A DNA stretch of 64,000 nucleotides from Schwartzia succinivorans DSM 10502 (GTDB taxonomy: Bacteria; Bacillota; Negativicutes; Selenomonadales; Selenomonadaceae), in the NCBI RefSeq assembly GCF_900129225.1, contig NZ_FQUG01000002.1, positions 496,001-560,000 on the forward strand, given 5' to 3'. Positions 1 to 64,000 of this stretch are shown here, piece after piece (the stretch's first letter is position 1; every line of letters begins with the position of its first letter). The notes under the pieces were generated by a model. It ran no database searches and had not been told where the DNA came from. It saw only the letters and a program-made list of their open reading frames with translations. The translations under genes were made by a program, and so were the position numbers.

Positions 1-1
1 A

Positions 2-61
2 GCTGCAGCGAAAAAGACCGCCGTGAAAAAGACTGCGGCCAAGAAAGATTCCAAGAAGTAA
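2..61 (+). CDS. topA: Partial C-terminal tail, probable DNA topoisomerase I
   Basis: Only the last 19 codons are inside the window. They form an open frame that ends in TAA at 59-61 and encodes a tail of almost only Ala and Lys with a few Thr. Such basic tails are common at the end of bacterial topoisomerase I, and topA directly precedes trmFO in many Firmicutes. The assignment therefore rests on gene order and composition; no catalytic domain is visible. The stop is 16 bases before the trmFO start, which suggests co-transcription. Confidence 0.5.
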
Positions 62-77
62 GAAGGGAGCGGACGCA

Positions 78-1394
78 GTGAAGAAAATCATCATCGCAGG
101 GGCAGGCCTGGCTGGCAGCGAAGCGGCCTGGCAGGCAGCTGAACGCGGTGTGAAGGTGGAGCTTTATGAAATGCGCCCGGAGCATATGACACCGGCTCAT
201 AAGACGGGAGAGTTTGCTGAGCTGGTATGCAGCAATTCTCTCAGGGGAGCAGGGCTTGAGAATGCTGTAGGCGTTCTCAAGGAGGAGATGCGCCGCCTTG
301 GCTCTGTTGTAATGGAGGCGGCTGACGCGACGAAGGTTCCGGCTGGAGGAGCTCTTGCTGTAGACCGTCACGGATTCAGCCAACGCATTACTGAGAAGGT
401 TTCCAATCATCCGAATGTGACGGTTATTCACAAGGAACTTACGGAGATTCCTATGGAGGATGATGCGGTTACTATTGTTGCAACAGGCCCATTGACGGCA
501 GGGGCACTGGCGGAGGATATAAAAAAGCGTGTCGGACAGGGATATTTTTATTTCTATGACGCGGCAGCTCCGATAGTAACTCTTGAGTCCGTGGATATGA
601 CACGGGCGTGGCGGGCTTCGCGTTATGATAAGGGTGAGGCGGCGTATATCAACTGCCCGATGACCAAGGAGGAATATACTGCCTTCTGGAACGCTCTTGT
701 CACAGCTGAGAAGGCGCCTACGCATGATTTTGAGAAGGAGATTTTCTTCGAGGGGTGTATGCCTGTAGAGGTTATGGCGTCAAGAGGAGAGGATACTCTT
801 CTTTTTGGACCTTTGAAGCCTGTGGGACTTGATGACCCGCGCACGGGGAAACGTCCCTACGCGGTTGTACAGCTTCGTCAGGATAATGCGGAGGGAACCC
901 TTTATAATATTGTCGGGTTTCAGACGCATTTGAAATGGCCTGAGCAGCGCCGCGTATTCGCCATGATTCCGGGACTTGAAAATGCGGAATTTGTGCGCTA
1001 CGGCGTAATGCACAGGAATACCTTCATAAATTCTCCATTGGCACTTCTGCCTACAATGCAGCTGAAGGATGAGCCGTGTCTTTTCTTCGCGGGGCAGATG
1101 ACAGGTGTTGAGGGCTACGTTGAGTCGGCATCATCGGGTCTGGTGGCAGGAATCAATGCGGCACGCCTTGTAATGGGGAAGGAGCCTGTTGTATTCCCCG
1201 AGGCGACGGCACACGGCGCGCTCTGTCACTACATTACGACAGCAGATGCGAAAAAATTCCAGCCGATGAATGTGAATTTCGGTCTCATGCCGAAGCCTGC
1301 CGAGCGTATTCGTGACAAGAAGCTGAAAAAACAGAAAATCGCTGAGGCGGCACTTGCGGCACTTGATGATTTTCTTCCGACGGTTATTGGATAA
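78..1394 (+). CDS. trmFO: TrmFO, folate/FAD-dependent tRNA (uracil-54-C5)-methyltransferase
   Basis: Makes 5-methyluridine at position 54 of the tRNA T-loop, using methylenetetrahydrofolate and FADH2. The N-terminus carries the FAD-binding Rossmann motif GAGLAG (residues 8-13), followed by the family signature around [16 protein letters not shown]. Further signatures include [16 protein letters not shown] near residue 340. The 438 residues match the normal family length. The GTG start at 78 is preceded by AGAAGGGAG at 61-69. It lies between a probable topA tail and hslV, the usual Firmicute order. The xerC/codV gene often found next is absent. Confidence 0.95.
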
Positions 1395-1422
1395 GGCTGA
1401 TACAGAAAGGGAGTAATCTGTT

Positions 1423-1974
1423 ATGGATAATTCTATTACATTTCATGCTACCACCATTGTTGCGGTACGTCATAATGGAAAGACTGCCATTGCCGGTGAC
1501 GGTCAGGTAACCTTTGGCGAGCACACAATCATGAAGGCGAATGCAAGAAAGGTTCGCCGTCTTTATCATGACAGCGTGCTGGCAGGCTTCGCGGGGTCGG
1601 TGGCTGATGCCTTTACTCTTTTTGAAAAATTCGAGGCGAAGCTTGAGGAATACAACGGCAATCTTATGCGCGCCGCGGTGGAGCTTGCAAAGGAATGGCG
1701 CACGGACCGTATTCTCCGCAAGCTTGAGGCGCTGCTGCTTGTTGCCGACAGCAGCATGCTGCTTATGATTTCGGGAAACGGTGAGGTCATCGAGCCCGAT
1801 GGAGATGTAGCAGCTATCGGCTCGGGCGGGTTTTACGCGCTTGCGGCTGCACGCTCAATGGTAAAGCATGCCAAGGATATGACGGCAGGAGAGATTGCAA
1901 AGGAATCTCTGTCCATAGCAGCGGATATCTGTGTCTTTACGAATCATAATATCAAAGTGGAAGAACTTGACTGA
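1423..1974 (+). CDS. hslV: HslV (ClpQ/CodW) peptidase subunit of the HslVU protease
   Basis: Proteolytic core of the ATP-dependent HslVU complex, a dodecameric Ntn hydrolase in the cytosol. The protein (183 residues) contains [15 protein letters not shown], the [17 protein letters not shown] segment and [11 protein letters not shown]. The Thr-Thr pair that supplies the nucleophile in most HslV proteins is at residues 10-11, behind the leader MDNSITFHA. Bacillus CodW has a similar extension and uses an N-terminal serine, but residue 2 here is Asp. Only one ATG fits, with AAGGGAG upstream. It sits 13 bases before hslU. Confidence 0.95.
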
Positions 1975-1987
1975 GGAGGAAACGGCG

Positions 1988-3373
1988 TTGAACGAACAGA
2001 CACCAAAACAGATTGTTGAGGAACTCAATAAATACATTGTCGGACAGGACAAGGCCAAACGCGCTGTTGCCATAGCTCTCAGAAACCGCTGGAGAAGCCG
2101 CCGGATTGACGAGTCTATCCGCGAGGATGTTATTCCAAAGAATATTTTGATGATTGGTTCAACAGGCGTAGGCAAGACGGAAATCGCACGCCGCCTTGCA
2201 AAGCTTGTAAAAGCGCCATTCGTAAAGGTAGAGGCTACGAAATTTACCGAGGTCGGATATGTTGGCCGTGACGTTGAGTCGATTGTGCGTGAGCTTGCCG
2301 AGGTAGCCGTGCGCATGGTTAAGCAGCAGCGCATGGAAGAGGTGCAGGACAAGGCCAAGGAGCTGGCGGAGGAACGTATTCTTGATGTGTTCGTTCCGGA
2401 GCCCAAGAAATTTTCAAATCCACTGGGAAGCCTTTTCGGAGCAGCGGCAGAGGTCGCGGAGAAAGAAGAAAGCGGCGAGGAACCGAAGTACAAAGCAGGG
2501 CGTGACTGGTGCAGAAAACGTCTTGAAGCGGGAGAGCTGGAGGATGAGCTTATCGAGATTGATGTAGAGGATACCTCCCGTCCGATGATTGGAATGCTCT
2601 CAGGCTCCTCCCTTGAAAACATGGGGGACGGACTGCAGGATATGATTTCTTCGCTTATGCCGAAGAAGCATAAGAAGCGCAAGGTTCCGGTAAAGGAAGC
2701 CCGTAAAATTTTCACCCAGGAGGAAGCCGCAAAGCTTATCGACATGGATGATGTCACGGCAGAGGCCATAAAAACTGCTGAAACAAGCGGAATAGTTTTC
2801 CTTGACGAAATTGATAAGGTGGCGGCAAAGAACGGTCAGGGCTCGGGACCTGATGTTTCCCGTGAGGGTGTTCAGAGAGATATTCTTCCTATCGTTGAAG
2901 GTTCGACTGTTATGACTAAGTACGGTCCGCTGAAAACGGATCATGTCCTATTTATCGCTGCTGGTGCATTTCATACGGCAAAGCCGTCGGATCTCATTCC
3001 TGAGCTTCAGGGACGTTTTCCTATTCGCGTCGAGCTCACGTCGCTTAAAAAGGATGATTTCAAACGCATTCTTACAGAACCAAGGAGCGCCCTCATAAAG
3101 CAGTATACCGCGCTTCTGGCTACAGAGGGAGTAAAGCTCACCTTCGGGGATGATGCTATTGACCGTATCGCGCAGATGGCATGCGACGTCAACGCTCAGA
3201 CAGAAAATATCGGAGCGCGCCGTCTTCATACGCTTTTGGAGAAGCTTTTGGAGGAAGTCTCCTTTGACGCGCCTGATCTTGAGGATAAAAATGTCGAGAT
3301 TCACGCTGACTACGTTGAGGAAAAGCTTTCTGACATCACGGTGAACAGGGACTTAAGTCAGTTTATTTTGTAA
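1988..3373 (+). CDS. hslU: HslU (ClpY) ATPase subunit of the HslVU protease
   Basis: AAA+ unfoldase that feeds substrates to HslV. The TTG start at 1988 was chosen because AGGAGGA (1974-1980) lies 7 bases upstream and the protein then begins [20 protein letters not shown], the family's usual start; 461 residues. Walker A is GSTGVGKT near residues 56-63 (Ser replaces the common Pro), Walker B is VFLDEID, and the [13 protein letters not shown] segment is present. The protein ends DLSQFIL, like the conserved HslU tail that docks into HslV. The I-domain lies between the Walker motifs. Confidence 0.95.
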
Positions 3374-3444
3374 TTCTAAGACTACAGAAAATATAAAAAA
3401 TTCATAAAATTCTTAATTGAATACTATCAATTCAAAAATCGTTA

Positions 3445-3453
3445 TGATATAAT
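3445..3453 (+). promoter_or_regulatory. Extended -10 promoter for codY
   Basis: TGATATAAT is an extended -10 element (TGN-TATAAT) in an AT-rich 160-base gap after hslU. No good -35 hexamer sits 17 bases upstream, as is common for extended -10 promoters. It suggests that codY has its own promoter in addition to any read-through from hslVU. Confidence 0.55.
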
Positions 3454-3534
3454 ATGAATACATAAATCTACTTATATAGATAGACAATATTTATCAAAAA
3501 CGCATTAGACTGTAAACGAAAGAAGGGGTGGTAT

Positions 3535-4323
3535 ATGCCAACATTATTGGAAAGAGCACGGAAAATCAATCGTCTTTTGCAGCGGTCGGAGACAGTTGAG
3601 TTTGATAGCATTTCGCGCGTTCTGTGCAACGTTATCGGAGCAAATGTCTACATTACCAATAAGAGCGGTAAAATTTATGGATATGCATTTGTTGATGATT
3701 TTGAGTGTGAGCTGATGATTGATAAGGTTATCAATCAGGGACAGTTCCCTAAAAATTACGTAAAATGGATGCTTAAGATTGATGAGACATCAGCTAACCT
3801 CCGTTCAAAAAGCGGTATGTGCGCTTTTGCAACTCCGGAGCAGGAATGCATGTTCAACGGAAAGAACACGACCATCGTTCCTATTTACGGAGTTGGCGAA
3901 CGCATCGGCACTATGATTATTGCAAAGTATAATGAGGAGTTTACTGATGATGACCTTCTGCTGGCTGAGTATGGCGCAACGGTCGTTGGTATGGAGATGC
4001 TCAGAGACAGAACTCAGCAGATTGAGATTGAGGCACGCAAGCGTACAGCAGTTCAGATTGCTCTTGCTAACCTTTCCTTCTCCGAGATTAAGGCTGTTTC
4101 GGCTATTGTCGAGGGACTTAAGGAGCTTGACAAGCCGGATGATCCTCTGGTGGCATCCAAGATTGCCGACAGCGCCAAGATTACACGCTCAGTTATTGTC
4201 AACGCGCTCAGAAAGCTTGAGTCGGCTGACATCATGGAATCGAAATCGCTTGGTATGCGCGGAACGCATATTAAAATCAAGAATGAATATCTTGAGGAAG
4301 AGCTTGCAAATTTTAACAGATAG
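3535..4323 (+). CDS. codY: CodY, GTP/branched-chain amino acid-responsive repressor
   Basis: Global nutritional regulator of Firmicutes. The 262 residues match the family. The N-terminal GAF domain (about 1-155) senses branched-chain amino acids. The C-terminal winged helix carries ASKIADSAKITRSVIVNAL and ESKSLGMRGTHIKI, the recognition region. ATG start at 3535 with AGAAGGGG upstream. It follows hslU by 161 bases and is followed by a strong hairpin terminator, so it closes this unit. In several Firmicutes CodY represses motility genes, which are immediately downstream here; whether it does so in this organism is inference. Confidence 0.96.
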   Translation: MPTLLERARKINRLLQRSETVEFDSISRVLCNVIGANVYITNKSGKIYGYAFVDDFECELMIDKVINQGQFPKNYVKWMLKIDETSANLRSKSGMCAFATPEQECMFNGKNTTIVPIYGVGERIGTMIIAKYNEEFTDDDLLLAEYGATVVGMEMLRDRTQQIEIEARKRTAVQIALANLSFSEIKAVSAIVEGLKELDKPDDPLVASKIADSAKITRSVIVNALRKLESADIMESKSLGMRGTHIKIKNEYLEEELANFNR

Positions 4324-4328
4324 TAAAC

Positions 4329-4368
4329 AGCGCCTGCAGGTTATAGGACTTGCAGGCGCTAAATTTTG
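4329..4368 (+). terminator. Rho-independent terminator after codY
   Basis: AGCGCCTGCA (4329-4338) pairs perfectly with TGCAGGCGCT (4351-4360) across a 12-base loop, followed by AAATTTT. The T-tract is short, so termination may be incomplete. Confidence 0.7.
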
Positions 4369-4444
4369 AGTAGTAGGACTAATTGGGACATTGAGACTAT
4401 TTTTGAATTTATAGCGAATTATCTAACACATGATTATGAAAAAA

Positions 4445-4453
4445 TGATAAAAT
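4445..4453 (+). promoter_or_regulatory. Candidate promoter for the flagellar operon
   Basis: TGATAAAAT is an extended -10 element (TGN-TAAAAT) in the 249-base gap between the codY terminator and flgB. A weak -35-like CTAACA lies upstream with a 19-base spacer. No convincing sigma-D promoter (TAAA-N15-GCCGATAA) was seen in this gap. The 160-base leader it implies holds no obvious structure. Confidence 0.4.
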
Positions 4454-4617
4454 GAAATCGAATATACAAAAAAATTATACGGAAAAAAGGGTTTTCATGT
4501 TTCGTTGTCGAATAGTTAACTAACTGTATTGAATACGTTGGATGTATCTTTTTGTGATTATTGGCGAAAGGATACTCTGTACATATAGATTTTGTTTAAG
4601 CAGGCAGGAGGGGTTAT

Positions 4618-5046
4618 ATGCTGGAGCAGATTATGCAGGGCGGCGGGATGGATTATATGCAGCGCGGCGTCAACGCAGCGAATATGCGCCATGAAGTCAT
4701 TGCCCACAATATTGCAAATGTTAATACACCGCAGTTTAAGCGGAGTGAGGTAGAGTTTGAAAAGATGCTTGCCAAGGAGCTTTACGGCGACCGGGACAAG
4801 GAAGGCAAGCTGCAGCTCGTACGCACGAGGGATAATCATCTTCCTATCGGGCATCTGCCGTTCCGCGCGCAGGCCAAGGAGGTTGTGGATAACACAACTA
4901 TAATGCGTACAGACCGAAACAATGTCGATATTGATATTGAGATGGCAAGCCTCGCGAAGAATCAGATTTATTACAATGCCCTTATGACGGAAATCGGGAG
5001 CTATATTTCCCGTGTAAAGACATCAATAACCAGCACTGAGGGCTGA
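4618..5046 (+). CDS. flgB: FlgB, flagellar proximal rod protein
   Basis: Structural subunit of the proximal rod in the flagellar basal body, exported by the flagellar type III system. The N-terminal rod motif is visible as HNIANVNTPQFKRSEVEFE near residues 30-48. The C-terminus has the paired heptad-like helix found in rod proteins. 142 residues, typical. ATG start with CAGGAGGGG just upstream. It opens the fla/che block, and flgC follows after 15 bases. Confidence 0.95.
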   Translation: MLEQIMQGGGMDYMQRGVNAANMRHEVIAHNIANVNTPQFKRSEVEFEKMLAKELYGDRDKEGKLQLVRTRDNHLPIGHLPFRAQAKEVVDNTTIMRTDRNNVDIDIEMASLAKNQIYYNALMTEIGSYISRVKTSITSTEG

Positions 5047-5061
5047 TAAAGGAGAATTGCT

Positions 5062-5529
5062 ATGAGTATGTTCGGCGGAATTGACGCGGCTGCTTCAGGC
5101 CTTACGGCAGAGCGGCTCCGCATGGATGTTATTTCGAACAACCTTGCAAATGCAAATACTACCCGCACAGCAGAGGGCGGCGCTTACCACCGTCGTTATG
5201 TAGTGTTTGAACCCCGTGAACAGTGGGAAAAAAATCAGACGTTTGCTGGGTATCTTTCCGATGCTGTTCAGCGTAAAATGGGACGGCGGGTCGGAAGAGG
5301 CAATGGTGTCCGTGCTGTTCGTATTGATGAGGACAGGACACAGGGACCGCTTGTCTACGATCCCGGGCATCCGGACGCAAATGCGGACGGCTATGTCGAG
5401 CGCCCAAACGTAAATCCGGTTTCTGAGATGGTCGATATGATTACCGCATCCCGTGCGTATGAGGCAAATGTAACGACAATTAATGCAGCCAAGAGCATGG
5501 CTATGAAGGCAATGGAAATCGGCAAATAA
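5062..5529 (+). CDS. flgC: FlgC, flagellar proximal rod protein
   Basis: Partner rod protein of FlgB. The N-terminus shows AAASGLTAERLRMDVISNNL ANANTT, the rod/hook family signature, and the C-terminus carries NVNPVSEMVDMITASRAYEA, diagnostic for FlgC. 155 residues, close to the usual length. RBS AAGGAG lies ahead of ATG 5062. It is the second gene of the operon. Confidence 0.95.
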   Translation: MSMFGGIDAAASGLTAERLRMDVISNNLANANTTRTAEGGAYHRRYVVFEPREQWEKNQTFAGYLSDAVQRKMGRRVGRGNGVRAVRIDEDRTQGPLVYDPGHPDANADGYVERPNVNPVSEMVDMITASRAYEANVTTINAAKSMAMKAMEIGK

Positions 5530-5565
5530 TTTAGTTTGAGAATCAACCTATAAGGGGTGGAGACC

Positions 5566-5877
5566 ATGGAGATAGAGCCTTTACAGATGACCCCCGTGCG
5601 GAGCGTCAGGATGAGCGCTGAAAGCCATCTTGGCGAGACACTGCAGCAGCCGGAGGTCAAAACATTTGGGGAACTTTTGACCGACGCATTGAAAGAGACA
5701 AATGCATTAGAGAAAAAATCAGATGCTTTGAACGCGGCACTTGCCGCAGGTGAAATCGACGATGTTTCACAGGTCGTTATCGCAAGTCAGAAAGCGGATA
5801 TTGCGCTGAACCTCACACTGCAGGTGCGCAACCGTGCGATTTCTGCGTATCAGGAGCTTATGCGCATGCAGGTATGA
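5566..5877 (+). CDS. fliE: FliE, MS-ring/rod junction protein
   Basis: Links the MS ring (FliF) to the rod. The conserved C-terminal region is visible: ALAAGEIDDVSQVVIASQKA and a final LQVRNRAISAYQELMRMQV. ATG at 5566 gives 103 residues with TAAGGGG (5551-5557) at proper distance; an in-frame GTG at 5557 overlaps that ribosome site and is less likely. The order flgB-flgC-fliE-fliF is standard. Confidence 0.93.
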   Translation: MEIEPLQMTPVRSVRMSAESHLGETLQQPEVKTFGELLTDALKETNALEKKSDALNAALAAGEIDDVSQVVIASQKADIALNLTLQVRNRAISAYQELMRMQV

Positions 5878-5920
5878 TAACGCGCTGACGTAAGTGAGAC
5901 CAGTCGAAGGGATTGAGAAG

Positions 5921-7546
5921 ATGGCAGAGTGGAAAGAAAGATATCTGCAGCTTTGGAATAAGACGACCAAACGACAACGGTATATGATCCTCGGGGGGGT
6001 CGTACTGCTTTTTGCGTTGATTTTGGGCAGCAGTTATTTCTACGGCAGCAAGCCTGATTTGGTGCCTTTGTTCACGAACATGGAAGCAAAGGACGCGGGC
6101 GAGGTTGCTGCAAAGCTGAAGGAATCGAAAATCCAATATGAGGTGCAGGAGACGAAGCAGGGGGTTACAATACTTGTTCCGTCCAAGGATGTGCATGGTG
6201 CGCGTCTTGACCTCGCTACGCAGGGACTGCCGCGTGGCAATAAGGGTTTTGAGATATTTGATGACAGCAAGCTCGGTGTTACCGAGTTCCAGAACAAGGT
6301 TAATTATCTGCAGGCACTGCAGGGAGAACTGACACGTACAATCGAACAGATTGCTGCAGTGGACAAGGTTCGTGTGCATATAGTACTTCCGGAGGACAGC
6401 CTTTATAAGAAGAATGAGAAGCCGGCGACGGCATCCATCATGCTGAAGCTTCGTCCGGACAAAAAGCTTTCCAAGAAGGAAATAAAGGGTATTGTAAACC
6501 TTACTGCACACAGTATACAGGGGCTTACACCTGAGAATATTACAATCGTTGATGATACGGGCAAGATTCTGAATGACCCGGATGAGGATGACGAGAAGAA
6601 TGTAAGCAACCAGACAATTTCACAGCTTGAGATGACCCGCAAGGTTAAGGAGCGTATGCAGAAGGATGTTCAGAGTCTTCTCGACCAGGCACTGGGAGAA
6701 GGACGTGCCTTCGTACGCGTCAATGTCGAGCTGGATTTTGATCAGCGTCAGACAGACCGCCAGATTTTTACTCCGGTTGTCGACGAGTCCGGAATTATCC
6801 GCAGCCAGCAGGATATGAGCGAGAGCTACAACGGTACCTCAAACAATCCGGGCGGACCTGCAGGTGTACAGTCCAATATTCCGGGCTATGTTGCGCAGGC
6901 AGAAACTGCCAACGCGCAGTATGAGAAGAAGGAATCTACAAAGAATTATGAAATCAATGAGGAGAAATCCAAGATTATCGCATCGCCGGGCTCTATCCGC
7001 CGTGTGAATATCGCGGTTCTCGTCAATGATGATATTACACGGGCACAGCAGGACAGCATTCTGCGTTCTGTGTCTTCTGCAGTCGGCATAAATGCGGAGC
7101 GCGGTGATACGGTTTCCGTTGAGCCTCTGCCGTTCAGCACAGAGCTGGCAGACCGCCGTGCAGCGGAAGAAGCAGCAGAACGTGCTCGTCAGGACCGCAA
7201 CTTCTACATGTCCGTTGCTGCCGGTGTACTGCTTCTGGCTCTTATCATTGGTGCTGTACTGCTCCGCCGCCGCAGACTGCGTCTGGAACGCGAAGCGTAC
7301 GAGGAGGAGCAGCGTCAGCTTGCTCTTGCCGAACAGGAGCGTCTGGAGGAAGAGAGACGTATGGAACAGGAACGTGCCGAACTCATCGCTGCCGGACAGG
7401 TTCCGGAGCAGCTGGTGGACGAGGAGCCTCAGCTTACGGAAGACGAGCTCAGAACTCTTTCGGAGCGCGAAGCAATCGAGAAACTTATCAACGAGAAGCC
7501 GGCAGAAGTGGCTATGCTTGTCAAGACCTGGCTTTCGGAGGATTGA
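5921..7546 (+). CDS. fliF: FliF, flagellar MS-ring protein
   Basis: Forms the inner-membrane MS ring. ATG 5921 is preferred over an in-frame GTG at 5894 because GAAGGGA sits 8 bases upstream; 541 residues. Two membrane segments are visible: one near residues 22-40 (YMILGGVVLLFALILGSSYF) and one near residue 435 (SVAAGVLLLALIIGAVLL). Between them lies the YscJ/FliF periplasmic ring-building region (for example PLFTNMEAKDAGEVAAKLKE). The acidic end, AEVAMLVKTWLSED, is the FliG-binding tail. Confidence 0.95.
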   Translation: MAEWKERYLQLWNKTTKRQRYMILGGVVLLFALILGSSYFYGSKPDLVPLFTNMEAKDAGEVAAKLKESKIQYEVQETKQGVTILVPSKDVHGARLDLATQGLPRGNKGFEIFDDSKLGVTEFQNKVNYLQALQGELTRTIEQIAAVDKVRVHIVLPEDSLYKKNEKPATASIMLKLRPDKKLSKKEIKGIVNLTAHSIQGLTPENITIVDDTGKILNDPDEDDEKNVSNQTISQLEMTRKVKERMQKDVQSLLDQALGEGRAFVRVNVELDFDQRQTDRQIFTPVVDESGIIRSQQDMSESYNGTSNNPGGPAGVQSNIPGYVAQAETANAQYEKKESTKNYEINEEKSKIIASPGSIRRVNIAVLVNDDITRAQQDSILRSVSSAVGINAERGDTVSVEPLPFSTELADRRAAEEAAERARQDRNFYMSVAAGVLLLALIIGAVLLRRRRLRLEREAYEEEQRQLALAEQERLEEERRMEQERAELIAAGQVPEQLVDEEPQLTEDELRTLSEREAIEKLINEKPAEVAMLVKTWLSED

Positions 7547-7552
7547 TTCAAT

Positions 7553-8578
7553 ATGCCTGATATGTATGATGAAACTGAACAGGAGCTTACTAATCAACAG
7601 AAAGCGGCTATTCTTTTCATAACTCTCGGCCCGGAAAATTCCGCAAAGGTTTTCCAGCACATGGCCGATGATGAAATTGAGAAGATAACGCTTGAGATTG
7701 CAAGCCAAAAGCAGGTAACTCCACGACAGAAGGCTGCGGTGCTCAGTGAGTTCTACCAGATGGCTATGGCTAAGAATTATCTGTCCAGCGGCGGTCTTGA
7801 GTACGCTCAGAACGTTCTTGAGAAGGCGCTTGGTTCGGAAAAGGCCGCAAGCATTATCAATCGACTGACTACGAGCCTGCAGGTTCGTCCGTTTGATTTC
7901 CTCAGAAAGACGGATCCTGCACAGCTTTTGAACTTTATACAGAATGAACATCCGCAGACGATAGCGCTGATTATGGCATATCTTGATCCTGATCAGGCTG
8001 CGACTATCCTTTCCTCTCTTTCACAGGAGAGACAGGCTGAGGTTGCTAAGCGTATCGCTATAATGGACCGTACCTCTCCGGAGGTCATTCGTGAGGTTGA
8101 GCGTGTTCTTGAGCGAAAGCTTTCGTCTCTTGTTACGCAGGATTTCACGACGGCAGGCGGCGTAAAGGCTATCGTAGAGGTGTTGAACCGTGTCGACCGT
8201 ACAACAGAGAAAACCATCATCGAAACTCTCGAGGTCGACAATCCGGAGCTTACCGAAGAAATCAAACGACTCATGTTCGTATTCGAGGATATCGTTATGC
8301 TGGACGACCGCTCGCTGCAGATGGTGCTGCGTGAGGTCGACGGAAAAGATTTGTCACTGGCCCTCAAGGCAACACCGAAGGAGGTTGCCTCGAAGGTATT
8401 CAAGAATATGTCTACGCGTGCAGCTGACATGCTGAAGGAAGAAATCGAGTTCATGGGTCCTGTCAAGATTCGTGATGTCGAGGAAGCACAGCAGAAGATC
8501 GTCAATGTCATCCGTAATCTGGAGGATAAGGGCGAGATTGTGGTTGCCCGCGGAAAGGGCGATGAGATGATTGCCTAA
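7553..8578 (+). CDS. fliG: FliG, flagellar motor switch protein
   Basis: Rotor protein that connects the MS ring to the C ring and touches the MotA stator. The 341 residues show the N-terminal FliF-binding domain (TNQQKAAILFITLGPENSAK), the EHPQTIALIMAYLDPDQAA helix of the middle domain, and the charged torque helix region near KAIVEVLNRVDRTTEKTIIE and FEDIVMLDDRSLQMVLREVD. It starts 7 bases after fliF and overlaps fliH by 8 bases, so translation is probably coupled. Confidence 0.96.
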   Translation: MPDMYDETEQELTNQQKAAILFITLGPENSAKVFQHMADDEIEKITLEIASQKQVTPRQKAAVLSEFYQMAMAKNYLSSGGLEYAQNVLEKALGSEKAASIINRLTTSLQVRPFDFLRKTDPAQLLNFIQNEHPQTIALIMAYLDPDQAATILSSLSQERQAEVAKRIAIMDRTSPEVIREVERVLERKLSSLVTQDFTTAGGVKAIVEVLNRVDRTTEKTIIETLEVDNPELTEEIKRLMFVFEDIVMLDDRSLQMVLREVDGKDLSLALKATPKEVASKVFKNMSTRAADMLKEEIEFMGPVKIRDVEEAQQKIVNVIRNLEDKGEIVVARGKGDEMIA

Positions 8579-9434
8579 GATTATTAAGGCGTCTGTCTGG
8601 GACGAGGCTCCCTGCATTGTCAAGGTTGATGCTCCGGGAGGAGCAGGCACTGCCGGTGCGCAGCAGAAAAAATCTGCTGTTCACAAAAGCGGCGAAAAAC
8701 GTATGACAGTGCGAGAGGATGCCCAGCGTCTCCATCGTGCGGCGCAAGAAGAAAAAGCAACGAGTGAGGCTATGATGAAGGATGCCTTCGCAAAAAAGAA
8801 GGAAGCCGAGTCACTGCTTGAAGAAGCCCACTCGAAAGCAGCCGCAATAAAGGCGGCTGCCGAAAAAGAAAAGAATGCTATTCTTGAGGATGCTCATCAG
8901 CAGGCCGAGGTGATTCTTGAGGATGCCCGCGGTACCGGCCGTGAGGAAGGTATTCAGGCCGGCCGTGAGGAAGGCATCGCCCAAATACGGGAGGAACAGA
9001 AGCAAATTCTTATTGATGCAAACTCCAAAGCGGAGAAGACTCTGGAAGATGCGAAAAGCGAGTCACAGGTATATGTGCAGCAGGCTGAAAACCAGATTGC
9101 GCAGCTTGCGCTTGAGGTTGTGGAAAAGATACTGCCTCAGCATTTTATTGATGTACCGACGGTGATTCTGCCGCTGGTTCAGAAGGCACTTCTGAAGGTT
9201 AAGGATCAGCCGTCTGTGACTGTACGCGTTGCGCCTGACAGCTTTGATCTGGTGCTGATGGCACGTTCCGAGATGCAGAATCTTCTTGAGGGCAATGCTG
9301 TTCTTGAGGTGCATTCGGATGAGAATCTTGGACCGGGAGATGTCGTTTTGGAGACACCGAACGGTGATGTTGATGCCAGGGTTTCCACGCAGCTTGAGTC
9401 TGTGAGAAAAGCAATACAGGATGTCATGTCATGA
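8571..9434 (+). CDS. fliH: FliH, flagellar export ATPase regulator
   Basis: Stator of the export ATPase FliI. The TTG start at 8571 overlaps the fliG end by 8 bases and gives the family-like beginning MPKIIKASVWDE. A long charged coiled coil follows, with glycine-spaced repeats around GREEGIQAGREEG (near residue 125), then the globular C-terminal FliI-binding domain with LALEVVEKILPQHF and VRVAPDSFD. 287 residues. The end overlaps fliI by 4 bases (ATGA). Confidence 0.9.
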   Translation: MPKIIKASVWDEAPCIVKVDAPGGAGTAGAQQKKSAVHKSGEKRMTVREDAQRLHRAAQEEKATSEAMMKDAFAKKKEAESLLEEAHSKAAAIKAAAEKEKNAILEDAHQQAEVILEDARGTGREEGIQAGREEGIAQIREEQKQILIDANSKAEKTLEDAKSESQVYVQQAENQIAQLALEVVEKILPQHFIDVPTVILPLVQKALLKVKDQPSVTVRVAPDSFDLVLMARSEMQNLLEGNAVLEVHSDENLGPGDVVLETPNGDVDARVSTQLESVRKAIQDVMS

Positions 9435-10741
9435 TTGAACCGAACCTCAAAAGGTTTTCCCAGGCAATTGAAGAGAGTGAGCCGATTAAGATGAGCGGCA
9501 AAATCGTTCAGGTCATAGGGCTTGTAATCGAGTCCAAAGGACCGAACGTGAGCATGGGAGAGCTTTGTTATATAAAATCAAGATTTCCGGGAGTCGAGCC
9601 GATTCCTGCGGAGGTTGTAGGCTTCCGCGACGGCAAGGTTCTTTTGATGCCTGTCGGGGATATGGCAGGTATCGGGCCGGGATGTGAGGTAGTCTCGGCA
9701 CAAAAAACGCTTCAGGTCAAGGTGGGACCGCAGCTTTTAGGACGCGTGCTTGATGGTTTGGGCAACCCTATGGATGGAAAAGGACCGATTCTGAGCAAGC
9801 TTGAATATCCGCTGCAGGCATCACCGCCGGATCCGCTGCATCGTCCGCGTATTCACGAATCTCTTTTCGTTGGGGTTCGTGCCATTGATGGACTCATTAC
9901 CCTCGGGTCCGGGCAGCGTATCGGTATCATGGCAGGAAGCGGTGTCGGCAAATCAACGCTCTTGTCGATGATTGCCAGAAACACAGAGGCTGACGTCAGT
10001 GTTATATCTCTCGTCGGAGAGCGTGGCCGTGAGGTGCGCGACTTTATTGAGAGAGACCTTGGGGAGGAGGGCCTTAAGCGTGCTGTTGTCGTTGTCGCGA
10101 CATCGGACCGCCCGGCGCTTGTACGAATCAAGGGGGCAATGACTGCTACAGCCATTGCGGAGTATTTCCGCGATCAGGGCAAGAAGGTCGTCCTGATGAT
10201 GGACTCTGTTACACGCTTTGCTATGGCTCAGCGTGAGGTTGGTCTTACCATCGGCGAGCCGCCTGCAACCAGAGGGTACACTCCTTCAGTGTTTGCTCTT
10301 CTGCCACGCCTTCTTGAGCGTGCGGGAACGAGTGAGAAGGGTTCTATTACAGGTATCTATACTGTCCTCGTTGACGGTGATGATATGAATGAGCCGATTG
10401 CCGATGCTGTGCGAAGCATACTGGATGGGCATATAGTTCTCTCCAGGGCAATTGCTGCACAGAATCATTTCCCTGCCATTGATGTTCTGGCAAGTGTCAG
10501 CCGTGTTATGAGTGATGTCGTTGTTGACGAACACATGGCGGCAAACCGCAACATGCGTGCACTGATGGCAGTGTATAAGGAAGCTGAGGATCTTATACAT
10601 ATCGGGGCTTATGTAAAGGGCTCCAGCAAGAAGATTGATGAGGCAATCGAGAAAATCGATGCAATCAATGGTTTCCTCTGCCAGGGTGTATTTGAACAGA
10701 CGACGTTCGAACAGACCATACAGCAGCTTGAGGGAATCTGA
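9431..10741 (+). CDS. fliI: FliI, flagellum-specific export ATPase
   Basis: F1-beta-like ATPase of the flagellar type III export apparatus. Walker A is GSGVGKST near residues 168-175, Walker B is VVLMMDSVTRFA, and the catalytic VGERGREVRDFIE and REVGLTIGEPPATRGYTPSV segments are complete. 436 residues, typical. ATG 9431 overlaps the fliH stop. No odd feature. Confidence 0.97.
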   Translation: MIEPNLKRFSQAIEESEPIKMSGKIVQVIGLVIESKGPNVSMGELCYIKSRFPGVEPIPAEVVGFRDGKVLLMPVGDMAGIGPGCEVVSAQKTLQVKVGPQLLGRVLDGLGNPMDGKGPILSKLEYPLQASPPDPLHRPRIHESLFVGVRAIDGLITLGSGQRIGIMAGSGVGKSTLLSMIARNTEADVSVISLVGERGREVRDFIERDLGEEGLKRAVVVVATSDRPALVRIKGAMTATAIAEYFRDQGKKVVLMMDSVTRFAMAQREVGLTIGEPPATRGYTPSVFALLPRLLERAGTSEKGSITGIYTVLVDGDDMNEPIADAVRSILDGHIVLSRAIAAQNHFPAIDVLASVSRVMSDVVVDEHMAANRNMRALMAVYKEAEDLIHIGAYVKGSSKKIDEAIEKIDAINGFLCQGVFEQTTFEQTIQQLEGI

Positions 10742-10759
10742 TGAGAGCAGGGGAAGGTA

Positions 10760-11227
10760 ATGAAGAAGTTCCGCTTTAAGCTTGAAAAATATTTGGAGGT
10801 CACGCGGCGAAAGAAGGAAGATGCTGAGCTGAAATTTGCTGAGGCAACAAGACTTCTTGATGAAGCCCGTGAGTATCTGCAGCAGCTTTTGCAGGAAATG
10901 GCAAAGGGACAGCGGGATTATGCGGAGCTTACCGGTGAGGGAAAGCGGATAACAGTCGGCACCCTTACCACCTACAACAGCTTTTTTAACTGGAAAAGAC
11001 AGCAGATTGAACAGCAGCAGCAGGTGATTCTGCAGCGGCAGTCGGAAAGACAGCAGTGTCTGAAGGCACTTTTGAAGCTCATGAGCCGTCTTAAAAGTAT
11101 TGAACAGCTCAAGGAAAAACGGCTGCAGGAGTACAAGGATGAGCTCCTTTTTGAGGAGAGCAAGATGCTTGATGAAATTGGACTGCAGCTTTATATGAGA
11201 AATAATAGACAGGAGGCGCATGCTTAA
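10760..11227 (+). CDS. fliJ: FliJ, flagellar export chaperone/stalk
   Basis: 155-residue, highly charged, all-helical coiled coil starting MKKFRFKLEKYLEVTRRKKE, the usual FliJ N-terminus. FliJ inserts in the FliI ring like the gamma subunit of F1 and escorts export chaperones. Placement right after fliI supports the call. It ends one base before the next ATG at 11228. Confidence 0.9.
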   Translation: MKKFRFKLEKYLEVTRRKKEDAELKFAEATRLLDEAREYLQQLLQEMAKGQRDYAELTGEGKRITVGTLTTYNSFFNWKRQQIEQQQQVILQRQSERQQCLKALLKLMSRLKSIEQLKEKRLQEYKDELLFEESKMLDEIGLQLYMRNNRQEAHA

Positions 11228-11845
11228 ATGGATCTATCGTCACTTCATGCAGTTGTGCAGCGTGTCGCGGATATTGAGTATCGTCTCGGTATGCGGCGCA
11301 GACCGGGAGGAAATACAAGCTTTCAGTCTATGCTGGAGGAGCAGATGAAGTCCGCTGACGCCAGAAAAACTGCCAATGGGAATAATGCCCGGCAGACGGC
11401 GCCCACGGTAAACAGTGCTTATCGCTCAAATCCGTCTAATCCTGTGGCCGGAGTTTCACAGACAACAGGTTTGGATGCAGGTTATCATGATGTAATCGCT
11501 GCATCAGCGAAGAAATATAATATCGACCCGGCACTTGTTTCGGCGGTTGCCGAGGTGGAGTCGGGATTCCATCAGGATGCGGTATCGGATGCAGGTGCTG
11601 TCGGAATTATGCAGCTAATGCCGGATACGGCAGCATCTCTTGGAATTAATCCTTATGATGCAAATCAGAATATAGACGGGGGCGCCAAGTATCTGAGCCA
11701 GCTCCTCCAGACCTTTGGAGGAGATATCAGAAAGGCGGTCGCGGCATATAACGCGGGGCCGCAGGCTGTGCGTGATCACGGCGGGGTACCGCCGTATGGT
11801 GAGACGGAGGCCTATGTGGACTCTGTGCTTGACTTATATAAATGA
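11228..11845 (+). CDS. Flagellar-cluster lytic transglycosylase (SLT domain)
   Basis: Peptidoglycan-cleaving enzyme of the Slt70-like family. The first 80 residues are low-complexity and polar. Then the SLT domain shows AEVESGFHQDAVSDAGAVG with the catalytic Glu, GIMQLMPDTAASLGI and AAYNAGPQAV. 205 residues. No signal peptide or membrane segment is visible; such proteins may leave through the flagellar export gate, which is inference. It directly abuts fliJ, so it probably opens the cell wall for the rod, a job done by FlgJ in other bacteria. No FlgJ-type rod-capping domain is seen. Confidence 0.85.
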   Translation: MDLSSLHAVVQRVADIEYRLGMRRRPGGNTSFQSMLEEQMKSADARKTANGNNARQTAPTVNSAYRSNPSNPVAGVSQTTGLDAGYHDVIAASAKKYNIDPALVSAVAEVESGFHQDAVSDAGAVGIMQLMPDTAASLGINPYDANQNIDGGAKYLSQLLQTFGGDIRKAVAAYNAGPQAVRDHGGVPPYGETEAYVDSVLDLYK

Positions 11846-11904
11846 GGCACTTTGTCATTAGAAAACAGGTGAAGGTATGACGAAGAACAAAGGACGGGGA
11901 ATAG

Positions 11905-12543
11905 ATGGAAGAGACAAATGAACAGCCGTCGAAGAAGCGGCGTATCTTAAAGGCACTTGCAATCCTCTTTCTGCTCGTTCTATTGATTGGCGCAGGATTC
12001 TTCGTAGGAATTTATCTCCGAATCTTTGATGTTGATAAAATCAATGAGAGCATGAAACTTTACGATATGCCTGTTATAGGGCAGTATTTTGTAAAGCGGC
12101 AGGTGACGGAAACGTCGTCGGAGCAGACTCCTGAGGCCAAGACTGCTGATAATGCACAGAATGATAAGGATAAAGACAAGGCGGCTCAGCAGAAGCCTGA
12201 GGAATCCAAGCCTATGATTCTTACCAAGGCTGAGATTGAGAAGCAGAGAAAAGAGCAGCAGGCGGCAGAGAAGAAGCGCGTTACTAAGCTTGCGCGCCTA
12301 TACAATGAAATGAAGCCGACTGATGCGGCTGCTATAATGGATGCGCTTAACGATGATATAACAATCGCTATTCTGCAGCGAATGGATGAATCGCAGTGTG
12401 CCAAGGTTCTTACGGCGTTTGAGCCGGATAAGTCAGCAAGGCTGACGAGGATTATGTATGCAGGAACGCGTCCGAATATGAGTTCTCCGGGTGATGCTGC
12501 AAATGCCCAGACGGAACCTCAGATAACTCCGGCAGGGCAGTAA
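11905..12543 (+). CDS. MotE-like flagellar protein (YlxF position)
   Basis: 212 residues. One N-terminal membrane segment is visible at about residues 16-36 (LAILFLLVLLIGAGFFVGIY), followed by a charged coiled-coil stretch and a C-terminal MgtE-N/MotE-like helical domain: MKPTDAAAIMDALNDDITIA and AKVLTAFEPDKSARLTRIM. MotE proteins are chaperones or partners of motility stator components. In Bacillus ylxF occupies the same place after fliJ. The usual next genes fliK, flgD and flgE are missing here. Confidence 0.75.
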   Translation: MEETNEQPSKKRRILKALAILFLLVLLIGAGFFVGIYLRIFDVDKINESMKLYDMPVIGQYFVKRQVTETSSEQTPEAKTADNAQNDKDKDKAAQQKPEESKPMILTKAEIEKQRKEQQAAEKKRVTKLARLYNEMKPTDAAAIMDALNDDITIAILQRMDESQCAKVLTAFEPDKSARLTRIMYAGTRPNMSSPGDAANAQTEPQITPAGQ

Positions 12544-12581
12544 GCCTGGGGTTGCCGGAAGAAAGGAATGGTTAAAAGCTG

Positions 12582-12782
12582 ATGATAAAGCTTACAAAAT
12601 TTAATTCTGAGGTAAATAAAAAAGGAGTTTTCATACTCAATGCCGAAATAATAGAAACAATAGAAGAAACTCCTGATACGGTTGTTACACTCATCAATGG
12701 TAAAAAGCTTATAGTTGATGAGCCTATGGATGAGGTTGTCCGCCGTGTTATGGCGTATCGGCGTGCACTTCAGAAGTACTGA
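12582..12782 (+). CDS. flbD: FlbD/SwrD-family flagellar protein
   Basis: Small 66-residue protein starting MIKLTKFNSEVNKKGVFILN, with LINGKKLIVDEPMDEVVRRV toward the end, the full FlbD/SwrD (YlzI) signature. SwrD raises flagellar motor torque in Bacillus subtilis. In Firmicutes it normally sits between flgE and fliL; here fliL follows after 67 bases. The ribosome site AAGGA is rather far (about 14 bases) from ATG 12582. Confidence 0.88.
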   Translation: MIKLTKFNSEVNKKGVFILNAEIIETIEETPDTVVTLINGKKLIVDEPMDEVVRRVMAYRRALQKY

Positions 12783-12849
12783 GGGGATTCGGAAGCCTGG
12801 CTTCCTGTATCGCATAAATTTTGAAAAGAGAGCAGAGGAGTGATTGAGA

Positions 12850-13383
12850 ATGGCAGACGAAAAGAAACCGGCAGAGGGCGCTGAAGAAGCAAAGGAAGAA
12901 GAGAAGCCGGCGGAGGGGAAGAAAAAGTCTCCCATTATTATTATTGCTGTTTTAGTCCTGGTTGGTCTTGTACTGGCTGCAGGCATTTCCTATTTCGTAG
13001 CAACGAAGATTTTGTCGAACTCTGTTGCGGAGGAAGGAGCACCTCGTTATCATGATCCGGGTGTCTTTATTAAGCTCGGCGATGCAAAGGAAGGGCTTCT
13101 TGTAAATGTAGGCGGTATCAAGGGAGGACGTTTCCTTAAGGTTGGCATTGTTCTTGAGATGAATCCCGGAAAACAGGATAACATCAAAGAAGGTAAGCTG
13201 AACCCTGTAGCAGAAACAAAAATGCTTGATACAGTGCTTCAGATTCTGAGGTCTGAGCCGCTTGATGGTTTTGATGCCCAGAAGCAGGAGGCACTCAAGG
13301 ATAAAATCAAGGTCGAGGTGAACCACACGTTGGGAGAGGGTTCAATCTACAATGTGTATATCACGAGCTTTGTCCTCCAGTGA
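12850..13383 (+). CDS. fliL: FliL, flagellar basal body-associated protein
   Basis: Single-pass inner membrane protein that surrounds the stators. ATG 12850 is preferred over an in-frame TTG at 12844, which would be only 3 bases from the GCAGAGGAG ribosome site. 177 residues: a charged Glu/Lys-rich head, a membrane segment at about 22-45 (PIIIIAVLVLVGLVLAAGI), then the periplasmic FliL domain with KVGIVLEMN and the ending VYITSFVLQ. It precedes fliM as usual. Confidence 0.92.
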   Translation: MADEKKPAEGAEEAKEEEKPAEGKKKSPIIIIAVLVLVGLVLAAGISYFVATKILSNSVAEEGAPRYHDPGVFIKLGDAKEGLLVNVGGIKGGRFLKVGIVLEMNPGKQDNIKEGKLNPVAETKMLDTVLQILRSEPLDGFDAQKQEALKDKIKVEVNHTLGEGSIYNVYITSFVLQ

Positions 13384-13419
13384 CAAGCGAATTCATATCA
13401 GAGGGAAGGAGGGTGAAGA

Positions 13420-14424
13420 TTGGCAGATGACGTACTATCCCAATCCGAGATAGATAAGCTGTTGTCCGCAATTTCCAGCGGTGATGTTTCCGCGGATGAG
13501 GTAAAGGCAGAAGAACAGCAGAAAAAGGTCAAGACATATGACTTCAAACGTCCGGATAAGTTCTCAAAGGATCAGATTCGTACCCTGCAGATGCTGCATG
13601 AAAATTTCGGTCGTATGTTGAACACTTATCTGTCAACTAACCTTCGGAGCCTGGTAGATATAGAAGTCGCTTCCGTAGAACAGCTTACCTATCAGGAATT
13701 TATCCAATCATTGGGCAATCCGAGTGTTATCGGAGTTTTGGCGGTTCCACCGTTAAAGGGCAATATAATCATGGAGCTCAATACGAGCATAGCGTTTTCA
13801 ATTATTGACCGCGTATTTGGAGGTACAGGGGCAAACACCATTAAGCCCCGTACGCTGACCGAGATTGAAGAGGCGGTTATCCGCAGGACCTTCGCCAAGG
13901 CAATTGATAATTTCCGTGAGGCGTGGGCAAATGTGGTAAAGATTACCCCGCGGCTCGAGGTCATGGAGGCCAATCCGGCTTTCGTTCAGATTGTGCCGCC
14001 GAGTGATATGGTTGTCATCATCACTCTGAAGATAACAATCGGTGAGGTCGAGGGATTCATGAATATTTGTATCCCGTATCTTGTACTCGAACCGATTATG
14101 TCTAAACTGACAACAACCTTCTGGGTTGCTTCTTCGGTATCGAAGGAAAACCGCCCGGAGCAGGTTGAAATATTACAAAGAAAGATAGCCAGAACGAGTG
14201 TACCTTTTGTGGTACAGCTCGGCTCCATCGAAATATCCATACGCGAGTTTTTGACGCTGGGATATGGAGATGTGCTTCAGCTTGATACGAAGGTCAAGGA
14301 TGAGCTGCCCTGCCAGATAGGAAAGCGCAGGAAGTTTTTCTGCAGACCGGGTACATTCGGAAAAAGAGCTGCCGTGCAGATTACACGCGTAGCTCCAGAG
14401 GGAGATGAAGATACAGATGAGTGA
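13420..14424 (+). CDS. fliM: FliM, flagellar motor switch protein
   Basis: C-ring component that binds phosphorylated CheY. TTG start at 13420 with GGAAGGAGGG just upstream. The N-terminal CheY-binding peptide LSQSEIDKLLSAI is present, followed by the CheC-like middle domain (FIQSLGNPSVIGVL, IDRVFGGTG) and the SpoA C-terminal domain (SIREFLTLGYGDVLQLD). 334 residues. It overlaps fliY by 8 bases. Confidence 0.96.
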   Translation: MADDVLSQSEIDKLLSAISSGDVSADEVKAEEQQKKVKTYDFKRPDKFSKDQIRTLQMLHENFGRMLNTYLSTNLRSLVDIEVASVEQLTYQEFIQSLGNPSVIGVLAVPPLKGNIIMELNTSIAFSIIDRVFGGTGANTIKPRTLTEIEEAVIRRTFAKAIDNFREAWANVVKITPRLEVMEANPAFVQIVPPSDMVVIITLKITIGEVEGFMNICIPYLVLEPIMSKLTTTFWVASSVSKENRPEQVEILQRKIARTSVPFVVQLGSIEISIREFLTLGYGDVLQLDTKVKDELPCQIGKRRKFFCRPGTFGKRAAVQITRVAPEGDEDTDE

Positions 14425-15655
14425 TGATATGATTTCGCAGGAGGAGATTGACGCGTTGCTAAACGGCGGCGGTGTAACTCCCCCGGCAGAAAGCGCGCCT
14501 GCAGATGATGCAGCCGGAGAGGCTGCTGCGGACACAGGTAATTCCGCTATTGAGGATTGCTTGTCCGATATGCAGAAGGACGCGCTCGGCGAGATCGGCA
14601 ACATTTCCATGGGCAGTGCTGCAACAACGCTTTCTGTGCTGCTTGGTCATAAGGTTTCGATTACTACGCCGACGGTTTCTGTCGACACAATGAATTCTAT
14701 CCGCAACACGTATCCGCTGCCTTATCTCATTGTTGAGGTCGGGTATACGGTTGGTATCGACGGAAATAATATTTTGGCGATACAGGCTTCGGATGCATGC
14801 ATTATTGCGGATCTCATGATGGGCGGTGACGGAACAGCTCCGCCGACAGATTTGAATGAGATTCACATGAGTGCAGTCGGAGAGGCAATGAATCAGATGA
14901 TGGGGTCTGTTTCGACGTCTCTTTCGACGATGTTCAACAAAAAAATTGATATTTCACCACCAAAGGTTAATTTGATTGATCTCGGCTCCGAGGACAAGGT
15001 CACGGAGATTGTCGGGGGAGATGATACCGTTGCAAAGATTTCATTCCGTATGGAGGTTGACGGTCTCATTGACAGCCAGATAATGCAGATTCTTCCGCTG
15101 GATATTGCAGAGGAAATGGTTGAGAGTCTCATGAACAGCAGCAAGGCTGAAGAAGAGGTTGCTCCACCGCCTCCCGCACCGGCGCCTGCGCCTGCTCCGG
15201 CACCTGCACCTGCGCCTGTTGCGGCACCTCCGCCGATGGCACCACCGGCTGCTCCGATGGCGGCTCCTGCTCCACAGGCAGCACCTATGATGCAGGCGGC
15301 CCCGATGCCGTCTTACGGTCAGGCGGTAGCTCAGGGAGTGCCTGTACAACCGGTACAGTTTACGCCTTTGTCTACGGCTCCGGTACAGGTCAACGATGCA
15401 AATATAGGATTGATTCTCGATGTTGCGCTTCAGGTTACAGTAGAGCTTGGACGCACAAAGAAGTCAATTAAGGAGATTCTCGAGCTTACAAACGGTTCCA
15501 TCGTAGAGTTGGATAAGCTTGCAGGTGAGCCTGTCGACATTCAGGTCAACGGAAAGCTTCTGGCGAAGGGCGAGGTCGTTGTCATTGATGAAAACTTCGG
15601 TGTCCGAATTACGGATATCGTAAGTCCTGAGGAGCGCGCGGCGCGACTCCAGTGA
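14417..15655 (+). CDS. fliY: FliY, motor switch protein and CheY-P phosphatase (FliN-type)
   Basis: C-ring protein with phosphatase activity on CheY-P. ATG 14417 is chosen over ATG 14405, which directly abuts GGAG. Order: a FliM-like N-terminal peptide (MISQEEIDALLNGG), a CheC-like domain with both E-x2-N phosphatase sites (GEIGN near residue 60, GEAMN near 160), a long Ala/Pro-rich linker (about residues 250-310), and a C-terminal SpoA/FliN domain (LDVALQVTVELGRTKKSIKE). 412 residues; the linker makes it longer than the Bacillus protein (about 380). Confidence 0.95.
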   Translation: MSDDMISQEEIDALLNGGGVTPPAESAPADDAAGEAAADTGNSAIEDCLSDMQKDALGEIGNISMGSAATTLSVLLGHKVSITTPTVSVDTMNSIRNTYPLPYLIVEVGYTVGIDGNNILAIQASDACIIADLMMGGDGTAPPTDLNEIHMSAVGEAMNQMMGSVSTSLSTMFNKKIDISPPKVNLIDLGSEDKVTEIVGGDDTVAKISFRMEVDGLIDSQIMQILPLDIAEEMVESLMNSSKAEEEVAPPPPAPAPAPAPAPAPAPVAAPPPMAPPAAPMAAPAPQAAPMMQAAPMPSYGQAVAQGVPVQPVQFTPLSTAPVQVNDANIGLILDVALQVTVELGRTKKSIKEILELTNGSIVELDKLAGEPVDIQVNGKLLAKGEVVVIDENFGVRITDIVSPEERAARLQ

Positions 15656-15664
15656 TAGTTTTTC

Positions 15665-15693
15665 TTGAGAAATTCCTTTATATTTTATATAAT
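15665..15693 (+). promoter_or_regulatory. Internal sigma-A type promoter before cheY
   Basis: TTGAGA (15665-15670), a 17-base spacer and a perfect TATAAT (15688-15693) lie in the 93-base gap between fliY and cheY. Most other junctions nearby are tight, so this is a likely second promoter for cheY and the export genes. Confidence 0.75.
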
Positions 15694-15748
15694 ATTAACA
15701 AGTTAAATTAGGCCATTTTTACAATGCAAAGATGAGGAGAGATGAAAC

Positions 15749-16111
15749 ATGGCAGTTAGAGTCTTAGTTGTAGATGATGCGGCATTCATGCGTATGATGG
15801 TTAAGGATATTCTTTCCAAGAACGGATATGAAGTTGTTGGTGAGGCCGAGAACGGTATGAAGGCTGTTGAGAAGTATCAGGAACTCAAACCTGATCTTAC
15901 GACAATGGATATCACGATGCCTGAGATGGATGGTATCAGCGCTGTTAAGGAGATTAAGAAGATTGATCCGAATGCAAAGATTGTTATGTGCAGCGCTATG
16001 GGTCAGCAGGCAATGGTTATTGAGGCAATTCAGGCAGGTGCCCGTGACTTTATCGTTAAACCGTTCCAGGCAGACCGTGTCCTTGAAGCTGTTCGTAAAG
16101 CTGTGGGTTGA
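15749..16111 (+). CDS. cheY: CheY, chemotaxis response regulator
   Basis: Single-domain receiver (120 residues) that binds the switch when phosphorylated by CheA. Acid pair Asp9-Asp10, phospho-acceptor Asp54 (MDITMPEMDG), the Ser/Thr switch (MCSAMG) and Lys in VKPF are all present. AGGAGAG precedes ATG 15749. Its TGA overlaps the fliO ATG by one base. It has its own promoter in the gap upstream. Confidence 0.96.
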   Translation: MAVRVLVVDDAAFMRMMVKDILSKNGYEVVGEAENGMKAVEKYQELKPDLTTMDITMPEMDGISAVKEIKKIDPNAKIVMCSAMGQQAMVIEAIQAGARDFIVKPFQADRVLEAVRKAVG

Positions 16112-16647
16112 TGAACGCCCGTGTGCTTCGGTGCTTGGGACCGGCACTTTTGCTGGTACTCCTGCTGACGGGAACTGTGTCGGCAGCTGATGCCGCCGGA
16201 AGCGGTTATCTTTCCGGTTACACTGAGGCGGATCCGCGCCCGACCGCTGTTTCGTGGTGGTCTACGATTGCGTATCTTTTAAGCCTTTTTGCTGTGTTTG
16301 CTTTTGTAGTAATCATGGCATATATGGCATCGCGTTTTTTAAGCGGCCGATTTGCAAGAACGTCGGAAGGACAGGGAGGGCGTATCCTTGCGCATCTTCC
16401 TCTGGGCCCGAACCGCTCCGTCTGTGTCGTTGAGCTTGCAGAACGCGTCTTCATGCTGGGAGTTACCGAGCATTCGATAACACTTCTCCGCGAAGTAACG
16501 GATGAAGATGAGATTGAACGGCTGCATCGCCGCGAGCTTGGAAACCTGCCGTCCGCTGATGATTTGTTTTCATCGCAGATTGGCTCGTTGGAACAGCTTG
16601 CAAAACGGATTCCGTCTATGTTTAGAAACGGTCCGTATCGCAGATGA
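16111..16647 (+). CDS. fliO: FliO/FliZ, flagellar export apparatus assembly protein
   Basis: Assembly factor of the export gate, in the inner membrane. ATG 16111 overlaps the cheY stop (TGATG). 178 residues: a signal-like hydrophobic N-terminus (ALLLVLLLTGTVSAADA), a second membrane segment near residues 48-68 (TIAYLLSLFAVFAFVVIMAY), then the cytoplasmic FliO domain with GRILAHLPLGPNRSVCVVEL and VFMLGVTEHSITLLREV. It precedes fliP, the conserved position. Confidence 0.88.
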   Translation: MNARVLRCLGPALLLVLLLTGTVSAADAAGSGYLSGYTEADPRPTAVSWWSTIAYLLSLFAVFAFVVIMAYMASRFLSGRFARTSEGQGGRILAHLPLGPNRSVCVVELAERVFMLGVTEHSITLLREVTDEDEIERLHRRELGNLPSADDLFSSQIGSLEQLAKRIPSMFRNGPYRR

Positions 16648-16664
16648 GAAGGGGTTGTGCAGCG

Positions 16665-17423
16665 GTGATGAATAAACAGCGGGCTCTCATTTGCCTGGGA
16701 GTCCTGCTTTCTTTTTGTCTGATGGTTCCTGCGGTTCAAGCAGCACCGTTGATTCCAAGTGTGGATGTCAATGTCGGGACTGCGGAAAATCCGCAGCAGG
16801 TCGCTTCTACCCTGCAGATTATTGCAGTGTTGACGATTCTTTCACTGGCACCGTCAATTATTGTGATGACAACTGCATTTATTCGTATTGTTGTTGTGCT
16901 GGGTTTTTTGCGAAATGCTCTTTCAACACAGAATGTCCCGCCGAATCAGGTTGTTGTTGCGTTGTCGCTGTTCCTTACGTTTTACATCATGTCACCGTAC
17001 TGGAGCGAGGCGAACGAGCAGGGAATTCAGCCGTATCTGAATGGACAGATTTCTCAGGAGCAGGCGCTTCAAAATACGGTGGCGCCTATGCGTGAGTTTA
17101 TGTTTAAGCAGACACGCGAATCGGATTTGGCACTTTTTGTTAACCTTTCGGATGCACCGCGTCCGGATTCACCGGATGACGTATCGACGTTTACGCTCAT
17201 TCCGGCATATGTTATCAGCGAGCTTAAAACGGCGTTTCAGATAGGCTTTATGATTTACATACCGTTTATCGTTATCGATATGATTGTGGCAAGTACACTT
17301 ATGTCGATGGGTATGATGATGCTGCCGCCTGTTATGATTTCGATGCCGTTTAAGATTTTGCTTTTCGTTATGGTTGACGGTTGGCATCTTCTGATTAAGT
17401 CGTTGATTGTCAGCTTTAAATAG
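16665..17423 (+). CDS. fliP: FliP, flagellar type III export gate protein
   Basis: Core membrane protein of the export channel. The start is uncertain: GTG 16665 (or ATG 16668) has AGAAGGGG upstream, whereas ATG 16644 overlaps the fliO stop. A cleavable signal peptide (LICLGVLLSFCLMVPAVQAA) precedes four membrane segments. The family motifs VVVLGFLRNALSTQNVPPNQ, RESDLALF and AFQIGFMIYIPFIVIDMIVA are complete. About 252 residues. fliQ follows after 11 bases. Confidence 0.96.
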   Translation: MMNKQRALICLGVLLSFCLMVPAVQAAPLIPSVDVNVGTAENPQQVASTLQIIAVLTILSLAPSIIVMTTAFIRIVVVLGFLRNALSTQNVPPNQVVVALSLFLTFYIMSPYWSEANEQGIQPYLNGQISQEQALQNTVAPMREFMFKQTRESDLALFVNLSDAPRPDSPDDVSTFTLIPAYVISELKTAFQIGFMIYIPFIVIDMIVASTLMSMGMMMLPPVMISMPFKILLFVMVDGWHLLIKSLIVSFK

Positions 17424-17434
17424 GAGATGGAACG

Positions 17435-17704
17435 ATGTCTGGAGATGTGGTTGTTCAGATTGGACAGCAGGCTTTGATGGTCGTTCTGATGGTCTCGGCA
17501 CCGATGCTTGGACTTGGTCTCCTTGTCGGTCTGTGCGTGAGTGTGTTTCAGGCAACGACTTCGATTCAGGAGCAGACACTGGCATTTATTCCGAAAATCA
17601 TTGCGGTCTTTGTGGCAATACTGATTTTTGGACCATGGATGCTCCGTATTATGGTGGAATACGTCATGAATATGTTTGTGAATATTCCGCTTTATCTCAG
17701 ATAG
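17435..17704 (+). CDS. fliQ: FliQ, flagellar export gate protein
   Basis: 89-residue protein with two membrane helices, part of the FliPQR channel. Signature GLLVGLCVSVFQATTSIQEQ TLAFIPK is intact. ATG 17435 with GGAGATGG upstream. It lies between fliP and fliR as in all Firmicute operons. Confidence 0.95.
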   Translation: MSGDVVVQIGQQALMVVLMVSAPMLGLGLLVGLCVSVFQATTSIQEQTLAFIPKIIAVFVAILIFGPWMLRIMVEYVMNMFVNIPLYLR

Positions 17705-17719
17705 TAAGGGGAATGCATC

Positions 17720-18502
17720 GTGGATTTTTATGAGATTCTTCAAAATCACGCGGCTGTGTTTCTTCTTGTATTGGTGAGGATCAGTGGCATTTTTATAATG
17801 GCACCGTTCCTCGGAAGTATCAATATTCCTCAGTATGTCCGCGTTGGTACGGCAATTGCGATTTCGATTGTAATGTTTCCGTCTGTTGACGCGGCGTCGG
17901 GGATGCTGCCGGTACCTCCCACGGTTATTGGGTACGCGGCTCTGGTGCTTAAAGAATTATTCGTCGGCTGGCTCATTGGTTTTGTAGCTTACATTTCATT
18001 CGCGACGATCCATATGGCCGGCAAGGTCATGGATATGCAGGTAGGCTTTTCTATCGTGAATGTTATGGATCCAACTTCCGGTCAGCAGATTCCGCTTATC
18101 GGAAGTTTTCTTTATAATTTGAGCGTGATTGTATTTCTGGCGACGAATGGGCATCATGTCCTCATTACTGCACTGGTCAACAGCTTTCAAAGAGTTCCTT
18201 TGCAGATGCTGGCGGCAGATGTTTCTTTGGCAGAAATAATCACAAGGTTCACCGTGGGGATTTTTACGACGGGTATGCAGATTGCTCTGCCTGTATCGTT
18301 TGCCATTCTTTTGACGAACGTTGGGCTTGGTATTCTTGCAAGGACGATGCCGCAGCTTAATATTTTTGTTGTTGGTGTTCCCCTGCAGATTGTCATAGGA
18401 CTTTTTATGCTGTCCATCGTTGTACCATTCTATGTTTTGTTCCTGGATGTGTTGTTTAATGAAGTGTATGGAAACATCTCCCTTGTCCTCAGGGCAATTT
18501 GA
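17720..18502 (+). CDS. fliR: FliR, flagellar export gate protein
   Basis: Multi-pass membrane protein (260 residues) that completes the FliPQR export channel. GTG 17720 sits 8 bases after AAGGGG (17706-17711). Conserved stretches include RISGIFIMAPFLGSINIPQY and ARTMPQLNIFVVGVPLQIVI. Its 3' end overlaps the flhB coding region by about 35 bases if flhB starts at 18468. Confidence 0.95.
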   Translation: MDFYEILQNHAAVFLLVLVRISGIFIMAPFLGSINIPQYVRVGTAIAISIVMFPSVDAASGMLPVPPTVIGYAALVLKELFVGWLIGFVAYISFATIHMAGKVMDMQVGFSIVNVMDPTSGQQIPLIGSFLYNLSVIVFLATNGHHVLITALVNSFQRVPLQMLAADVSLAEIITRFTVGIFTTGMQIALPVSFAILLTNVGLGILARTMPQLNIFVVGVPLQIVIGLFMLSIVVPFYVLFLDVLFNEVYGNISLVLRAI

Positions 18503-19583
18503 CAGGAAGTTTGTCTTCGACCTTCAGCTTTTCTCAGGAGAGAAAACAGAAGATCCTACTGCTAAGCGACAGGCGGATGCACGAAACAAGGGACAAATTG
18601 CCAAAAGTACTGAGCTCAGCGGCGCGTTTGTTATGCTGGCCGGCTTTTGGGGCTTGAAAATGCTTGGCTCTTCCGTTTATGAGGAGATATGCAATTATAT
18701 GACCTACATATTCAACCACATGAGTCAGGGGGTTGATACTGAAACAGTCATGCAGCTGTTCATAGGAATTATAATTGTTCTTGCCAAAACAGCGTTTCCG
18801 ATTATGGGAATGATTATGGCGGTTGGGCTTTTCATCAATTTTATGCAGGTGGGTATCAATTTTACAACGGAGCCATTGGGGTTTAAACTGGAAAATCTTA
18901 ATCCCATCAACGGTATGGGAAGGATTTTTTCAAAGCGCGCTTTAGTGGAGCTTGTGAAGTCGATATTTAAAATACTTATCATAGGTTCTTTTGTCTACAA
19001 CTTTTTGAAGGATGAAATCCTGCAGATACCTAAGCTGCTATATCTTGAGCTTGCTGCGAGTCTTCCGAATATTGCTGACGTTATTTTTTCGTTGGCATTT
19101 AAGATTATCGGGGTGTATTTCATTCTGTCGGTCTTTGATTACGCTTTTCAGAAATGGTCAACTTTCCAGTCTCTGAAGATGAGTAAGCAGGAGGTCAAGG
19201 AAGAGTTTAAGCAGATGGAAGGAGATCCGCAGATTAAGGGAAAAATCCGCTCCAAACAGCGTGAGATGGCAATGTCGCGTATGATGCAGGAGGTCCCGAA
19301 TGCGGATGTCGTCGTAACAAACCCGACGCATTTCGCGGTTGCGCTTAAGTATGACCGTGGTATGCCTGCACCTCAGGTTGTTGCAAAGGGCCAGGATTTT
19401 GTAGCACAAAAAATTAAAGACACAGCACGGGAGGCTGGGGTGACAATCGTTGAGAACCGCCCTCTGGCTCGTGCGCTGTACGCTTCTGTGGAAATCGGGG
19501 ATACGGTTCCAAAGGAGCTTTATAAATCGGTGGCGGAGGTTCTGGCGTATGTTTACCGCCTGAAACACCGTCGTTATGCATAA
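18468..19583 (+). CDS. flhB: FlhB, export specificity switch protein
   Basis: Export gate protein whose cytoplasmic domain self-cleaves to switch export from rod/hook to filament substrates. The autocleavage motif NPTH is seen in VTNPTHFAVALKYDRG near residue 284. N-terminal GEKTEDPTAKRQADARNKGQ is the family signature; four membrane segments follow. The start is uncertain: ATG 18468 and 18459 both lie inside fliR and have weak ribosome sites, so coupled translation is likely. About 371 residues. Confidence 0.95.
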   Translation: METSPLSSGQFDRKFVFDLQLFSGEKTEDPTAKRQADARNKGQIAKSTELSGAFVMLAGFWGLKMLGSSVYEEICNYMTYIFNHMSQGVDTETVMQLFIGIIIVLAKTAFPIMGMIMAVGLFINFMQVGINFTTEPLGFKLENLNPINGMGRIFSKRALVELVKSIFKILIIGSFVYNFLKDEILQIPKLLYLELAASLPNIADVIFSLAFKIIGVYFILSVFDYAFQKWSTFQSLKMSKQEVKEEFKQMEGDPQIKGKIRSKQREMAMSRMMQEVPNADVVVTNPTHFAVALKYDRGMPAPQVVAKGQDFVAQKIKDTAREAGVTIVENRPLARALYASVEIGDTVPKELYKSVAEVLAYVYRLKHRRYA

Positions 19584-19634
19584 AGATTTTGAGTCTGTGT
19601 TGCACGGATTCGAAAAGAGGAGACTTCGACAGTT

Positions 19635-21698
19635 ATGGCAGAGAAAGGTACGGCCGGAGGAATCATACAACAATATAGTGATGTTATCATTGCAGCAGCG
19701 ATAATCACCATTGTTTTGATGATGATTATCCCGCTTCCTACAATGCTGCTTGATCTTCTGTTGTGTCTTAATGTTACTTTGGCACTTACCATTGTACTTG
19801 TTACAATTTATAACGTAGAGGCGCTGGATCTTTCTGTTTTCCCGTCGCTTTTGCTTTTAACGACACTTTTCCGGCTGGCGCTGAACGTTTCTTCCACGCG
19901 CCTTATTTTGCTGGAAGGATACGCCGGCGAAGTCATTACGGCATTCGGCAACTTTGTTGTCGGTGGTAATGCTGTCGTCGGTTTTATTGTGTTCGTAATT
20001 CTTATCATTATCCAGTTTATCGTTATCACGAAGGGCGCTGAGCGTGTTGCGGAGGTTTCGGCGCGTTTCACATTGGATGCTATGCCCGGTAAGCAGATGT
20101 CGATTGATGCTGACTTAAATCAGGGTGCTATTACAGATGCAGAGGCAAGAAAGCGTCGTGAAAAGATTCAGCGTGAGGCAGATTTTTACGGCGCAATGGA
20201 TGGTGCTTCGAAGTTCGTAAAAGGTGATGCTATTGCAGCTATCATCATTATTATCATAAACATTACCGGTGGATTTATCATTGGTATGGTACAAAGAAAT
20301 ATGACGGTTACGCAGGCGCTTCAGAACTATACTCTGCTGACAGTCGGTGAAGGTCTTGTCAATCAGATTCCTGCTCTGATGATTTCAACCGCAACGGGTA
20401 TTATTGTTACTCGTGCTGCTTCTGATGGTAATCTCGGAAGCGATCTTGTAACCCAGCTGTTTCGTAATTCACGCGTATTTTTCATCGTCAGCGGCGTTTT
20501 GATTCTGATGGCGATTGTGCCGGGACTTCCGGGAATACCGTTTACATGCCTCTCTCTTATTGCCGCATTTATCGGTTATTCCTTAAAAAAATCTCAGGCA
20601 GAGACGGAAGAAACGACTACTACGGCAAAGCAGGAGAAGAAAAAACAGGAAGCTACCAAACCGGAGAATATTGTTTCGCTTCTGCAGGTTGACCCGATGG
20701 AGCTTGAAATCGGATACAGTCTGATACCGCTTGTCGATACAGGACAGGGCGGAGATCTGCTGGAGCGTATTGTTATGATACGTCGTCAGTGCGCTCTGGA
20801 GCTTGGTCTTGTTGTTCCTACAATCCGCATTCGGGATAACATTCAGATAAAGCCGAACGCTTATATCATAAAGCTTAAGGGTATTGAGATAGCGAAGGGC
20901 GAGTTGATGCTGGATCACTATCTTGCTATGAATTCAGGAACTGTCTTTGAAGAGGTACCCGGAATTGAGACAACGGAGCCTGCTTTCGGTCTCCCTGCTC
21001 TTTGGATAGCTGAGGCACAGCGTGAGCAGGCTGAGCTTAATGGCTATACTGTTGTAGATGCTGTGTCTGTTCTTGCGACACATCTTACTGAGGTCATAAA
21101 GGCACATGCTGATGAAATCCTTGGACGTAAAGAGACTCAGGATCTTGTGGAAAACCTCAAGAAGGCAAATCCATCTCTGGTCGACGAAGTTATTCCGGAG
21201 CTTATGAATGTCGGCGAGATTCAGAAAGTGCTTTCAAATCTTCTGCGGGAACGTATTTCCATACGCGATATGGGTACAATATTTGAGGTGCTGGCCGATT
21301 ACGGGCGCGCTACGAAGGATACAGATATTCTTACTGAATATGTCCGACACGCAATGGCACGTCAGATAACGCAGCAGAATATTCAAAATAATGTTATTCC
21401 ATGCGTAACACTTGATCCGGCGATAGAGAACCGTATTGCGGGTGCTGTACAGCGTACAGACCGCGGCTCTTATGTCAGCATGGAGCCGGATGTTATGCAG
21501 CGTCTGCTTACGGCGCTTAATACAGAGCTTACAAAGCTTACAAATATGGGGTATCAGCCGATTGTCCTCACAAGTCCGGCAGTTCGTCCATATTTCCATA
21601 ATTTGGTTGAACGCTCAATTCAGGGCATCATAGTTTTGTCTCATGCAGAGATTGAACAAAGCGTAGAGCTTCAGATTCTTGGGGTGGTGAAGGTATAA
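19635..21698 (+). CDS. flhA: FlhA, flagellar export gate protein
   Basis: Major export gate component, 687 residues. The N-terminal half has about eight membrane helices (LLLTTLFRLALNVSSTRLIL), followed by the FHIPEP signature region with GKQMSIDADLNQGAITDAEA and the large cytoplasmic domain that binds FliI and chaperones (AMARQI, SYVSMEPDVMQRLL). ATG 19635 follows a 51-base gap with AGAGGAG. It ends at the base before flhF. Confidence 0.97.
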   Translation: MAEKGTAGGIIQQYSDVIIAAAIITIVLMMIIPLPTMLLDLLLCLNVTLALTIVLVTIYNVEALDLSVFPSLLLLTTLFRLALNVSSTRLILLEGYAGEVITAFGNFVVGGNAVVGFIVFVILIIIQFIVITKGAERVAEVSARFTLDAMPGKQMSIDADLNQGAITDAEARKRREKIQREADFYGAMDGASKFVKGDAIAAIIIIIINITGGFIIGMVQRNMTVTQALQNYTLLTVGEGLVNQIPALMISTATGIIVTRAASDGNLGSDLVTQLFRNSRVFFIVSGVLILMAIVPGLPGIPFTCLSLIAAFIGYSLKKSQAETEETTTTAKQEKKKQEATKPENIVSLLQVDPMELEIGYSLIPLVDTGQGGDLLERIVMIRRQCALELGLVVPTIRIRDNIQIKPNAYIIKLKGIEIAKGELMLDHYLAMNSGTVFEEVPGIETTEPAFGLPALWIAEAQREQAELNGYTVVDAVSVLATHLTEVIKAHADEILGRKETQDLVENLKKANPSLVDEVIPELMNVGEIQKVLSNLLRERISIRDMGTIFEVLADYGRATKDTDILTEYVRHAMARQITQQNIQNNVIPCVTLDPAIENRIAGAVQRTDRGSYVSMEPDVMQRLLTALNTELTKLTNMGYQPIVLTSPAVRPYFHNLVERSIQGIIVLSHAEIEQSVELQILGVVKV

Positions 21699-23474
21699 TT
21701 GCGTGTAAAGGTATTTAAGGCCGCTGACCTTAAAGAGGCAATGGCTATGGTAAAAGATGAAATGGGACGGGATGCCGTCATACTTCATACTAAACGCTAC
21801 CGTCAGGGTGGTTTTCTGGGATATAAGAGTAAAGAAGTGGTCGAAGTGACTGCAGCGCTGGAGGATGCACCACAGCGCCCTGAGGTTAAAATACCTGAGG
21901 TATCAAGGGTTCAGGCTCCGATTCGTCCGGTACGTCCGGCCAGGTCTACGCGAAATTCGCGGACGGCTTCCTCAATTCCGCGCATGACAACGCCACAGGC
22001 ACCCCGGCAGGTTCTTGCACAGTATAAGACCGCAGGAACTCCGGAGGGAGTTTCTTTGGCGCGAAGCTCTGCTGATTTCACTGATCGTGTGCATCAGGCG
22101 TCTTCAGGAATAGAAGACTATTTTCCACAGGAGGAGAGCAGGGGCTTTGTTCCGATGGAAACAGAGAAAATGGAAACGCGTACAGTCGGAAATCGGGCAA
22201 TTGAGCCGCAGCCTATTGAGGCAGTTGCTCCGATAAAGCCCGTGCGTGCGGTGCCATCGGTTCAGCAGGTCAGCCGTCCAGGACAGGTGCAGCCGCCTGC
22301 AATGGCGCCTCAGACTGAGCATTCATTTCCGTATATTTCACAGGAGTATTCAGCACAGGCTGCACAGCAATTTCAGCAGGTGCAGCAGCCGCAACAGATG
22401 CAGCCTCAGCAGCAGATAGTACCACAGGGGGAGATTTTTCGGCAGCAGCCTGCTAAACAGGCAGAGCCGTATCCTCAGCAGGCTGCAGGCTATGAGCCTG
22501 AATTTACTCAGCCGTCTGCGCCAAAGACAGAGGCTGACTCCAAGATTATAAAGGCAGAAACATCTGAAGCTGTATCGAAGGATAAAGTGCAAAATGAAAT
22601 AAAACCTGACAAGGGCGAGGAGAAGATTCAGGCGCTCGAGGATGAGCTTGCACAGATGAGACTCATGCTCAAGCAGGTTATGGGACAGCCGCGTACTGAA
22701 AGTGAACTTGTTACCTTACAGGATGCACTCAAAGCACAGGCTGTAAACGAGCAGGTCATGCAGGACATCATTCGCAAGATTTCACCGGCAGAGCTTCTGG
22801 CTCCGAAGGATTCTGAGGAGGCACTGAAGTCGCTTGGGGAATATCTGCATTCTGCAATAAAGACAGGAGATGGTATCGGACTGAAGGACGGACGTCCAAA
22901 GATTGTTGCGCTTATCGGAACAACCGGTGTCGGAAAAACGACGACGATTGCAAAGATTGCGGCGCGCTTTGTGTTGGAGCGGGGTATAAGCGTTGCGCTT
23001 ATCACTGCCGATACTTACCGTATATCTGCTGTTGACCAGCTTAAGACTTACTCGGATATAATAGGACTGCCGCTTGAAATTGTGTATTCTGCGGCAGAAC
23101 TTAAACCGGCGCTTCGAAAGCATAAGGGCAAACAGCTGATCTTGATTGATACGGCCGGCCGCAGTCAGAATAATGATTATCAGATGCAGGAGCTTAAGGA
23201 ATTTTTGGCGGTAGATTCGTCAATAGAAAAGCATCTTGTTATGAGTGCTACGACCAAGGAGCATGATGCTGAGGCTATTATGGATCGCTTTTCTATATGC
23301 AAGCCTGATCGCGTGATTTTTACAAAAACCGATGAGACGGACAGTCTTGGATTTATAATTAATCTTCTTTATGACCGTAGAATCGCGCTTTCATATCTTA
23401 CGAACGGGCAGAGTGTACCGGATGACATTGAACCGGCAAAACCTGAAGCTTTGGCAAAACTTTTACTGAGGTAA
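21699..23474 (+). CDS. flhF: FlhF, SRP-type GTPase for flagellar placement
   Basis: GTPase that sets flagellum position and number with FlhG. TTG start at 21699 immediately follows the flhA stop. Order: a short N-terminal domain (VKVFKAADLKEAMAMVKDEM), a long Gln/Pro-rich low-complexity B region (about residues 60-290), then the NG domain with GTTGVGKTTTIAKIA (P-loop) and LIDTAGRSQNN. At 591 residues it is much longer than Bacillus FlhF (about 366); the linker accounts for the excess. Confidence 0.94.
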   Translation: MRVKVFKAADLKEAMAMVKDEMGRDAVILHTKRYRQGGFLGYKSKEVVEVTAALEDAPQRPEVKIPEVSRVQAPIRPVRPARSTRNSRTASSIPRMTTPQAPRQVLAQYKTAGTPEGVSLARSSADFTDRVHQASSGIEDYFPQEESRGFVPMETEKMETRTVGNRAIEPQPIEAVAPIKPVRAVPSVQQVSRPGQVQPPAMAPQTEHSFPYISQEYSAQAAQQFQQVQQPQQMQPQQQIVPQGEIFRQQPAKQAEPYPQQAAGYEPEFTQPSAPKTEADSKIIKAETSEAVSKDKVQNEIKPDKGEEKIQALEDELAQMRLMLKQVMGQPRTESELVTLQDALKAQAVNEQVMQDIIRKISPAELLAPKDSEEALKSLGEYLHSAIKTGDGIGLKDGRPKIVALIGTTGVGKTTTIAKIAARFVLERGISVALITADTYRISAVDQLKTYSDIIGLPLEIVYSAAELKPALRKHKGKQLILIDTAGRSQNNDYQMQELKEFLAVDSSIEKHLVMSATTKEHDAEAIMDRFSICKPDRVIFTKTDETDSLGFIINLLYDRRIALSYLTNGQSVPDDIEPAKPEALAKLLLR

Positions 23475-23481
23475 AAACGAT

Positions 23482-24708
23482 ATGGATGATCAGGCATCAA
23501 GCCTCCGCAAGCTTGTACAGGATAAAACAGAATATGATGTTCCACAGCAAGGCAGCGGCCAGGTATTTCTTCAGCCAAAGCAGCCTGCTCGTCAACCGGC
23601 ATCACAGGGCGCGGATTCACAAGGTGGAAGTTCACAGCCTCCGTTCTATTGGATGAAACCTCAGCAGAATTTATCGTCAAATGAAGCGGGAAGAAAGCCT
23701 ATGGTGTACTCAGGGAATCCTGTAGGAGCTGCTGCTCAGCAGATAAGGGTACAGCCTGTGATTCAGCAGACAGCGCAGCCGTCTCCTGTAAATGTGCCAA
23801 AACCCAGTGTCCCGTACGTAGCCGCACCACTCACGCAGCCGGTGCAGGTGCGAAATGGACGGGGAACAGAACGTAAGAGCTTTCAGAATGCTGTGCATGA
23901 AAACGGAGCACGCATTGTTGCTATAACCAGCGGCAAGGGTGGCGTAGGAAAGACAAATCTTACCGTAAATCTGGCCATTGCCATGAGAATGGAAGGTAAA
24001 AGGGTTATTGTCATAGATGCTGATTTCGGTATGGCAAATGTGGATGTCGTTCTGGGGACAGTTTCAAAGTATCATTTGATGCACTTGCTTCAGCCCGAAA
24101 TAACTCTGAATGACGTTATTATGCACGGTCCATATGGGGTTGATTACATTTCAGGCGGCTCCGCAATTGAGCGCGCAGTTGAGTTTACACAGGCAGAAAG
24201 ACAGGTGCTTTTGGAAAAACTGAGTGCATGTGGAGAGCTTGCAGATGTGATTTTGATTGACACGGGCGCCGGTTTAGGTCAAAATGTAATTGAGTTTATT
24301 TTGGCTGCTGATGAAGTTGTATTGGTTACGACTCCTGAACCGACCGCTCTGACAGATGCATACGCTGTCATGAAGGCGTATAATACGCATGCGCAGGTAA
24401 AAAACATGAAGCTCGTCGTTAATCGTATATACGATGAACGGGAAGGGCAGGATGTCACAGCGAAGCTCAGACGCACAGCAGAAAGATTTTTATCCATGCG
24501 TCTGCCCTCGCTTGGATATATATATGAGGACCGCAATGTGATGAACGCGGTAAAGAAGCAGGCACCGCTTCTGGCAGTGTATCCAAATACGCTGGCAGCC
24601 CGCTGTGTTCATGCGGTTGCGCAGGGAATCCTTTATGGAGGGAGGAAATCTGTTAATCTCGGATGGCGGGGATTCCTGCAGAAACTCTTAAAGTTCAACG
24701 GTAAATAA
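23482..24708 (+). CDS. flhG: FlhG/YlxH, MinD-like ATPase for flagellar number
   Basis: MinD/ParA-family ATPase that activates FlhF GTPase. The deviant Walker A GKGGVGKTNLTVNLA starts near residue 153, with VIDADFGMANVDVVLG and LIDTGAGLG following. About 125 unusual residues rich in Gln, Pro and Ser come first; FlhG proteins are normally near 300 residues, here 408. The N-terminal FlhF-activating peptide (DQASSLRKLVQ) is preserved at the very start. It ends with an amphipathic, basic helix of the MinD type. Confidence 0.93.
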   Translation: MDDQASSLRKLVQDKTEYDVPQQGSGQVFLQPKQPARQPASQGADSQGGSSQPPFYWMKPQQNLSSNEAGRKPMVYSGNPVGAAAQQIRVQPVIQQTAQPSPVNVPKPSVPYVAAPLTQPVQVRNGRGTERKSFQNAVHENGARIVAITSGKGGVGKTNLTVNLAIAMRMEGKRVIVIDADFGMANVDVVLGTVSKYHLMHLLQPEITLNDVIMHGPYGVDYISGGSAIERAVEFTQAERQVLLEKLSACGELADVILIDTGAGLGQNVIEFILAADEVVLVTTPEPTALTDAYAVMKAYNTHAQVKNMKLVVNRIYDEREGQDVTAKLRRTAERFLSMRLPSLGYIYEDRNVMNAVKKQAPLLAVYPNTLAARCVHAVAQGILYGGRKSVNLGWRGFLQKLLKFNGK

Positions 24709-24723
24709 GGAAGGAGGGAAAGC

Positions 24724-25419
24724 ATGAACAATGATGTTGAGAAAGCCGACAAAATTCTTGAGATAGGACAAAGGCTTTCCTTCTATATGGACAACGATCA
24801 GACGTATTCGAGTCGTATAGAAGACATACAGTCATCGGAGTTGATCGTTGCAATGCCAATGGATTCGAAGCGTGTACCGATTATACCGCCGGACGGTGCA
24901 CATCTGTACGGTGCTGTTCTTATGAAACAGAGCCAGTTCCGCTTTTTCTCGGTTTTTAAGAAAAAAGGAATGCTGAACAATGTTCCTTGCTGGTGGATTA
25001 CTAAACCGGATGTGGTTCAACGGTATCAGAATCGGCAATTTGTCAGAGTGCGGGTCAGCCTTCCGATTTCCGTGCAGGTTATGAATGATGATGGAGGTTT
25101 TGATGCAGCGAAGATGACGAATCTCATCGACCTGAGCGGAAGCGGCCTTGCATTTGTTTCCGATGTGCCGGTTCAGTACGGTCGTCAGGTCATCATGGAA
25201 CTGCACAATCTTCCTGATATCGGGATTCTTAAGGTTATGGGTTCTGTGCGGCGCTGCACGGAAGTGGAGCTTCCGCAGAATGGGAAAATTTACCAAGTTG
25301 GAGTGCGAATGCTCGATCTCGCAAGACCGGTTAGAAATCGCCTTGTGCGTTTCATTTTTGAACTGCAAAGAAAAGAACTTGCAAAAGGGCTTAGTTTGAC
25401 AGGGGTGCAGGACATATGA
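24724..25419 (+). CDS. PilZ-domain flagellar brake protein (YcgR-like)
   Basis: 231 residues. The N-terminal YcgR-like beta domain (about 1-100) is followed by a PilZ domain whose cyclic-di-GMP binding motifs are complete: RQFVR (R-x3-R) and DLSGSG (D-x-S-x2-G). Such proteins slow flagellar rotation when c-di-GMP is high. It lies between flhG and cheB, and its TGA overlaps the cheB ATG (ATGA). RBS GGAAGGAGGG upstream. Confidence 0.88.
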   Translation: MNNDVEKADKILEIGQRLSFYMDNDQTYSSRIEDIQSSELIVAMPMDSKRVPIIPPDGAHLYGAVLMKQSQFRFFSVFKKKGMLNNVPCWWITKPDVVQRYQNRQFVRVRVSLPISVQVMNDDGGFDAAKMTNLIDLSGSGLAFVSDVPVQYGRQVIMELHNLPDIGILKVMGSVRRCTEVELPQNGKIYQVGVRMLDLARPVRNRLVRFIFELQRKELAKGLSLTGVQDI

Positions 25420-26579
25420 TTCGGGTACTTGTGGCGGACGATTCCGCGTTCATGAGAATGGTTTTGTCTGACATGTTTAAAAAGCAGTCAGACTTTGAGC
25501 TTGTTGATACCGCTAGAAACGGTAAAGATGCGATAGAAAAGGTAAAGAAATACAATCCGGACCTTTTGACAATGGATATAAATATGCCGGTCATGGACGG
25601 ATTGCAGGCACTGAAGATCATTATGAAGGAGTGCCCGCTTCCTGTAGTTATGTGCAGCAGCATGACTAAAGAGGGAGCAGATGCAACTATACAGGCGCTG
25701 GCCCTTGGCGCTGTTGATTTTATAAATAAGACCGGCGGTTCGGTTTCGGCTATTGATACTATCGAGACCGAGATTTTGACGAAATGCCGTGCAGCTGCAT
25801 CGACAAAAATTAAAAGCAGACCGGGTATGTCGGCTGCATCGGGAGCAAAAACTTTCGGTGAGACACCCAGACCGGTTATGTCAAGACGTGTTGATATTCC
25901 TGTAAGAAAGCCTGTTTTTACACCAAGGCAGGCACAGCCGGCGGCTCAGGAACAGCCAATAAAGAGAGCGGCACCTGTGATGGGTGTCAGGACCGGTTCT
26001 TCGGATGGACGAAACAAAATTGTGGTACTCGGAACTTCAACCGGAGGGCCAAAGGCGCTTCAGGTTGTTGTAGCCGGGCTTCCAAAGGACCTTCCCTGTG
26101 GTGTGTTAATTGTCCAGCACATGCCGCCGGGATTTACAAAATCGCTAGCGGAAAGATTAAACGAAATTTGTCAAATTTCCGTGAAAGAAGCTGAAAATCA
26201 TGATATTATAGAAGCAGGACATGTATACATTGCACCTGGTAATTATCATATGACCGTGGTGCCTTGTCAGCAAGGGCGTGAGATTGTGTTAAACCAGGAT
26301 CCGCCGCTGGGAACGCTTCGCCCGGCTGCCGATGTTTTATTTAAATCGGCGGTCAGGTTCGGATCGGATGTTGTTTCCGTTATCCTTACCGGTATGGGGC
26401 AGGATGGAGCGGTTGGCATGAAAGAGATTAAGCAGGCAGGAGGCTATATTATAGCTGAGCATGAAAGCACCTGTGTTGTTTACGGTATGCCAAAGGCTGT
26501 TGTGGATCAAGGAATAGCAGATGAAGTGCTTCCACTGACAGAGATAGCTTCTGCCATTGTGAGAGCAGTTAAACACTAA
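25416..26579 (+). CDS. cheB: CheB, chemoreceptor methylesterase/deamidase
   Basis: Removes methyl groups from receptor glutamates. An N-terminal receiver domain carries Asp54 (MDINMPVMDG), then a Pro/Ala-rich linker, then the methylesterase domain with the catalytic triad: Ser in GTSTGGPKAL, His in VQHMPPGF, and Asp in LTGMGQDGAVGM. 387 residues. It overlaps the PilZ gene by 4 bases. cheR is not in this window. Confidence 0.96.
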   Translation: MIRVLVADDSAFMRMVLSDMFKKQSDFELVDTARNGKDAIEKVKKYNPDLLTMDINMPVMDGLQALKIIMKECPLPVVMCSSMTKEGADATIQALALGAVDFINKTGGSVSAIDTIETEILTKCRAAASTKIKSRPGMSAASGAKTFGETPRPVMSRRVDIPVRKPVFTPRQAQPAAQEQPIKRAAPVMGVRTGSSDGRNKIVVLGTSTGGPKALQVVVAGLPKDLPCGVLIVQHMPPGFTKSLAERLNEICQISVKEAENHDIIEAGHVYIAPGNYHMTVVPCQQGREIVLNQDPPLGTLRPAADVLFKSAVRFGSDVVSVILTGMGQDGAVGMKEIKQAGGYIIAEHESTCVVYGMPKAVVDQGIADEVLPLTEIASAIVRAVKH

Positions 26580-26598
26580 GGAAATAGGGGGAATAGAA

Positions 26599-28668
26599 AT
26601 GGACACCAATCAGTACATGGAGATGTTTTTGGAAGAATCGCGTGAACATTTGCAGTCGCTGAATGACGGACTTCTTGGATTGGAGAATGATCCGGAGGAT
26701 TTGTCGATCCTAAACGATATTTTCCGAAATGCACATACTATTAAAGGAATGTCCGCAACGATGGGCTACACGAAAATCGCTGAGCTCACGCATGATACGG
26801 AGAATGTCCTCGACCTCCTGCGAAAGGAACAGTTAAAAGTATCTGAGGATATTGTTGATACACTTTTCAAATGTGTCGATTCACTTGAGCAGATGGTAGA
26901 GAGCATTGGAGAAGGCGGCCCGGAGGACGTCGTAGATGTAACTGAGATCGCAGCAAAACTCAGTGCACTTGTAAAAGGCGAGGCTGCTCCGGCAGCGGCT
27001 GCTGCGGCACCTGCTGCACCGGCGGCTGAGGCTCCGGCTGCACCGAGTATTGAGTATGATGATACTGATAAAGACGTTATTAATCAGGCACTCGGAAGCG
27101 GTATGCGTGTGCTTCATATTAATGTTGCACTCACAGAAAGCTGCGTACTGAAATCGGCTCGTTCGTACATGGTAATGAACGCACTTGATCAGCTCGGCGA
27201 TGTCATGAAGTCAATTCCTCCTGCTGAGGATCTTGAGCAGGAGAAATTTGAGCATTCCTTTGACGTTGTTTTTGTTACGGATGCAGAGCCGTCAACAGTC
27301 GAAGAGACATTGATGGCAATTTCTGAGGTCGATAAGGTTGTTATCACCGACGTAGCTGAAGAGCTTAAAGCACAGGAAGCAGCTGCGAAAGCGCCTGCTG
27401 CTCCTGCACCTGCTGCGGCGCCGGCTGCAGCACCCGCACCGGCTCCGGCAGCGGCGAAACCGGCGCCGGCAAAGAAAGCTGCGGCTCCTGCAAAGGGCGC
27501 AGAGAAGAAGGCACCGAAAGGAAGCCAGTCGGTCCGTGTCGATATTGAAAAGCTTGATAATCTGCTGAACCTCGTAGGTGAGCTCGTTATCAACAAGGTT
27601 CGCCTTGAGCAGATAGGTATTACTCATCGTCTGGCGGAGCTTACAGAGACGCTTGAGCAGATGGACCGTGTTACAACAGATCTCCAGACTGTTGTCATGA
27701 AGGTTCGAATGGTTCCTGTTGGACAGGTATTTAACCGTTTCCCGCGTATGGTCCGCGACCTTGCAAAGGAACTGAATAAAGAGATTAACCTTACTATTGA
27801 GGGTGAGGAAACAGAGCTCGACCGTACTGTTATTGATGAAATCGGCGATCCGCTGATGCATCTTTTGAGAAACTCTCTTGACCATGGCGTTGAGCACCCG
27901 GATGACCGTGAAGCGAAAGGCAAGCCGCGTTCCGGTGAGGTCGCACTTATCGCCCGTCATGAAGGTAACAACGTTGTCATCATGGTCACAGATGATGGTA
28001 AAGGTATTAATGCCGATGCAATCCGCCGCAAGGCAGTAGAAAAAGGCATGATAAGCCAGGAAGAGGCTGACAGCCTTAACGACGCAGATGCTGTACGTCT
28101 TATCTTCCTGCCGGGCTTCTCTACGGCAGAGACCATTACAGACGTATCAGGCCGCGGCGTAGGTATGGACGTTGTCCGCAGCAAGATTGAGACTTTGGGC
28201 GGTCACGTTGATGTTGAAACAAAGGTTGATGAGGGCAGTGTATTCAAGATTAAGCTGCCGCTCACATTGGCTATTATTCAGGCACTTCTGGTCAAGGTAC
28301 AGGAGGAAATGTACGCTATTCCTCTCGGCTCCATTGACAGCACAATCAACATCAAGCAGGAAGATATCAAGACTGTACAGAACAAAGAAGTCATCGTTCT
28401 GCGCGGCCAGATTATACCGATTATACGTCTTGGCAACATACTTAATGTTCCGACTCAGGAAGGCGAGGAGAATGACGATATCTTTGTCGTTGTTGTCCAC
28501 CTCGGTGAACGTAAAGCCGGTATTGTGGTTGATAACCTTATCGGACAGCAGGAAATCGTTATCAAAACGCTTGGTAAGCTGCTTGCAGGTCTTAAAGTCA
28601 TTTCCGGTGCGACGGTACTGGGCGATGGCCGTGTAGCGCTGATTCTTGATGTCAGCGCATTGATGTGA
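26599..28668 (+). CDS. cheA: CheA, chemotaxis histidine kinase
   Basis: Receptor-coupled kinase that phosphorylates CheY and CheB. 689 residues in five parts: Hpt domain with His46 (NAHTIKG), an Ala/Pro-rich linker, a P2 substrate-docking region, a second Ala/Pro linker, then dimerisation, ATPase (HLLRNSLDHGVEHP N-box; VTDDGKGI, FLPGFSTAE, GRGVGMDVV G-boxes) and the CheW-like C-terminus. All kinase motifs look intact. ATG 26599 with AATAGGGGG upstream. Confidence 0.97.
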   Translation: MDTNQYMEMFLEESREHLQSLNDGLLGLENDPEDLSILNDIFRNAHTIKGMSATMGYTKIAELTHDTENVLDLLRKEQLKVSEDIVDTLFKCVDSLEQMVESIGEGGPEDVVDVTEIAAKLSALVKGEAAPAAAAAAPAAPAAEAPAAPSIEYDDTDKDVINQALGSGMRVLHINVALTESCVLKSARSYMVMNALDQLGDVMKSIPPAEDLEQEKFEHSFDVVFVTDAEPSTVEETLMAISEVDKVVITDVAEELKAQEAAAKAPAAPAPAAAPAAAPAPAPAAAKPAPAKKAAAPAKGAEKKAPKGSQSVRVDIEKLDNLLNLVGELVINKVRLEQIGITHRLAELTETLEQMDRVTTDLQTVVMKVRMVPVGQVFNRFPRMVRDLAKELNKEINLTIEGEETELDRTVIDEIGDPLMHLLRNSLDHGVEHPDDREAKGKPRSGEVALIARHEGNNVVIMVTDDGKGINADAIRRKAVEKGMISQEEADSLNDADAVRLIFLPGFSTAETITDVSGRGVGMDVVRSKIETLGGHVDVETKVDEGSVFKIKLPLTLAIIQALLVKVQEEMYAIPLGSIDSTINIKQEDIKTVQNKEVIVLRGQIIPIIRLGNILNVPTQEGEENDDIFVVVVHLGERKAGIVVDNLIGQQEIVIKTLGKLLAGLKVISGATVLGDGRVALILDVSALM

Positions 28669-28685
28669 GGAAAGGAGTCCTAAAG

Positions 28686-29144
28686 ATGGCTACACCAGAG
28701 AATAATGTTCAGGTTGACAATGAAGTTCAGGTTGTTGCTTTTAAGCTCCGCGATGAGGAGTACGGTTTTAACATTCTGAATGTAAAAGAGATTAAAGGTC
28801 TTACGGACATTACACGTGTTCCGTTTGCATCGGATTTCATAAAGGGCGTTATCAATCTGCGCGGAAGTGTCCTGCCGGTCATTGATCTTAAAAAACGTCT
28901 TGGACTTCAGAACACACCATATACGGACGATACCCGTATTGTTATTGTCCGCAGCGATGATATTGAGGTCGGTATGATTGTTGATGCTGTGACCGAGGTT
29001 ATCACGCTGGATACAGCTCATATTGATGCGGCTAAGGTTGTTGATAATGAGACAAACCGTTTCATTACAGGAATCGGCAAAGAGGATGATCGCCTCATCA
29101 TCATGCTGAATCTTGATGCTATTATCGGTTTACAGGAAGAATAA
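28686..29144 (+). CDS. cheW: CheW, chemotaxis coupling protein
   Basis: Adapter between receptors and CheA. ATG 28686 lies about 8 bases after GGAAAGGAG, which decides the start. 152 residues with the family motifs FKLRDEEYGFNILNVKEI, GVINLRGSVLPVIDLKKRL and IIMLNLDAII. It is directly downstream of cheA. Confidence 0.95.
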   Translation: MATPENNVQVDNEVQVVAFKLRDEEYGFNILNVKEIKGLTDITRVPFASDFIKGVINLRGSVLPVIDLKKRLGLQNTPYTDDTRIVIVRSDDIEVGMIVDAVTEVITLDTAHIDAAKVVDNETNRFITGIGKEDDRLIIMLNLDAIIGLQEE

Positions 29145-29171
29145 ACTAATTTAAACGAGAGGAGGCAGAAC

Positions 29172-29786
29172 ATGCCAGACGATATTATGCAGTTAAGCCC
29201 TACGCAGATGGATGCACTGCGTGAGATTGGCAATGTCGGTGCAGGTAACTCAGCTACTGCGCTTTCACAGATTATTAATCATCGTATAGACATGAACGTG
29301 CCGGAAGTATCGATAGTACCATTGGGAGATGTCCCTGACCTTGTCGGCGGACCTGAAGCAATGGTAGTCGGTGTGTTCCTTCGCGTTTATGGTCAGGCAC
29401 CGGGTAACATTTTGTTCCTTCTGCCTGCAGAAAGTGCGTTTTATCTGGTTGATATGCTTATGGGTAAGAAACGGGGAGAAACGCAGAATCTTGATTATCT
29501 TGATGAGTCCGCATTGATGGAGATAGGTAATATTCTTGCCGGAGCATATCTCAATGCACTCTTTAATCTGACGAAGCTTTCCCTGCTTCCGTCTATTCCT
29601 GCGCTTGCTATGGACATGGCAGGTGCGATATTGAACGTTGTTCTCATACAGCTTGGACAGATGGGTGACCATGCGCTGGTTATTGAGACCGAATTCACTA
29701 CAGATGAGGAGGGAATCAAGGGCCACTTCTTCTTAGTACCTGACCCAGGTTCTCTGGATACGATTTTGACAGCGGTGGGAGTGTAA
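29172..29786 (+). CDS. cheC: CheC, CheY-P phosphatase
   Basis: Dephosphorylates CheY-P; activity rises when bound to CheD. 204 residues with two active-site motifs (E-x2-N): REIGNVGAGNSATALSQII near residue 19 and LMEIGNILAGAYLNALFNL near residue 116. The two-site form is typical of CheC. AGAGGAGGC precedes ATG 29172; cheD follows after 4 bases. Confidence 0.95.
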   Translation: MPDDIMQLSPTQMDALREIGNVGAGNSATALSQIINHRIDMNVPEVSIVPLGDVPDLVGGPEAMVVGVFLRVYGQAPGNILFLLPAESAFYLVDMLMGKKRGETQNLDYLDESALMEIGNILAGAYLNALFNLTKLSLLPSIPALAMDMAGAILNVVLIQLGQMGDHALVIETEFTTDEEGIKGHFFLVPDPGSLDTILTAVGV

Positions 29787-29790
29787 AATT

Positions 29791-30276
29791 ATGGCAGATC
29801 TTATTAAAGTCGGCATGGCCGATTACAAGGTCGGCCGTGCTCCTTCAACGCTTATCAGCTATGGACTCGGTTCCTGTATCGGCGTGTCATTATATGATCC
29901 ACAGGCAAAGGTCGGAGGACTTTTGCATATCATGCTTCCGGACAGTACACAGTCCCGTGCGAGCGAAAACCCGGCTAAGTTTGCAGATACCGGTGTGCCG
30001 CTAATGCTGAAGGATGTTCTCGCACTCGGAGCATCCAAAAGCCGTTTGGTGGCAAAGATGGCCGGTGGTGCGCAGATGTTTGCCTTTGCGAAGGCTACGG
30101 ATATAATGCGTGTAGGTGCAAGAAATGCAGAAGCCGTAAAAGAGCAGTTAAAGTCGCTCGGAATTAAGCTTATTGCCGAAGACACCGGAGAAAACTATGG
30201 ACGTACCGTCCAGATTAATCTGGAAAATGGTGTGTACACGGTTAAGACAATGGTGAAGGGCGAGAAGGAGATTTAA
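29791..30276 (+). CDS. cheD: CheD, chemoreceptor glutamine deamidase
   Basis: Deamidates receptor glutamines and forms a complex with CheC. Catalytic Cys and His are seen in GLGSCIGVSLYD and GGLLHIMLPDS, with the downstream AKMAGGAQMF and NYGRTVQINLENG motifs. 161 residues, normal length. The next gene starts at the base after its stop. Confidence 0.95.
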   Translation: MADLIKVGMADYKVGRAPSTLISYGLGSCIGVSLYDPQAKVGGLLHIMLPDSTQSRASENPAKFADTGVPLMLKDVLALGASKSRLVAKMAGGAQMFAFAKATDIMRVGARNAEAVKEQLKSLGIKLIAEDTGENYGRTVQINLENGVYTVKTMVKGEKEI

Positions 30277-30846
30277 GTGAGCGGGCTCAGTACAGAAGCC
30301 GGGAAGAGTGCAGAGCAGGGTGGGCTTCAGACACAGGCATTGGAAGCGAAAGCAGCCGGCAAAGCTGCTAAGGAGCCTCCGAAGGACAGATTGAAACAGA
30401 TGGAGCAGTATTTTCATCAGGGCGATTTTCTTTTTAAAATCGCAATAGCATTTGTTTCAGCCTTTTCCGCGGCGGCTGTGATTGTTCTCTCCGGGATATA
30501 TGCGGACCGCATGCTGGAAATTATTGCGATGCGTGCGGTGGTTGGATTTTTTATCGCCGGAGGTGTCGTTTTTCTGGCGCTGTTGTGGTTGGATGACGTT
30601 GGAATTCCGCTTTATGTAAGTCAGCACGAATCACTTCAGCAGGCATGGCTCAGCGAACCTGAGAGTGGACTTTCGGAGAATTCCGATAAGTCTTCAGCCG
30701 ATGCAGGCGTTATTCCTGAAACATCGGAACAGGCGGTTCCTTCTGATGCAAGTGGGCAGGAACCGGAAATAAAGGAGAATGACGGGGAGGAGCTTTCTTT
30801 TGCTCCGCTTGATGATTCGATTCAGCATATGAAAACAGCAGAATAA
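30277..30846 (+). CDS. Unrecognised two-helix membrane protein of the fla/che operon
   Basis: I do not recognise this 189-residue protein. GTG 30277 lies 6 bases after AGAAGGAG, which decides the start. A polar, Lys-rich head (about 1-50) is followed by two membrane segments (about 51-70, FKIAIAFVSAFSAAAVIVLS; and about 88-107, VVGFFIAGGVVFLALLWL) and an acidic tail rich in Ser and Glu. The place between cheD and sigD points to a motility role, but the sequence gives no function. Confidence 0.7.
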   Translation: MSGLSTEAGKSAEQGGLQTQALEAKAAGKAAKEPPKDRLKQMEQYFHQGDFLFKIAIAFVSAFSAAAVIVLSGIYADRMLEIIAMRAVVGFFIAGGVVFLALLWLDDVGIPLYVSQHESLQQAWLSEPESGLSENSDKSSADAGVIPETSEQAVPSDASGQEPEIKENDGEELSFAPLDDSIQHMKTAE

Positions 30847-30889
30847 TATATTATTTGACACATAACTTGTTATGAAGGGGGGAGTCGTT

Positions 30890-31645
30890 TTGGGAGGTTT
30901 AGAAGAACTAAGCACCATCGACTCCCTTTGGTTGTCCTACAAGAAGGAGCATACAAAAGAAGTTCGTGACAGACTTGTCGAGCAGTATATGAATCTTGTC
31001 AATATTATAGCCGGACGGCTGGCAATAAGTCTGCCTCCACATGTGGACAGGGATGATCTTATCAGCAGCGGTTTTTTCGGACTGCTGGATGCTGTGGAGA
31101 GGTATGAGCCGGACAGGAAAAATAAGTTTGAGACGTATGCTTCTGTGCGTATACGCGGTGCCATGCTTGATTATCTGCGGTCGAAGGACTGGGTACCGAC
31201 GTCTGTGCGTGCAAAAATAAAAAAATACGAGAATACCGTCCGCGAGCTCGAAATATCTTTAGGACGTAATGCGTCTGATGAAGAAATCGCGGATGCTATG
31301 GGAATAACTATTGATGAGCTGAACAAGACAGTCTCGCAGATGAATGTTGCGACGATTATTCCTTTGGATGATTATATACGTGCCGAGACTCCGAATGATG
31401 GTCTTGAAAGTCCCGGTGCAAATATTGAAAAGCTGGAGATGCAGGAGATTCTCGCAAAGGCTATTCACAGGCTGCCTGAAAGGGAAAAACAGGTAGTCTC
31501 TTTGTATTATTACGAGGAGCTTACGATGAAAGAGATAAGCCTGGTTTTGCATTTATCCGAGGCTCGCGTTTGTCAGCTGCATACGAAAGCTATTTTTAGG
31601 CTTCGCGGTTTTCTGGCACGAAATAAAGAAAATCTGGTCGATTGA
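30890..31645 (+). CDS. sigD: Sigma-D/FliA, flagellar sigma factor
   Basis: Sigma-28 family factor for late flagellar and chemotaxis genes. The TTG at 30890 is chosen because GGGGGGAG (30877-30884) lies 5 bases upstream; an in-frame ATG at 30872 has no ribosome site. 251 residues: region 2 (HVDRDDLISSGFFGLLDAVERY, FETYASVRIRGAMLDYLRSKDW), region 3 and region 4 (LPEREKQVVSLYYYEELTMK EISLVLHLSEARVCQLHTKA). Spacing to the previous gene is about 43 bases. Confidence 0.95.
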   Translation: MGGLEELSTIDSLWLSYKKEHTKEVRDRLVEQYMNLVNIIAGRLAISLPPHVDRDDLISSGFFGLLDAVERYEPDRKNKFETYASVRIRGAMLDYLRSKDWVPTSVRAKIKKYENTVRELEISLGRNASDEEIADAMGITIDELNKTVSQMNVATIIPLDDYIRAETPNDGLESPGANIEKLEMQEILAKAIHRLPEREKQVVSLYYYEELTMKEISLVLHLSEARVCQLHTKAIFRLRGFLARNKENLVD

Positions 31646-31702
31646 AAATGATTTAGAGGGGCACTCTGTGTGCGTCTATCAAATAAACGGGGAGGATACA
31701 TC

Positions 31703-33376
31703 ATGGATGAGAACGAGAAAATCTCTGAGGTCGGAGGGGAAACGGCCGGCTATTTATTTGAATTCAAATCAGACGGCGTTTATCTGACCGTGTATCCGAA
31801 TGATGACAACGGAATCCTGTTTGAGCTCTCGGATATGAGGCAGATTCTTAAGGATTACGGTGTTGCCGATTATGATATTGAGCTTTTGGCGCGTGTAGTC
31901 CGCACTGCAGACGGAGTTCCTGTACGGCTGGCAGACCGTTTTGTTTCTCCTGTCGGTGCCGGAGCAGAGGAACGTGCTAATGTACGTGTAGAAGAAAAGG
32001 CAGAGGAAGTTGACGATCGTGAGACCATGACATTTACGGTTGATGTTGCGAAGGACAGGATGACGGCGAAAATTCGTATCGAAAGGGATGCAGCAAAGAA
32101 GCCGCCGACAGCAGAGGCTATCCTTCAGGCATTGGCCGACCGCCGTATAACATACGGAATAGATAATGATGCTATCAATGCAGGCCTTGAGCATGGTTCA
32201 GAATTTATAGCGGCCAAGGGAACGGCTCCGCAAAATGGTATTGATGCAAAGATTGAACGTAAATTCAGTCTGGCAGAAAAAGGAAAACCTGCAGTTAATA
32301 AATATGATCAGGTCGATTACAAGAACATGAATCTCTTCGTGCTTGCTAAAAAGGGACAGGTGCTGGCTGAGAGAATTCCACATACACAGGGTATTCCGGG
32401 AACGAATATTTTTGGCGACGAGATACGCCCGAAGCCGGGTAAGCCAAAACCGGTTCCGGCAGGAAAAAATACTGAAATTAGGGATGAAAATCTGGTCGTT
32501 TCACTGATTGAAGGACAGATTGTCGATAACGGAACTAAGATTTCAGTTGATCCTAAGCTCACCATCGACGGAGATGTCGGAGTTGGAACAGGAAATATAG
32601 ATTTTGTCGGCGCGGTGGACATTGGCGGCAGTGTTATGCAGGGATTCATTGTAAAGGCTACCGGTGATATAAATATTAAAGGTATGGTCAGCGGCGGCGT
32701 TGTTCATGGATATAATGTCTACATTGCGGGCGGCGTTCAGGGCATGAACCGCGGAGAGGTTCGTGCAGAGGAAGAAGTGCGTGCTGCGTTTGTGGAGAAT
32801 GCCAAAATTGAAGCCGGCGGAAATATTTTTATCACTGATGTTGCACTGCATTCTGATTTACGCGCAGGAAAGGTACTTGCTGTTGAAGGAAAACGCGGTC
32901 TTGTTACCGGGGGATATTTGGCAGCAGGTGAGGAAATTCGTGCAAAAACCATCGGAAACACGCTTTTCGTTGCAACGAAGCTGGTTGTTGGAGTAAATCC
33001 AATGCTGCAGCGCCGTTACCAGGAGACCTGCAAGGAATATGCGGAGCTTAAGAAAAAGCTGTCACAGCTAACAAAGGCTCTTAATACGCTGGGGAAAATC
33101 GATGTGTCAAAACTCCCGCCTGAACGAGCGGCTCAGATAAGCCAGATGACGCGTTCGCAGTTTCCGCTGGCAGGTAAAATCGAACGTGATGAAAAGCTTA
33201 TTCGTGAGCTTGAGGAACAGATTGCGCAGATGCGTATAGGGCGTATTCGGGTCGCTGATAAGATGTACCCCGGAACGAGGATTATCATAAATTCTGTTAT
33301 GAAGAATATTCAATCTGAGGAGCAGCATTGCACTCTTACCGTAGAGGATGACGAAATCAAGTCAGGAGCATATTAA
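31703..33376 (+). CDS. FapA-domain (DUF342) protein
   Basis: 557 residues; the FapA/DUF342 family is often found next to sigD in clostridial and Negativicutes motility operons. ATG 31703 with GGGGAGGAT upstream. The N-terminal half is a charged domain (AEAILQALADRRITYGID). The centre has the conserved IPHTQGIPGTNIFGDEIRPK GK signature, then a right-handed beta-helix-like region with repeated Gly-rich strands (VGAVDIGGSVMQGF, GDINIKGMVSGG). The end is coiled coil. Function in motility is unknown. Confidence 0.85.
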   Translation: MDENEKISEVGGETAGYLFEFKSDGVYLTVYPNDDNGILFELSDMRQILKDYGVADYDIELLARVVRTADGVPVRLADRFVSPVGAGAEERANVRVEEKAEEVDDRETMTFTVDVAKDRMTAKIRIERDAAKKPPTAEAILQALADRRITYGIDNDAINAGLEHGSEFIAAKGTAPQNGIDAKIERKFSLAEKGKPAVNKYDQVDYKNMNLFVLAKKGQVLAERIPHTQGIPGTNIFGDEIRPKPGKPKPVPAGKNTEIRDENLVVSLIEGQIVDNGTKISVDPKLTIDGDVGVGTGNIDFVGAVDIGGSVMQGFIVKATGDINIKGMVSGGVVHGYNVYIAGGVQGMNRGEVRAEEEVRAAFVENAKIEAGGNIFITDVALHSDLRAGKVLAVEGKRGLVTGGYLAAGEEIRAKTIGNTLFVATKLVVGVNPMLQRRYQETCKEYAELKKKLSQLTKALNTLGKIDVSKLPPERAAQISQMTRSQFPLAGKIERDEKLIRELEEQIAQMRIGRIRVADKMYPGTRIIINSVMKNIQSEEQHCTLTVEDDEIKSGAY

Positions 33377-33403
33377 CCATCTGCAATAGAAAGAGTGAGA
33401 AAT

Positions 33404-33724
33404 ATGGATGTAAGCCCGATGAGTCTGCAGATGATTGTACCACGAGCCAATGAGGCAACACAGGTACAGCATAATCTGAATCAGCAGGTGAATGTTCAGC
33501 AGAGCTTTGCTGAACTTCGTGATAAATCAGAAATGCAGATGAAAATGGAAACTGTGCAGAGCAGGGAACAGGCTGAGGACGGAAAGATCAAAGACGATCC
33601 CGATCACCGCAGCGGTCATGGCGGATATCAGGGAAGCCGCCGCGACAAAAAGGAAGAAGAGCAGCAGGAAGAACGTATGGCTGTGGATACTTACCGCGGT
33701 CATAATATTGATATTTCGTTTTGA
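33404..33724 (+). CDS. Small hypothetical protein of the motility operon
   Basis: 106 residues, very polar, no membrane segment. It starts MDVSPMSLQMIVPRANEATQ and is rich in Gln, Glu and Lys, with a basic/acidic tail ending HNIDISF. ATG 33404 follows AAAGAGTGAG. It is one of the short conserved-looking genes between the FapA-like and SwrB-like genes. No function can be read from the sequence. Confidence 0.65.
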   Translation: MDVSPMSLQMIVPRANEATQVQHNLNQQVNVQQSFAELRDKSEMQMKMETVQSREQAEDGKIKDDPDHRSGHGGYQGSRRDKKEEEQQEERMAVDTYRGHNIDISF

Positions 33725-33742
33725 CGCGTAGAGGACAGGTGG

Positions 33743-35122
33743 ATGTCTACGGAAATTTTAGGATTTTTTATCATATTGGGAGCGTTGGTTCTTGTACTCC
33801 TCCGAAGGAACGACTGGTTAAAGCTGATTACCGGTGAGACACAGCAAAGCAGACTTGATGATGTTGAAGAGGCATCGGCGAAGCTGCGGTATGAGCTGCA
33901 GCACTCCGCGGATCAGATTATTGAGCGAATGGGTTCTCATATTGATCGGTTGGAACGGCTTATTGTGGAAGCAGACCGTCGTTCAGGTGAGCTGGAGGAG
34001 CAGCTTAGGAAGACGGAAGACAAATATCAGAAGCTATTGCGGCAGCAGGCAAGGCGTGAGTCGGCGCGTTCGACATCGTCTGTTGATTATAACAGGCAGG
34101 ATGCGTACGTCAAGCAGCCGATTGCTTCACATGAATCCGTGCAGGTTCCTGTGGGGGTGCAGTCTTTACATGAGGTTTCTGCTGCAAAGAGCAGCATGCA
34201 GCCGTTTTCGGATATGCTTGAAGAATCAATGGCATTGATGGACAGCACGGATGCATATGAGCAGCATGCGCATGATGCTCAGCGTGCGTACGCGGCAGAG
34301 CCTGAGGTTGTTGTTTCCCCCAGCGTTGCAGATGTGGTGGGACTTCCATTGACGTCTGAGGAAGCAGCTGATATTGAAGCAGCTACAGCGCTTGAACATG
34401 AACCGGAGCCAGTGACATATCCAATGGTCTATTCATCAGATTTGCAGAATGTGCCTAAAGTGATGCGGACAGATGGGGAGCCGCAGGATTTGCCAGGATT
34501 TTCGCAGGAACCCCAACACATGGTTCATACGGACGAATTTTCTCAGATGATGCAGGAGTCTTATGAAGAAATTCCGGAAATGTATGAACAGCAGGTGCCT
34601 GTGCATGGTGTATCAGCACAGGGAAATGACTATGCCGGATATGTGTCCGGGAACTACGGTGAGGAGCTTCCGATAAGTGAAAGAACGGAATCACAAATAA
34701 TTTCATACGTAGAACCGGCTTCGGAACACCAGGAATATCAGACATCGGAGATGCCTGAGCAGGGTGTGACGGGGCAGCAGGAGACAGCTGAACAGGAAAG
34801 TCAGACTGAAGCCGGGGCTGCTATCCGGGAACAAGGTGTACAGGAAGCACCACAGCCTGCGGAAATATCTGAGCAGGGTACGCCAAACGGTGAAGCAGAT
34901 GAAATATCTGAGCAGACAGAACTGGATGAAGACGCAAAAGAGCGTCAGGCAGTAGAGGAAGCACTGCAGCTGCGCGGCGGCGGAGCATCTGAGCGTGCCC
35001 GTAAGCTTTTGGCCGAAGGGAAAAGCGTAGATGATGTAGCCCGCGAGGTGCATCTGGGACGTGGGGCTATAGAGCTTATAAAGCAAATGGAATTGAATAG
35101 AGATAATGCGAAAAATTCGTAA
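33743..35122 (+). CDS. SwrB-like, N-anchored protein with DUF6115-type C-terminal helix
   Basis: 459 residues. A single N-terminal membrane helix (GFFIILGALVLVLL, about residues 6-20) is followed by coiled coil (about 40-110), a long acidic, Gln/Glu-rich low-complexity stretch, and a short C-terminal helix-turn-helix-like domain (ARKLLAEGKSVDDVAREVHL GRGAIELI). Bacillus SwrB, downstream of sigD, has the same plan of membrane anchor plus C-terminal region. It is the last gene of the fla/che block. Confidence 0.7.
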   Translation: MSTEILGFFIILGALVLVLLRRNDWLKLITGETQQSRLDDVEEASAKLRYELQHSADQIIERMGSHIDRLERLIVEADRRSGELEEQLRKTEDKYQKLLRQQARRESARSTSSVDYNRQDAYVKQPIASHESVQVPVGVQSLHEVSAAKSSMQPFSDMLEESMALMDSTDAYEQHAHDAQRAYAAEPEVVVSPSVADVVGLPLTSEEAADIEAATALEHEPEPVTYPMVYSSDLQNVPKVMRTDGEPQDLPGFSQEPQHMVHTDEFSQMMQESYEEIPEMYEQQVPVHGVSAQGNDYAGYVSGNYGEELPISERTESQIISYVEPASEHQEYQTSEMPEQGVTGQQETAEQESQTEAGAAIREQGVQEAPQPAEISEQGTPNGEADEISEQTELDEDAKERQAVEEALQLRGGGASERARKLLAEGKSVDDVAREVHLGRGAIELIKQMELNRDNAKNS

Positions 35123-35128
35123 AAGATA

Positions 35129-35157
35129 TTGACAATAAATGCTCCGAACGCTATAAT
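35129..35157 (+). promoter_or_regulatory. Consensus promoter for the tRNA pair
   Basis: TTGACA (35129-35134), exactly 17 bases, then TATAAT (35152-35157): both hexamers match the sigma-A consensus. The implied start is about 6 bases before the tRNA-Pro gene, as expected for a stable-RNA promoter. Confidence 0.92.
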
Positions 35158-35169
35158 ATTGCTTGTTAT

Positions 35170-35246
35170 CGGGGCATAGCGCAGTTTGGTAGCGCACCTG
35201 GCTTGGGACCAGGGGGTCGCGTGTTCGAATCACGCTGCTCCGACCA
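35170..35246 (+). tRNA. tRNA-Pro (anticodon UGG)
   Basis: 77 bases including an encoded CCA. Acceptor stem CGGGGCA pairs with TGCTCCG (one G-U), the D arm is AGCGCAGTTTGGTAGCGC, the anticodon loop is CTTGGGA with anticodon TGG, and the T arm holds GTTCGAATC. The C1-G72 start of the acceptor is normal for proline tRNAs. Confidence 0.97.
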
Positions 35247-35255
35247 TTTTTATTT

Positions 35256-35332
<77 letters not shown>

Positions 35333-35343
35333 TGAAAGCATAA

Positions 35344-35385
35344 CGTCTGTAATCCTTATCATTAAAGGATTGCGGGCGTTTTTCT
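35344..35385 (+). terminator. Terminator after the tRNA pair
   Basis: A 14-base-pair stem with a few G-U pairs (35344-35357 with 35365-35378; core AATCCTT/AAGGATT) is followed by TTTTTCTTT. Confidence 0.8.
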
Positions 35386-35593
35386 TTATGTAAAATTTAC
35401 GCCGGGGGCTTAAAAGGTTGTATGTTGTTAGAGAGTTTTTGGGGCAATCCGGGGGCAAATGAAATTTTGAAGTATATATTTGGGTGAATTATATGCCTGG
35501 GATGAAGACTTTATTTGGCAGTGCAATTCATGAGCGGTTCATTATTTTATGATAAAATTATTTCAGGGTAAATCAGAGCGGAGGTGTCTTTGT

Positions 35594-35899
35594 ATGAAGA
35601 AAGTACGTATAACTGTCATGCGGAAGGCTTGTTATCGTGATCTGATGGAGAGGTATGAAAATCCTATCGAGCATGCCTGCGATATGGAAGAAGGCATGGT
35701 TTTTACAGCAGACGGATGGCAGAAGCCTGACGGTCTTTGTGACAGTGCATGGGAAACTATGTCCCCGTTTGTTATGGGGCTTGCTCACGGTGCGGAAAAT
35801 TTTTATGACGGATGGATGAAGAATCCAAGGTCTGCCATGATTTCATGCAATGATGGTTTTCGCCCGGTGAGTTTTCTGCTGGAGACGATAGAAGACTGA
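35594..35899 (+). CDS. TIGR04076-family protein
   Basis: 101 residues; ATG 35594 lies 8 bases after CGGAGGTG. The family pattern is visible: KVRITVMRKACYRDLMERY at the start, HACDMEEGMVF, GLCDSAW and MISCNDGFRPVSFLLE at the end, with scattered cysteines. TIGR04076 proteins occur in anaerobes and have no firm function; cysteines suggest metal or redox use, which is inference. It stands alone after the tRNA pair, and the convergent YolD-like gene follows. Confidence 0.75.
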   Translation: MKKVRITVMRKACYRDLMERYENPIEHACDMEEGMVFTADGWQKPDGLCDSAWETMSPFVMGLAHGAENFYDGWMKNPRSAMISCNDGFRPVSFLLETIED

Positions 35900-35935
35900 G
35901 TGGAAATATGGCAGATTTCACGTGTGCAGCAGAAA

Positions 35936-36367
35936 TTATTCGAAAATCCTAAATAAATCGCACTCTATGAGGCGTATGTTTTCAATGGGGATTTTGGTAT
36001 TGTCTGTCATGTGCAGAATGCGTTTTACCCCGTCAAGATTTTTAAGGTTTCCGGAGACCGTTATATAGCGGCCTCCGGATTTTTTTTCGTCCTGATGAAA
36101 GTAGGTTACTGTTATAGAGGGATGCTCTTTCAGGTGCTGTTCGAGTACGGCAAGTCTGGCATCCAGCATTTCTATCATATCATCGCTGAGTTCCTTTTTT
36201 TCGTCTGTCAGCCGCGCTTCTTCGCGGGTGGCTTCGTCATACCCCGTGAGCGCGGCGAACGGAGAGAACTGCGCTGCCCTGTTTTCCATTGTCATACGTG
36301 GATGAGTGGAAGGCTCCGGGTGGGGCAGGTGTATTATATCGTCGTAACGTTGAATATCTTCGTTCAT
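35936..36367 (-). CDS. YolD-like partner of the Y-family polymerase
   Basis: 143 residues, in the motif pattern MENRAAQFSPFAALTGYDEA followed by a charged helix (LDARLAVLEQHLKEHP) and a beta-rich end (ITVTYFHQDEK, RYITVSGNLKNLD). These are features of the YolD-like family, which accompanies Y-family polymerases in Firmicutes (compare Bacillus YqjX next to YqjW). It overlaps the polymerase stop by 4 bases and so is translated from the same message. Its biochemical role is unknown. Confidence 0.85.
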   Translation of the reverse strand: MNEDIQRYDDIIHLPHPEPSTHPRMTMENRAAQFSPFAALTGYDEATREEARLTDEKKELSDDMIEMLDARLAVLEQHLKEHPSITVTYFHQDEKKSGGRYITVSGNLKNLDGVKRILHMTDNTKIPIENIRLIECDLFRIFE

Positions 36368-37875
36368 GCTTTGTGGCCTCCTACCTGTTGATTACGTTCA
36401 ATAGTCATAGCGTCCTGTTCAAGGTTTGAGCCCTTCAGTATGGCATTTTTGCCGAATTTTTCTTTTATGGCAATCATGGCATGCTGGAGTGATTTTTCTT
36501 TTTTCTCCTCGGCTTCGTTTTCTTTTCTTTCCTCGGCAGCCGCTTTGTAATCCGTAAAAAGTCCAAGCTGCTCTGTTTTGTCTGCTGGCTTTGGCAGGCT
36601 TTTTTCATCTACCACGTGATTGGCTGTAACTGTGACACGACGCACGTACAGGTTCGTGTCTGTTATACGCTCGTAGAGTTCAATCACGGCTGCGAGAATC
36701 TTCTTTGATGAGGATGTGTGCTCACCGAGATTGATTGAGCCGTGGGCGGGTTTTGGGACGGTACGTCCGTAATGGTCGGTATGAACTCCGCCTTTATAGG
36801 AATTGCGCATGTTTTCAATGTCGTAGCCGATGTTTAGTACAATCTGGTCTGTAACCAGTCCCTTCGCTACGAGGTCAAGAACGAGAAGGTCTGTCATTTC
36901 CCAGACGATGAGCCGTCCTTTTTCGTGGGAATAGGGTTTTTGAAGCACCTGTCCTGAGCCGATACTGTTCGAGGCAGGCTTGTAAGCCTTTATGGCTGCC
37001 ATTGTACATGGTTCCCAGCCCCAGGCATGGTCTATCAGAAGCTCGGCGTTTATGCCGAACAGCTTATACAGCAGGGCTTCGCTGTGATATTCGTTTCTAC
37101 TGCCCAGAGAACATCGGGCGATGTCTCCCATTGTGTGCAGCCCGTTGGCTTCAAGTTTCTTTGCGTAGCCTTTCCCTACACGCCAAAAATCCGTCAGGGG
37201 CGTATGCGTCCATAACTTTTCACGGTAGCTCATTTCGTCAAGCTCAGCTATCCGTACACCGTCCTTGTCTGCAGGCATTTTCTTTGCCACGATATCCATA
37301 GCGATTTTGGCGAGATACATATTTGTCCCTATGCCTGCCGTGGCGGTGATGCCTGTTTCCGCGAGCACTTCGCGAATCATTTTCAGGGCAAGCTCATGGG
37401 CGGTAAGACCATAGGTTTTTAGGTAGGGAGTCACGTCCATGAAAACCTCGTCAATGGAATAAATATGGATATCCTCCGGGGCGATATACTTGAGGTAAAT
37501 CCCGTAAATACGGGTGCTGTATTTCATATACAGTGCCATACGGGGGACTGCTGCGATATATGAGACAGCCAGGGCAGGATTTTCGGAAAGTTCATTTGCG
37601 TCGCAGGATTCACCTGTCAGTATGTGGTTTGGCGCCTTTGCCCTGCGGCGTATGTTCGCCTCTTTTATTTTCTGTACAACTTCAAAAAGCCGTGCACGCC
37701 CAGGAATGCCGTAGGTCTTAATAGCTGGGGTGGCGGCAAGGCAGATTGTTTTTGTCGAGCGGCTTTCGTCCGCAACTACAAGATTTGTGGTCAGCGGATC
37801 GAGTCCGCGTTCTATGCACTCCACAGATGCATAAAAGCTTTTAAGGTCGATGGCTATATATGATGAGGCAGTCAT
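36364..37875 (-). CDS. Y-family DNA polymerase (UvrX/YqjW type)
   Basis: Translesion polymerase, 503 residues. The catalytic palm is intact: AIDLKSFYASVE (first Asp and its Glu) and YSIDEVFMDV (S-x-D-E). The LAATPAIKTYGIPGRARLFE segment is typical of the UvrX/YqjW branch rather than DinB. The fingers, thumb (ETGITATAGIGTNMYLAKI) and little-finger regions follow. GGAGGATT precedes the ATG. A LexA-like box lies 77 bases upstream, so it is probably SOS induced. Confidence 0.93.
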   Translation of the reverse strand: MTASSYIAIDLKSFYASVECIERGLDPLTTNLVVADESRSTKTICLAATPAIKTYGIPGRARLFEVVQKIKEANIRRRAKAPNHILTGESCDANELSENPALAVSYIAAVPRMALYMKYSTRIYGIYLKYIAPEDIHIYSIDEVFMDVTPYLKTYGLTAHELALKMIREVLAETGITATAGIGTNMYLAKIAMDIVAKKMPADKDGVRIAELDEMSYREKLWTHTPLTDFWRVGKGYAKKLEANGLHTMGDIARCSLGSRNEYHSEALLYKLFGINAELLIDHAWGWEPCTMAAIKAYKPASNSIGSGQVLQKPYSHEKGRLIVWEMTDLLVLDLVAKGLVTDQIVLNIGYDIENMRNSYKGGVHTDHYGRTVPKPAHGSINLGEHTSSSKKILAAVIELYERITDTNLYVRRVTVTANHVVDEKSLPKPADKTEQLGLFTDYKAAAEERKENEAEEKKEKSLQHAMIAIKEKFGKNAILKGSNLEQDAMTIERNQQVGGHKA

Positions 37876-37951
37876 GATAATCCTCCGTGAACAACTAAAA
37901 ATGGCTTATTCGAAATATAGTTAACTTTTGTTTGAGAAAAAGCCTGATTTT

Positions 37952-37965
37952 AGAATAAACGTTCT
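37952..37965 (-). promoter_or_regulatory. LexA-like SOS box upstream of the Y-family polymerase
   Basis: AGAATAAACGTTCT matches the Gram-positive LexA consensus CGAAC-RNRY-GTTYG in 10 to 11 of 14 places: GAA, purine-N-purine-pyrimidine, and GTTC are all right. It lies 77 bases before the polymerase start. A second weaker copy, CGAAATATAGTTAA, lies between it and the gene. Confidence 0.6.
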
Positions 37966-38071
37966 GCGTGAAAACAGCAAGGAAATTTTTTTGAAGGAGG
38001 AGGAAAAACGTTTTACCAAGGGGGTGAGAAGATTTTGAGCAAATTGGGTGATGGTGCAGTAAATACGATTA

Positions 38072-38080
38072 TGATATAAT
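38072..38080 (+). promoter_or_regulatory. Extended -10 promoter of the two-gene unit
   Basis: TGATATAAT (TGN-TATAAT) lies about 108 bases before ATG 38188 and has no good -35 partner. The same extended box is seen before codY. Confidence 0.5.
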
Positions 38081-38187
38081 ACAGAATATAAAATTAAGTA
38101 GTATTGCGGGCTTCACGGATGCAGTCTGCAGAGCCGATCGGGGCGGAAAGGGATATCCGCCGGAACAGTAAGCACGGAGGTTTCATT

Positions 38188-39186
38188 ATGTTCGAGGGAA
38201 TCGGTAAAATCGGAAGCTATGCGAAGCAGTGGAAGCTAAAACGCATGGCAAAAACGAAAATCACAACGGGTCAGACTGTCGATTTGAATAAAAGACAGTC
38301 CTTTTCGTCTGTCTTTGCGCAGATTGGAACGCAAAATACCAGTCAAACAAAGAAAACAACAAAGACAATGGCGGATAAGGCCAAAACGAATTCGATCAAG
38401 CAGAAGCTTAAAAGAGGAAAGAAGCTTTCGGCGGAAGAGTTCAAGCATCTGAGGGAAAAGGAGCCGGCGCTGTACGAGAAGGCAAAGGTTGTACAGTCAG
38501 CCAGAGAGCAGCTGGAACGCGACCTGAAGCACTGCAAGACAAAGGCAGAGGTGCGCATGGCTATGCTGCGCGCCAGCATGAAGGTGGAGTCACAGGCCGC
38601 TATGGCGGATGCGTCTGCCGCAGGTGTTTCTTCCATGAACGGGGGAGTATCTGCAGGGCAGGCAGCAGGCGCAGCCGGGGAGGCAATGAATCCGGGCGGG
38701 GCGGCGTCGTCAATGGACACAGGAAGCGCAGCAGGAGAAGCACAGATTCCGCAGGGAATGACCGGTAATGAAAATACTGCGGCGACAGGGGAGTCCGCAG
38801 CATCGGCGTCTGCAGCTGAAGGAACAGAGGCGGCACAAAAGGAGCAGACAGAAGAGCATAGACTTGAAAAAAGTATCGAAGGCGTGCTTGATTCGAACAA
38901 AGGCTCTGCTGCCAGCACAGCGGCACTTCTTGAGGCAATGGAGACCTTGGAGGATTCGGGGATGGATCTTCCACCGACACAGGTGTTGATTATACGTGCG
39001 CTTCATGATGCATATGATAAATTTATAAAATCAAAGGAATATGAGGAGCTCCCCGAAAATTTGATGGAGGAGCAGGAGAGCAAGCCAAAAGATAAGCCTC
39101 AAAAGCCTGAGGCGTATAAGATTGCGGCTGTTTGTGACGTGTATATCAGTGCAGTTCATGCGGCTGAAAACAAGAATTTTGAGTAA
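38188..39186 (+). CDS. Unrecognised charged, Ala/Gly-rich protein
   Basis: I do not recognise this 332-residue protein. ATG 38188 follows CGGAGG by 7 bases. The first 130 residues are very basic and helical (KLKRGKKLSAEEFKHLREKE); then comes a low-complexity Ala/Gly/Ser/Met stretch (about 155-230), an acidic helix, and a C-terminal conserved-looking domain (SAASTAALLEAMETLEDSGM DLPPTQVLIIRALHDAYDKF). No signal peptide or membrane helix. The next gene follows after 40 bases, probably in the same operon. Confidence 0.65.
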   Translation: MFEGIGKIGSYAKQWKLKRMAKTKITTGQTVDLNKRQSFSSVFAQIGTQNTSQTKKTTKTMADKAKTNSIKQKLKRGKKLSAEEFKHLREKEPALYEKAKVVQSAREQLERDLKHCKTKAEVRMAMLRASMKVESQAAMADASAAGVSSMNGGVSAGQAAGAAGEAMNPGGAASSMDTGSAAGEAQIPQGMTGNENTAATGESAASASAAEGTEAAQKEQTEEHRLEKSIEGVLDSNKGSAASTAALLEAMETLEDSGMDLPPTQVLIIRALHDAYDKFIKSKEYEELPENLMEEQESKPKDKPQKPEAYKIAAVCDVYISAVHAAENKNFE

Positions 39187-39226
39187 TACAGGGTACTAAA
39201 TTGATTGTACCCGGAGGGGGATTCAG

Positions 39227-41338
39227 ATGGAGAAGATAAAGATTGGAAAGGGAGAAGTCCTGCATAAAAAGGGGGACGAGGTCAAAAATATCGAGATTGT
39301 TCTTTCCGGAGCGCTAACTATGACGAACAGGGATACTGTTGATGTTCGTCTGAGCGGAGGCGGTATTGCAGGCGCAGTTTATAATCCCGGGGATTTGTAT
39401 GTATTCGACTATGCCGCAGCAGAGGATACTACCCTTCTCGTGTTTGATTATACGTCAGATGATGATATTGTTGATGCTGTTTCAAGCGCGACAGCCATTG
39501 CTCCGGTTATGGCTGCTTCCAACATGGAATTTGCGAATGGTATGCTGGACGCGCTTAACTCCGTTACGGACACGGTGGCTAACTTTTGTAAGGAAATCAA
39601 GTACAACTACAATGACTATAAATTCATGTGCGTAAAGCTTGAAAAGGAACCTGAACAGTTTTCTTTTGTGGAGCAGCTTCCAACACCTGATACCCCGGAA
39701 ATAACATCAAGCTGGGAAGCAGAGATATGCCGTTCCTTCTGTGAGCATCGGGGAGCTTTGGAAGCAAATTATTATTCACTGGGAGCCAGCTTCTGCATTG
39801 AAGCCGTTATGCGCGCGTCGGTAACAGGGCGTCGTATCCGTAAGGAGCTTGAGGCTGCAACAGAATTTTCCTCCTGGGTAAAAAATGGAACTGCAGATTT
39901 TGTGAATGCATTCTATGATGTAAAATCAAGAGTTGATACTGAAAACCGCGGGACTTCCGGAGAGGTTCCGACTATCGAAAACGCTTTGGAGGTTATCCTT
40001 GCGTTCTCCGGAGTCAGCCAGGAGATTGCAGACACATTCCGCAAGGATCTCAAGCAGTTCTCAGAGACTGAGGACCGCAGAGCAAAATCTGACGAGATGC
40101 GTCATCTGCGCATGAGCATTGCAGAAGGATACTACAACATCTATGAAGCGGCTTTCTTCAAAAGCCTTGAAACAAGCCATATTCCCGCAGAGGTCAGAAT
40201 GTTCTTCCTGTTCGGCTTTGTGGATGAAAATCTGGCAGGCAAGGCGAATACGGAAATGCTGTATAACATGGCTGTGAGCTGGGAAGAGCCCGAGGGAACA
40301 CGCATACTTCCTATGTATGAATGGCTGGTCAGAATATACAAGGGAGAAGCTGTTCCGTCGAAAAACGAGTTCGACAACGACTGGACGGAGTACCTTCGTG
40401 AAGAGGTTCGCACTGCAAACATGACTCAGCAGCGGGCTGATGAGCTGGCGAATGACCGCCATGCGATGGTAAGCTTCGAGATCCATAACATGTTCGTTAC
40501 CGCAAATAAAATCACCAATGGGCAGATGGCGTCCTTTGTGCCTGTATTTAACGCGCAGGATGTTATACGTCCGCTGGATAAATGCCTGGCAAGCATTCAA
40601 CGCGTTCAGGCTGCCCTGGATAAGGTTACGGAGATTGATTTCGGCTGCTTCTACAGACCTGCGCTCATACAGTATCCTGAGCTTAAGATTCAGCATTTCG
40701 TATATAACACGGAAATCAAACCGTATATCATACTCATGCCGAACTTCGGCGCCCGCGGAGTTATGTGGCAGGAGAATGAAGGCCCGCGCAGAACGACGCC
40801 TGCACACATGGTTATCTCCGTATTCCACTCGGAGGAGCTGGAAGAAACCATCGTCCGCATGTGCGCTCAGTTCCGTTGGGAGATGTGCCGCCGCATCCAG
40901 GGCGTGCGTTACATGGATATCTCCGAGCCTTCACTGACATCGGAGTACATGAACTATCTCCAGTTCTACAAAAAGAACGGATATCTCTCTGCTGACATGA
41001 AGGAACGTATCAAGATTGCACTGCAGAAAGCCAGAAACGACTATAAGGTTGTGTTCGTTGCGGACTACGAGAAATATATTCTGAACGAAGCTTTTGGACT
41101 GCCGCGTCTGAACAAGGTAACGCGGGAGATTCTGTTCCGCTACTGCACCTTCTCTCAGAAGTATCGTAAGGCACTGGCCATCAATCCGCAGTACCAGCAG
41201 CTCATTGAGCGCTGGGGGATTACACAGAGTGCAAAGCTTCACGGCGTAGACCTCATGGCGAAAAAGGTCAAGAGAATGAAACCGGGCGAACCGCTTCCGA
41301 AGGAGATAGAAGAGGAGCTTGCATTCCTCAGACTCTGA
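39227..41338 (+). CDS. Large protein with cyclic-nucleotide-binding-like N-terminal domain
   Basis: 703 residues. The first 80 resemble a cNMP-binding (Crp-like) beta-barrel: GEVLHKKGDEVKNIEIVLSG then GGGIAGAVYNPGDLYVFDY. The typical phosphate-binding cassette Arg-Ala pair is not obvious. The rest, about 600 residues, is mainly helical with no recognised domain and no HTH, so it is not a Crp-type regulator. No membrane segment. GAGGGGG precedes ATG 39227. It is closed by a strong terminator. Its job is unknown; the pairing with the preceding gene suggests that the two work together. Confidence 0.7.
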   Translation: MEKIKIGKGEVLHKKGDEVKNIEIVLSGALTMTNRDTVDVRLSGGGIAGAVYNPGDLYVFDYAAAEDTTLLVFDYTSDDDIVDAVSSATAIAPVMAASNMEFANGMLDALNSVTDTVANFCKEIKYNYNDYKFMCVKLEKEPEQFSFVEQLPTPDTPEITSSWEAEICRSFCEHRGALEANYYSLGASFCIEAVMRASVTGRRIRKELEAATEFSSWVKNGTADFVNAFYDVKSRVDTENRGTSGEVPTIENALEVILAFSGVSQEIADTFRKDLKQFSETEDRRAKSDEMRHLRMSIAEGYYNIYEAAFFKSLETSHIPAEVRMFFLFGFVDENLAGKANTEMLYNMAVSWEEPEGTRILPMYEWLVRIYKGEAVPSKNEFDNDWTEYLREEVRTANMTQQRADELANDRHAMVSFEIHNMFVTANKITNGQMASFVPVFNAQDVIRPLDKCLASIQRVQAALDKVTEIDFGCFYRPALIQYPELKIQHFVYNTEIKPYIILMPNFGARGVMWQENEGPRRTTPAHMVISVFHSEELEETIVRMCAQFRWEMCRRIQGVRYMDISEPSLTSEYMNYLQFYKKNGYLSADMKERIKIALQKARNDYKVVFVADYEKYILNEAFGLPRLNKVTREILFRYCTFSQKYRKALAINPQYQQLIERWGITQSAKLHGVDLMAKKVKRMKPGEPLPKEIEEELAFLRL

Positions 41339-41347
41339 TAAAAACAA

Positions 41348-41395
41348 AAAAGGCTGCTGCATAAGTGATTTCTCACCGGTGCAGCAGCCTTTTTT
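41348..41395 (+). terminator. Strong (bidirectional) terminator
   Basis: AAAAGGCTGCTGCA pairs with TGCAGCAGCCTTTT (arms about 41348-41361 and 41380-41393) around an 18-base loop. The A-rich flank on the left and the T-run on the right allow termination in both directions. Confidence 0.9.
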
Positions 41396-41471
41396 GTCAG
41401 TATTATGGAGCAAGGACGAAATTCAGCTTGGTTTTATCCGATACTAATAGGTGCTGGATAAATCTAACAAT

Positions 41472-41544
41472 ATCTTTACTTTTGAATGTGTATGTTGCTG
41501 AAATCTTTACTTTTTGCGCAAAAAATAATAAAATAAGTAAAGAT
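41472..41544 (+). repeat. Operator-like repeats of the HTH-Fic gene
   Basis: ATCTTTACTTTT occurs at 41472-41483 and again at 41503-41514, 31 bases (about three helical turns) apart. An inverted copy, AAGTAAAGAT, lies at 41535-41544. A palindrome TTTTTGCGCAAAAA sits between the second and third copies. Copies two and three flank the predicted promoter, as an autoregulatory operator would. Confidence 0.7.
41506..41534 (+). promoter_or_regulatory. Promoter of the HTH-Fic gene
   Basis: TTTACT (41506-41511, four of six to the -35 consensus), a 17-base spacer and TAAAAT (41529-41534). The -35 lies inside the second ATCTTTACTT repeat and the start of transcription falls within the third, so an occupied operator would block initiation. 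Confidence 0.6.
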
Positions 41545-41563
41545 GAGACTGGCGGTGACAGAT

Positions 41564-42478
41564 ATGATTTTGTATGAAGGATTGGAGAAAGCATTAAAAG
41601 AAAAAGGGATTGGAAAAACGGAGCTTTCTTCTGCCACAGGACTTTCTTCGCGAACAATTGCAAAAATCGCAAAAGGAGAAAAGCTGTCACAGCGCAGCCT
41701 AAAAAAGATAGCTGAGTATCTTGGACAAAAGCCGGAAGCTTTGCTGAAAGAAGTTTCGGAGAATAAAATTTTGCAGATTCTCCGTGACGAAAAGGAGATA
41801 AAGCTTTCGGGAGGATTATATCATGAACTGCAGGTCAGAATGACCTATAATTCAAACCACATAGAAGGAAGTAAATTATCCGAGGCTCAGACACGGCTTA
41901 TTTTCGAGACAAATACAATAGACGCGGGCGATGGTGTTCCTGTAGATGATATCATTGAAACCATGCATCATTTCCGTGCTATTGACTATGTGATTGAGCA
42001 CGCGGAGGACGTACTTTCAGAAGAAATCATAAAGCATCTGCATTACATATTGAAGCATGATACAAAGGATGCCGAACTAAGTTGGTTTGCTGTAGGTGAT
42101 TACAAGAAACGTGCCAATGTCGTAGGCGGCAGAGAAACAGCAAAGCCGGATGAGGTTCAAGGTCGGATGAGGAAGCTGCTTGAACGCTACAATGCTATCG
42201 CAGCTGTAACATTCGAAGATATTGTTGCATTTCATGCCGAGTTTGAAGCTATTCATCCGTTTCAGGATGGAAATGGCAGAGTCGGAAGGCTTATAGCTTT
42301 GAAAGAATGTCTTCACCACAATGTGATACCTTTCATTATCGAAGACCGGAAAAAGATTTTTTATTATCGGGGATTGTCTGAATGGAGAAAAGAAAAAGGA
42401 TGGCTTATTGATACCTGCCGTGACGGGCAGGACACGTTTATAAAAATTTTGGATATGCTTGATATACCTCATGAATAA
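41564..42478 (+). CDS. XRE-HTH plus Fic-domain protein (auto-inhibited type)
   Basis: Fic enzymes transfer AMP or related groups from nucleotides to target proteins. An N-terminal helix-turn-helix (KTELSSATGLSSRTIAKIAK, about residues 15-60) is fused to a Fic core with the full active site HPFQDGNGRVGR. The inhibitory helix motif S/T-x3-E-G is seen as SNHIEG ahead of the Fic core. ATG 41564 was chosen because the predicted transcript starts near 41541; an upstream ATG at 41543 lies inside the operator. 304 residues. No separate antitoxin gene is next to it. Confidence 0.9.
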   Translation: MILYEGLEKALKEKGIGKTELSSATGLSSRTIAKIAKGEKLSQRSLKKIAEYLGQKPEALLKEVSENKILQILRDEKEIKLSGGLYHELQVRMTYNSNHIEGSKLSEAQTRLIFETNTIDAGDGVPVDDIIETMHHFRAIDYVIEHAEDVLSEEIIKHLHYILKHDTKDAELSWFAVGDYKKRANVVGGRETAKPDEVQGRMRKLLERYNAIAAVTFEDIVAFHAEFEAIHPFQDGNGRVGRLIALKECLHHNVIPFIIEDRKKIFYYRGLSEWRKEKGWLIDTCRDGQDTFIKILDMLDIPHE

Positions 42479-42503
42479 ACGTGAGATAGATTGATGAGAA
42501 GAC

Positions 42504-42545
42504 AAATACCGTATCCTGCTAAAAATCGGGATACGGTATTTTTGT
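42504..42545 (+). terminator. Terminator between the Fic gene and the SGNH gene
   Basis: AAATACCGTATCC (42504-42516) pairs perfectly with GGATACGGTATTT (42529-42541), followed by TTTT. It lies between convergent genes and probably serves both. Confidence 0.9.
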
Positions 42546-42547
42546 TC

Positions 42548-43282
42548 TTATGATTTCACGTAATTGCTTATTTTGTCTCTCCAGAGCTCGTAGCCTTTTT
42601 GGTTGAGGTGCAGGCCGTCGACGGTGAGGTCGGCGGGGAGACTTCCGTTTTTGTCCGTAAAGTCGGGAGTTATGTCCAGATAAGTGTCATTGTATTTTTC
42701 GGCAAGCTTTTTTATGCCTTCGTTGAGCTTCAGGATATTTTTATTGGTACGGAGGCCTGCCTCCGGGAATATGGTTTCGTTAAACGGCAATACACTTTCT
42801 ATGTATATTGTTGTGTCAGGAAGCTCCTTGTGAAGTATTGAGAGTATTTTGTCGTAGTTTTCAAGTGTGGTCGGTATGTCGTGGTAGAAGCAGAGGTCGT
42901 TTGTTCCAATCATAAGGAAAATTTTTGGCGGCTGCATGGCAGTTACCTGGTCTATGCGGTTCAGAAGGCCGTCCGTTGTATCACCGCCAATTCCGAGATT
43001 TACAAGCGGGACGTCGGGGAATAGTGCATCCCAGTCCCCGCGGTCGGTCATGCTGTCACCGAAGAAGACGATAGGATGAGGTGCGTGAGGTTTTACTGCA
43101 AAGAGTAAATGCTTTCTTCTGTAATAGAGTGTCAGGTAGGAAGGTGTGTTTTCGTCACGCAGCATGTCCTCAAGAAAGTCCTCGGTCTGAGCTGCAGCCT
43201 TTTCAGGACCGCCGCAGTAAAGGATAAATACCGCAATGACAGCTGCTGTGAAACCTAAAATCCAAACGCAAAATTTTTTCAT
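42548..43282 (-). CDS. SGNH/GDSL-family hydrolase, membrane-anchored
   Basis: Esterase or acyl-hydrolase fold, 244 residues. An N-terminal membrane anchor or signal (WILGFTAAVIAVFILYCGG) is followed by the SGNH blocks: block I GDSMTDRG (Ser), block II NLGIGGDTT (Gly), block III IGTNDLCFY (Asn), and block V VDGLHLNQKGY (Asp and His). All four catalytic groups are present. The sequence before Cys (ILYC) is a poor lipobox. Likely acts on cell-envelope esters; the substrate cannot be told. Confidence 0.9.
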   Translation of the reverse strand: MKKFCVWILGFTAAVIAVFILYCGGPEKAAAQTEDFLEDMLRDENTPSYLTLYYRRKHLLFAVKPHAPHPIVFFGDSMTDRGDWDALFPDVPLVNLGIGGDTTDGLLNRIDQVTAMQPPKIFLMIGTNDLCFYHDIPTTLENYDKILSILHKELPDTTIYIESVLPFNETIFPEAGLRTNKNILKLNEGIKKLAEKYNDTYLDITPDFTDKNGSLPADLTVDGLHLNQKGYELWRDKISNYVKS

Positions 43283-43412
43283 AATATTCGCCCCACGATT
43301 TGAGATTTACATTAAATCTTCTATATTAATTTCGAAAATCCTGCGTGAAAACAGTTTTTTATTAAAGATAACCCTGTATAGGTAGAAAAATTGTGTGAAT
43401 TTTTGTGTTTTT

Positions 43413-43442
43413 TCATTGAGATGGTGTAAAATAATAAATAGT
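43413..43442 (+). promoter_or_regulatory. Candidate promoter of the SYLF gene
   Basis: TTGTGT (43413-43418), an 18-base spacer, and TAAAAT (43437-43442). The region between the SGNH gene and this promoter is AT-rich and has no gene. Confidence 0.45.
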
Positions 43443-43505
43443 TCGGTGAGGATGAAAAGCTTTCACTGAATGTGAGTTATATCATTTATAAAGGAGGAAT
43501 ATTCG

Positions 43506-44084
43506 GTGAAACAGGCTTGGAGAATTTTGTGTTTGGCATGCGTTATGATGGTGCTTTGTGCGGGAACGGTTTTTGCAAAGAGCGTTGAGGAAAAGCGCAC
43601 CGAGACGCGTGATAAGGCGGAGGCAACGCTGCAGGAGCTTTATGAGCGTCAGTCAGGGGCACGGTACGAGGTAGAAAACAGTCACGCTTATGCGGTGTTC
43701 TTTAATACAGGAATAAAAGTCGGAATCATCGGAAGCTCTCATGGACGTGGTGTTGCATATAACAACGTAACCGGCGAGGAATGCTTCATGAATATGAAGG
43801 AACTCTCGGCAGGGCTTGGGCTTGGCGTTAAGGAGTATTCTCTCGTCTTTATTTTTGAGAATCAGGACGTGTGGGAGCATTTTACGTCGGGTGATTGGAC
43901 CTGCGGAGGCGGTACGGCATCTGCAGGAGCTACTGATGGCGAAAGCGGCGGCGGAATAGAGGGAGCCGTGAAGCTGGCGGATGGAATCTGGGTATATCAG
44001 ATGACAACCAAGGGAATCACACTTGAGGCATCCCTTAACGGAACGAAGTTTACAAGGGACAAGAAGCTTAACGGTGAAAAGTAA
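43506..44084 (+). CDS. Secreted SYLF-domain (YSC84-like) protein
   Basis: 192 residues. A signal peptide is clear (LCLACVMMVLCAGTVFAKS). The mature part shows the SYLF/YSC84 pattern: SHAYAVFFNTGIKVGIIGSS HGRGVAYN, then Gly-rich segments (GLGLGVKEYSLVFIFENQ, GASAGATDG-like) and the end GITLEASLNGTKF. SYLF domains bind lipids or actin in eukaryotes; in bacteria the role is unknown and probably envelope related. The GTG start at 43506 follows GGAGGAAT. It is flanked by divergent and convergent neighbours, so it is monocistronic. Confidence 0.82.
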   Translation: MKQAWRILCLACVMMVLCAGTVFAKSVEEKRTETRDKAEATLQELYERQSGARYEVENSHAYAVFFNTGIKVGIIGSSHGRGVAYNNVTGEECFMNMKELSAGLGLGVKEYSLVFIFENQDVWEHFTSGDWTCGGGTASAGATDGESGGGIEGAVKLADGIWVYQMTTKGITLEASLNGTKFTRDKKLNGEK

Positions 44085-44095
44085 TATGCAAAAAT

Positions 44096-44134
44096 AACGG
44101 GATGCACGAATCCGATGGATTTATGCATCCCGTT
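44096..44134. terminator. Shared terminator of convergent genes
   Basis: AACGGGATGCA (44096-44106) pairs with TGCATCCCGTT (44124-44134), a perfect 11-base stem. T-rich sequence follows on the right and the AraC-type gene ends 4 bases later, so the hairpin can serve both strands. Confidence 0.8.
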
Positions 44135-44137
44135 GCT

Positions 44138-45001
44138 TCATTTTATTAAGTTTTCGGCCTTCCATTCCTGGGGAGTTTTGCCAAATTCTTTTTTGAATGC
44201 CCTAAAGAAGGGAAGATAGCCGTCAAATCCTGCGGTTCTTGCGATGGTATCAAGGGTTTCATCGGGCGAGTGGAGGAGAAGAAGACGCGCTTTCAGAAGC
44301 CGTTTGCTTTTTATGTACTGCTGGATGGTACAGCCTGTGGCTTCTTTGAAGCAGTGCATGAGGTAGCTTCGGCTTACAAATATTTCTGCGGCAAGCGCGT
44401 CAATGGATAGAGGTTCTTCAAGCCTTGCGTTGATTATCTTTATGACCTGTTGGATTTTTTCATCATGGAGAACAGGTGCCAGAGGGTCAAGCTCGCTCTT
44501 CAGCATGGCGCGGTTAAGCAGTATAAGAAATTCTACGAACAGCATTTCAACGTAAAGGGGATTTGCAAAGCCTTTTGCGTGGGTAGTCTGTTCAAGCTTT
44601 TCAAGATGAAAAAGAAGGTCGTGGGTTTTGCCGGGAGCAAGATGCACTACTGCCTCGGCAACAGGCCCTTCAAAGCAAAGTGAGAGATCTTCGGTGCCGC
44701 GTTTATACTGCTCGAAAAAAGATGGTGATACATATATTACGATGCGTTCATAGGGTACTCCTGCTTCCGGTTCGGGACGGTGAATTTCTCCCGCGCGAAC
44801 AAAGACAAGGTCTCTTGGTGAGAGTGTCCAGGTGCGGCCCTCTATGGTGTAGTCTACGTTTCCTGAGAGGAAAACAAGTATCTTATGGAAGTCGTGGTAA
44901 TGAAACGGTATAGGTTCCATTGCAGCGTCGCTCAGGCGGAAAACACGAAAGCCCTCTTTCAGGTAGCCTCGTTTTTCGTAAGATTCCCTTGGTTTGTCCA
45001 T
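44138..45001 (-). CDS. AraC-family transcription regulator with cupin sensor domain
   Basis: 287 residues. The start is the ATG at 45001 (minus strand), with AAGGAGGAAA right upstream. The N-terminal cupin (PFHYHDFHKILVFLSGNVDY) binds a small ligand; the C-terminal pair of helix-turn-helix motifs (LSIDALAAEIFVSRSYLMHCF, IARTAGFDGYLPFFRAFKKE) is complete with the FGKTPQEWK end. It is divergent from the DapF-like gene, which it may control; the ligand is unknown. Confidence 0.93.
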   Translation of the reverse strand: MDKPRESYEKRGYLKEGFRVFRLSDAAMEPIPFHYHDFHKILVFLSGNVDYTIEGRTWTLSPRDLVFVRAGEIHRPEPEAGVPYERIVIYVSPSFFEQYKRGTEDLSLCFEGPVAEAVVHLAPGKTHDLLFHLEKLEQTTHAKGFANPLYVEMLFVEFLILLNRAMLKSELDPLAPVLHDEKIQQVIKIINARLEEPLSIDALAAEIFVSRSYLMHCFKEATGCTIQQYIKSKRLLKARLLLLHSPDETLDTIARTAGFDGYLPFFRAFKKEFGKTPQEWKAENLIK

Positions 45002-45021
45002 GAAATTTCCTCCTTTTTTCA

Positions 45022-45090
45022 AGTATAGCACTTTTTGATATATAAACAGCACAAAATTGCATTTTTCCTTCTTTTTGTGCCTGCTATACT
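45022..45090. promoter_or_regulatory. Divergent promoter/operator between the AraC and DapF-like genes
   Basis: A perfect 9-base inverted repeat, AGTATAGCA (45022-45030) and TGCTATACT (45082-45090), provides an extended -10 box (TGC-TATACT) on each strand. Between them lies an 8-base inverted repeat, GCACAAAA (45049-45056) and TTTTGTGC (45073-45080), placed just at the -35 region of each promoter. This is a candidate AraC-type binding site. Confidence 0.65.
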
Positions 45091-45121
45091 CTAGTTAAAG
45101 AAATTTTGGAGGCGATGAACC

Positions 45122-45535
45122 ATGCGGCAGTTAGAAAAATACGTAATTTCCGGTGTACGCTATATTGTTTGGGACGAGATGGCAGGAGAAATGCCGGAGA
45201 CAGCCGGATGCATGCGCCTTATGGATGCCGGGGATGGTATCGGTGGCGACCGCCTTGTTGTCATCGACGGAAGAAATGCAAAGGATGTCCGTGTTTTTGA
45301 TGCAAAGGGACGGGAAACCGTGCTTGATGATGCTGCGCGCTATGCGGCAGCGCTCTGCTTTGGTAAGCAGGGACAGGCAATGCAGGCGGCGTCGCTTTTG
45401 AATGCTATGGAGCGTTCGTCCCGTGTCTCCCTGACAGGGACAGAGCCTGAGCATTGCGAGGTTCGCCTTACGGAGTGCTTCTGCAGGGGAATACTTGGTA
45501 AAACTCTTTGCTCTGCTTCGGTTTTGGCAGGTTGA
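45122..45535 (+). CDS. Half-length DapF-like (diaminopimelate epimerase fold) protein without catalytic Cys
   Basis: 137 residues; DapF is normally about 275. The segment VISGVRYIVWDE resembles the DapF start, and GIGGDRLVVIDGRNAKDVRV FDAKGRETVLDDAARYAAAL matches the DapF run of GxGADGL, MRIFNADGSE and the CGNxxRC loop. Here the catalytic CGN is DDA, and there is no second half. GGAGGCGATGAACC supplies the ribosome site. It is more probably a repurposed ligand-binding or regulatory relative than an epimerase. Divergent AraC gene upstream. Confidence 0.6.
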   Translation: MRQLEKYVISGVRYIVWDEMAGEMPETAGCMRLMDAGDGIGGDRLVVIDGRNAKDVRVFDAKGRETVLDDAARYAAALCFGKQGQAMQAASLLNAMERSSRVSLTGTEPEHCEVRLTECFCRGILGKTLCSASVLAG

Positions 45536-45563
45536 ATCGAATAAAAAATCATTGTGTATACAT

Positions 45564-45600
45564 AACGGCCGACTTCGAATTCGAAGCCGGTCGTTTTCGA
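45564..45600 (+). terminator. Probable terminator after the DapF-like gene
   Basis: AACGGCCGACTTCGAA (45564-45579) pairs with TTCGAAGCCGGTCGTT (45580-45595) with one G-U and one A-C mismatch, followed by a T-rich run. The arms nearly abut, so the inner bases form the loop. Confidence 0.65.
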
Positions 45601-45626
45601 TTTCGCTTTCTTATGTCTAGGCCCTA

Positions 45627-45635
45627 TGTTATAAT
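45627..45635 (+). promoter_or_regulatory. Extended -10 promoter of the purine operon
   Basis: TGTTATAAT is an extended -10 box (TGN-TATAAT) 86 bases before the purE start. No -35 match is seen 17 bases upstream. No full PurR box (CCGAACAWT pair) was found near it. Confidence 0.6.
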
Positions 45636-45638
45636 TAT

Positions 45639-45665
45639 CCCGAAAGCGGGCAGGATACCTGCTTG
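45639..45665 (+). promoter_or_regulatory. Leader hairpins of the purine operon
   Basis: Two small stems share the same arm. CCCG (45639-45642) can pair with CGGG (45647-45650). CGGGCAGG (45647-45654) can pair with CCTGCTTG (45658-45665). They exclude each other and are followed by TTTGTTTTTTT (45673-45683). This could be a switch or attenuator, or an incidental hairpin. It matches no riboswitch class I know. Confidence 0.35.
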
Positions 45666-45721
45666 GGTAACGTTTGTTTTTTTGTGATGTACATACTTTC
45701 GTTAGGAGGATGAACAGAAAA

Positions 45722-46210
45722 ATGAGCAAAGTGGCGATTGTGATCGGCAGTGATTCTGACTGGCCGATTATGAAACCGGCGGCTGAGGTTCTGAAGCAGT
45801 TCGGCGTGGAAGCCGAGGTGACGGTGGCATCCGCTCATCGTACACCGGCAAAGGTTCGTGAACTTGTAACAACCGCAGGGGAGAGAGATGTACGCCTCTT
45901 TATTGCGGCGGCAGGCGGCGCAGCACATCTCGCCGGTGTCGTTGCCAGCTATACGACGCTTCCGGTTATAGGTGTTCCTATCAATGCGTCGGCCCTGAAC
46001 GGCCTGGATTCGCTTCTGGCTACCGTGCAGATGCCGTCGGGCATTCCGGTTGCAACTATGGCAATCAACGGAGCAAAGAATGCGGCACTTTTTGCGGTGG
46101 AGATTCTGGCTGTGGGAGATGCGGCTTTATCCGCAAAGATGAAGGAGTACCGCGAGAAGCTTGCAAAAGAGGTCGATGAAAAAGCGGCCCGTGTGCAGGC
46201 ACAGATTTGA
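45722..46210 (+). CDS. purE: PurE, AIR carboxylase / N5-CAIR mutase
   Basis: Sixth-step purine enzyme, converting N5-CAIR (or AIR plus CO2) to CAIR. 162 residues; motifs GSDSDWPIM, SAHRTP (catalytic His), AAGGAAHLAGVVA and GIPVATMAING are intact. ATG 45722 follows TAGGAGG by about 12 bases; an in-frame ATG at 45710 overlaps the ribosome site. PurK is not encoded nearby, so either PurK lies elsewhere or PurE carboxylates AIR directly. First gene of the pur operon. Confidence 0.95.
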   Translation: MSKVAIVIGSDSDWPIMKPAAEVLKQFGVEAEVTVASAHRTPAKVRELVTTAGERDVRLFIAAAGGAAHLAGVVASYTTLPVIGVPINASALNGLDSLLATVQMPSGIPVATMAINGAKNAALFAVEILAVGDAALSAKMKEYREKLAKEVDEKAARVQAQI

Positions 46211-46311
46211 GTGCAGTGTTAATATAAAAAACGCAGAGCATGCAGCTATACTGCGTTATGACCACTTATAGAAGCATTTGATTATGTACTTTATGGGAGG
46301 AATTTTTCAGC

Positions 46312-47025
46312 ATGGAAAAGAAGGAAGCACTTTACGAGGGCAAGGCAAAGATTATCTACGCGACAGACAAAGCAGATGAGCTGCTGGTCTATTATAAGGA
46401 TGATGCTACGGCAGGCAACGGCGCCAAAAAAGGTACGATTGCCGATAAGGGTATCATGAACAACAAGATGACGGCGTTCTTCTTTGAACTTCTTGAGAAG
46501 CAGGGAATCAAGACACATTATGTCAGCATGCCGAGCGAACGCGAAATGCTCGTAAAGAAGCTCGATATGATTCCGCTGGAGGTTGTCATGCGCAACGTTG
46601 CTGCAGGCTCTCTGGCTGAGCGTCTTGGACTTGAAGAGGGTACAGTTCTCTCGAAGCCTATCGTTGAGCTTTATTATAAGAGTGACAAACTCGGGGATCC
46701 GATGCTGAATCATTATCATATTCAGGCTGTCGGGCTTGCAACTCCTGAAGAGGTTGCAAAGGTCGAGGAGCTGGGACTTAAAGTCAATTCTATTCTCAAG
46801 GATTTCCTCAAGGAGAAAAAGGTTGACCTCATTGATTTCAAGCTTGAGTTTGGACGTTATAACGGAGAGGTTGTTCTGGGTGATGAGATTTCTCCGGATA
46901 ATTGCCGCTTCTGGGACAGCGATACTCATGAGAAGCTGGATAAGGACCGCTTCCGTCGTGATTTGGGAAATGTTGAAGGCGCATACAAGGAAATGCTTCG
47001 CCGCCTGACAGGAGAAGAAAGATAA
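46312..47025 (+). CDS. purC: PurC, SAICAR synthetase
   Basis: Joins aspartate to CAIR with ATP. 237 residues; motifs [50 protein letters not shown] and [11 protein letters not shown] are typical. ATG 46312 has GGGAGG upstream. The 101-base gap to purE holds a short hairpin (AACGCAG/CTGCGTT, 46230-46257) without a T-run. The purF ATG follows after one base. Confidence 0.96.
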
Positions 47026-47026
47026 G

Positions 47027-48454
47027 ATGTATGAGCTTTTAGGGAACAAATGGCATGAAGAATGCGGAGTCTATGGTGTGTTTGCGCACGATGAGGATGT
47101 GTCTGCGCTGACGTATCTCGGACTTTATGCGTTGCAGCACCGTGGACAGGAGAGTGCCGGTATTGCGGTTACTGATGGAGCATGGATGGATGTTACACGG
47201 GGCATGGGCCTTGTTAACGAGGTATTTCGTCATCAGGTGCCCCATATGGACAATCAGTACATTGCTATCGGGCACGTACGCTATTCCACGACGGGCTCCA
47301 GCCTTCTGCAGAATACACAGCCTTTGATTGTCAATTATTCCGGTGGAAAAATCAGTCTTGCACACAACGGCAACCTTACGAATGCTATGGAGATTCGTAA
47401 AAAGCTGGAGGATGACGGGACGATTTTTCAGACCTCAATTGATACTGAGGTTATTTTGAATCTTATTGCCCGCTCCCGCAAGGAGACTGTTGAGGAACGT
47501 CTTGCAGACAGCCTTAACCAGGTCAAGGGCGCATACTGTATCACGCTTATGACCGAGAATAAGCTCATCGGAGCACGCGACCCGCAGGGCTTCAGACCGC
47601 TCTGCCTTGGAAAGCTTGAAAACGGCTGGGTGCTTTCCTCTGAGAGCTGTGGTCTTGATGTTATAGGCGCGGAATTCGTGCGCGATATTGAGCCGGGTGA
47701 AATGGTCATCATTGATGACAGCGGTATAAAATCCGTACATTTTGCACCGAAGCAGCAGCTTGCTTCCTGCATATTTGAATATATCTATTTTGCGCGTCCT
47801 GATTCGGTCATAGACGGACAGAGTGTGCATGATGCGCGCTTTATGATGGGACGTATTCTTGCCCGCGAAAGTAAGTTTAAGGGCGATATTGTTATTTCAG
47901 TACCTGACTCCGGTACAACGGCGGCGACGGGCTATGCCTACGAAGCAGGAATTCCTTTCGTTGAAGGCCTTATGAAGAATCGCTATATCGGGCGAACATT
48001 CATTCAGCCGACACAGAAGAAACGCGATACGGCCGTTCAGCTGAAGCTGAATGCAATCCGTTCTGTTGTCGAGGGCAAATCTGTAATCATGGTTGATGAT
48101 TCCATAGTGCGCGGTACGACAAGCGGAAAGATTGTAAAAATGCTCCGCAATGCCGGCGCAAAGGAAGTGCATATGTGCGTCAGCTCACCTCCGATTGGAT
48201 TCCCCTGCTACTACGGAATCGATACGTCTGTGCGTAAGGAGCTTATTGCGGCTAAAAAATCTGTGGAGGAGATTCGCCAGTACATAGAGGCTGATTCACT
48301 GCATTTCCTCTCTATAGAAGGACTCAAGGAGTCTCTTACAGCGGTTAACCCGAATAATATGTGTTACGCATGCTTTAACAGCGATTATCCGGTTGAGCAG
48401 GGCAAGCAGCCTGAGGGCTCCGGCAAATACGTTTTTGAGCAGCGCAAGTGCTGA
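47027..48454 (+). CDS. purF: PurF, glutamine PRPP amidotransferase (Fe-S type)
   Basis: First committed purine step. A 12-residue propeptide precedes the catalytic Cys13 (CGVYGVF). The glutaminase domain (LQHRGQESAGIA, RYSTTG) and the PRPP domain (VIMVDDSIVRGTTSG) are complete. Extra cysteines, including C-Y-A-C near the C-terminus, ASCIFEYIYF and FPCYYG, match the Bacillus-type enzyme with a 4Fe-4S cluster. 475 residues. Confidence 0.96.
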   Translation: MYELLGNKWHEECGVYGVFAHDEDVSALTYLGLYALQHRGQESAGIAVTDGAWMDVTRGMGLVNEVFRHQVPHMDNQYIAIGHVRYSTTGSSLLQNTQPLIVNYSGGKISLAHNGNLTNAMEIRKKLEDDGTIFQTSIDTEVILNLIARSRKETVEERLADSLNQVKGAYCITLMTENKLIGARDPQGFRPLCLGKLENGWVLSSESCGLDVIGAEFVRDIEPGEMVIIDDSGIKSVHFAPKQQLASCIFEYIYFARPDSVIDGQSVHDARFMMGRILARESKFKGDIVISVPDSGTTAATGYAYEAGIPFVEGLMKNRYIGRTFIQPTQKKRDTAVQLKLNAIRSVVEGKSVIMVDDSIVRGTTSGKIVKMLRNAGAKEVHMCVSSPPIGFPCYYGIDTSVRKELIAAKKSVEEIRQYIEADSLHFLSIEGLKESLTAVNPNNMCYACFNSDYPVEQGKQPEGSGKYVFEQRKC

Positions 48455-48458
48455 TTTT

Positions 48459-48493
48459 TTGCGCCTCATTCCGGCATAAGGGATGAGGCGCAA
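48459..48493 (+). repeat. Perfect hairpin between purF and purM
   Basis: TTGCGCCTCAT (48459-48469) pairs perfectly with ATGAGGCGCAA (48483-48493), an 11-base stem with a 13-base loop. No T-run follows, so it is more likely an RNA-stabilising or processing hairpin than a terminator. Confidence 0.6.
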
Positions 48494-48524
48494 TCCATAC
48501 TATCCGGAATTTTGGAGGTAACTC

Positions 48525-49577
48525 ATGGAGAATAAAAAACTTACATACCGCGATGCAGGTGTGGATATTGATGCAGGAAATTATTCCGTACAGCTCATAA
48601 AGGACAGCGTTAAGGCAACGTACCGCCCTGAGGTATTGGGAGATCTTGGCGGCTTTGGCGGGCTTTTCGCTCTTTCGACAAAATATAAGGAACCGGTGCT
48701 TGTTTCCGGAACAGACGGAGTCGGTACGAAGCTTAAGCTTGCATTCATGCTCAACAAGCATGATACGGTAGGACAGGATGCTGTTGCTATGTGTGTCAAT
48801 GATATTCTCGTACAGGGCGCGGAGCCGTTGTTTTTCCTTGACTATCTTGCTGTAGGAAAGCTAGATCCCGAGCAGGTCGCATCCGTTGTTAAAGGCGTTG
48901 CAGGCGCATGCAAGGAATCCGGATGTGCGCTTATTGGCGGCGAGACGGCCGAAATGAACGGGTTTTACCCGGTAGGAGAATATGATATCGCCGGTTTTGC
49001 GGTAGGTGCTGTAGAAAAATCCGAAATCATCACCAGCGAGCGGGTAAAAGAAGGAGATGTCATTCTTGGACTTCCTTCATCAGGACTTCATTCCAACGGT
49101 TTTTCTCTCGTCAGAAAAATCGTGTTTGAGCTGAAGGGCTTCAAGGGTGATGAATATATCGAAGACCTCGGAAAAACTATCGGGGAGGAGCTTTTGACTC
49201 CGACTCGTCTTTATCCGCGTGTCTGCCTGCCTCTTATCCGTGATTTTAATCTGCACGGGATGGCACACATCACAGGCGGCGGCTTCTATGAAAACATTCC
49301 CCGCGCTCTTCCTGATGACATGGGTGTCGAGATTGACGCAGGCGCATGGAAAATGCCTAAGATTTTTGAATTGCTTCAGAAATGGGGCAACGTGGACTGG
49401 CCGGAAATGTACCGCACGTTTAACATGGGCGTGGGTATGGTTATCATTGCTGCACCTGAGGATGCGGATAAAATCCGTGCTTCCCTTGAAGGAAAAGGCG
49501 AGACGGTCTATACACTTGGTCATGTGACAAAGGGTAAGCATGAAGTTGTTATCAAAGGCGGAGTGTTCAATGGCTGA
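48525..49577 (+). CDS. purM: PurM, AIR synthetase
   Basis: Closes the imidazole ring of FGAM to give AIR. 350 residues; motifs [49 protein letters not shown] and [13 protein letters not shown] are present. TTGGAGGT precedes ATG 48525. Its stop overlaps purN by 8 bases. Confidence 0.96.
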
Positions 49578-50184
49578 TAAAGAGAAAATCGGTGTACTAT
49601 GTTCGGGACGTGGTACAAACCTCCAGTCTATCATTGCTGCAGTTGAAAGCGGACAGATCCCTGCACCTATAGGTGTAGTTCTCACAGACAAACCCGATGT
49701 TATGGCACTTGAACGTGCCGAAAAAGCAGGTATTCCGAATTTTTGTGTCAACAGAAAGGAATGCTCCGATAAGCAGGAGTTTGAGGAAAAGCTCGTTGAA
49801 AAGCTGCGGGAGCATGGTGTTACGCTGGTTGTTCTGGCCGGCTTTATGCGTATTTTGAGTCCGTATTTTGTACGTGCCTTCAAGGGCAGAATCCTGAATA
49901 TACATCCTGCGCTTTTGCCGTCCTTCCCGGGCGCGCATGCGCATCGTGATGTGCTGGAATATGGCGTGAAGGTTTCTGGAGTCACTGTTCATTTCGTCGA
50001 TGAAGGTATGGACAGCGGACCAATCATTCTGCAGGCGGCTGTTCCCGTTGAGGATGATGATACTGAGGATACGCTTGCAGCCCGTGTTTTGGTAGAGGAG
50101 CATAAGATTTATCCCCGTGCCATTGAACTTTATTTGAAAAACAAGCTGAAGGTAGAGGGCCGAATGGTCCGTATTTTAAAATAA
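49570..50184 (+). CDS. purN: PurN, GAR formyltransferase
   Basis: Formylates GAR with 10-formyl-THF. ATG 49570 overlaps the end of purM and follows GGCGGAG. 204 residues; [37 protein letters not shown] (catalytic Asn-His), and [19 protein letters not shown] (catalytic Asp) are intact. Confidence 0.96.
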
Positions 50185-50202
50185 GTGAGGAGCGTGGATT
50201 TC

Positions 50203-50796
50203 ATGAAGATTAAACGTGCATTGGTTAGTGTATCGGACAAGACCGGCGTTGTTGAGTTTGCGCGCAAACTGCATGCGGCAGGCGTTGAGATTGTTTCGAC
50301 GGGAGGGACTATGCGTGCTATCAAGGAAGCAGGCATTCCTGTCATGTATGTAAGTGATGTAACGGGATTCCCTGAAATCATGGATGGACGCGTGAAAACT
50401 CTTAATCCGTATATTCACGGGGGAATACTTGCAGTACGTGACAACCCTGAGCATGTGGCTTCCATGAAGGAGCATAAGATAACTCCGATTGACCTTGTCG
50501 TTGTCAATCTGTACCCGTTCAAGGAAACAATCGCAAAGCCGGACGTAACTCTTGCGGAAGCTATTGAAAACATTGATATCGGGGGACCGGCAATGATTCG
50601 TGCAGCTGCGAAGAATTTCAAGTTTGTTACAGTCGTTACGAATCCGAAGCGCTATGATGAGGTTGCGGAAGCAATCATAAAGGACGGCTGCACGTCGGGG
50701 ATGCTCCGCATGCAGCTGGCACAGGAAGCATTTGCTCATACGGCGGAATATGATGACTGCATTCAGAACTATCTGAAGCAGCAAATCAGTAAGTGA
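50203..50796 (+). CDS. purH: IMP cyclohydrolase only (N-terminal half of PurH)
   Basis: 197 residues, about two-fifths of the usual 500+ residue bifunctional PurH. The MGS-like cyclohydrolase domain is complete: [63 protein letters not shown] and [16 protein letters not shown]. It stops at a clean TGA, and purD starts 9 bases later, so the AICAR formyltransferase domain is not here and no frameshift relic is visible. ATG 50203 with GAGGAG upstream. AICAR formylation needs a separate enzyme. Confidence 0.93.
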
Positions 50797-50804
50797 GGCG
50801 TAGA

Positions 50805-52079
50805 ATGAAAATTGCAGTTATTGGCAGCGGCGGCCGTGAACACGCGCTTGCATGGAAGCTCAGTCAGAGCAGGCATACGGAAAAGCTTTACGCTGTTCCG
50901 GGAAATCCCGGAATGGCGGATATCGCTGAGTGTGTATCGGGCATCGATATCGAGGATAACGATGCCATCGTAAAATTTGCCAAAGACAAAGAAATTGACC
51001 TTGTGGTAATCGGCCCTGAGGTGCCGTTGACAAATGGTGTTGTTGACGCACTTTCGGCAGAAGGAATCAAGGCGTTTGGCCCTACCGGAAAAGCGGCAGA
51101 GCTTGAAGGCTCAAAGGTTTATGCAAAGCTGGTCATGAAACGTTACGGGATTCCCACGGCACGCTATGAGGTGTTCGGAGATGCGGGCCGTGCGCGCGTA
51201 TATGTACGTCAGATGCGCCAGCCATTTGCTATCAAGGCTGACGGCTTGGCCGCCGGAAAAGGTGTCATACTGACAAAGGATGCGGACGAGGCTGTTGCGG
51301 CAATAGATACTATTATGACCGACAAGGCGTTCGGCGAGGCAGGAAGCCGTGTTGTCATTGAGGAATTTATGCAGGGCGAGGAAGCGTCTGTTCTCGCGTT
51401 TACGGACGGAAAGACTATCGTACCTATGGTTCCGTCACAGGACCACAAGGCGGTCTATGACGGCGACAAAGGGCCGAATACAGGCGGCATGGGAACGTAC
51501 GCACCTGCACCGGTTATTACGCCGGATATCATGGACCGTGTCAAAAAGGAAATTCTTGAGCCGATGGTTGAAGCCATGAACAAAGAGGGACGTCCTTATA
51601 AGGGCTGTCTCTATGCGGGACTTATGATTACAGACAAGGGTCCTAAGGTAGTTGAGTTCAATGCACGCTTCGGAGACCCTGAGACGCAGGTTGTTCTTCC
51701 GCTTCTGAAAAGCGACCTCGTTGAGGTCATGCTTGCATGTATTGACGGCACTCTGGACAAGACGCCTATCGAGTGGTCGGACGGCGCGGCAGTTTGTGTA
51801 GTCATGGCATCCGGCGGATATCCCAGAAGCTATGAAAAGGGCAAGGAAATAACGGGTCTTGATGCCGCAAAGGCTGACGGCGATATAGTGTTCCATGCAG
51901 GCACAAAAAATGTTGACGGCAAAATCGTAACCAACGGCGGACGTGTACTTGGTGTCGTCGGACAGGCAGAAAACATAAAAGCTGCTGTTGATAAGGCGTA
52001 CGAAGGGGTTAAGAAAATTTCCTTCGATAAAGAATATCACCGTACGGATATAGCCCACAGGGCGCTTGAGCGTCTTTGA
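50805..52079 (+). CDS. purD: PurD, GAR synthetase
   Basis: Joins glycine to phosphoribosylamine. ATG 50805 follows TGAGG by 6 bases. 424 residues; GSGGREHALAWKLSQS, VIGPEVPLTNGVVD, ATP-grasp segments (PFAIKADGLAAGKGVIL, GGMGTYAPAPVI) and VEFNARFGDPETQVVLP are complete. Last gene of the pur operon, then a terminator. Confidence 0.96.
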   Translation: MKIAVIGSGGREHALAWKLSQSRHTEKLYAVPGNPGMADIAECVSGIDIEDNDAIVKFAKDKEIDLVVIGPEVPLTNGVVDALSAEGIKAFGPTGKAAELEGSKVYAKLVMKRYGIPTARYEVFGDAGRARVYVRQMRQPFAIKADGLAAGKGVILTKDADEAVAAIDTIMTDKAFGEAGSRVVIEEFMQGEEASVLAFTDGKTIVPMVPSQDHKAVYDGDKGPNTGGMGTYAPAPVITPDIMDRVKKEILEPMVEAMNKEGRPYKGCLYAGLMITDKGPKVVEFNARFGDPETQVVLPLLKSDLVEVMLACIDGTLDKTPIEWSDGAAVCVVMASGGYPRSYEKGKEITGLDAAKADGDIVFHAGTKNVDGKIVTNGGRVLGVVGQAENIKAAVDKAYEGVKKISFDKEYHRTDIAHRALERL

Positions 52080-52094
52080 AGCTTTGGATTAAAG

Positions 52095-52128
52095 AAAAGC
52101 GAGGTCTGATTCAGACTTCGCTTTTTTG
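52095..52128 (+). terminator. Terminator of the purine operon
   Basis: AAAAGCGAGGTCTGA (52095-52109) pairs with TCAGACTTCGCTTTT (52111-52125) with one G-U, followed by more T. The arms nearly touch, so the innermost pairs form the loop. Confidence 0.85.
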
Positions 52129-52142
52129 ATTAATGAATACTG

Positions 52143-52171
52143 TTCAGTAAATTTAGAAAATGTGATAAAAT
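52143..52171 (+). promoter_or_regulatory. Promoter of the BsuPI-like gene
   Basis: TTCAGT (52143-52148), 17 bases, then TGA-TAAAAT (extended -10 at 52163-52171). The -35 is weak (three of six), the extended -10 good. Confidence 0.5.
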
Positions 52172-52213
52172 GAAATATATAATCAGATTTTTACATAAGA
52201 AGGCGGATTTCGT

Positions 52214-52804
52214 ATGATAAAAAAATTGCTTGCAGGCTTGTCTGTCGGAGTCATTTTGATTACAGGAGCTGTAGAAACCGCATATGCAGGATTTGGTACA
52301 GAAATAGGAGTATATTTCCCGGCAGGCGGAGGTTCATCCGGCTCGTCAGGTTCATCTGTGGGCTATGCCGGCTTTACGGTTGACAAAGTAGCTCAGGAGC
52401 TGACGGTTGAAGAAAAGCACGGCGGGCTTGTCATGGAGCTTTGCATAACAAATGAGGGCGATACGCCGTACACAATTGAGCATAGGGACGGACAGATATA
52501 TGAGTTTGTCATTTTGGACAAACGGGGCAAGGTGCTCTGGAAATGGTCCGAAGGTATGGCGTTTACGCAGGCACTCACGTCATCAACTGTTGGAGCGAAG
52601 GATTCGGTTGTTTACAAGGCGGAAATAAAGCGTTCTGATTACAAAAAAATACGCGACAATGCGGCTGTTGTTACCGCGTTTCTGAAGGATACGCCGTACA
52701 CAATTTCTGCCAGTATCCCCGAACGAATACAGGAAAGCGGAGGATCTTCGATACATGGAGCAATACGTATCGGTATGGGGAATGGGCGCTGGTACGATGA
52801 TTGA
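52214..52804 (+). CDS. Secreted BsuPI-domain protein
   Basis: 196 residues. A signal peptide is clear (LLAGLSVGVILITGAVETAYA), then a Gly/Ser linker, then a BsuPI-like beta domain: ITNEGDTPYTIEHRDGQIYE FVILDKRGKVLWKWSEG, FTQAL. Bacillus BsuPI is an intracellular protease inhibitor, but many exported homologues have unknown targets. The tail is Gly/Ser-rich. GAAGGCGG precedes ATG 52214. The next gene follows after 20 bases. Confidence 0.82.
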   Translation: MIKKLLAGLSVGVILITGAVETAYAGFGTEIGVYFPAGGGSSGSSGSSVGYAGFTVDKVAQELTVEEKHGGLVMELCITNEGDTPYTIEHRDGQIYEFVILDKRGKVLWKWSEGMAFTQALTSSTVGAKDSVVYKAEIKRSDYKKIRDNAAVVTAFLKDTPYTISASIPERIQESGGSSIHGAIRIGMGNGRWYDD

Positions 52805-52824
52805 CAGAACAGGGGGCGTGAGCA

Positions 52825-53802
52825 ATGAAAAAAGCAATAGGGATTTTGCTTTTACTCGTAGTTCTTGCGACAGGCGGGTATTTTGGTTTTAAGCTTCTGT
52901 TTCCTTCAGAGGAAAAGGAAGCAGAACAGCCTGCACAGGAGGAGGTTGTTACTGAGGTTCCTCCTGAGGAAAAAACATGGAAGGATTCAGTTGTCGAGAT
53001 GGCAGCGGGGGCAAAGAAGGCTGCGGTAGAATTTTATAACGTACTTATAACTGATAAAAAGAGAGTGCCGGCAGAGAATGGCGGCAAGGAAAAGACGGGT
53101 AAAAAAGAAAAACCTGTAGATAAAAAACAGAGTGAGGCAGCTGCCCGTCAGGAAAAAGAAACACAGGCTGAGGATCTTATCAAGCAGGGAAATCAGAGCC
53201 TCCTCAGGAAAAACTACGCCGAGGCAGATGAATCCTTCAAAAATGCAGCTGAACTGGCACAGTCAAATGAAAAGAAATACAGGGCTCTCCGAGGCCGTGC
53301 TATGGCATCAAAGATGCTTGGGCAGGGGGAGGCTGAATGTGCTTTTGGCAAAGCCATGCTGGAGTTTGCGTCAAATGACGGTGAAAAGGCGAACGCTTAC
53401 GAGGCAATGGGTAACGGATATGAAAATCTGCAGGGCTATTTTGATGCGGTGAATGCTTATCAAAAGGCTTCAGAGCTTTACAAGGCTGCCGGCAATACAG
53501 AGATGGCGTGGACAACACAGGTATCCTGTTCCAAGGTTATGCGCCGTGGGCTGAATGATTATATAGGTGCATCGCAAAGCATCGGCCGTGCATGGGAGAT
53601 TGTGGATAAAAGCACGATGGAGGAAGGCGCGAAGCGCGACATAAAATGGATGCTTTGTCTGGAATATGCTGACAACTGCAGGCTGGCCGGTGACCGCTAT
53701 GGGCAGCTGAACTGGAACCGTGAAGCAGTAAAATATAATCCTGACTGGAAACAGAATGCAATGATGATTGAACGTGAACTGAAGACACAGGGAGTAATTT
53801 GA
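52825..53802 (+). CDS. Membrane-anchored TPR protein
   Basis: 325 residues. An N-terminal anchor (IGILLLLVVLATGGYFGFKL) is followed by a charged Lys/Glu linker (about 30-115) and at least three tetratricopeptide-like repeats (AEDLIKQGNQSLLRKNYAEA, EAMGNGYENLQGYFDAVNAY, YADNCRLAGDRYGQLNWNRE). No enzymatic domain, so a protein-binding role is likely. Probably co-transcribed with the BsuPI-like gene. Confidence 0.78.
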   Translation: MKKAIGILLLLVVLATGGYFGFKLLFPSEEKEAEQPAQEEVVTEVPPEEKTWKDSVVEMAAGAKKAAVEFYNVLITDKKRVPAENGGKEKTGKKEKPVDKKQSEAAARQEKETQAEDLIKQGNQSLLRKNYAEADESFKNAAELAQSNEKKYRALRGRAMASKMLGQGEAECAFGKAMLEFASNDGEKANAYEAMGNGYENLQGYFDAVNAYQKASELYKAAGNTEMAWTTQVSCSKVMRRGLNDYIGASQSIGRAWEIVDKSTMEEGAKRDIKWMLCLEYADNCRLAGDRYGQLNWNREAVKYNPDWKQNAMMIERELKTQGVI

Positions 53803-53808
53803 GTAATA

Positions 53809-53853
53809 ATTCTCCATACAGCATTGAAAACGATGCTGTGTGGAGAATTTTTT
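53809..53853 (+). terminator. Terminator after the TPR gene
   Basis: ATTCTCCATACAGCAT (53809-53824) pairs with ATGCTGTGTGGAGAAT (53833-53848) with one G-U, followed by TTTTT. Confidence 0.92.
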
Positions 53854-53879
53854 TATGATGGAGGGAAGTGATAAAATAT

Positions 53880-53978
53880 CGAACAAAATTTCTTGGAAAA
53901 TATGTTCCGAAAGTATTGCACGAATATCTGTTCTGTGATAATATAGACACGAACAAAAGTTCCAAGAAGATGTGTTCG
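53880..53978 (+). promoter_or_regulatory. Cluster of LexA-like SOS boxes
   Basis: Five 14-base sites resemble CGAAC-RNRY-GTTYG. The best is CGAACAAAAGTTCC (53950-53963), near-consensus. Next is CGAATATCTGTTCT (53921-53934). Weaker ones are CGAACAAAATTTCT (53880-53893), GGAAAATATGTTCC (53895-53908) and AGAAGATGTGTTCG (53965-53978). Two lie over the spacer and start of the promoter, so LexA would cover it. Confidence 0.75.
53916..53944 (+). promoter_or_regulatory. SOS promoter of the YneA-like gene
   Basis: TTGCAC (53916-53921), a 17-base spacer, and an extended -10 TGA-TAATAT (53936-53944). The -35/-10 spacer holds one LexA-like box and the start site (about 53951) holds the best one. Confidence 0.7.
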
Positions 53979-54002
53979 AGAAACTTACGGGAGATGTTGA
54001 TT

Positions 54003-54296
54003 ATGAAAAAATTGATTTGGGCATTCGCTGCACTTTACTTGTTTCTTTTTCCTCCGTTTAACCTGGATAATGCTTATCTCAGAAGTGACAGATTTGATAC
54101 GGTTACAGTATCACGTAATGAAAGTGTATGGGATATTGCAGGACGTTATACTGTTGACGGAAAACAGGCAAAGAAGCTAACCGCGGCAATTATTGAGGTC
54201 AATGGTTTAACCTCAGATGGCGCTGTACGCACCGGACAAAAGCTCAGAATCCCTGTACTGGTGAAGGAACTGCCACCCCAGATGGCTGAAAGATAA
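54003..54296 (+). CDS. yneA: YneA-like SOS cell-division suppressor (anchor plus LysM)
   Basis: 97 residues. ATG 54003 follows ACGGGAG by 9 bases. One N-terminal membrane helix (LIWAFAALYLFLFPPF, about 4-19), a short extracytoplasmic region, then a LysM domain (FDTVTVSRNESVWDIAGRYT, GAVRTGQKLRIPV, about 35-88). This is the layout of Bacillus YneA, which blocks division after DNA damage. The LexA-like box cluster upstream supports the call. lexA itself, normally next to yneA, is not in the neighbourhood. The gene stands alone. Confidence 0.8.
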   Translation: MKKLIWAFAALYLFLFPPFNLDNAYLRSDRFDTVTVSRNESVWDIAGRYTVDGKQAKKLTAAIIEVNGLTSDGAVRTGQKLRIPVLVKELPPQMAER

Positions 54297-54309
54297 CTTG
54301 GATTTTTGG

Positions 54310-54338
54310 TTGTATCTCATTATTTCAAAGTGTATAAT
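54310..54338 (+). promoter_or_regulatory. Promoter of the small 68-residue gene
   Basis: TTGTAT (54310-54315), a 17-base spacer, and a perfect TATAAT (54333-54338). Confidence 0.6.
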
Positions 54339-54390
54339 ATAACCAAGTATTTATTGCGGTTATTCTTATGCATAAAGGAGCGAATGAAGA

Positions 54391-54597
54391 ATGAATTCGG
54401 AAATCATTAACCTGATTCGTACAGAATCTAAAAGCAAAAGCTCGGATGCACTTGATAAGATTATTGCATGCTGCGGGCACATGAAGGAAGTCGGTATCAA
54501 CGGAAGAGATATTGATTCTATCAATGGATACGTGACAGTCCTTGTGACACAGGCAGCAAAGGAAGAAGTTGCAGAGCTTTTGGAGAGGCAGGATTAA
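54391..54597 (+). CDS. Small hypothetical protein
   Basis: 68 residues, soluble, helical; begins MNSEIINLIRTESKSKSSDA and ends AAKEEVAELLERQD. Two cysteines (ACC) sit in the middle. AAGGAG precedes ATG 54391, and it has its own promoter and terminator, so it is likely real. No family is recognised. Confidence 0.6.
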   Translation: MNSEIINLIRTESKSKSSDALDKIIACCGHMKEVGINGRDIDSINGYVTVLVTQAAKEEVAELLERQD

Positions 54598-54611
54598 ATA
54601 ATAAGAAAAAG

Positions 54612-54646
54612 TCGGGCTCGGCATAATGCCGAGTCCGTTTTTTTGC
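54612..54646 (+). terminator. Terminator after the small gene
   Basis: CGGGCTCGGCA pairs with TGCCGAGTCCG (about 54613-54623 and 54627-54637, one G-U) followed by TTTTTTT. The T-run ends just before the TRIC gene's ribosome site. Confidence 0.9.
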
Positions 54647-54657
54647 AGGAGGAAAAA

Positions 54658-55317
54658 ATGACGTTTAGCTGGTTCTTGTTTGAATTTATAGGTACAATTG
54701 CCTTTGCTGTTTCAGGCTCAATGGTTGGCCTTTCAAGACGGATGGACATTTTTGGGGTGGCTGTGCTGTCCATTTTGACGGCAGTCGGAGGAGGAATACT
54801 TCGCGACATTTTGATGGGAGTGACACCTCCGCTGGCATTTCGTACTCCTTCGGGCCTTTTGCTTCCGATAGTGACGGCGCTGATTGTTTCAGGACTGTAT
54901 GTGAAGCTCAAGGTGACAAAAAAAGAGAAAATCTGGCTTGGTCATATTTATAATATATCAGACACCATTGGGCTGGCGGCGTTTACTGTTACAGGTGCCA
55001 TGATGGGGCTGGGCGGGGATATAGCGTATATCCTGCCGGCTACATTGGGAGTCAGTACCGGAATCGGAGGAGGTATACTTAGGGACCTTATGGCGCAGCG
55101 TGTTCCTGTTGTCCTCAGAATGGATGTGTATGCAATAGCTTCTCTGGCAGGAGGGCTGGCTCTATGCGCTGTTTGGTATGCCGGTTACAAGGAATTTGCA
55201 TCATGGGTAGGATTTTCGGTTGTGCTTTTATTGCGTTTTGGTGCGATTCATTTCGGATGGCAGCTCTATCATCCGAGACCGGAGGGCATTAGAAAAAGGT
55301 CATCGGGAAAATGTTGA
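54658..55317 (+). CDS. TRIC-type (UPF0126/YadS) cation channel protein
   Basis: 219 residues with about seven membrane helices in two tandem halves. Each half carries the glycine-rich signature: AVGGGILRDILMG near residue 45 and GIGGGILRDLMAQRVP near residue 130. Bacterial TRIC relatives conduct K+ or Na+. ATG 54658 has CAGGAGG at 6 bases. A stronger terminator is upstream, so the gene probably relies on read-through or a promoter not recognised. Confidence 0.88.
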   Translation: MTFSWFLFEFIGTIAFAVSGSMVGLSRRMDIFGVAVLSILTAVGGGILRDILMGVTPPLAFRTPSGLLLPIVTALIVSGLYVKLKVTKKEKIWLGHIYNISDTIGLAAFTVTGAMMGLGGDIAYILPATLGVSTGIGGGILRDLMAQRVPVVLRMDVYAIASLAGGLALCAVWYAGYKEFASWVGFSVVLLLRFGAIHFGWQLYHPRPEGIRKRSSGKC

Positions 55318-55340
55318 TGATACGAAATATCTTCAGTCCG

Positions 55341-55655
55341 TTGACAGAGGAAGTTTTGCCTGTGGCAAAACTGGAACGAAGGCGTTATACCTCGGCAGAT
55401 GATTTTTTGATAAATTCAGTTTGACAAAATGAGGTTTGAGTCCGAAAATGGATGATGCCTCGGTGAAATGCCAAATAGGAAAGTTTGTCGTGGACAAACT
55501 TTGATTAAAGGCATTATAGCTCGACAGATGGTTTTTGCGGTATATACAGTTGTGTTGGAAAAGAGAATTCAACACGAAAATGCAGGCTGTCTCGCTGAAA
55601 CGCTGACAGAGGAAGTTTTGCCTGTGGCAAAACTGGGACGAAGGCGTTATAATAA
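55341..55655 (+). repeat. Imperfect ~131-bp tandem repeat with conserved hairpin
   Basis: Three stem-loops recur at 55352-55372, 55482-55500 and 55614-55634, 130 and 132 bases apart. Copies one and three have the arm AGTTTTGCC/GGCAAAACT; copy two has AGTTTGTC/GACAAACT, where both arms change together. The sequence between (CGAAGGCGTTATACCTCGG, GACAGATGG, TTTTTTG and CGAAAATG elements) also recurs. It fills most of the 363-base gap between the TRIC gene and the next gene, where no protein-coding gene is seen. Confidence 0.8.
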
Positions 55656-55680
55656 ATTAGATTGTGTTTGGAGGGGTTTT

Positions 55681-55995
55681 ATGGAGTCAGGGGAAGCTTT
55701 TTGGTGGGGTGCTTTGTACGCTGTGCCACTGTGGCTGATGGGCTTTTTGTACATCATTCCGATGTGGCGTCTTGGTAAAGCAAGCCTTAAATTTTATCTT
55801 TTTACCAGTTTTGAAATCTTTTGGGTTATCAATTATTTTGGAGTATGGGCCGTACAGGATGAGCTTCATTGGCGTGCAACGTTCGTGGAGCCTGTTATAA
55901 AGTACGGTGCAGCTGTTGGAGCTGTATTTTTCGCTGTATGGGGGATATATGCGTTAATGCGGCGCAGCAAAACTTGCGGGGAAAAGGGCGAGTAA
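55681..55995 (+). CDS. Small hypothetical membrane protein
   Basis: 104 residues. Three membrane segments are visible (FWWGALYAVPLWLMGFLYII; LYLFTSFEIFWVINYFGVW, partial; GAAVGAVFFAVWGIYALM). TTGGAGGGG precedes ATG 55681. An upstream frame continues into the repeat but has no matching ribosome site. The L,D-transpeptidase follows after 3 bases. No family recognised. Confidence 0.6.
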   Translation: MESGEAFWWGALYAVPLWLMGFLYIIPMWRLGKASLKFYLFTSFEIFWVINYFGVWAVQDELHWRATFVEPVIKYGAAVGAVFFAVWGIYALMRRSKTCGEKGE

Positions 55996-55998
55996 AGA

Positions 55999-57105
55999 AT
56001 GAAAAAAGCAGTTATAGGTATTATTGCGGCTGCTCTTATGATGAGCATGGGAGTCGTGCAGGCGGCAGGAGGAGCATCTGCCGGCACACCTGACCGTATT
56101 ACCATCAATCTTGCAAGTCGTATTCTGACCTTGTATCAGAATGGACGCAAGGCGTATATGTATCATATATGCGCAGGAAAAATCGAAACTCCGACTCCTG
56201 TCGGTAATTTTACCGTCAGTGACAAAGAAGAAAATCCGACCTGGGTTGACCCGAAGGACCATAAGAAGCGTGTTGAGCCGGGAGAGGAAAATCCATTGGG
56301 CCAGCGCTGGATTGGATTTTATGATATGTACGGAATCCATGGTACGAACCGTCCGGACTCTATAGGCGGTTATTATTCCAATGGATGCATCCGCCTTAAT
56401 GAAGAGGATGTTGAGCAGCTTTATCCTAAGGTGGAAATCGGAACAAAGGTGGAAATCTATTATAACCGCCTTGTTATCGAGACAATGGACGACGGTACTG
56501 TAGTTTATTACGTGTACCCTGACGGATACGGCCGTCAGCCGCTTGATGTACGCAGCGTCCGTAAGGCTCTTGATGAGTACGGAGTAGGCGTTTTTCTGAC
56601 TAATGAGGATATAAGTGAAAAGATTGAGAACGAGGATGGCGGACCGACGTTTTTGCCGCGTACCTTCCGCATTGAAATTGACGACCGCTGGCTTTCTGCA
56701 AGAGCAGTAATGCCTGCGGACAGCCCGCTTTATCTTCCGGTGCAGGCGCTTTCAAATGTGACGAAGATTGACTATACCCGTGATGTCAGCAGTGGGACGG
56801 TAAGCACTGTTCTTGGGACGGCTCAGGGAGTTGTTTTCGGAAACCAGCTTTTTGTAAAGGCTGATGAAGGCAAAGTGTTGTTTGGTCTCAGCGGAGATAT
56901 AGATGCTGACAGAACAATGAGACTTGTAACTAATAAGCCGATAGAAGCAAAGCCGGAAGAAAAAGCACCGGATAATAAAACAAATTATGTGGTTCAGACA
57001 GAAAGACCTGCAGCAGAAAAGGGCACATCCAAAATGAATGGGTTTTTGCCTGAGGCGGGAGTTCCGTCGAAAATTACTTCAATCGTACAGGGGAAAACAA
57101 AATGA
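55999..57105 (+). CDS. Exported L,D-transpeptidase (YkuD)
   Basis: Cross-links peptidoglycan or anchors proteins to it. Signal peptide (AVIGIIAAALMMSMGVVQAA), then YkuD domain with the full catalytic motif HGTNRPDSIGG and SNGCIRLNEEDV (catalytic Cys). A second C-terminal beta-rich domain (FRIEIDDRWLSARAVMPADS, PLYLPVQALS) resembles copper amine oxidase N-terminal repeats common in Firmicute wall proteins. 368 residues. Its stop overlaps the polA start (ATGA). Confidence 0.93.
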   Translation: MKKAVIGIIAAALMMSMGVVQAAGGASAGTPDRITINLASRILTLYQNGRKAYMYHICAGKIETPTPVGNFTVSDKEENPTWVDPKDHKKRVEPGEENPLGQRWIGFYDMYGIHGTNRPDSIGGYYSNGCIRLNEEDVEQLYPKVEIGTKVEIYYNRLVIETMDDGTVVYYVYPDGYGRQPLDVRSVRKALDEYGVGVFLTNEDISEKIENEDGGPTFLPRTFRIEIDDRWLSARAVMPADSPLYLPVQALSNVTKIDYTRDVSSGTVSTVLGTAQGVVFGNQLFVKADEGKVLFGLSGDIDADRTMRLVTNKPIEAKPEEKAPDNKTNYVVQTERPAAEKGTSKMNGFLPEAGVPSKITSIVQGKTK

Positions 57106-59723
57106 GTCAGCGTTTTATGATATTAGACGGGAGCAGTCTGCTCTTCAGGGCTTTCTATGCGCTTCCGTTACTGACATCGCCGACAGGCGAATACACTAAT
57201 GCTGTTGTAGGCTTTTCCAACATGCTTCAGAAAATGATAGCAGAATATAAGCCTGACTGCATGGTCGTCGCCTTTGATAAGAGCCGTCATACATTTCGCA
57301 CGGAAATGTTTGCGGACTACAAAGGAAATCGTGATAAGGCACCTGAGGAATTTTCTGCGCAGGTGCCTCTTCTTCGTGAATTTCTTGAGGGATGGGGCAT
57401 ACCTTTCCTTGAAATGGATAATTACGAGGCTGATGATATCATCGGTACGCTTTCAAAACGCGCGGAGGAGGCAGGCGGCTACGAGGTTCTGATAGTGACG
57501 GGAGATCGCGATGCGCTGCAGCTTGTATCCAAGGATGTAAACGTACTCTATACGCGCAAGGGAATTTCTGACATTGTCCGCTATGATGAGGCGGCTTTTA
57601 AGGAAAAGTATGGTTTTGAGCCTATTCGTCTGATTGACCTTAAAGGCCTTATGGGGGACAGCTCCGATAACATTCCGGGAGTTCCGGGGGTCGGGGAAAA
57701 GACTGCGACAAAGCTTTTACTTCAGTTTGGGTTTCTTGAGGATGTTTATGCCCATATTGATGAGGTTTCGGGTAAGAAGCTCAAGGAAAAGCTGACGGAA
57801 AATCAGGCACAGGCGGAGCTTTCCAAGAAGCTCGCAACGATTGAACGCAATGCTCCGGTTGAATTTACACCGGAGGAGTACGCAATAACGCCGGATCATG
57901 AGCGTTTTTTTGCTTTTTGTGATAAATATGGTATGCGCTCAGCACGTCAGGGCTTTGAAAAGCTGTATCCGGCCCAGGGGACGCTTCTTTTAGAGCTTGG
58001 TACAGAGGAAACAGAGCAGAAGCATAAGGCGGCACGTATCGCAGGCAGAAATGAGGCAGAGGTCTTTGCGGATAAGCTGCGGAAGGCATCGGTTCCTGCG
58101 TTTTGCGGAGTATACGAGGGAAAAGTGCCTCATCTGAAGCTTCGTGCATTGGGACTCTCTACGGGAGATGAAAATGCGGTTGTCGAATCCGGCAGTGAGG
58201 CGTGGGACATATTGTATCCTCTTTTGGAAGATGCTTCGCTTCACTGGGTAACAATCGACCTCAAGAGCTTTTACCATGTTGGGGGAAGCAGGGAGGCACA
58301 TGTAGAGGATGTGCAGCTGGCCGCGTATTTGGCAGATCCGTCGATAGGAACGGCGGACGTTGAACAGCTGCGCAGCATATGGCTTCCGTCTGCTCCGGCA
58401 ATTTCCGCGGACGAAGATGAAACAGAGAAGGCGGCAGAAGGCGCCGGAATTGTATCAAAGCTTTGGCCTGTAATATTTGAGAAGCTCAAGGGCTATGATA
58501 TGGAAAAACTCTATAACGATATGGAAAAACCGCTTGTGGCTGTGCTTGCCGAGATGGAGGAGAACGGTATCTATGTTAACCGTGACCGTCTGAGCGCCCA
58601 GGCTGAAGCTGTCGGGAAAAAGCTTCTGGATTTGGAGCAGGAGATTTATACTCTGGCAAAGCATCCGTTTAATATTAATTCTCCCAAGCAGCTTGGCGAG
58701 GTGCTCTTTGATGAGCTGGGCCTTCCGGCGCAGAAGAAGACAAAAACCGGGTACTCTACGAATGCAGAGGTGCTGAACAGCCTTCGTTATGTTCATCCGA
58801 TTGTTGAAAAAATTCTCGAATACAGGCTTTGGATGAAGCTGAAATCGACGTATCTGGACAGTATCGGAGAGCTTATAGATAGTGAAACAAAGCGCGTTCA
58901 CACCACCTTTAACCAGATGGTTACCGCGACGGGAAGACTTTCAAGCTCTGACCCGAATCTGCAGAACATTCCTGTCCGTAAGGAAGAGGGACGCATCATC
59001 CGTGAGTTTTTTGAGCCCGGTGAGGGATATGATTACCTTCTTTCTGCAGATTATTCGCAGATTGAGCTTCGTATTCTGGCACATCTTTCGCAGGATAAAA
59101 ACTTTGTCAACGCCTTTACGCACGATGAGGATATTCATGCACGCACGGCCTCTGAGGTGTTCGGGGTACCGATGGAGGATGTTACCTCGGAGCTTCGCAG
59201 ACGTGCAAAGGCTGTAAATTTTGGTATAGTCTACGGAATAAGCGATTACGGTCTTTCACAGGACCTTGGGATATCGCGGAAGGACGCGGCAGGATATATC
59301 AAGAGTTATTTTGAAAAATGCCCGGGAGTAAAATCCTTTATTGATGGTACTGTTTCGGAGGCACATGAAAAGGGCTATGTGACAACTCTCTTCGGACGTC
59401 GCCGCGATCTGCCGCAGATACACAGCAAAAATTTCACTCAGCGTTCCCTGGCGGAGCGTATGGCGATGAATACCCCTATACAGGGAACTGCAGCAGATAT
59501 AATAAAGCTGGCGATGGCAGCTGCATATCGTGCGATTAAGGATGCAGGTCTTAAGAGCCGCATACTGCTTCAGGTGCACGATGAGCTGGTTATAGAGACG
59601 ACTGAAGAAGAGCTTTCAAAGGTACAGGAAATCCTTCGGGGTGCTATGGAGAAGATAGTTTCGCTTTCGGTGCCTTTGCCGATAGACATTCATTACGGTA
59701 AAAACTGGGCAGAGGCGAAATGA
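57102..59723 (+). CDS. polA: DNA polymerase I
   Basis: 873 residues. Domains: 5'-3' exonuclease (about 1-290; KPDCMVVAFDKSRHTFR, NYEADDIIGTLS, GDSSDNIPGVPGVGEKTA), a 3'-5' exonuclease-like middle domain, and the polymerase (LSADYSQIELRILAHLSQD; RRAKAVNFGIVYGISDYGLS; LLQVHDELVIE). In the middle domain the DLKSFYH segment stands where DxE is required, so proofreading is probably lost, as in many Firmicute PolA proteins. It overlaps the transpeptidase by 4 bases and precedes coaE. Confidence 0.97.
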   Translation: MSQRFMILDGSSLLFRAFYALPLLTSPTGEYTNAVVGFSNMLQKMIAEYKPDCMVVAFDKSRHTFRTEMFADYKGNRDKAPEEFSAQVPLLREFLEGWGIPFLEMDNYEADDIIGTLSKRAEEAGGYEVLIVTGDRDALQLVSKDVNVLYTRKGISDIVRYDEAAFKEKYGFEPIRLIDLKGLMGDSSDNIPGVPGVGEKTATKLLLQFGFLEDVYAHIDEVSGKKLKEKLTENQAQAELSKKLATIERNAPVEFTPEEYAITPDHERFFAFCDKYGMRSARQGFEKLYPAQGTLLLELGTEETEQKHKAARIAGRNEAEVFADKLRKASVPAFCGVYEGKVPHLKLRALGLSTGDENAVVESGSEAWDILYPLLEDASLHWVTIDLKSFYHVGGSREAHVEDVQLAAYLADPSIGTADVEQLRSIWLPSAPAISADEDETEKAAEGAGIVSKLWPVIFEKLKGYDMEKLYNDMEKPLVAVLAEMEENGIYVNRDRLSAQAEAVGKKLLDLEQEIYTLAKHPFNINSPKQLGEVLFDELGLPAQKKTKTGYSTNAEVLNSLRYVHPIVEKILEYRLWMKLKSTYLDSIGELIDSETKRVHTTFNQMVTATGRLSSSDPNLQNIPVRKEEGRIIREFFEPGEGYDYLLSADYSQIELRILAHLSQDKNFVNAFTHDEDIHARTASEVFGVPMEDVTSELRRRAKAVNFGIVYGISDYGLSQDLGISRKDAAGYIKSYFEKCPGVKSFIDGTVSEAHEKGYVTTLFGRRRDLPQIHSKNFTQRSLAERMAMNTPIQGTAADIIKLAMAAAYRAIKDAGLKSRILLQVHDELVIETTEEELSKVQEILRGAMEKIVSLSVPLPIDIHYGKNWAEAK

Positions 59724-59734
59724 GGAGACAGCAT

Positions 59735-60337
59735 ATGCGTATTATCGGATTGACAGGCGGTATTGCAAGCGGCAAAAGTACTGTTTCGAAGCGTCTTCAT
59801 GAGCTTTACGGTGCCGCACATATTGATGCCGACGAGGCTGCGTACCGTATTGCTGAGCCCGGTGCGCCGCTTTGGCGTCTTTTTGTGGAGCGCTACGGAA
59901 AAGAAAAGGCTCTTAAGGAGGATGGCACGCTGGATCGTGCTTCCATAGGAAAAATAATTTTTGCAAATCCGGATGAAAGAGCCTGGCTTGATTCTGTTTC
60001 GCATCCGCTTGTAAAGGAAGAGCTTTTGGGAAAGCTTGAGGACTGCAGAAGACTCGGAGCTGAGGCTGCTGTTCTTGATGTACCGCTTCTTTACGAGGTA
60101 GGCTGGGAGAATATGGCAGATTCAGTATGGGTTGTTTATGTAAGTCCCGAAACACAGCTAAAACGCCTTATGGAGCGGAACAACCTCACGGAAGAGCTGG
60201 CCCTTGACCGCATATCATCGCAAATGCCTTTGGCGGAAAAAAAGGCGAGGGCTGATGTTGTTATTGACAACAACGGGGACCTTGAGTCAACAAACCGTCA
60301 GATAGATAAAGCCTGGAATGAAGAATTTTCGAAATAA
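59735..60337 (+). CDS. coaE: CoaE, dephospho-CoA kinase
   Basis: Last step of coenzyme A synthesis. ATG 59735 follows GAGGAG by 7 bases. 200 residues; P-loop GLTGGIASGKSTVS, IDADEAAYRI and the VLDVPLLYE segment (VPLLYE signature) are intact. It sits between polA and a lytic transglycosylase, its usual Firmicute position after polA. Confidence 0.96.
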   Translation: MRIIGLTGGIASGKSTVSKRLHELYGAAHIDADEAAYRIAEPGAPLWRLFVERYGKEKALKEDGTLDRASIGKIIFANPDERAWLDSVSHPLVKEELLGKLEDCRRLGAEAAVLDVPLLYEVGWENMADSVWVVYVSPETQLKRLMERNNLTEELALDRISSQMPLAEKKARADVVIDNNGDLESTNRQIDKAWNEEFSK

Positions 60338-60354
60338 ATCAGGAGGTAGTGCTT

Positions 60355-60966
60355 TTGACGCGGCTTCAGACAATAATTATGAATAAACGCAAGAAGACGC
60401 GGAAAAAATACGCCTTCTTGTTTGTAGCCGGAGTCGTGCTTATGACGCTTGTTTTTTGCAGCTTTTATGAATTCGAAACGGTGCAGAAAAAATATTTTTA
60501 TCCGTATCCCTATAAGGAATTCGTCGAGCGCTATGCAGAAGCAAATGGAGTAGACAGTGCCCTGGCGGCCAGTGTAATTATGAATGAGAGCAAATTCAGG
60601 CCTGATGCGAAATCACACAGGGGTGCTATCGGACTCATGCAGATTATGCCCGAAACAGGAGAATGGATTTCGGTGCAGCTTGAGGAGGAGAGGTTTACTC
60701 CGGATATGCTGCATGACCCTGAGACCAATATTCGCTATGGAATATGGTATCTTGCAGAGCTGAGGCAGGAGTTTTACGGCAACGACATTCTGGCGCTGGC
60801 GGCATACAACGCAGGACGCGGCATGGTACATGAGTGGATGGAAGAAAAGAAATGGAAAAAAGGTTTTCACTCGATATCCGAGATTCCGTACGCCGAGACT
60901 CGTGAGTACGTTGTAAAGGTTTTGAAAAATAAAGAGAAATACCAGTCGTTATATGAAAGAAGATAA
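60355..60966 (+). CDS. Membrane-anchored lytic transglycosylase
   Basis: SLT-type enzyme that cuts glycan strands. TTG 60355 sits 8 bases after AGGAGG; GTG 60349 is too close and ATG 60379 too far. A basic head and one membrane segment (KKYAFLFVAGVVLMTLVFCS) come first. Then the catalytic domain: SVIMNESKFRPDAKSHRGAI (catalytic Glu), GLMQIMPETGEWIS, and LAAYNAGRGMV. 203 residues. polC follows after 28 bases. Confidence 0.92.
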   Translation: MTRLQTIIMNKRKKTRKKYAFLFVAGVVLMTLVFCSFYEFETVQKKYFYPYPYKEFVERYAEANGVDSALAASVIMNESKFRPDAKSHRGAIGLMQIMPETGEWISVQLEEERFTPDMLHDPETNIRYGIWYLAELRQEFYGNDILALAAYNAGRGMVHEWMEEKKWKKGFHSISEIPYAETREYVVKVLKNKEKYQSLYERR

Positions 60967-60994
60967 GGACTGTTTGTAATATTGCGAGGACTAA

Positions 60995-63900
60995 ATGGAA
61001 AAATATTGTATCGTCCCACAAAAATCAAATAAATTTTGGCAGCTCGTACAGGATATGACGCTTTCGGAGAAACAGGCGGCACTTCTCAAGGGCTGCTTTG
61101 TTCGTCATGTAGAGGTTTCACCTCAGGATGCCCGATGGGAGATTCTTCTGGAGACAAAAGAGCTTTTGGAGGATGCGCTTCTTGATGGCGCATCGGCACA
61201 TATTTGCAAAAAAAACGGACTTCGCGAGGTGCTTTTTTACCAAAAGGTAGAGGATCTTTCCTCAGTGCTTGAAAATATCTGGGGAAGGCTTACAGGTAAA
61301 GTGACGTCAGATGCTCCGGCACTTCGTATGCTGCTCAGAAATGCGAAAAAGGAGCTGAAAAACGGTACGCTTAGGGTAGGTCTCAGCTCTGCTATGGCTG
61401 CAACGCTTATTAAAAATCATTCTCTGGCAGAAAGACTTCAAAAGGCAATCGGAGAAATGACAGGCTGTTACTGTGATGTAGAGTGTGAAGCGTATGACGG
61501 CGAAATGCTGGAGCTTCCGGATATAGAGAAAACAATCTACCGCATGAGTGCCTATAAGCAGGCTGCAAAGCAGGAGCAGGTACGTGAAGCAAATCCTGAA
61601 CCGAAGCCAAAGCAGGAGATAAATCCGGCAAATGGGGGCGGAGAACACCCGAGACGTCGTCCCAAAAAGAAAGAAACGGCTCCGGGCTGTATATTTGGCG
61701 GTGGCGTCGATGGGCGTGTAATACCTATTCAGGAAATTGAAAATGAATCAAAGGATATTGTAGTACTCGGCGAGATAGAGTCTGTCGACAGCAGGGATTT
61801 AAGAGAGACGACAATCCTGCTCATGGATGTGGCGGATGAGACACAGGGCATCAGCACGAAAGCCTTTTTCAAGGATCATGATGAGTTTGAAAAGGTAATA
61901 GGTTCCCTAAAGGTCGGAATGCGTGTGAGAGTAAAGGGCTCTATACGTTTCGATATATATCAGAACGACCTTGTAATGTTTGTTGACAGCGTAAAGGAGG
62001 AGCCTGTAACTCAGCGTGAGGATAATGCTGAGGAAAAGAGGGTTGAGCTGCATCTTCATACACAGATGAGTGCTCTTGATGCTGTAGTATCTACCAAAAA
62101 GATGATTCAGACAGCGGCACGCTGGGGCTGGCCTGCTGTTGCCATTACAGATCACGGTGTTGTTCAGGCATTTCCGGAAGCCATGGATGCAAGTGGAAAG
62201 TACGGAATCAAAATCATCTACGGAATGGAAGGCTATTTGACAGGCGATGACTACAAGCAGCGCTTTGCAAATCATATAATCCTTCTGGCGAAAAACCTTG
62301 TGGGACTGCACAATCTGTATAAACTCGTATCTGTTTCACATCTGCGCTTTTTCTACCGCGGCCGTCCACGTATACCAAAGCCGATTCTGGAAGAATTCAG
62401 GGAAGGGCTTATAATTGGCTCTGCCTGCGAGGCAGGGGAGCTTATCCGCGCTATTGTTGCTCACAAAAGCGATGAAGAGCTTATTGAGATTGCGTCATTT
62501 TATGATTATCTTGAGATTCAGCCCATAGGCAACAATGCATTTTTGAAGCGCAGCAGTGAATTCCCTGATGTGCAGACTGATGACGATTTGATAAAAATAA
62601 ATCTTAAAGTGGCGGAGCTTGCAAAAAAGCTGGATAAAATGCTTATCGCTACCTGCGACGTGCATTTCCTCAACCCTGAGGACGCGATTTACCGAACGGT
62701 TATCATGGCAGGAAACGGCTTTGAGGATGCCGAGCAGCAGCCGCCGCTCTACCTGAGAACGACAGAGGAAATGCTGAAGGAATTTGAATATCTTGGTGAA
62801 GACCTGGCCTATGAGGCATGTGTAACTAATCCGAGAAAGATTGCTGACATGGTCAAAGCCTTCAAGCCGATTCCGGATAATCTCTATTCTCCGATGATTC
62901 AGGGAGCTGATGAAGCTATCAGGAATATGTCATATAACCGCGCTCATGAATGGTACGGAGAAAATCTGCCTGATATCGTACAGAAACGTCTCGACCAGGA
63001 GCTTGTTCCCATCATAGGACACGGGTTCTCCGTCCTTTATCTTATTGCGCATAAGCTGGTACGTCAGTCTAACGAGGACGGATATCTTGTTGGTTCACGA
63101 GGCTCCGTAGGTTCATCGTTTATCGCAACAATGACGGATATCACTGAGGTCAACCCGCTGCCGCCGCATTGGCGCTGCCCTCACTGCAAATTCAGTGAAT
63201 TTATAACGGACGGCTCCTATGGCTGCGGCTATGACCTTCCCGACAGGGACTGTCCTGTATGCGGAACGCCGCTTATAAAGGACGGACATGATATACCGTT
63301 TGCGGTCTTTTTGGGCTTTGACGGAGATAAGGTTCCTGATATCGACCTTAACTTCGCCAGCGTTTACCAGAACCGTGCCCAAAAAAATACTCAGGCACTT
63401 TTTGGTAAGGACAACGCTTATCGTGCCGGTACTATAGCGACTGTGGCTGATAAAACTGCCTACGGCTATGTAAAGAAATTCTATGAGGAAAAGGGACAGA
63501 AGAAGCGCCCTGCCTTCATACAGCGCATAGTCAACGGCGTAGTCGGAACAAAGCGTACAACAGGACAGCATCCTGCGGGCGTTATGGTTGTTCCGCGAAA
63601 TATGGACATCCATTTTTTCTCGCCGGTGCAGTATCCTGCCAACAAAAAAGAAGCAGGAACGATAACAACGCATTTTGATTATCACTCTATAAGCAGCCGT
63701 CTTGTTAAGCTTGATAATCTGGGGCATGATGATCCGACGGTCATAAAAATGCTTGAGATTTTGACGCACCGTGACCCGAAAACGATACCGTTCGATGATC
63801 CTGCAACACTGAGTCTTTTCCATTCGACGGAAGCGCTGGGTGTTACTCCGGAAGAGCTGGGGGCTACATCGGGAACATTTGGTATTCCGGAGTTCCGTAC

Positions 63901-64000
63901 CAGCTTCACACGTCAGATGATAGATGACACGCACCCGAGCTGCTTCAGCGACCTGGTGCGCATATCAGGATTTTCTCATGGTACCAACGTATGGCTGGAT
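60995..64000 (+). CDS. polC: PolC-type DNA polymerase III alpha subunit (5' part), no exonuclease insertion
   Basis: Replicative polymerase; 1002 codons inside the window, cut at the right edge. GCGAGGA precedes ATG 60995. Order: N-terminal domain (1-240), OB fold (DIVVLGEIESVDSRDLRETT), PHP domain (RVELHLHTQMSALDAVVSTK; VAITDHGVVQAFPEAM), Zn-binding cysteines (CPHCKF, CPVCGT), and the catalytic PDIDLNF (about residue 785). After YGMEGYLTGDDYK the sequence runs straight into NHIILLAKNLVGLHNLYKL. In Bacillus PolC about 180 residues of 3'-5' exonuclease lie there, so that domain is missing. Confidence 0.95.
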   Translation, partial: MEKYCIVPQKSNKFWQLVQDMTLSEKQAALLKGCFVRHVEVSPQDARWEILLETKELLEDALLDGASAHICKKNGLREVLFYQKVEDLSSVLENIWGRLTGKVTSDAPALRMLLRNAKKELKNGTLRVGLSSAMAATLIKNHSLAERLQKAIGEMTGCYCDVECEAYDGEMLELPDIEKTIYRMSAYKQAAKQEQVREANPEPKPKQEINPANGGGEHPRRRPKKKETAPGCIFGGGVDGRVIPIQEIENESKDIVVLGEIESVDSRDLRETTILLMDVADETQGISTKAFFKDHDEFEKVIGSLKVGMRVRVKGSIRFDIYQNDLVMFVDSVKEEPVTQREDNAEEKRVELHLHTQMSALDAVVSTKKMIQTAARWGWPAVAITDHGVVQAFPEAMDASGKYGIKIIYGMEGYLTGDDYKQRFANHIILLAKNLVGLHNLYKLVSVSHLRFFYRGRPRIPKPILEEFREGLIIGSACEAGELIRAIVAHKSDEELIEIASFYDYLEIQPIGNNAFLKRSSEFPDVQTDDDLIKINLKVAELAKKLDKMLIATCDVHFLNPEDAIYRTVIMAGNGFEDAEQQPPLYLRTTEEMLKEFEYLGEDLAYEACVTNPRKIADMVKAFKPIPDNLYSPMIQGADEAIRNMSYNRAHEWYGENLPDIVQKRLDQELVPIIGHGFSVLYLIAHKLVRQSNEDGYLVGSRGSVGSSFIATMTDITEVNPLPPHWRCPHCKFSEFITDGSYGCGYDLPDRDCPVCGTPLIKDGHDIPFAVFLGFDGDKVPDIDLNFASVYQNRAQKNTQALFGKDNAYRAGTIATVADKTAYGYVKKFYEEKGQKKRPAFIQRIVNGVVGTKRTTGQHPAGVMVVPRNMDIHFFSPVQYPANKKEAGTITTHFDYHSISSRLVKLDNLGHDDPTVIKMLEILTHRDPKTIPFDDPATLSLFHSTEALGVTPEELGATSGTFGIPEFRTSFTRQMIDDTHPSCFSDLVRISGFSHGTNVWLD

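Follow-up and report, generated by a model that had tools for sequence, protein, structure and literature searches.

The region between positions 53,880 and 54,296 of the window, by which we mean the whole stretch of 64,000 nucleotides from Schwartzia succinivorans DSM 10502 that was analysed, is very probably, on the evidence of its sequence, an SOS-controlled promoter with a multi-box LexA operator, together with the gene that it drives, which encodes a YneA-like division inhibitor. Both this type of gene and its control by LexA are known; what appears to be new is a yneA-like gene that stands alone with a crowded array of boxes spaced 15 bases apart. The features to which we refer, with scores and ranks from the LexA matrix described below, are as follows:

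36364-37875, minus strand: Y-family polymerase gene, followed by a weak YolD-like match (region 35936-37965)
53808..53849, plus strand: terminator-like hairpin of the upstream gene, 19 pairs and a T tail, separating that gene from the array promoter
53880..53893, no strand: LexA-like box 1, CGAACAAAATTTCT, in the upstream pair; 9.4 bits, window rank 5
53895..53908, no strand: LexA-like box 2, GGAAAATATGTTCC; 1.45 bits, window rank 61
53916..53921, plus strand: -35 element TTGCAC; TTGnnn is invariant in an alignment of 10 promoters
53921..53934, no strand: LexA-like box 3, CGAATATCTGTTCT, in the -35/-10 spacer; 11.1 bits, rank 1
53939..53944, plus strand: -10 element TAATAT, with TGA before it (extended -10); position conserved
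53950..53963, no strand: LexA-like box 4, CGAACAAAAGTTCC, on the predicted transcription start; 10.5 bits, rank 3
53965..53978, no strand: LexA-like box 5, AGAAGATGTGTTCG; 11.1 bits, rank 2
54003..54296, plus strand: yneA-like gene, 97 aa; N-terminal hydrophobic anchor, then one LysM domain

Inspection of the sequence places five GAA-N6-TTC palindromes in 99 bases (53880-53978), as the preliminary description had claimed in speaking of five 14-base LexA-like sites inside 100 bases. Against the consensus used there, CGAAC-N4-GTTYG, the boxes at 53880, 53921 and 53965 have two mismatches each and that at 53895 has three (the mismatch search listed matches with two or fewer, and the three were counted by eye); the site singled out as the best, nearly perfect and on the predicted start is indeed the one at 53950, with a single mismatch. 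Is such a consensus sufficient to recognise an operator? Across the window it is not enriched when two mismatches are allowed (62 matches vs 95 in shuffles), so the case depends on the clustering of the sites and on better models, and we substituted a trained matrix. This matrix is symmetric and 14 bases long; its 47 training sites come from the promoters of recA, lexA and yneA in other families of the class, the window's own family being left out. When the window was scanned with it, a check that had been proposed at the outset, the boxes at 53921, 53965, 53950 and 53880 took ranks 1, 2, 3 and 5 among 63,987 positions, so that four of the five boxes match the matrix and the one at 53895 (rank 61) does not. 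Sites of at least 7 bits number at most one per 100 bases in 360 kb of the same contig, vs four at the array. Exact GAAC-N4-GTTC sites are not enriched elsewhere in the genome (16 vs 72 for a reversed control), and two of the most LexA-like among them, C9:481 and C15:108858, were dropped as both lie within reading frames.

The two promoter elements are separated by a spacer of 17 bases, and their bases are kept in an alignment of relatives; the promoter was not listed by a generic promoter scanner. Box 53921 overlies the spacer, as had been described, and also touches the final base of the -35 element, so that the array overlaps promoter elements, and it is conserved in relatives. Both box pairs, 1-2 and 4-5, have a start-to-start spacing of 15 bp and are, taken together, a direct repeat (28 nt, 79% identity); in the whole 2.66-Mb genome the compound pattern GAA-N6-TTC-N3-GAA-N6-TTC is present at these two pairs and nowhere else. 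The pairs also make up a long inverted repeat, which might be read as an RNA hairpin; we dropped this reading because the promoter sits between the arms.

A matrix scan of 32 promoters from the window's family found two to six boxes in each. The adjacent spacings include 24 pairs at 15 bp, most of the others being 25-30 bp, and a 15-bp pair is present in 18 of the 32 promoters, including genera whose box sequences differ from those of the window. Shuffled family promoters yielded about 0.14 sites each (4.5 in total over the set) and no 15-bp pair, and downstream control sequence 0.04 sites per 245 nt at 5 bits. In the ten-promoter alignment boxes 2, 3, 4 and 5 are common to several genera, while box 1 is kept mainly within the genus, including the relative G001, and is patchy beyond it. 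Despite its low matrix score, box 2 is the upstream box best conserved in the family alignment (GAAAATATGTTC); box 4 is conserved there too, and so is box 3, which is also kept in further families of the class, whose yneA promoters have two to four boxes. The family's boxes deviate from strict GAAC-N4-GTTC at the inner C and G of the half-sites, and the YneA-like frame of one genome, G010, has no recognised box within the stretch examined.

The protein has a hydrophobic segment that begins at residue 4 (mean 1.61 across 17 residues) and a LysM domain at residues 35-84 (Pfam, 33.4 bits), which gives it the topology of YneA, an N-terminal transmembrane segment and one C-terminal LysM domain in about 100 aa, and confirms the anchor plus LysM that had been noticed. 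The NCBIfam YneA model is by far its best match (35 bits, E 1e-8, residues 5-85), but the score is below the cut-off of 60 bits of that model (NF010723); for this reason we claim no equivalog membership and call the protein YneA-like only. The identity first proposed is thus upheld by topology, by synteny in relatives and by the best NCBIfam match, and is weakened by a score under that model's cut-off. Against this model homologues from two other families score 51-53 bits, and 35 of 60 sampled genomes have one homologue each, with anchor and LysM kept in the alignment. A scan of this genome's contigs returned weak LysM relatives only, and a search for a solved relative of the protein found none. 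Beyond yneA lies an open frame of 68 aa (54391-54597), which has no match in Pfam or NCBIfam and to which a similar sequence adjoins yneA in G001.

That lexA is absent from the neighbourhood of yneA, as the preliminary description had it, is correct: in this genome yneA is not a divergent neighbour of lexA, although in five genomes of other families (G043, G041, G045, G038 and G039) the two genes are divergent neighbours that share boxes. The lack of a lexA gene from the whole genome, which had been named as grounds for abandoning the reading, is excluded, since a single full copy of LexA is encoded on another contig than yneA (C5:34807, 72.6 bits). It has the LexA_DNA_bind and Peptidase_S24 domains, and its translation shows an Ala-Gly cleavage site, a GESM serine and a lysine. 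On contig C5 the gene lies in the leader region that follows yraN, and that leader contains a mobile element of about 13.3 kb (L151:1464-14761, which is G000 C5:21464-34761) with genes for a tyrosine integrase, two transposases, an SNF2 helicase, a radical SAM protein and a citrate-lyase-ligase-like protein. The element is flanked by 18-bp repeats, GTATAAATTATCGGAAGT, of which G001 has a single uninterrupted copy; the element severs lexA from its own box-bearing promoter and leaves it directly behind the integrase gene. In lexA promoters of the family (e.g., L093, L081 and L088) a conserved motif, GAACATAYATATGRTATA, overlaps the -10 region as a half-kept LexA box.

Other genes of the genome carry similar boxes. 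Upstream of recA there is a LexA-like box, AGAACTTTTGTTTG, of 14.4 bits that is identical in G001, and upstream of the Y-family polymerase gene there is a pair of LexA-like sites (37921 and 37952), one of which ranks fourth in the window; the polymerase and the weak YolD-like gene are likely to form a second SOS operon in the window. No convincing box was found near the start of uvrB, a start located imprecisely, or near that of the other dinB-like gene.

Do LexA and the YneA-like protein travel together? Among 151 genomes of the family, counting strong matches only (the YneA matches show a gap between E 6e-23 and 1e-8), 66 have both, two YneA only, 18 LexA only and 65 neither; these counts and their p-values treat genomes as independent, without correction for phylogeny. 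Hence 66 of the 68 YneA-bearing genomes also carry LexA. The two with YneA only are incomplete assemblies (G127, 93% completeness; G157, 82%), and the G157 promoter retains its boxes, so that the assembly probably just lacks the LexA gene. The traits vary together within one genus, g17, with nine genomes having both, one YneA only and at least seven neither. As a separate observation, LexA went undetected in about 65 of the 151 genomes (e.g., G002, G004, G006, G008, G012 and G013), many of them near complete, and recA is retained in those LexA-less genomes that were checked.

Control of the yneA-like gene by LexA, as first proposed, is well supported as a prediction because the matrix is independent of the window and the boxes are conserved across many genera, because the genome has a full LexA and both recA and the Y-family polymerase gene in it have LexA-like boxes, and because YneA is almost never found without LexA. 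Could a different repressor that reads GAA-N6-TTC bind here instead? The drift of the family's boxes at the inner C and G would suit such a regulator, but a matrix whose training promoters (recA, lexA and yneA) lie in other families finds its best matches in the array, the same type of box stands at recA, and YneA is nearly absent from genomes that lack LexA, and we regard this explanation as very improbable. It is also improbable, if less so, that the gene is SOS regulated and its product binds the wall for some purpose other than arresting division. The sub-threshold YneA score and the occurrence of LysM domains in many kinds of protein would allow this; yet no other NCBIfam model comes near the YneA match over residues 5-85, the relatives in two other families score higher against that model, yneA is divergent to lexA in the five genomes named above, and the transmembrane and LysM parts, both needed in YneA (PMC13396833), are present here.

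The explanation that competes most seriously with a five-box operator accepts LexA and holds that only two or three boxes matter (53921, 53950 and possibly 53965), the others being decayed or incidental and without special cooperativity. Other families of the class manage with two to four boxes, box 1 is patchily conserved and box 2 has just 1.45 bits; on the other hand, conservation of box 2 across genera is strong, and more than half of the family promoters have the 15-bp pair, among them some with divergent box sequences. We consider this a realistic possibility, if on balance not the probable one. A little more doubtful, and put forward tentatively, is the proposal that the family's LexA acts on yneA through a 15-bp-phased array on which several dimers assemble, relaxed boxes being read by avidity. 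If it were true, yneA would be the most tightly controlled gene of a small SOS regulon and the last to be induced, and the loss of YneA when LexA is lost would be explained.

Returning to LexA control through the multi-box operator, we envisage that in an undamaged cell LexA dimers would occupy up to five boxes across the upstream flank, the -35/-10 spacer and the start, and that the occupied array would exclude RNA polymerase. After DNA damage, RecA filaments would trigger self-cleavage of LexA and the promoter would be freed. The 97-residue protein would then insert via its N-terminal helix, exposing the LysM domain on the outer side, and, like YneA of B. subtilis, may arrest division by blocking septal wall synthesis until repair is complete. 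Cooperativity between boxes 15 bp apart, and with it very tight control, may be suggested by the array, but a spacing of 15 bp sets neighbouring dimers on different faces of the helix, so that mutual contact is not assured. The predicted operator of this SOS division brake has changed within one class, the starting point being two or three boxes, in many cases common to yneA and lexA, and the outcome an array of five or six at most that stands alone. The roughly 150 genomes in which LexA and YneA have been kept or lost together are a natural comparison set, one that makes the silencing of a self-harming inhibitor testable by comparison.

As an SOS-induced brake on division, the predicted protein would resemble SulA, SosA, SidA and ChiZ, among which SulA is cytoplasmic and targets FtsZ there, and SidA is not known to have a LysM domain like that of the window protein. 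SosA is without a LysM domain, whereas ChiZ has the anchor plus LysM topology of the window protein (for both, PMC13396833). Colicin promoters, at which LexA binds two overlapping SOS boxes cooperatively to control a harmful gene (reviewed in PMC11332147), are similar in the close packing of their LexA sites, but they differ in LexA motif, host and gene, and have two boxes rather than five, and cooperativity at the window array is putative. Another close parallel is yneA of B. subtilis, whose product requires both its transmembrane and its LysM parts and has FtsW as its partner (PMC13396833). In B. subtilis and C. thermocellum, lexA and yneA are reported to share the region between them, in which three LexA sites lie upstream of lexA (PMC8457756), an arrangement that the divergent lexA-yneA pairs of the five other-family genomes resemble. 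The window gene, by contrast, stands alone with lexA elsewhere, has five boxes that include two 15-bp tandem pairs, and encodes a protein under the NCBIfam YneA cut-off; with B. subtilis yneA it shares an anchor and a single LysM domain in about 100 residues, and LexA boxes at the promoter.
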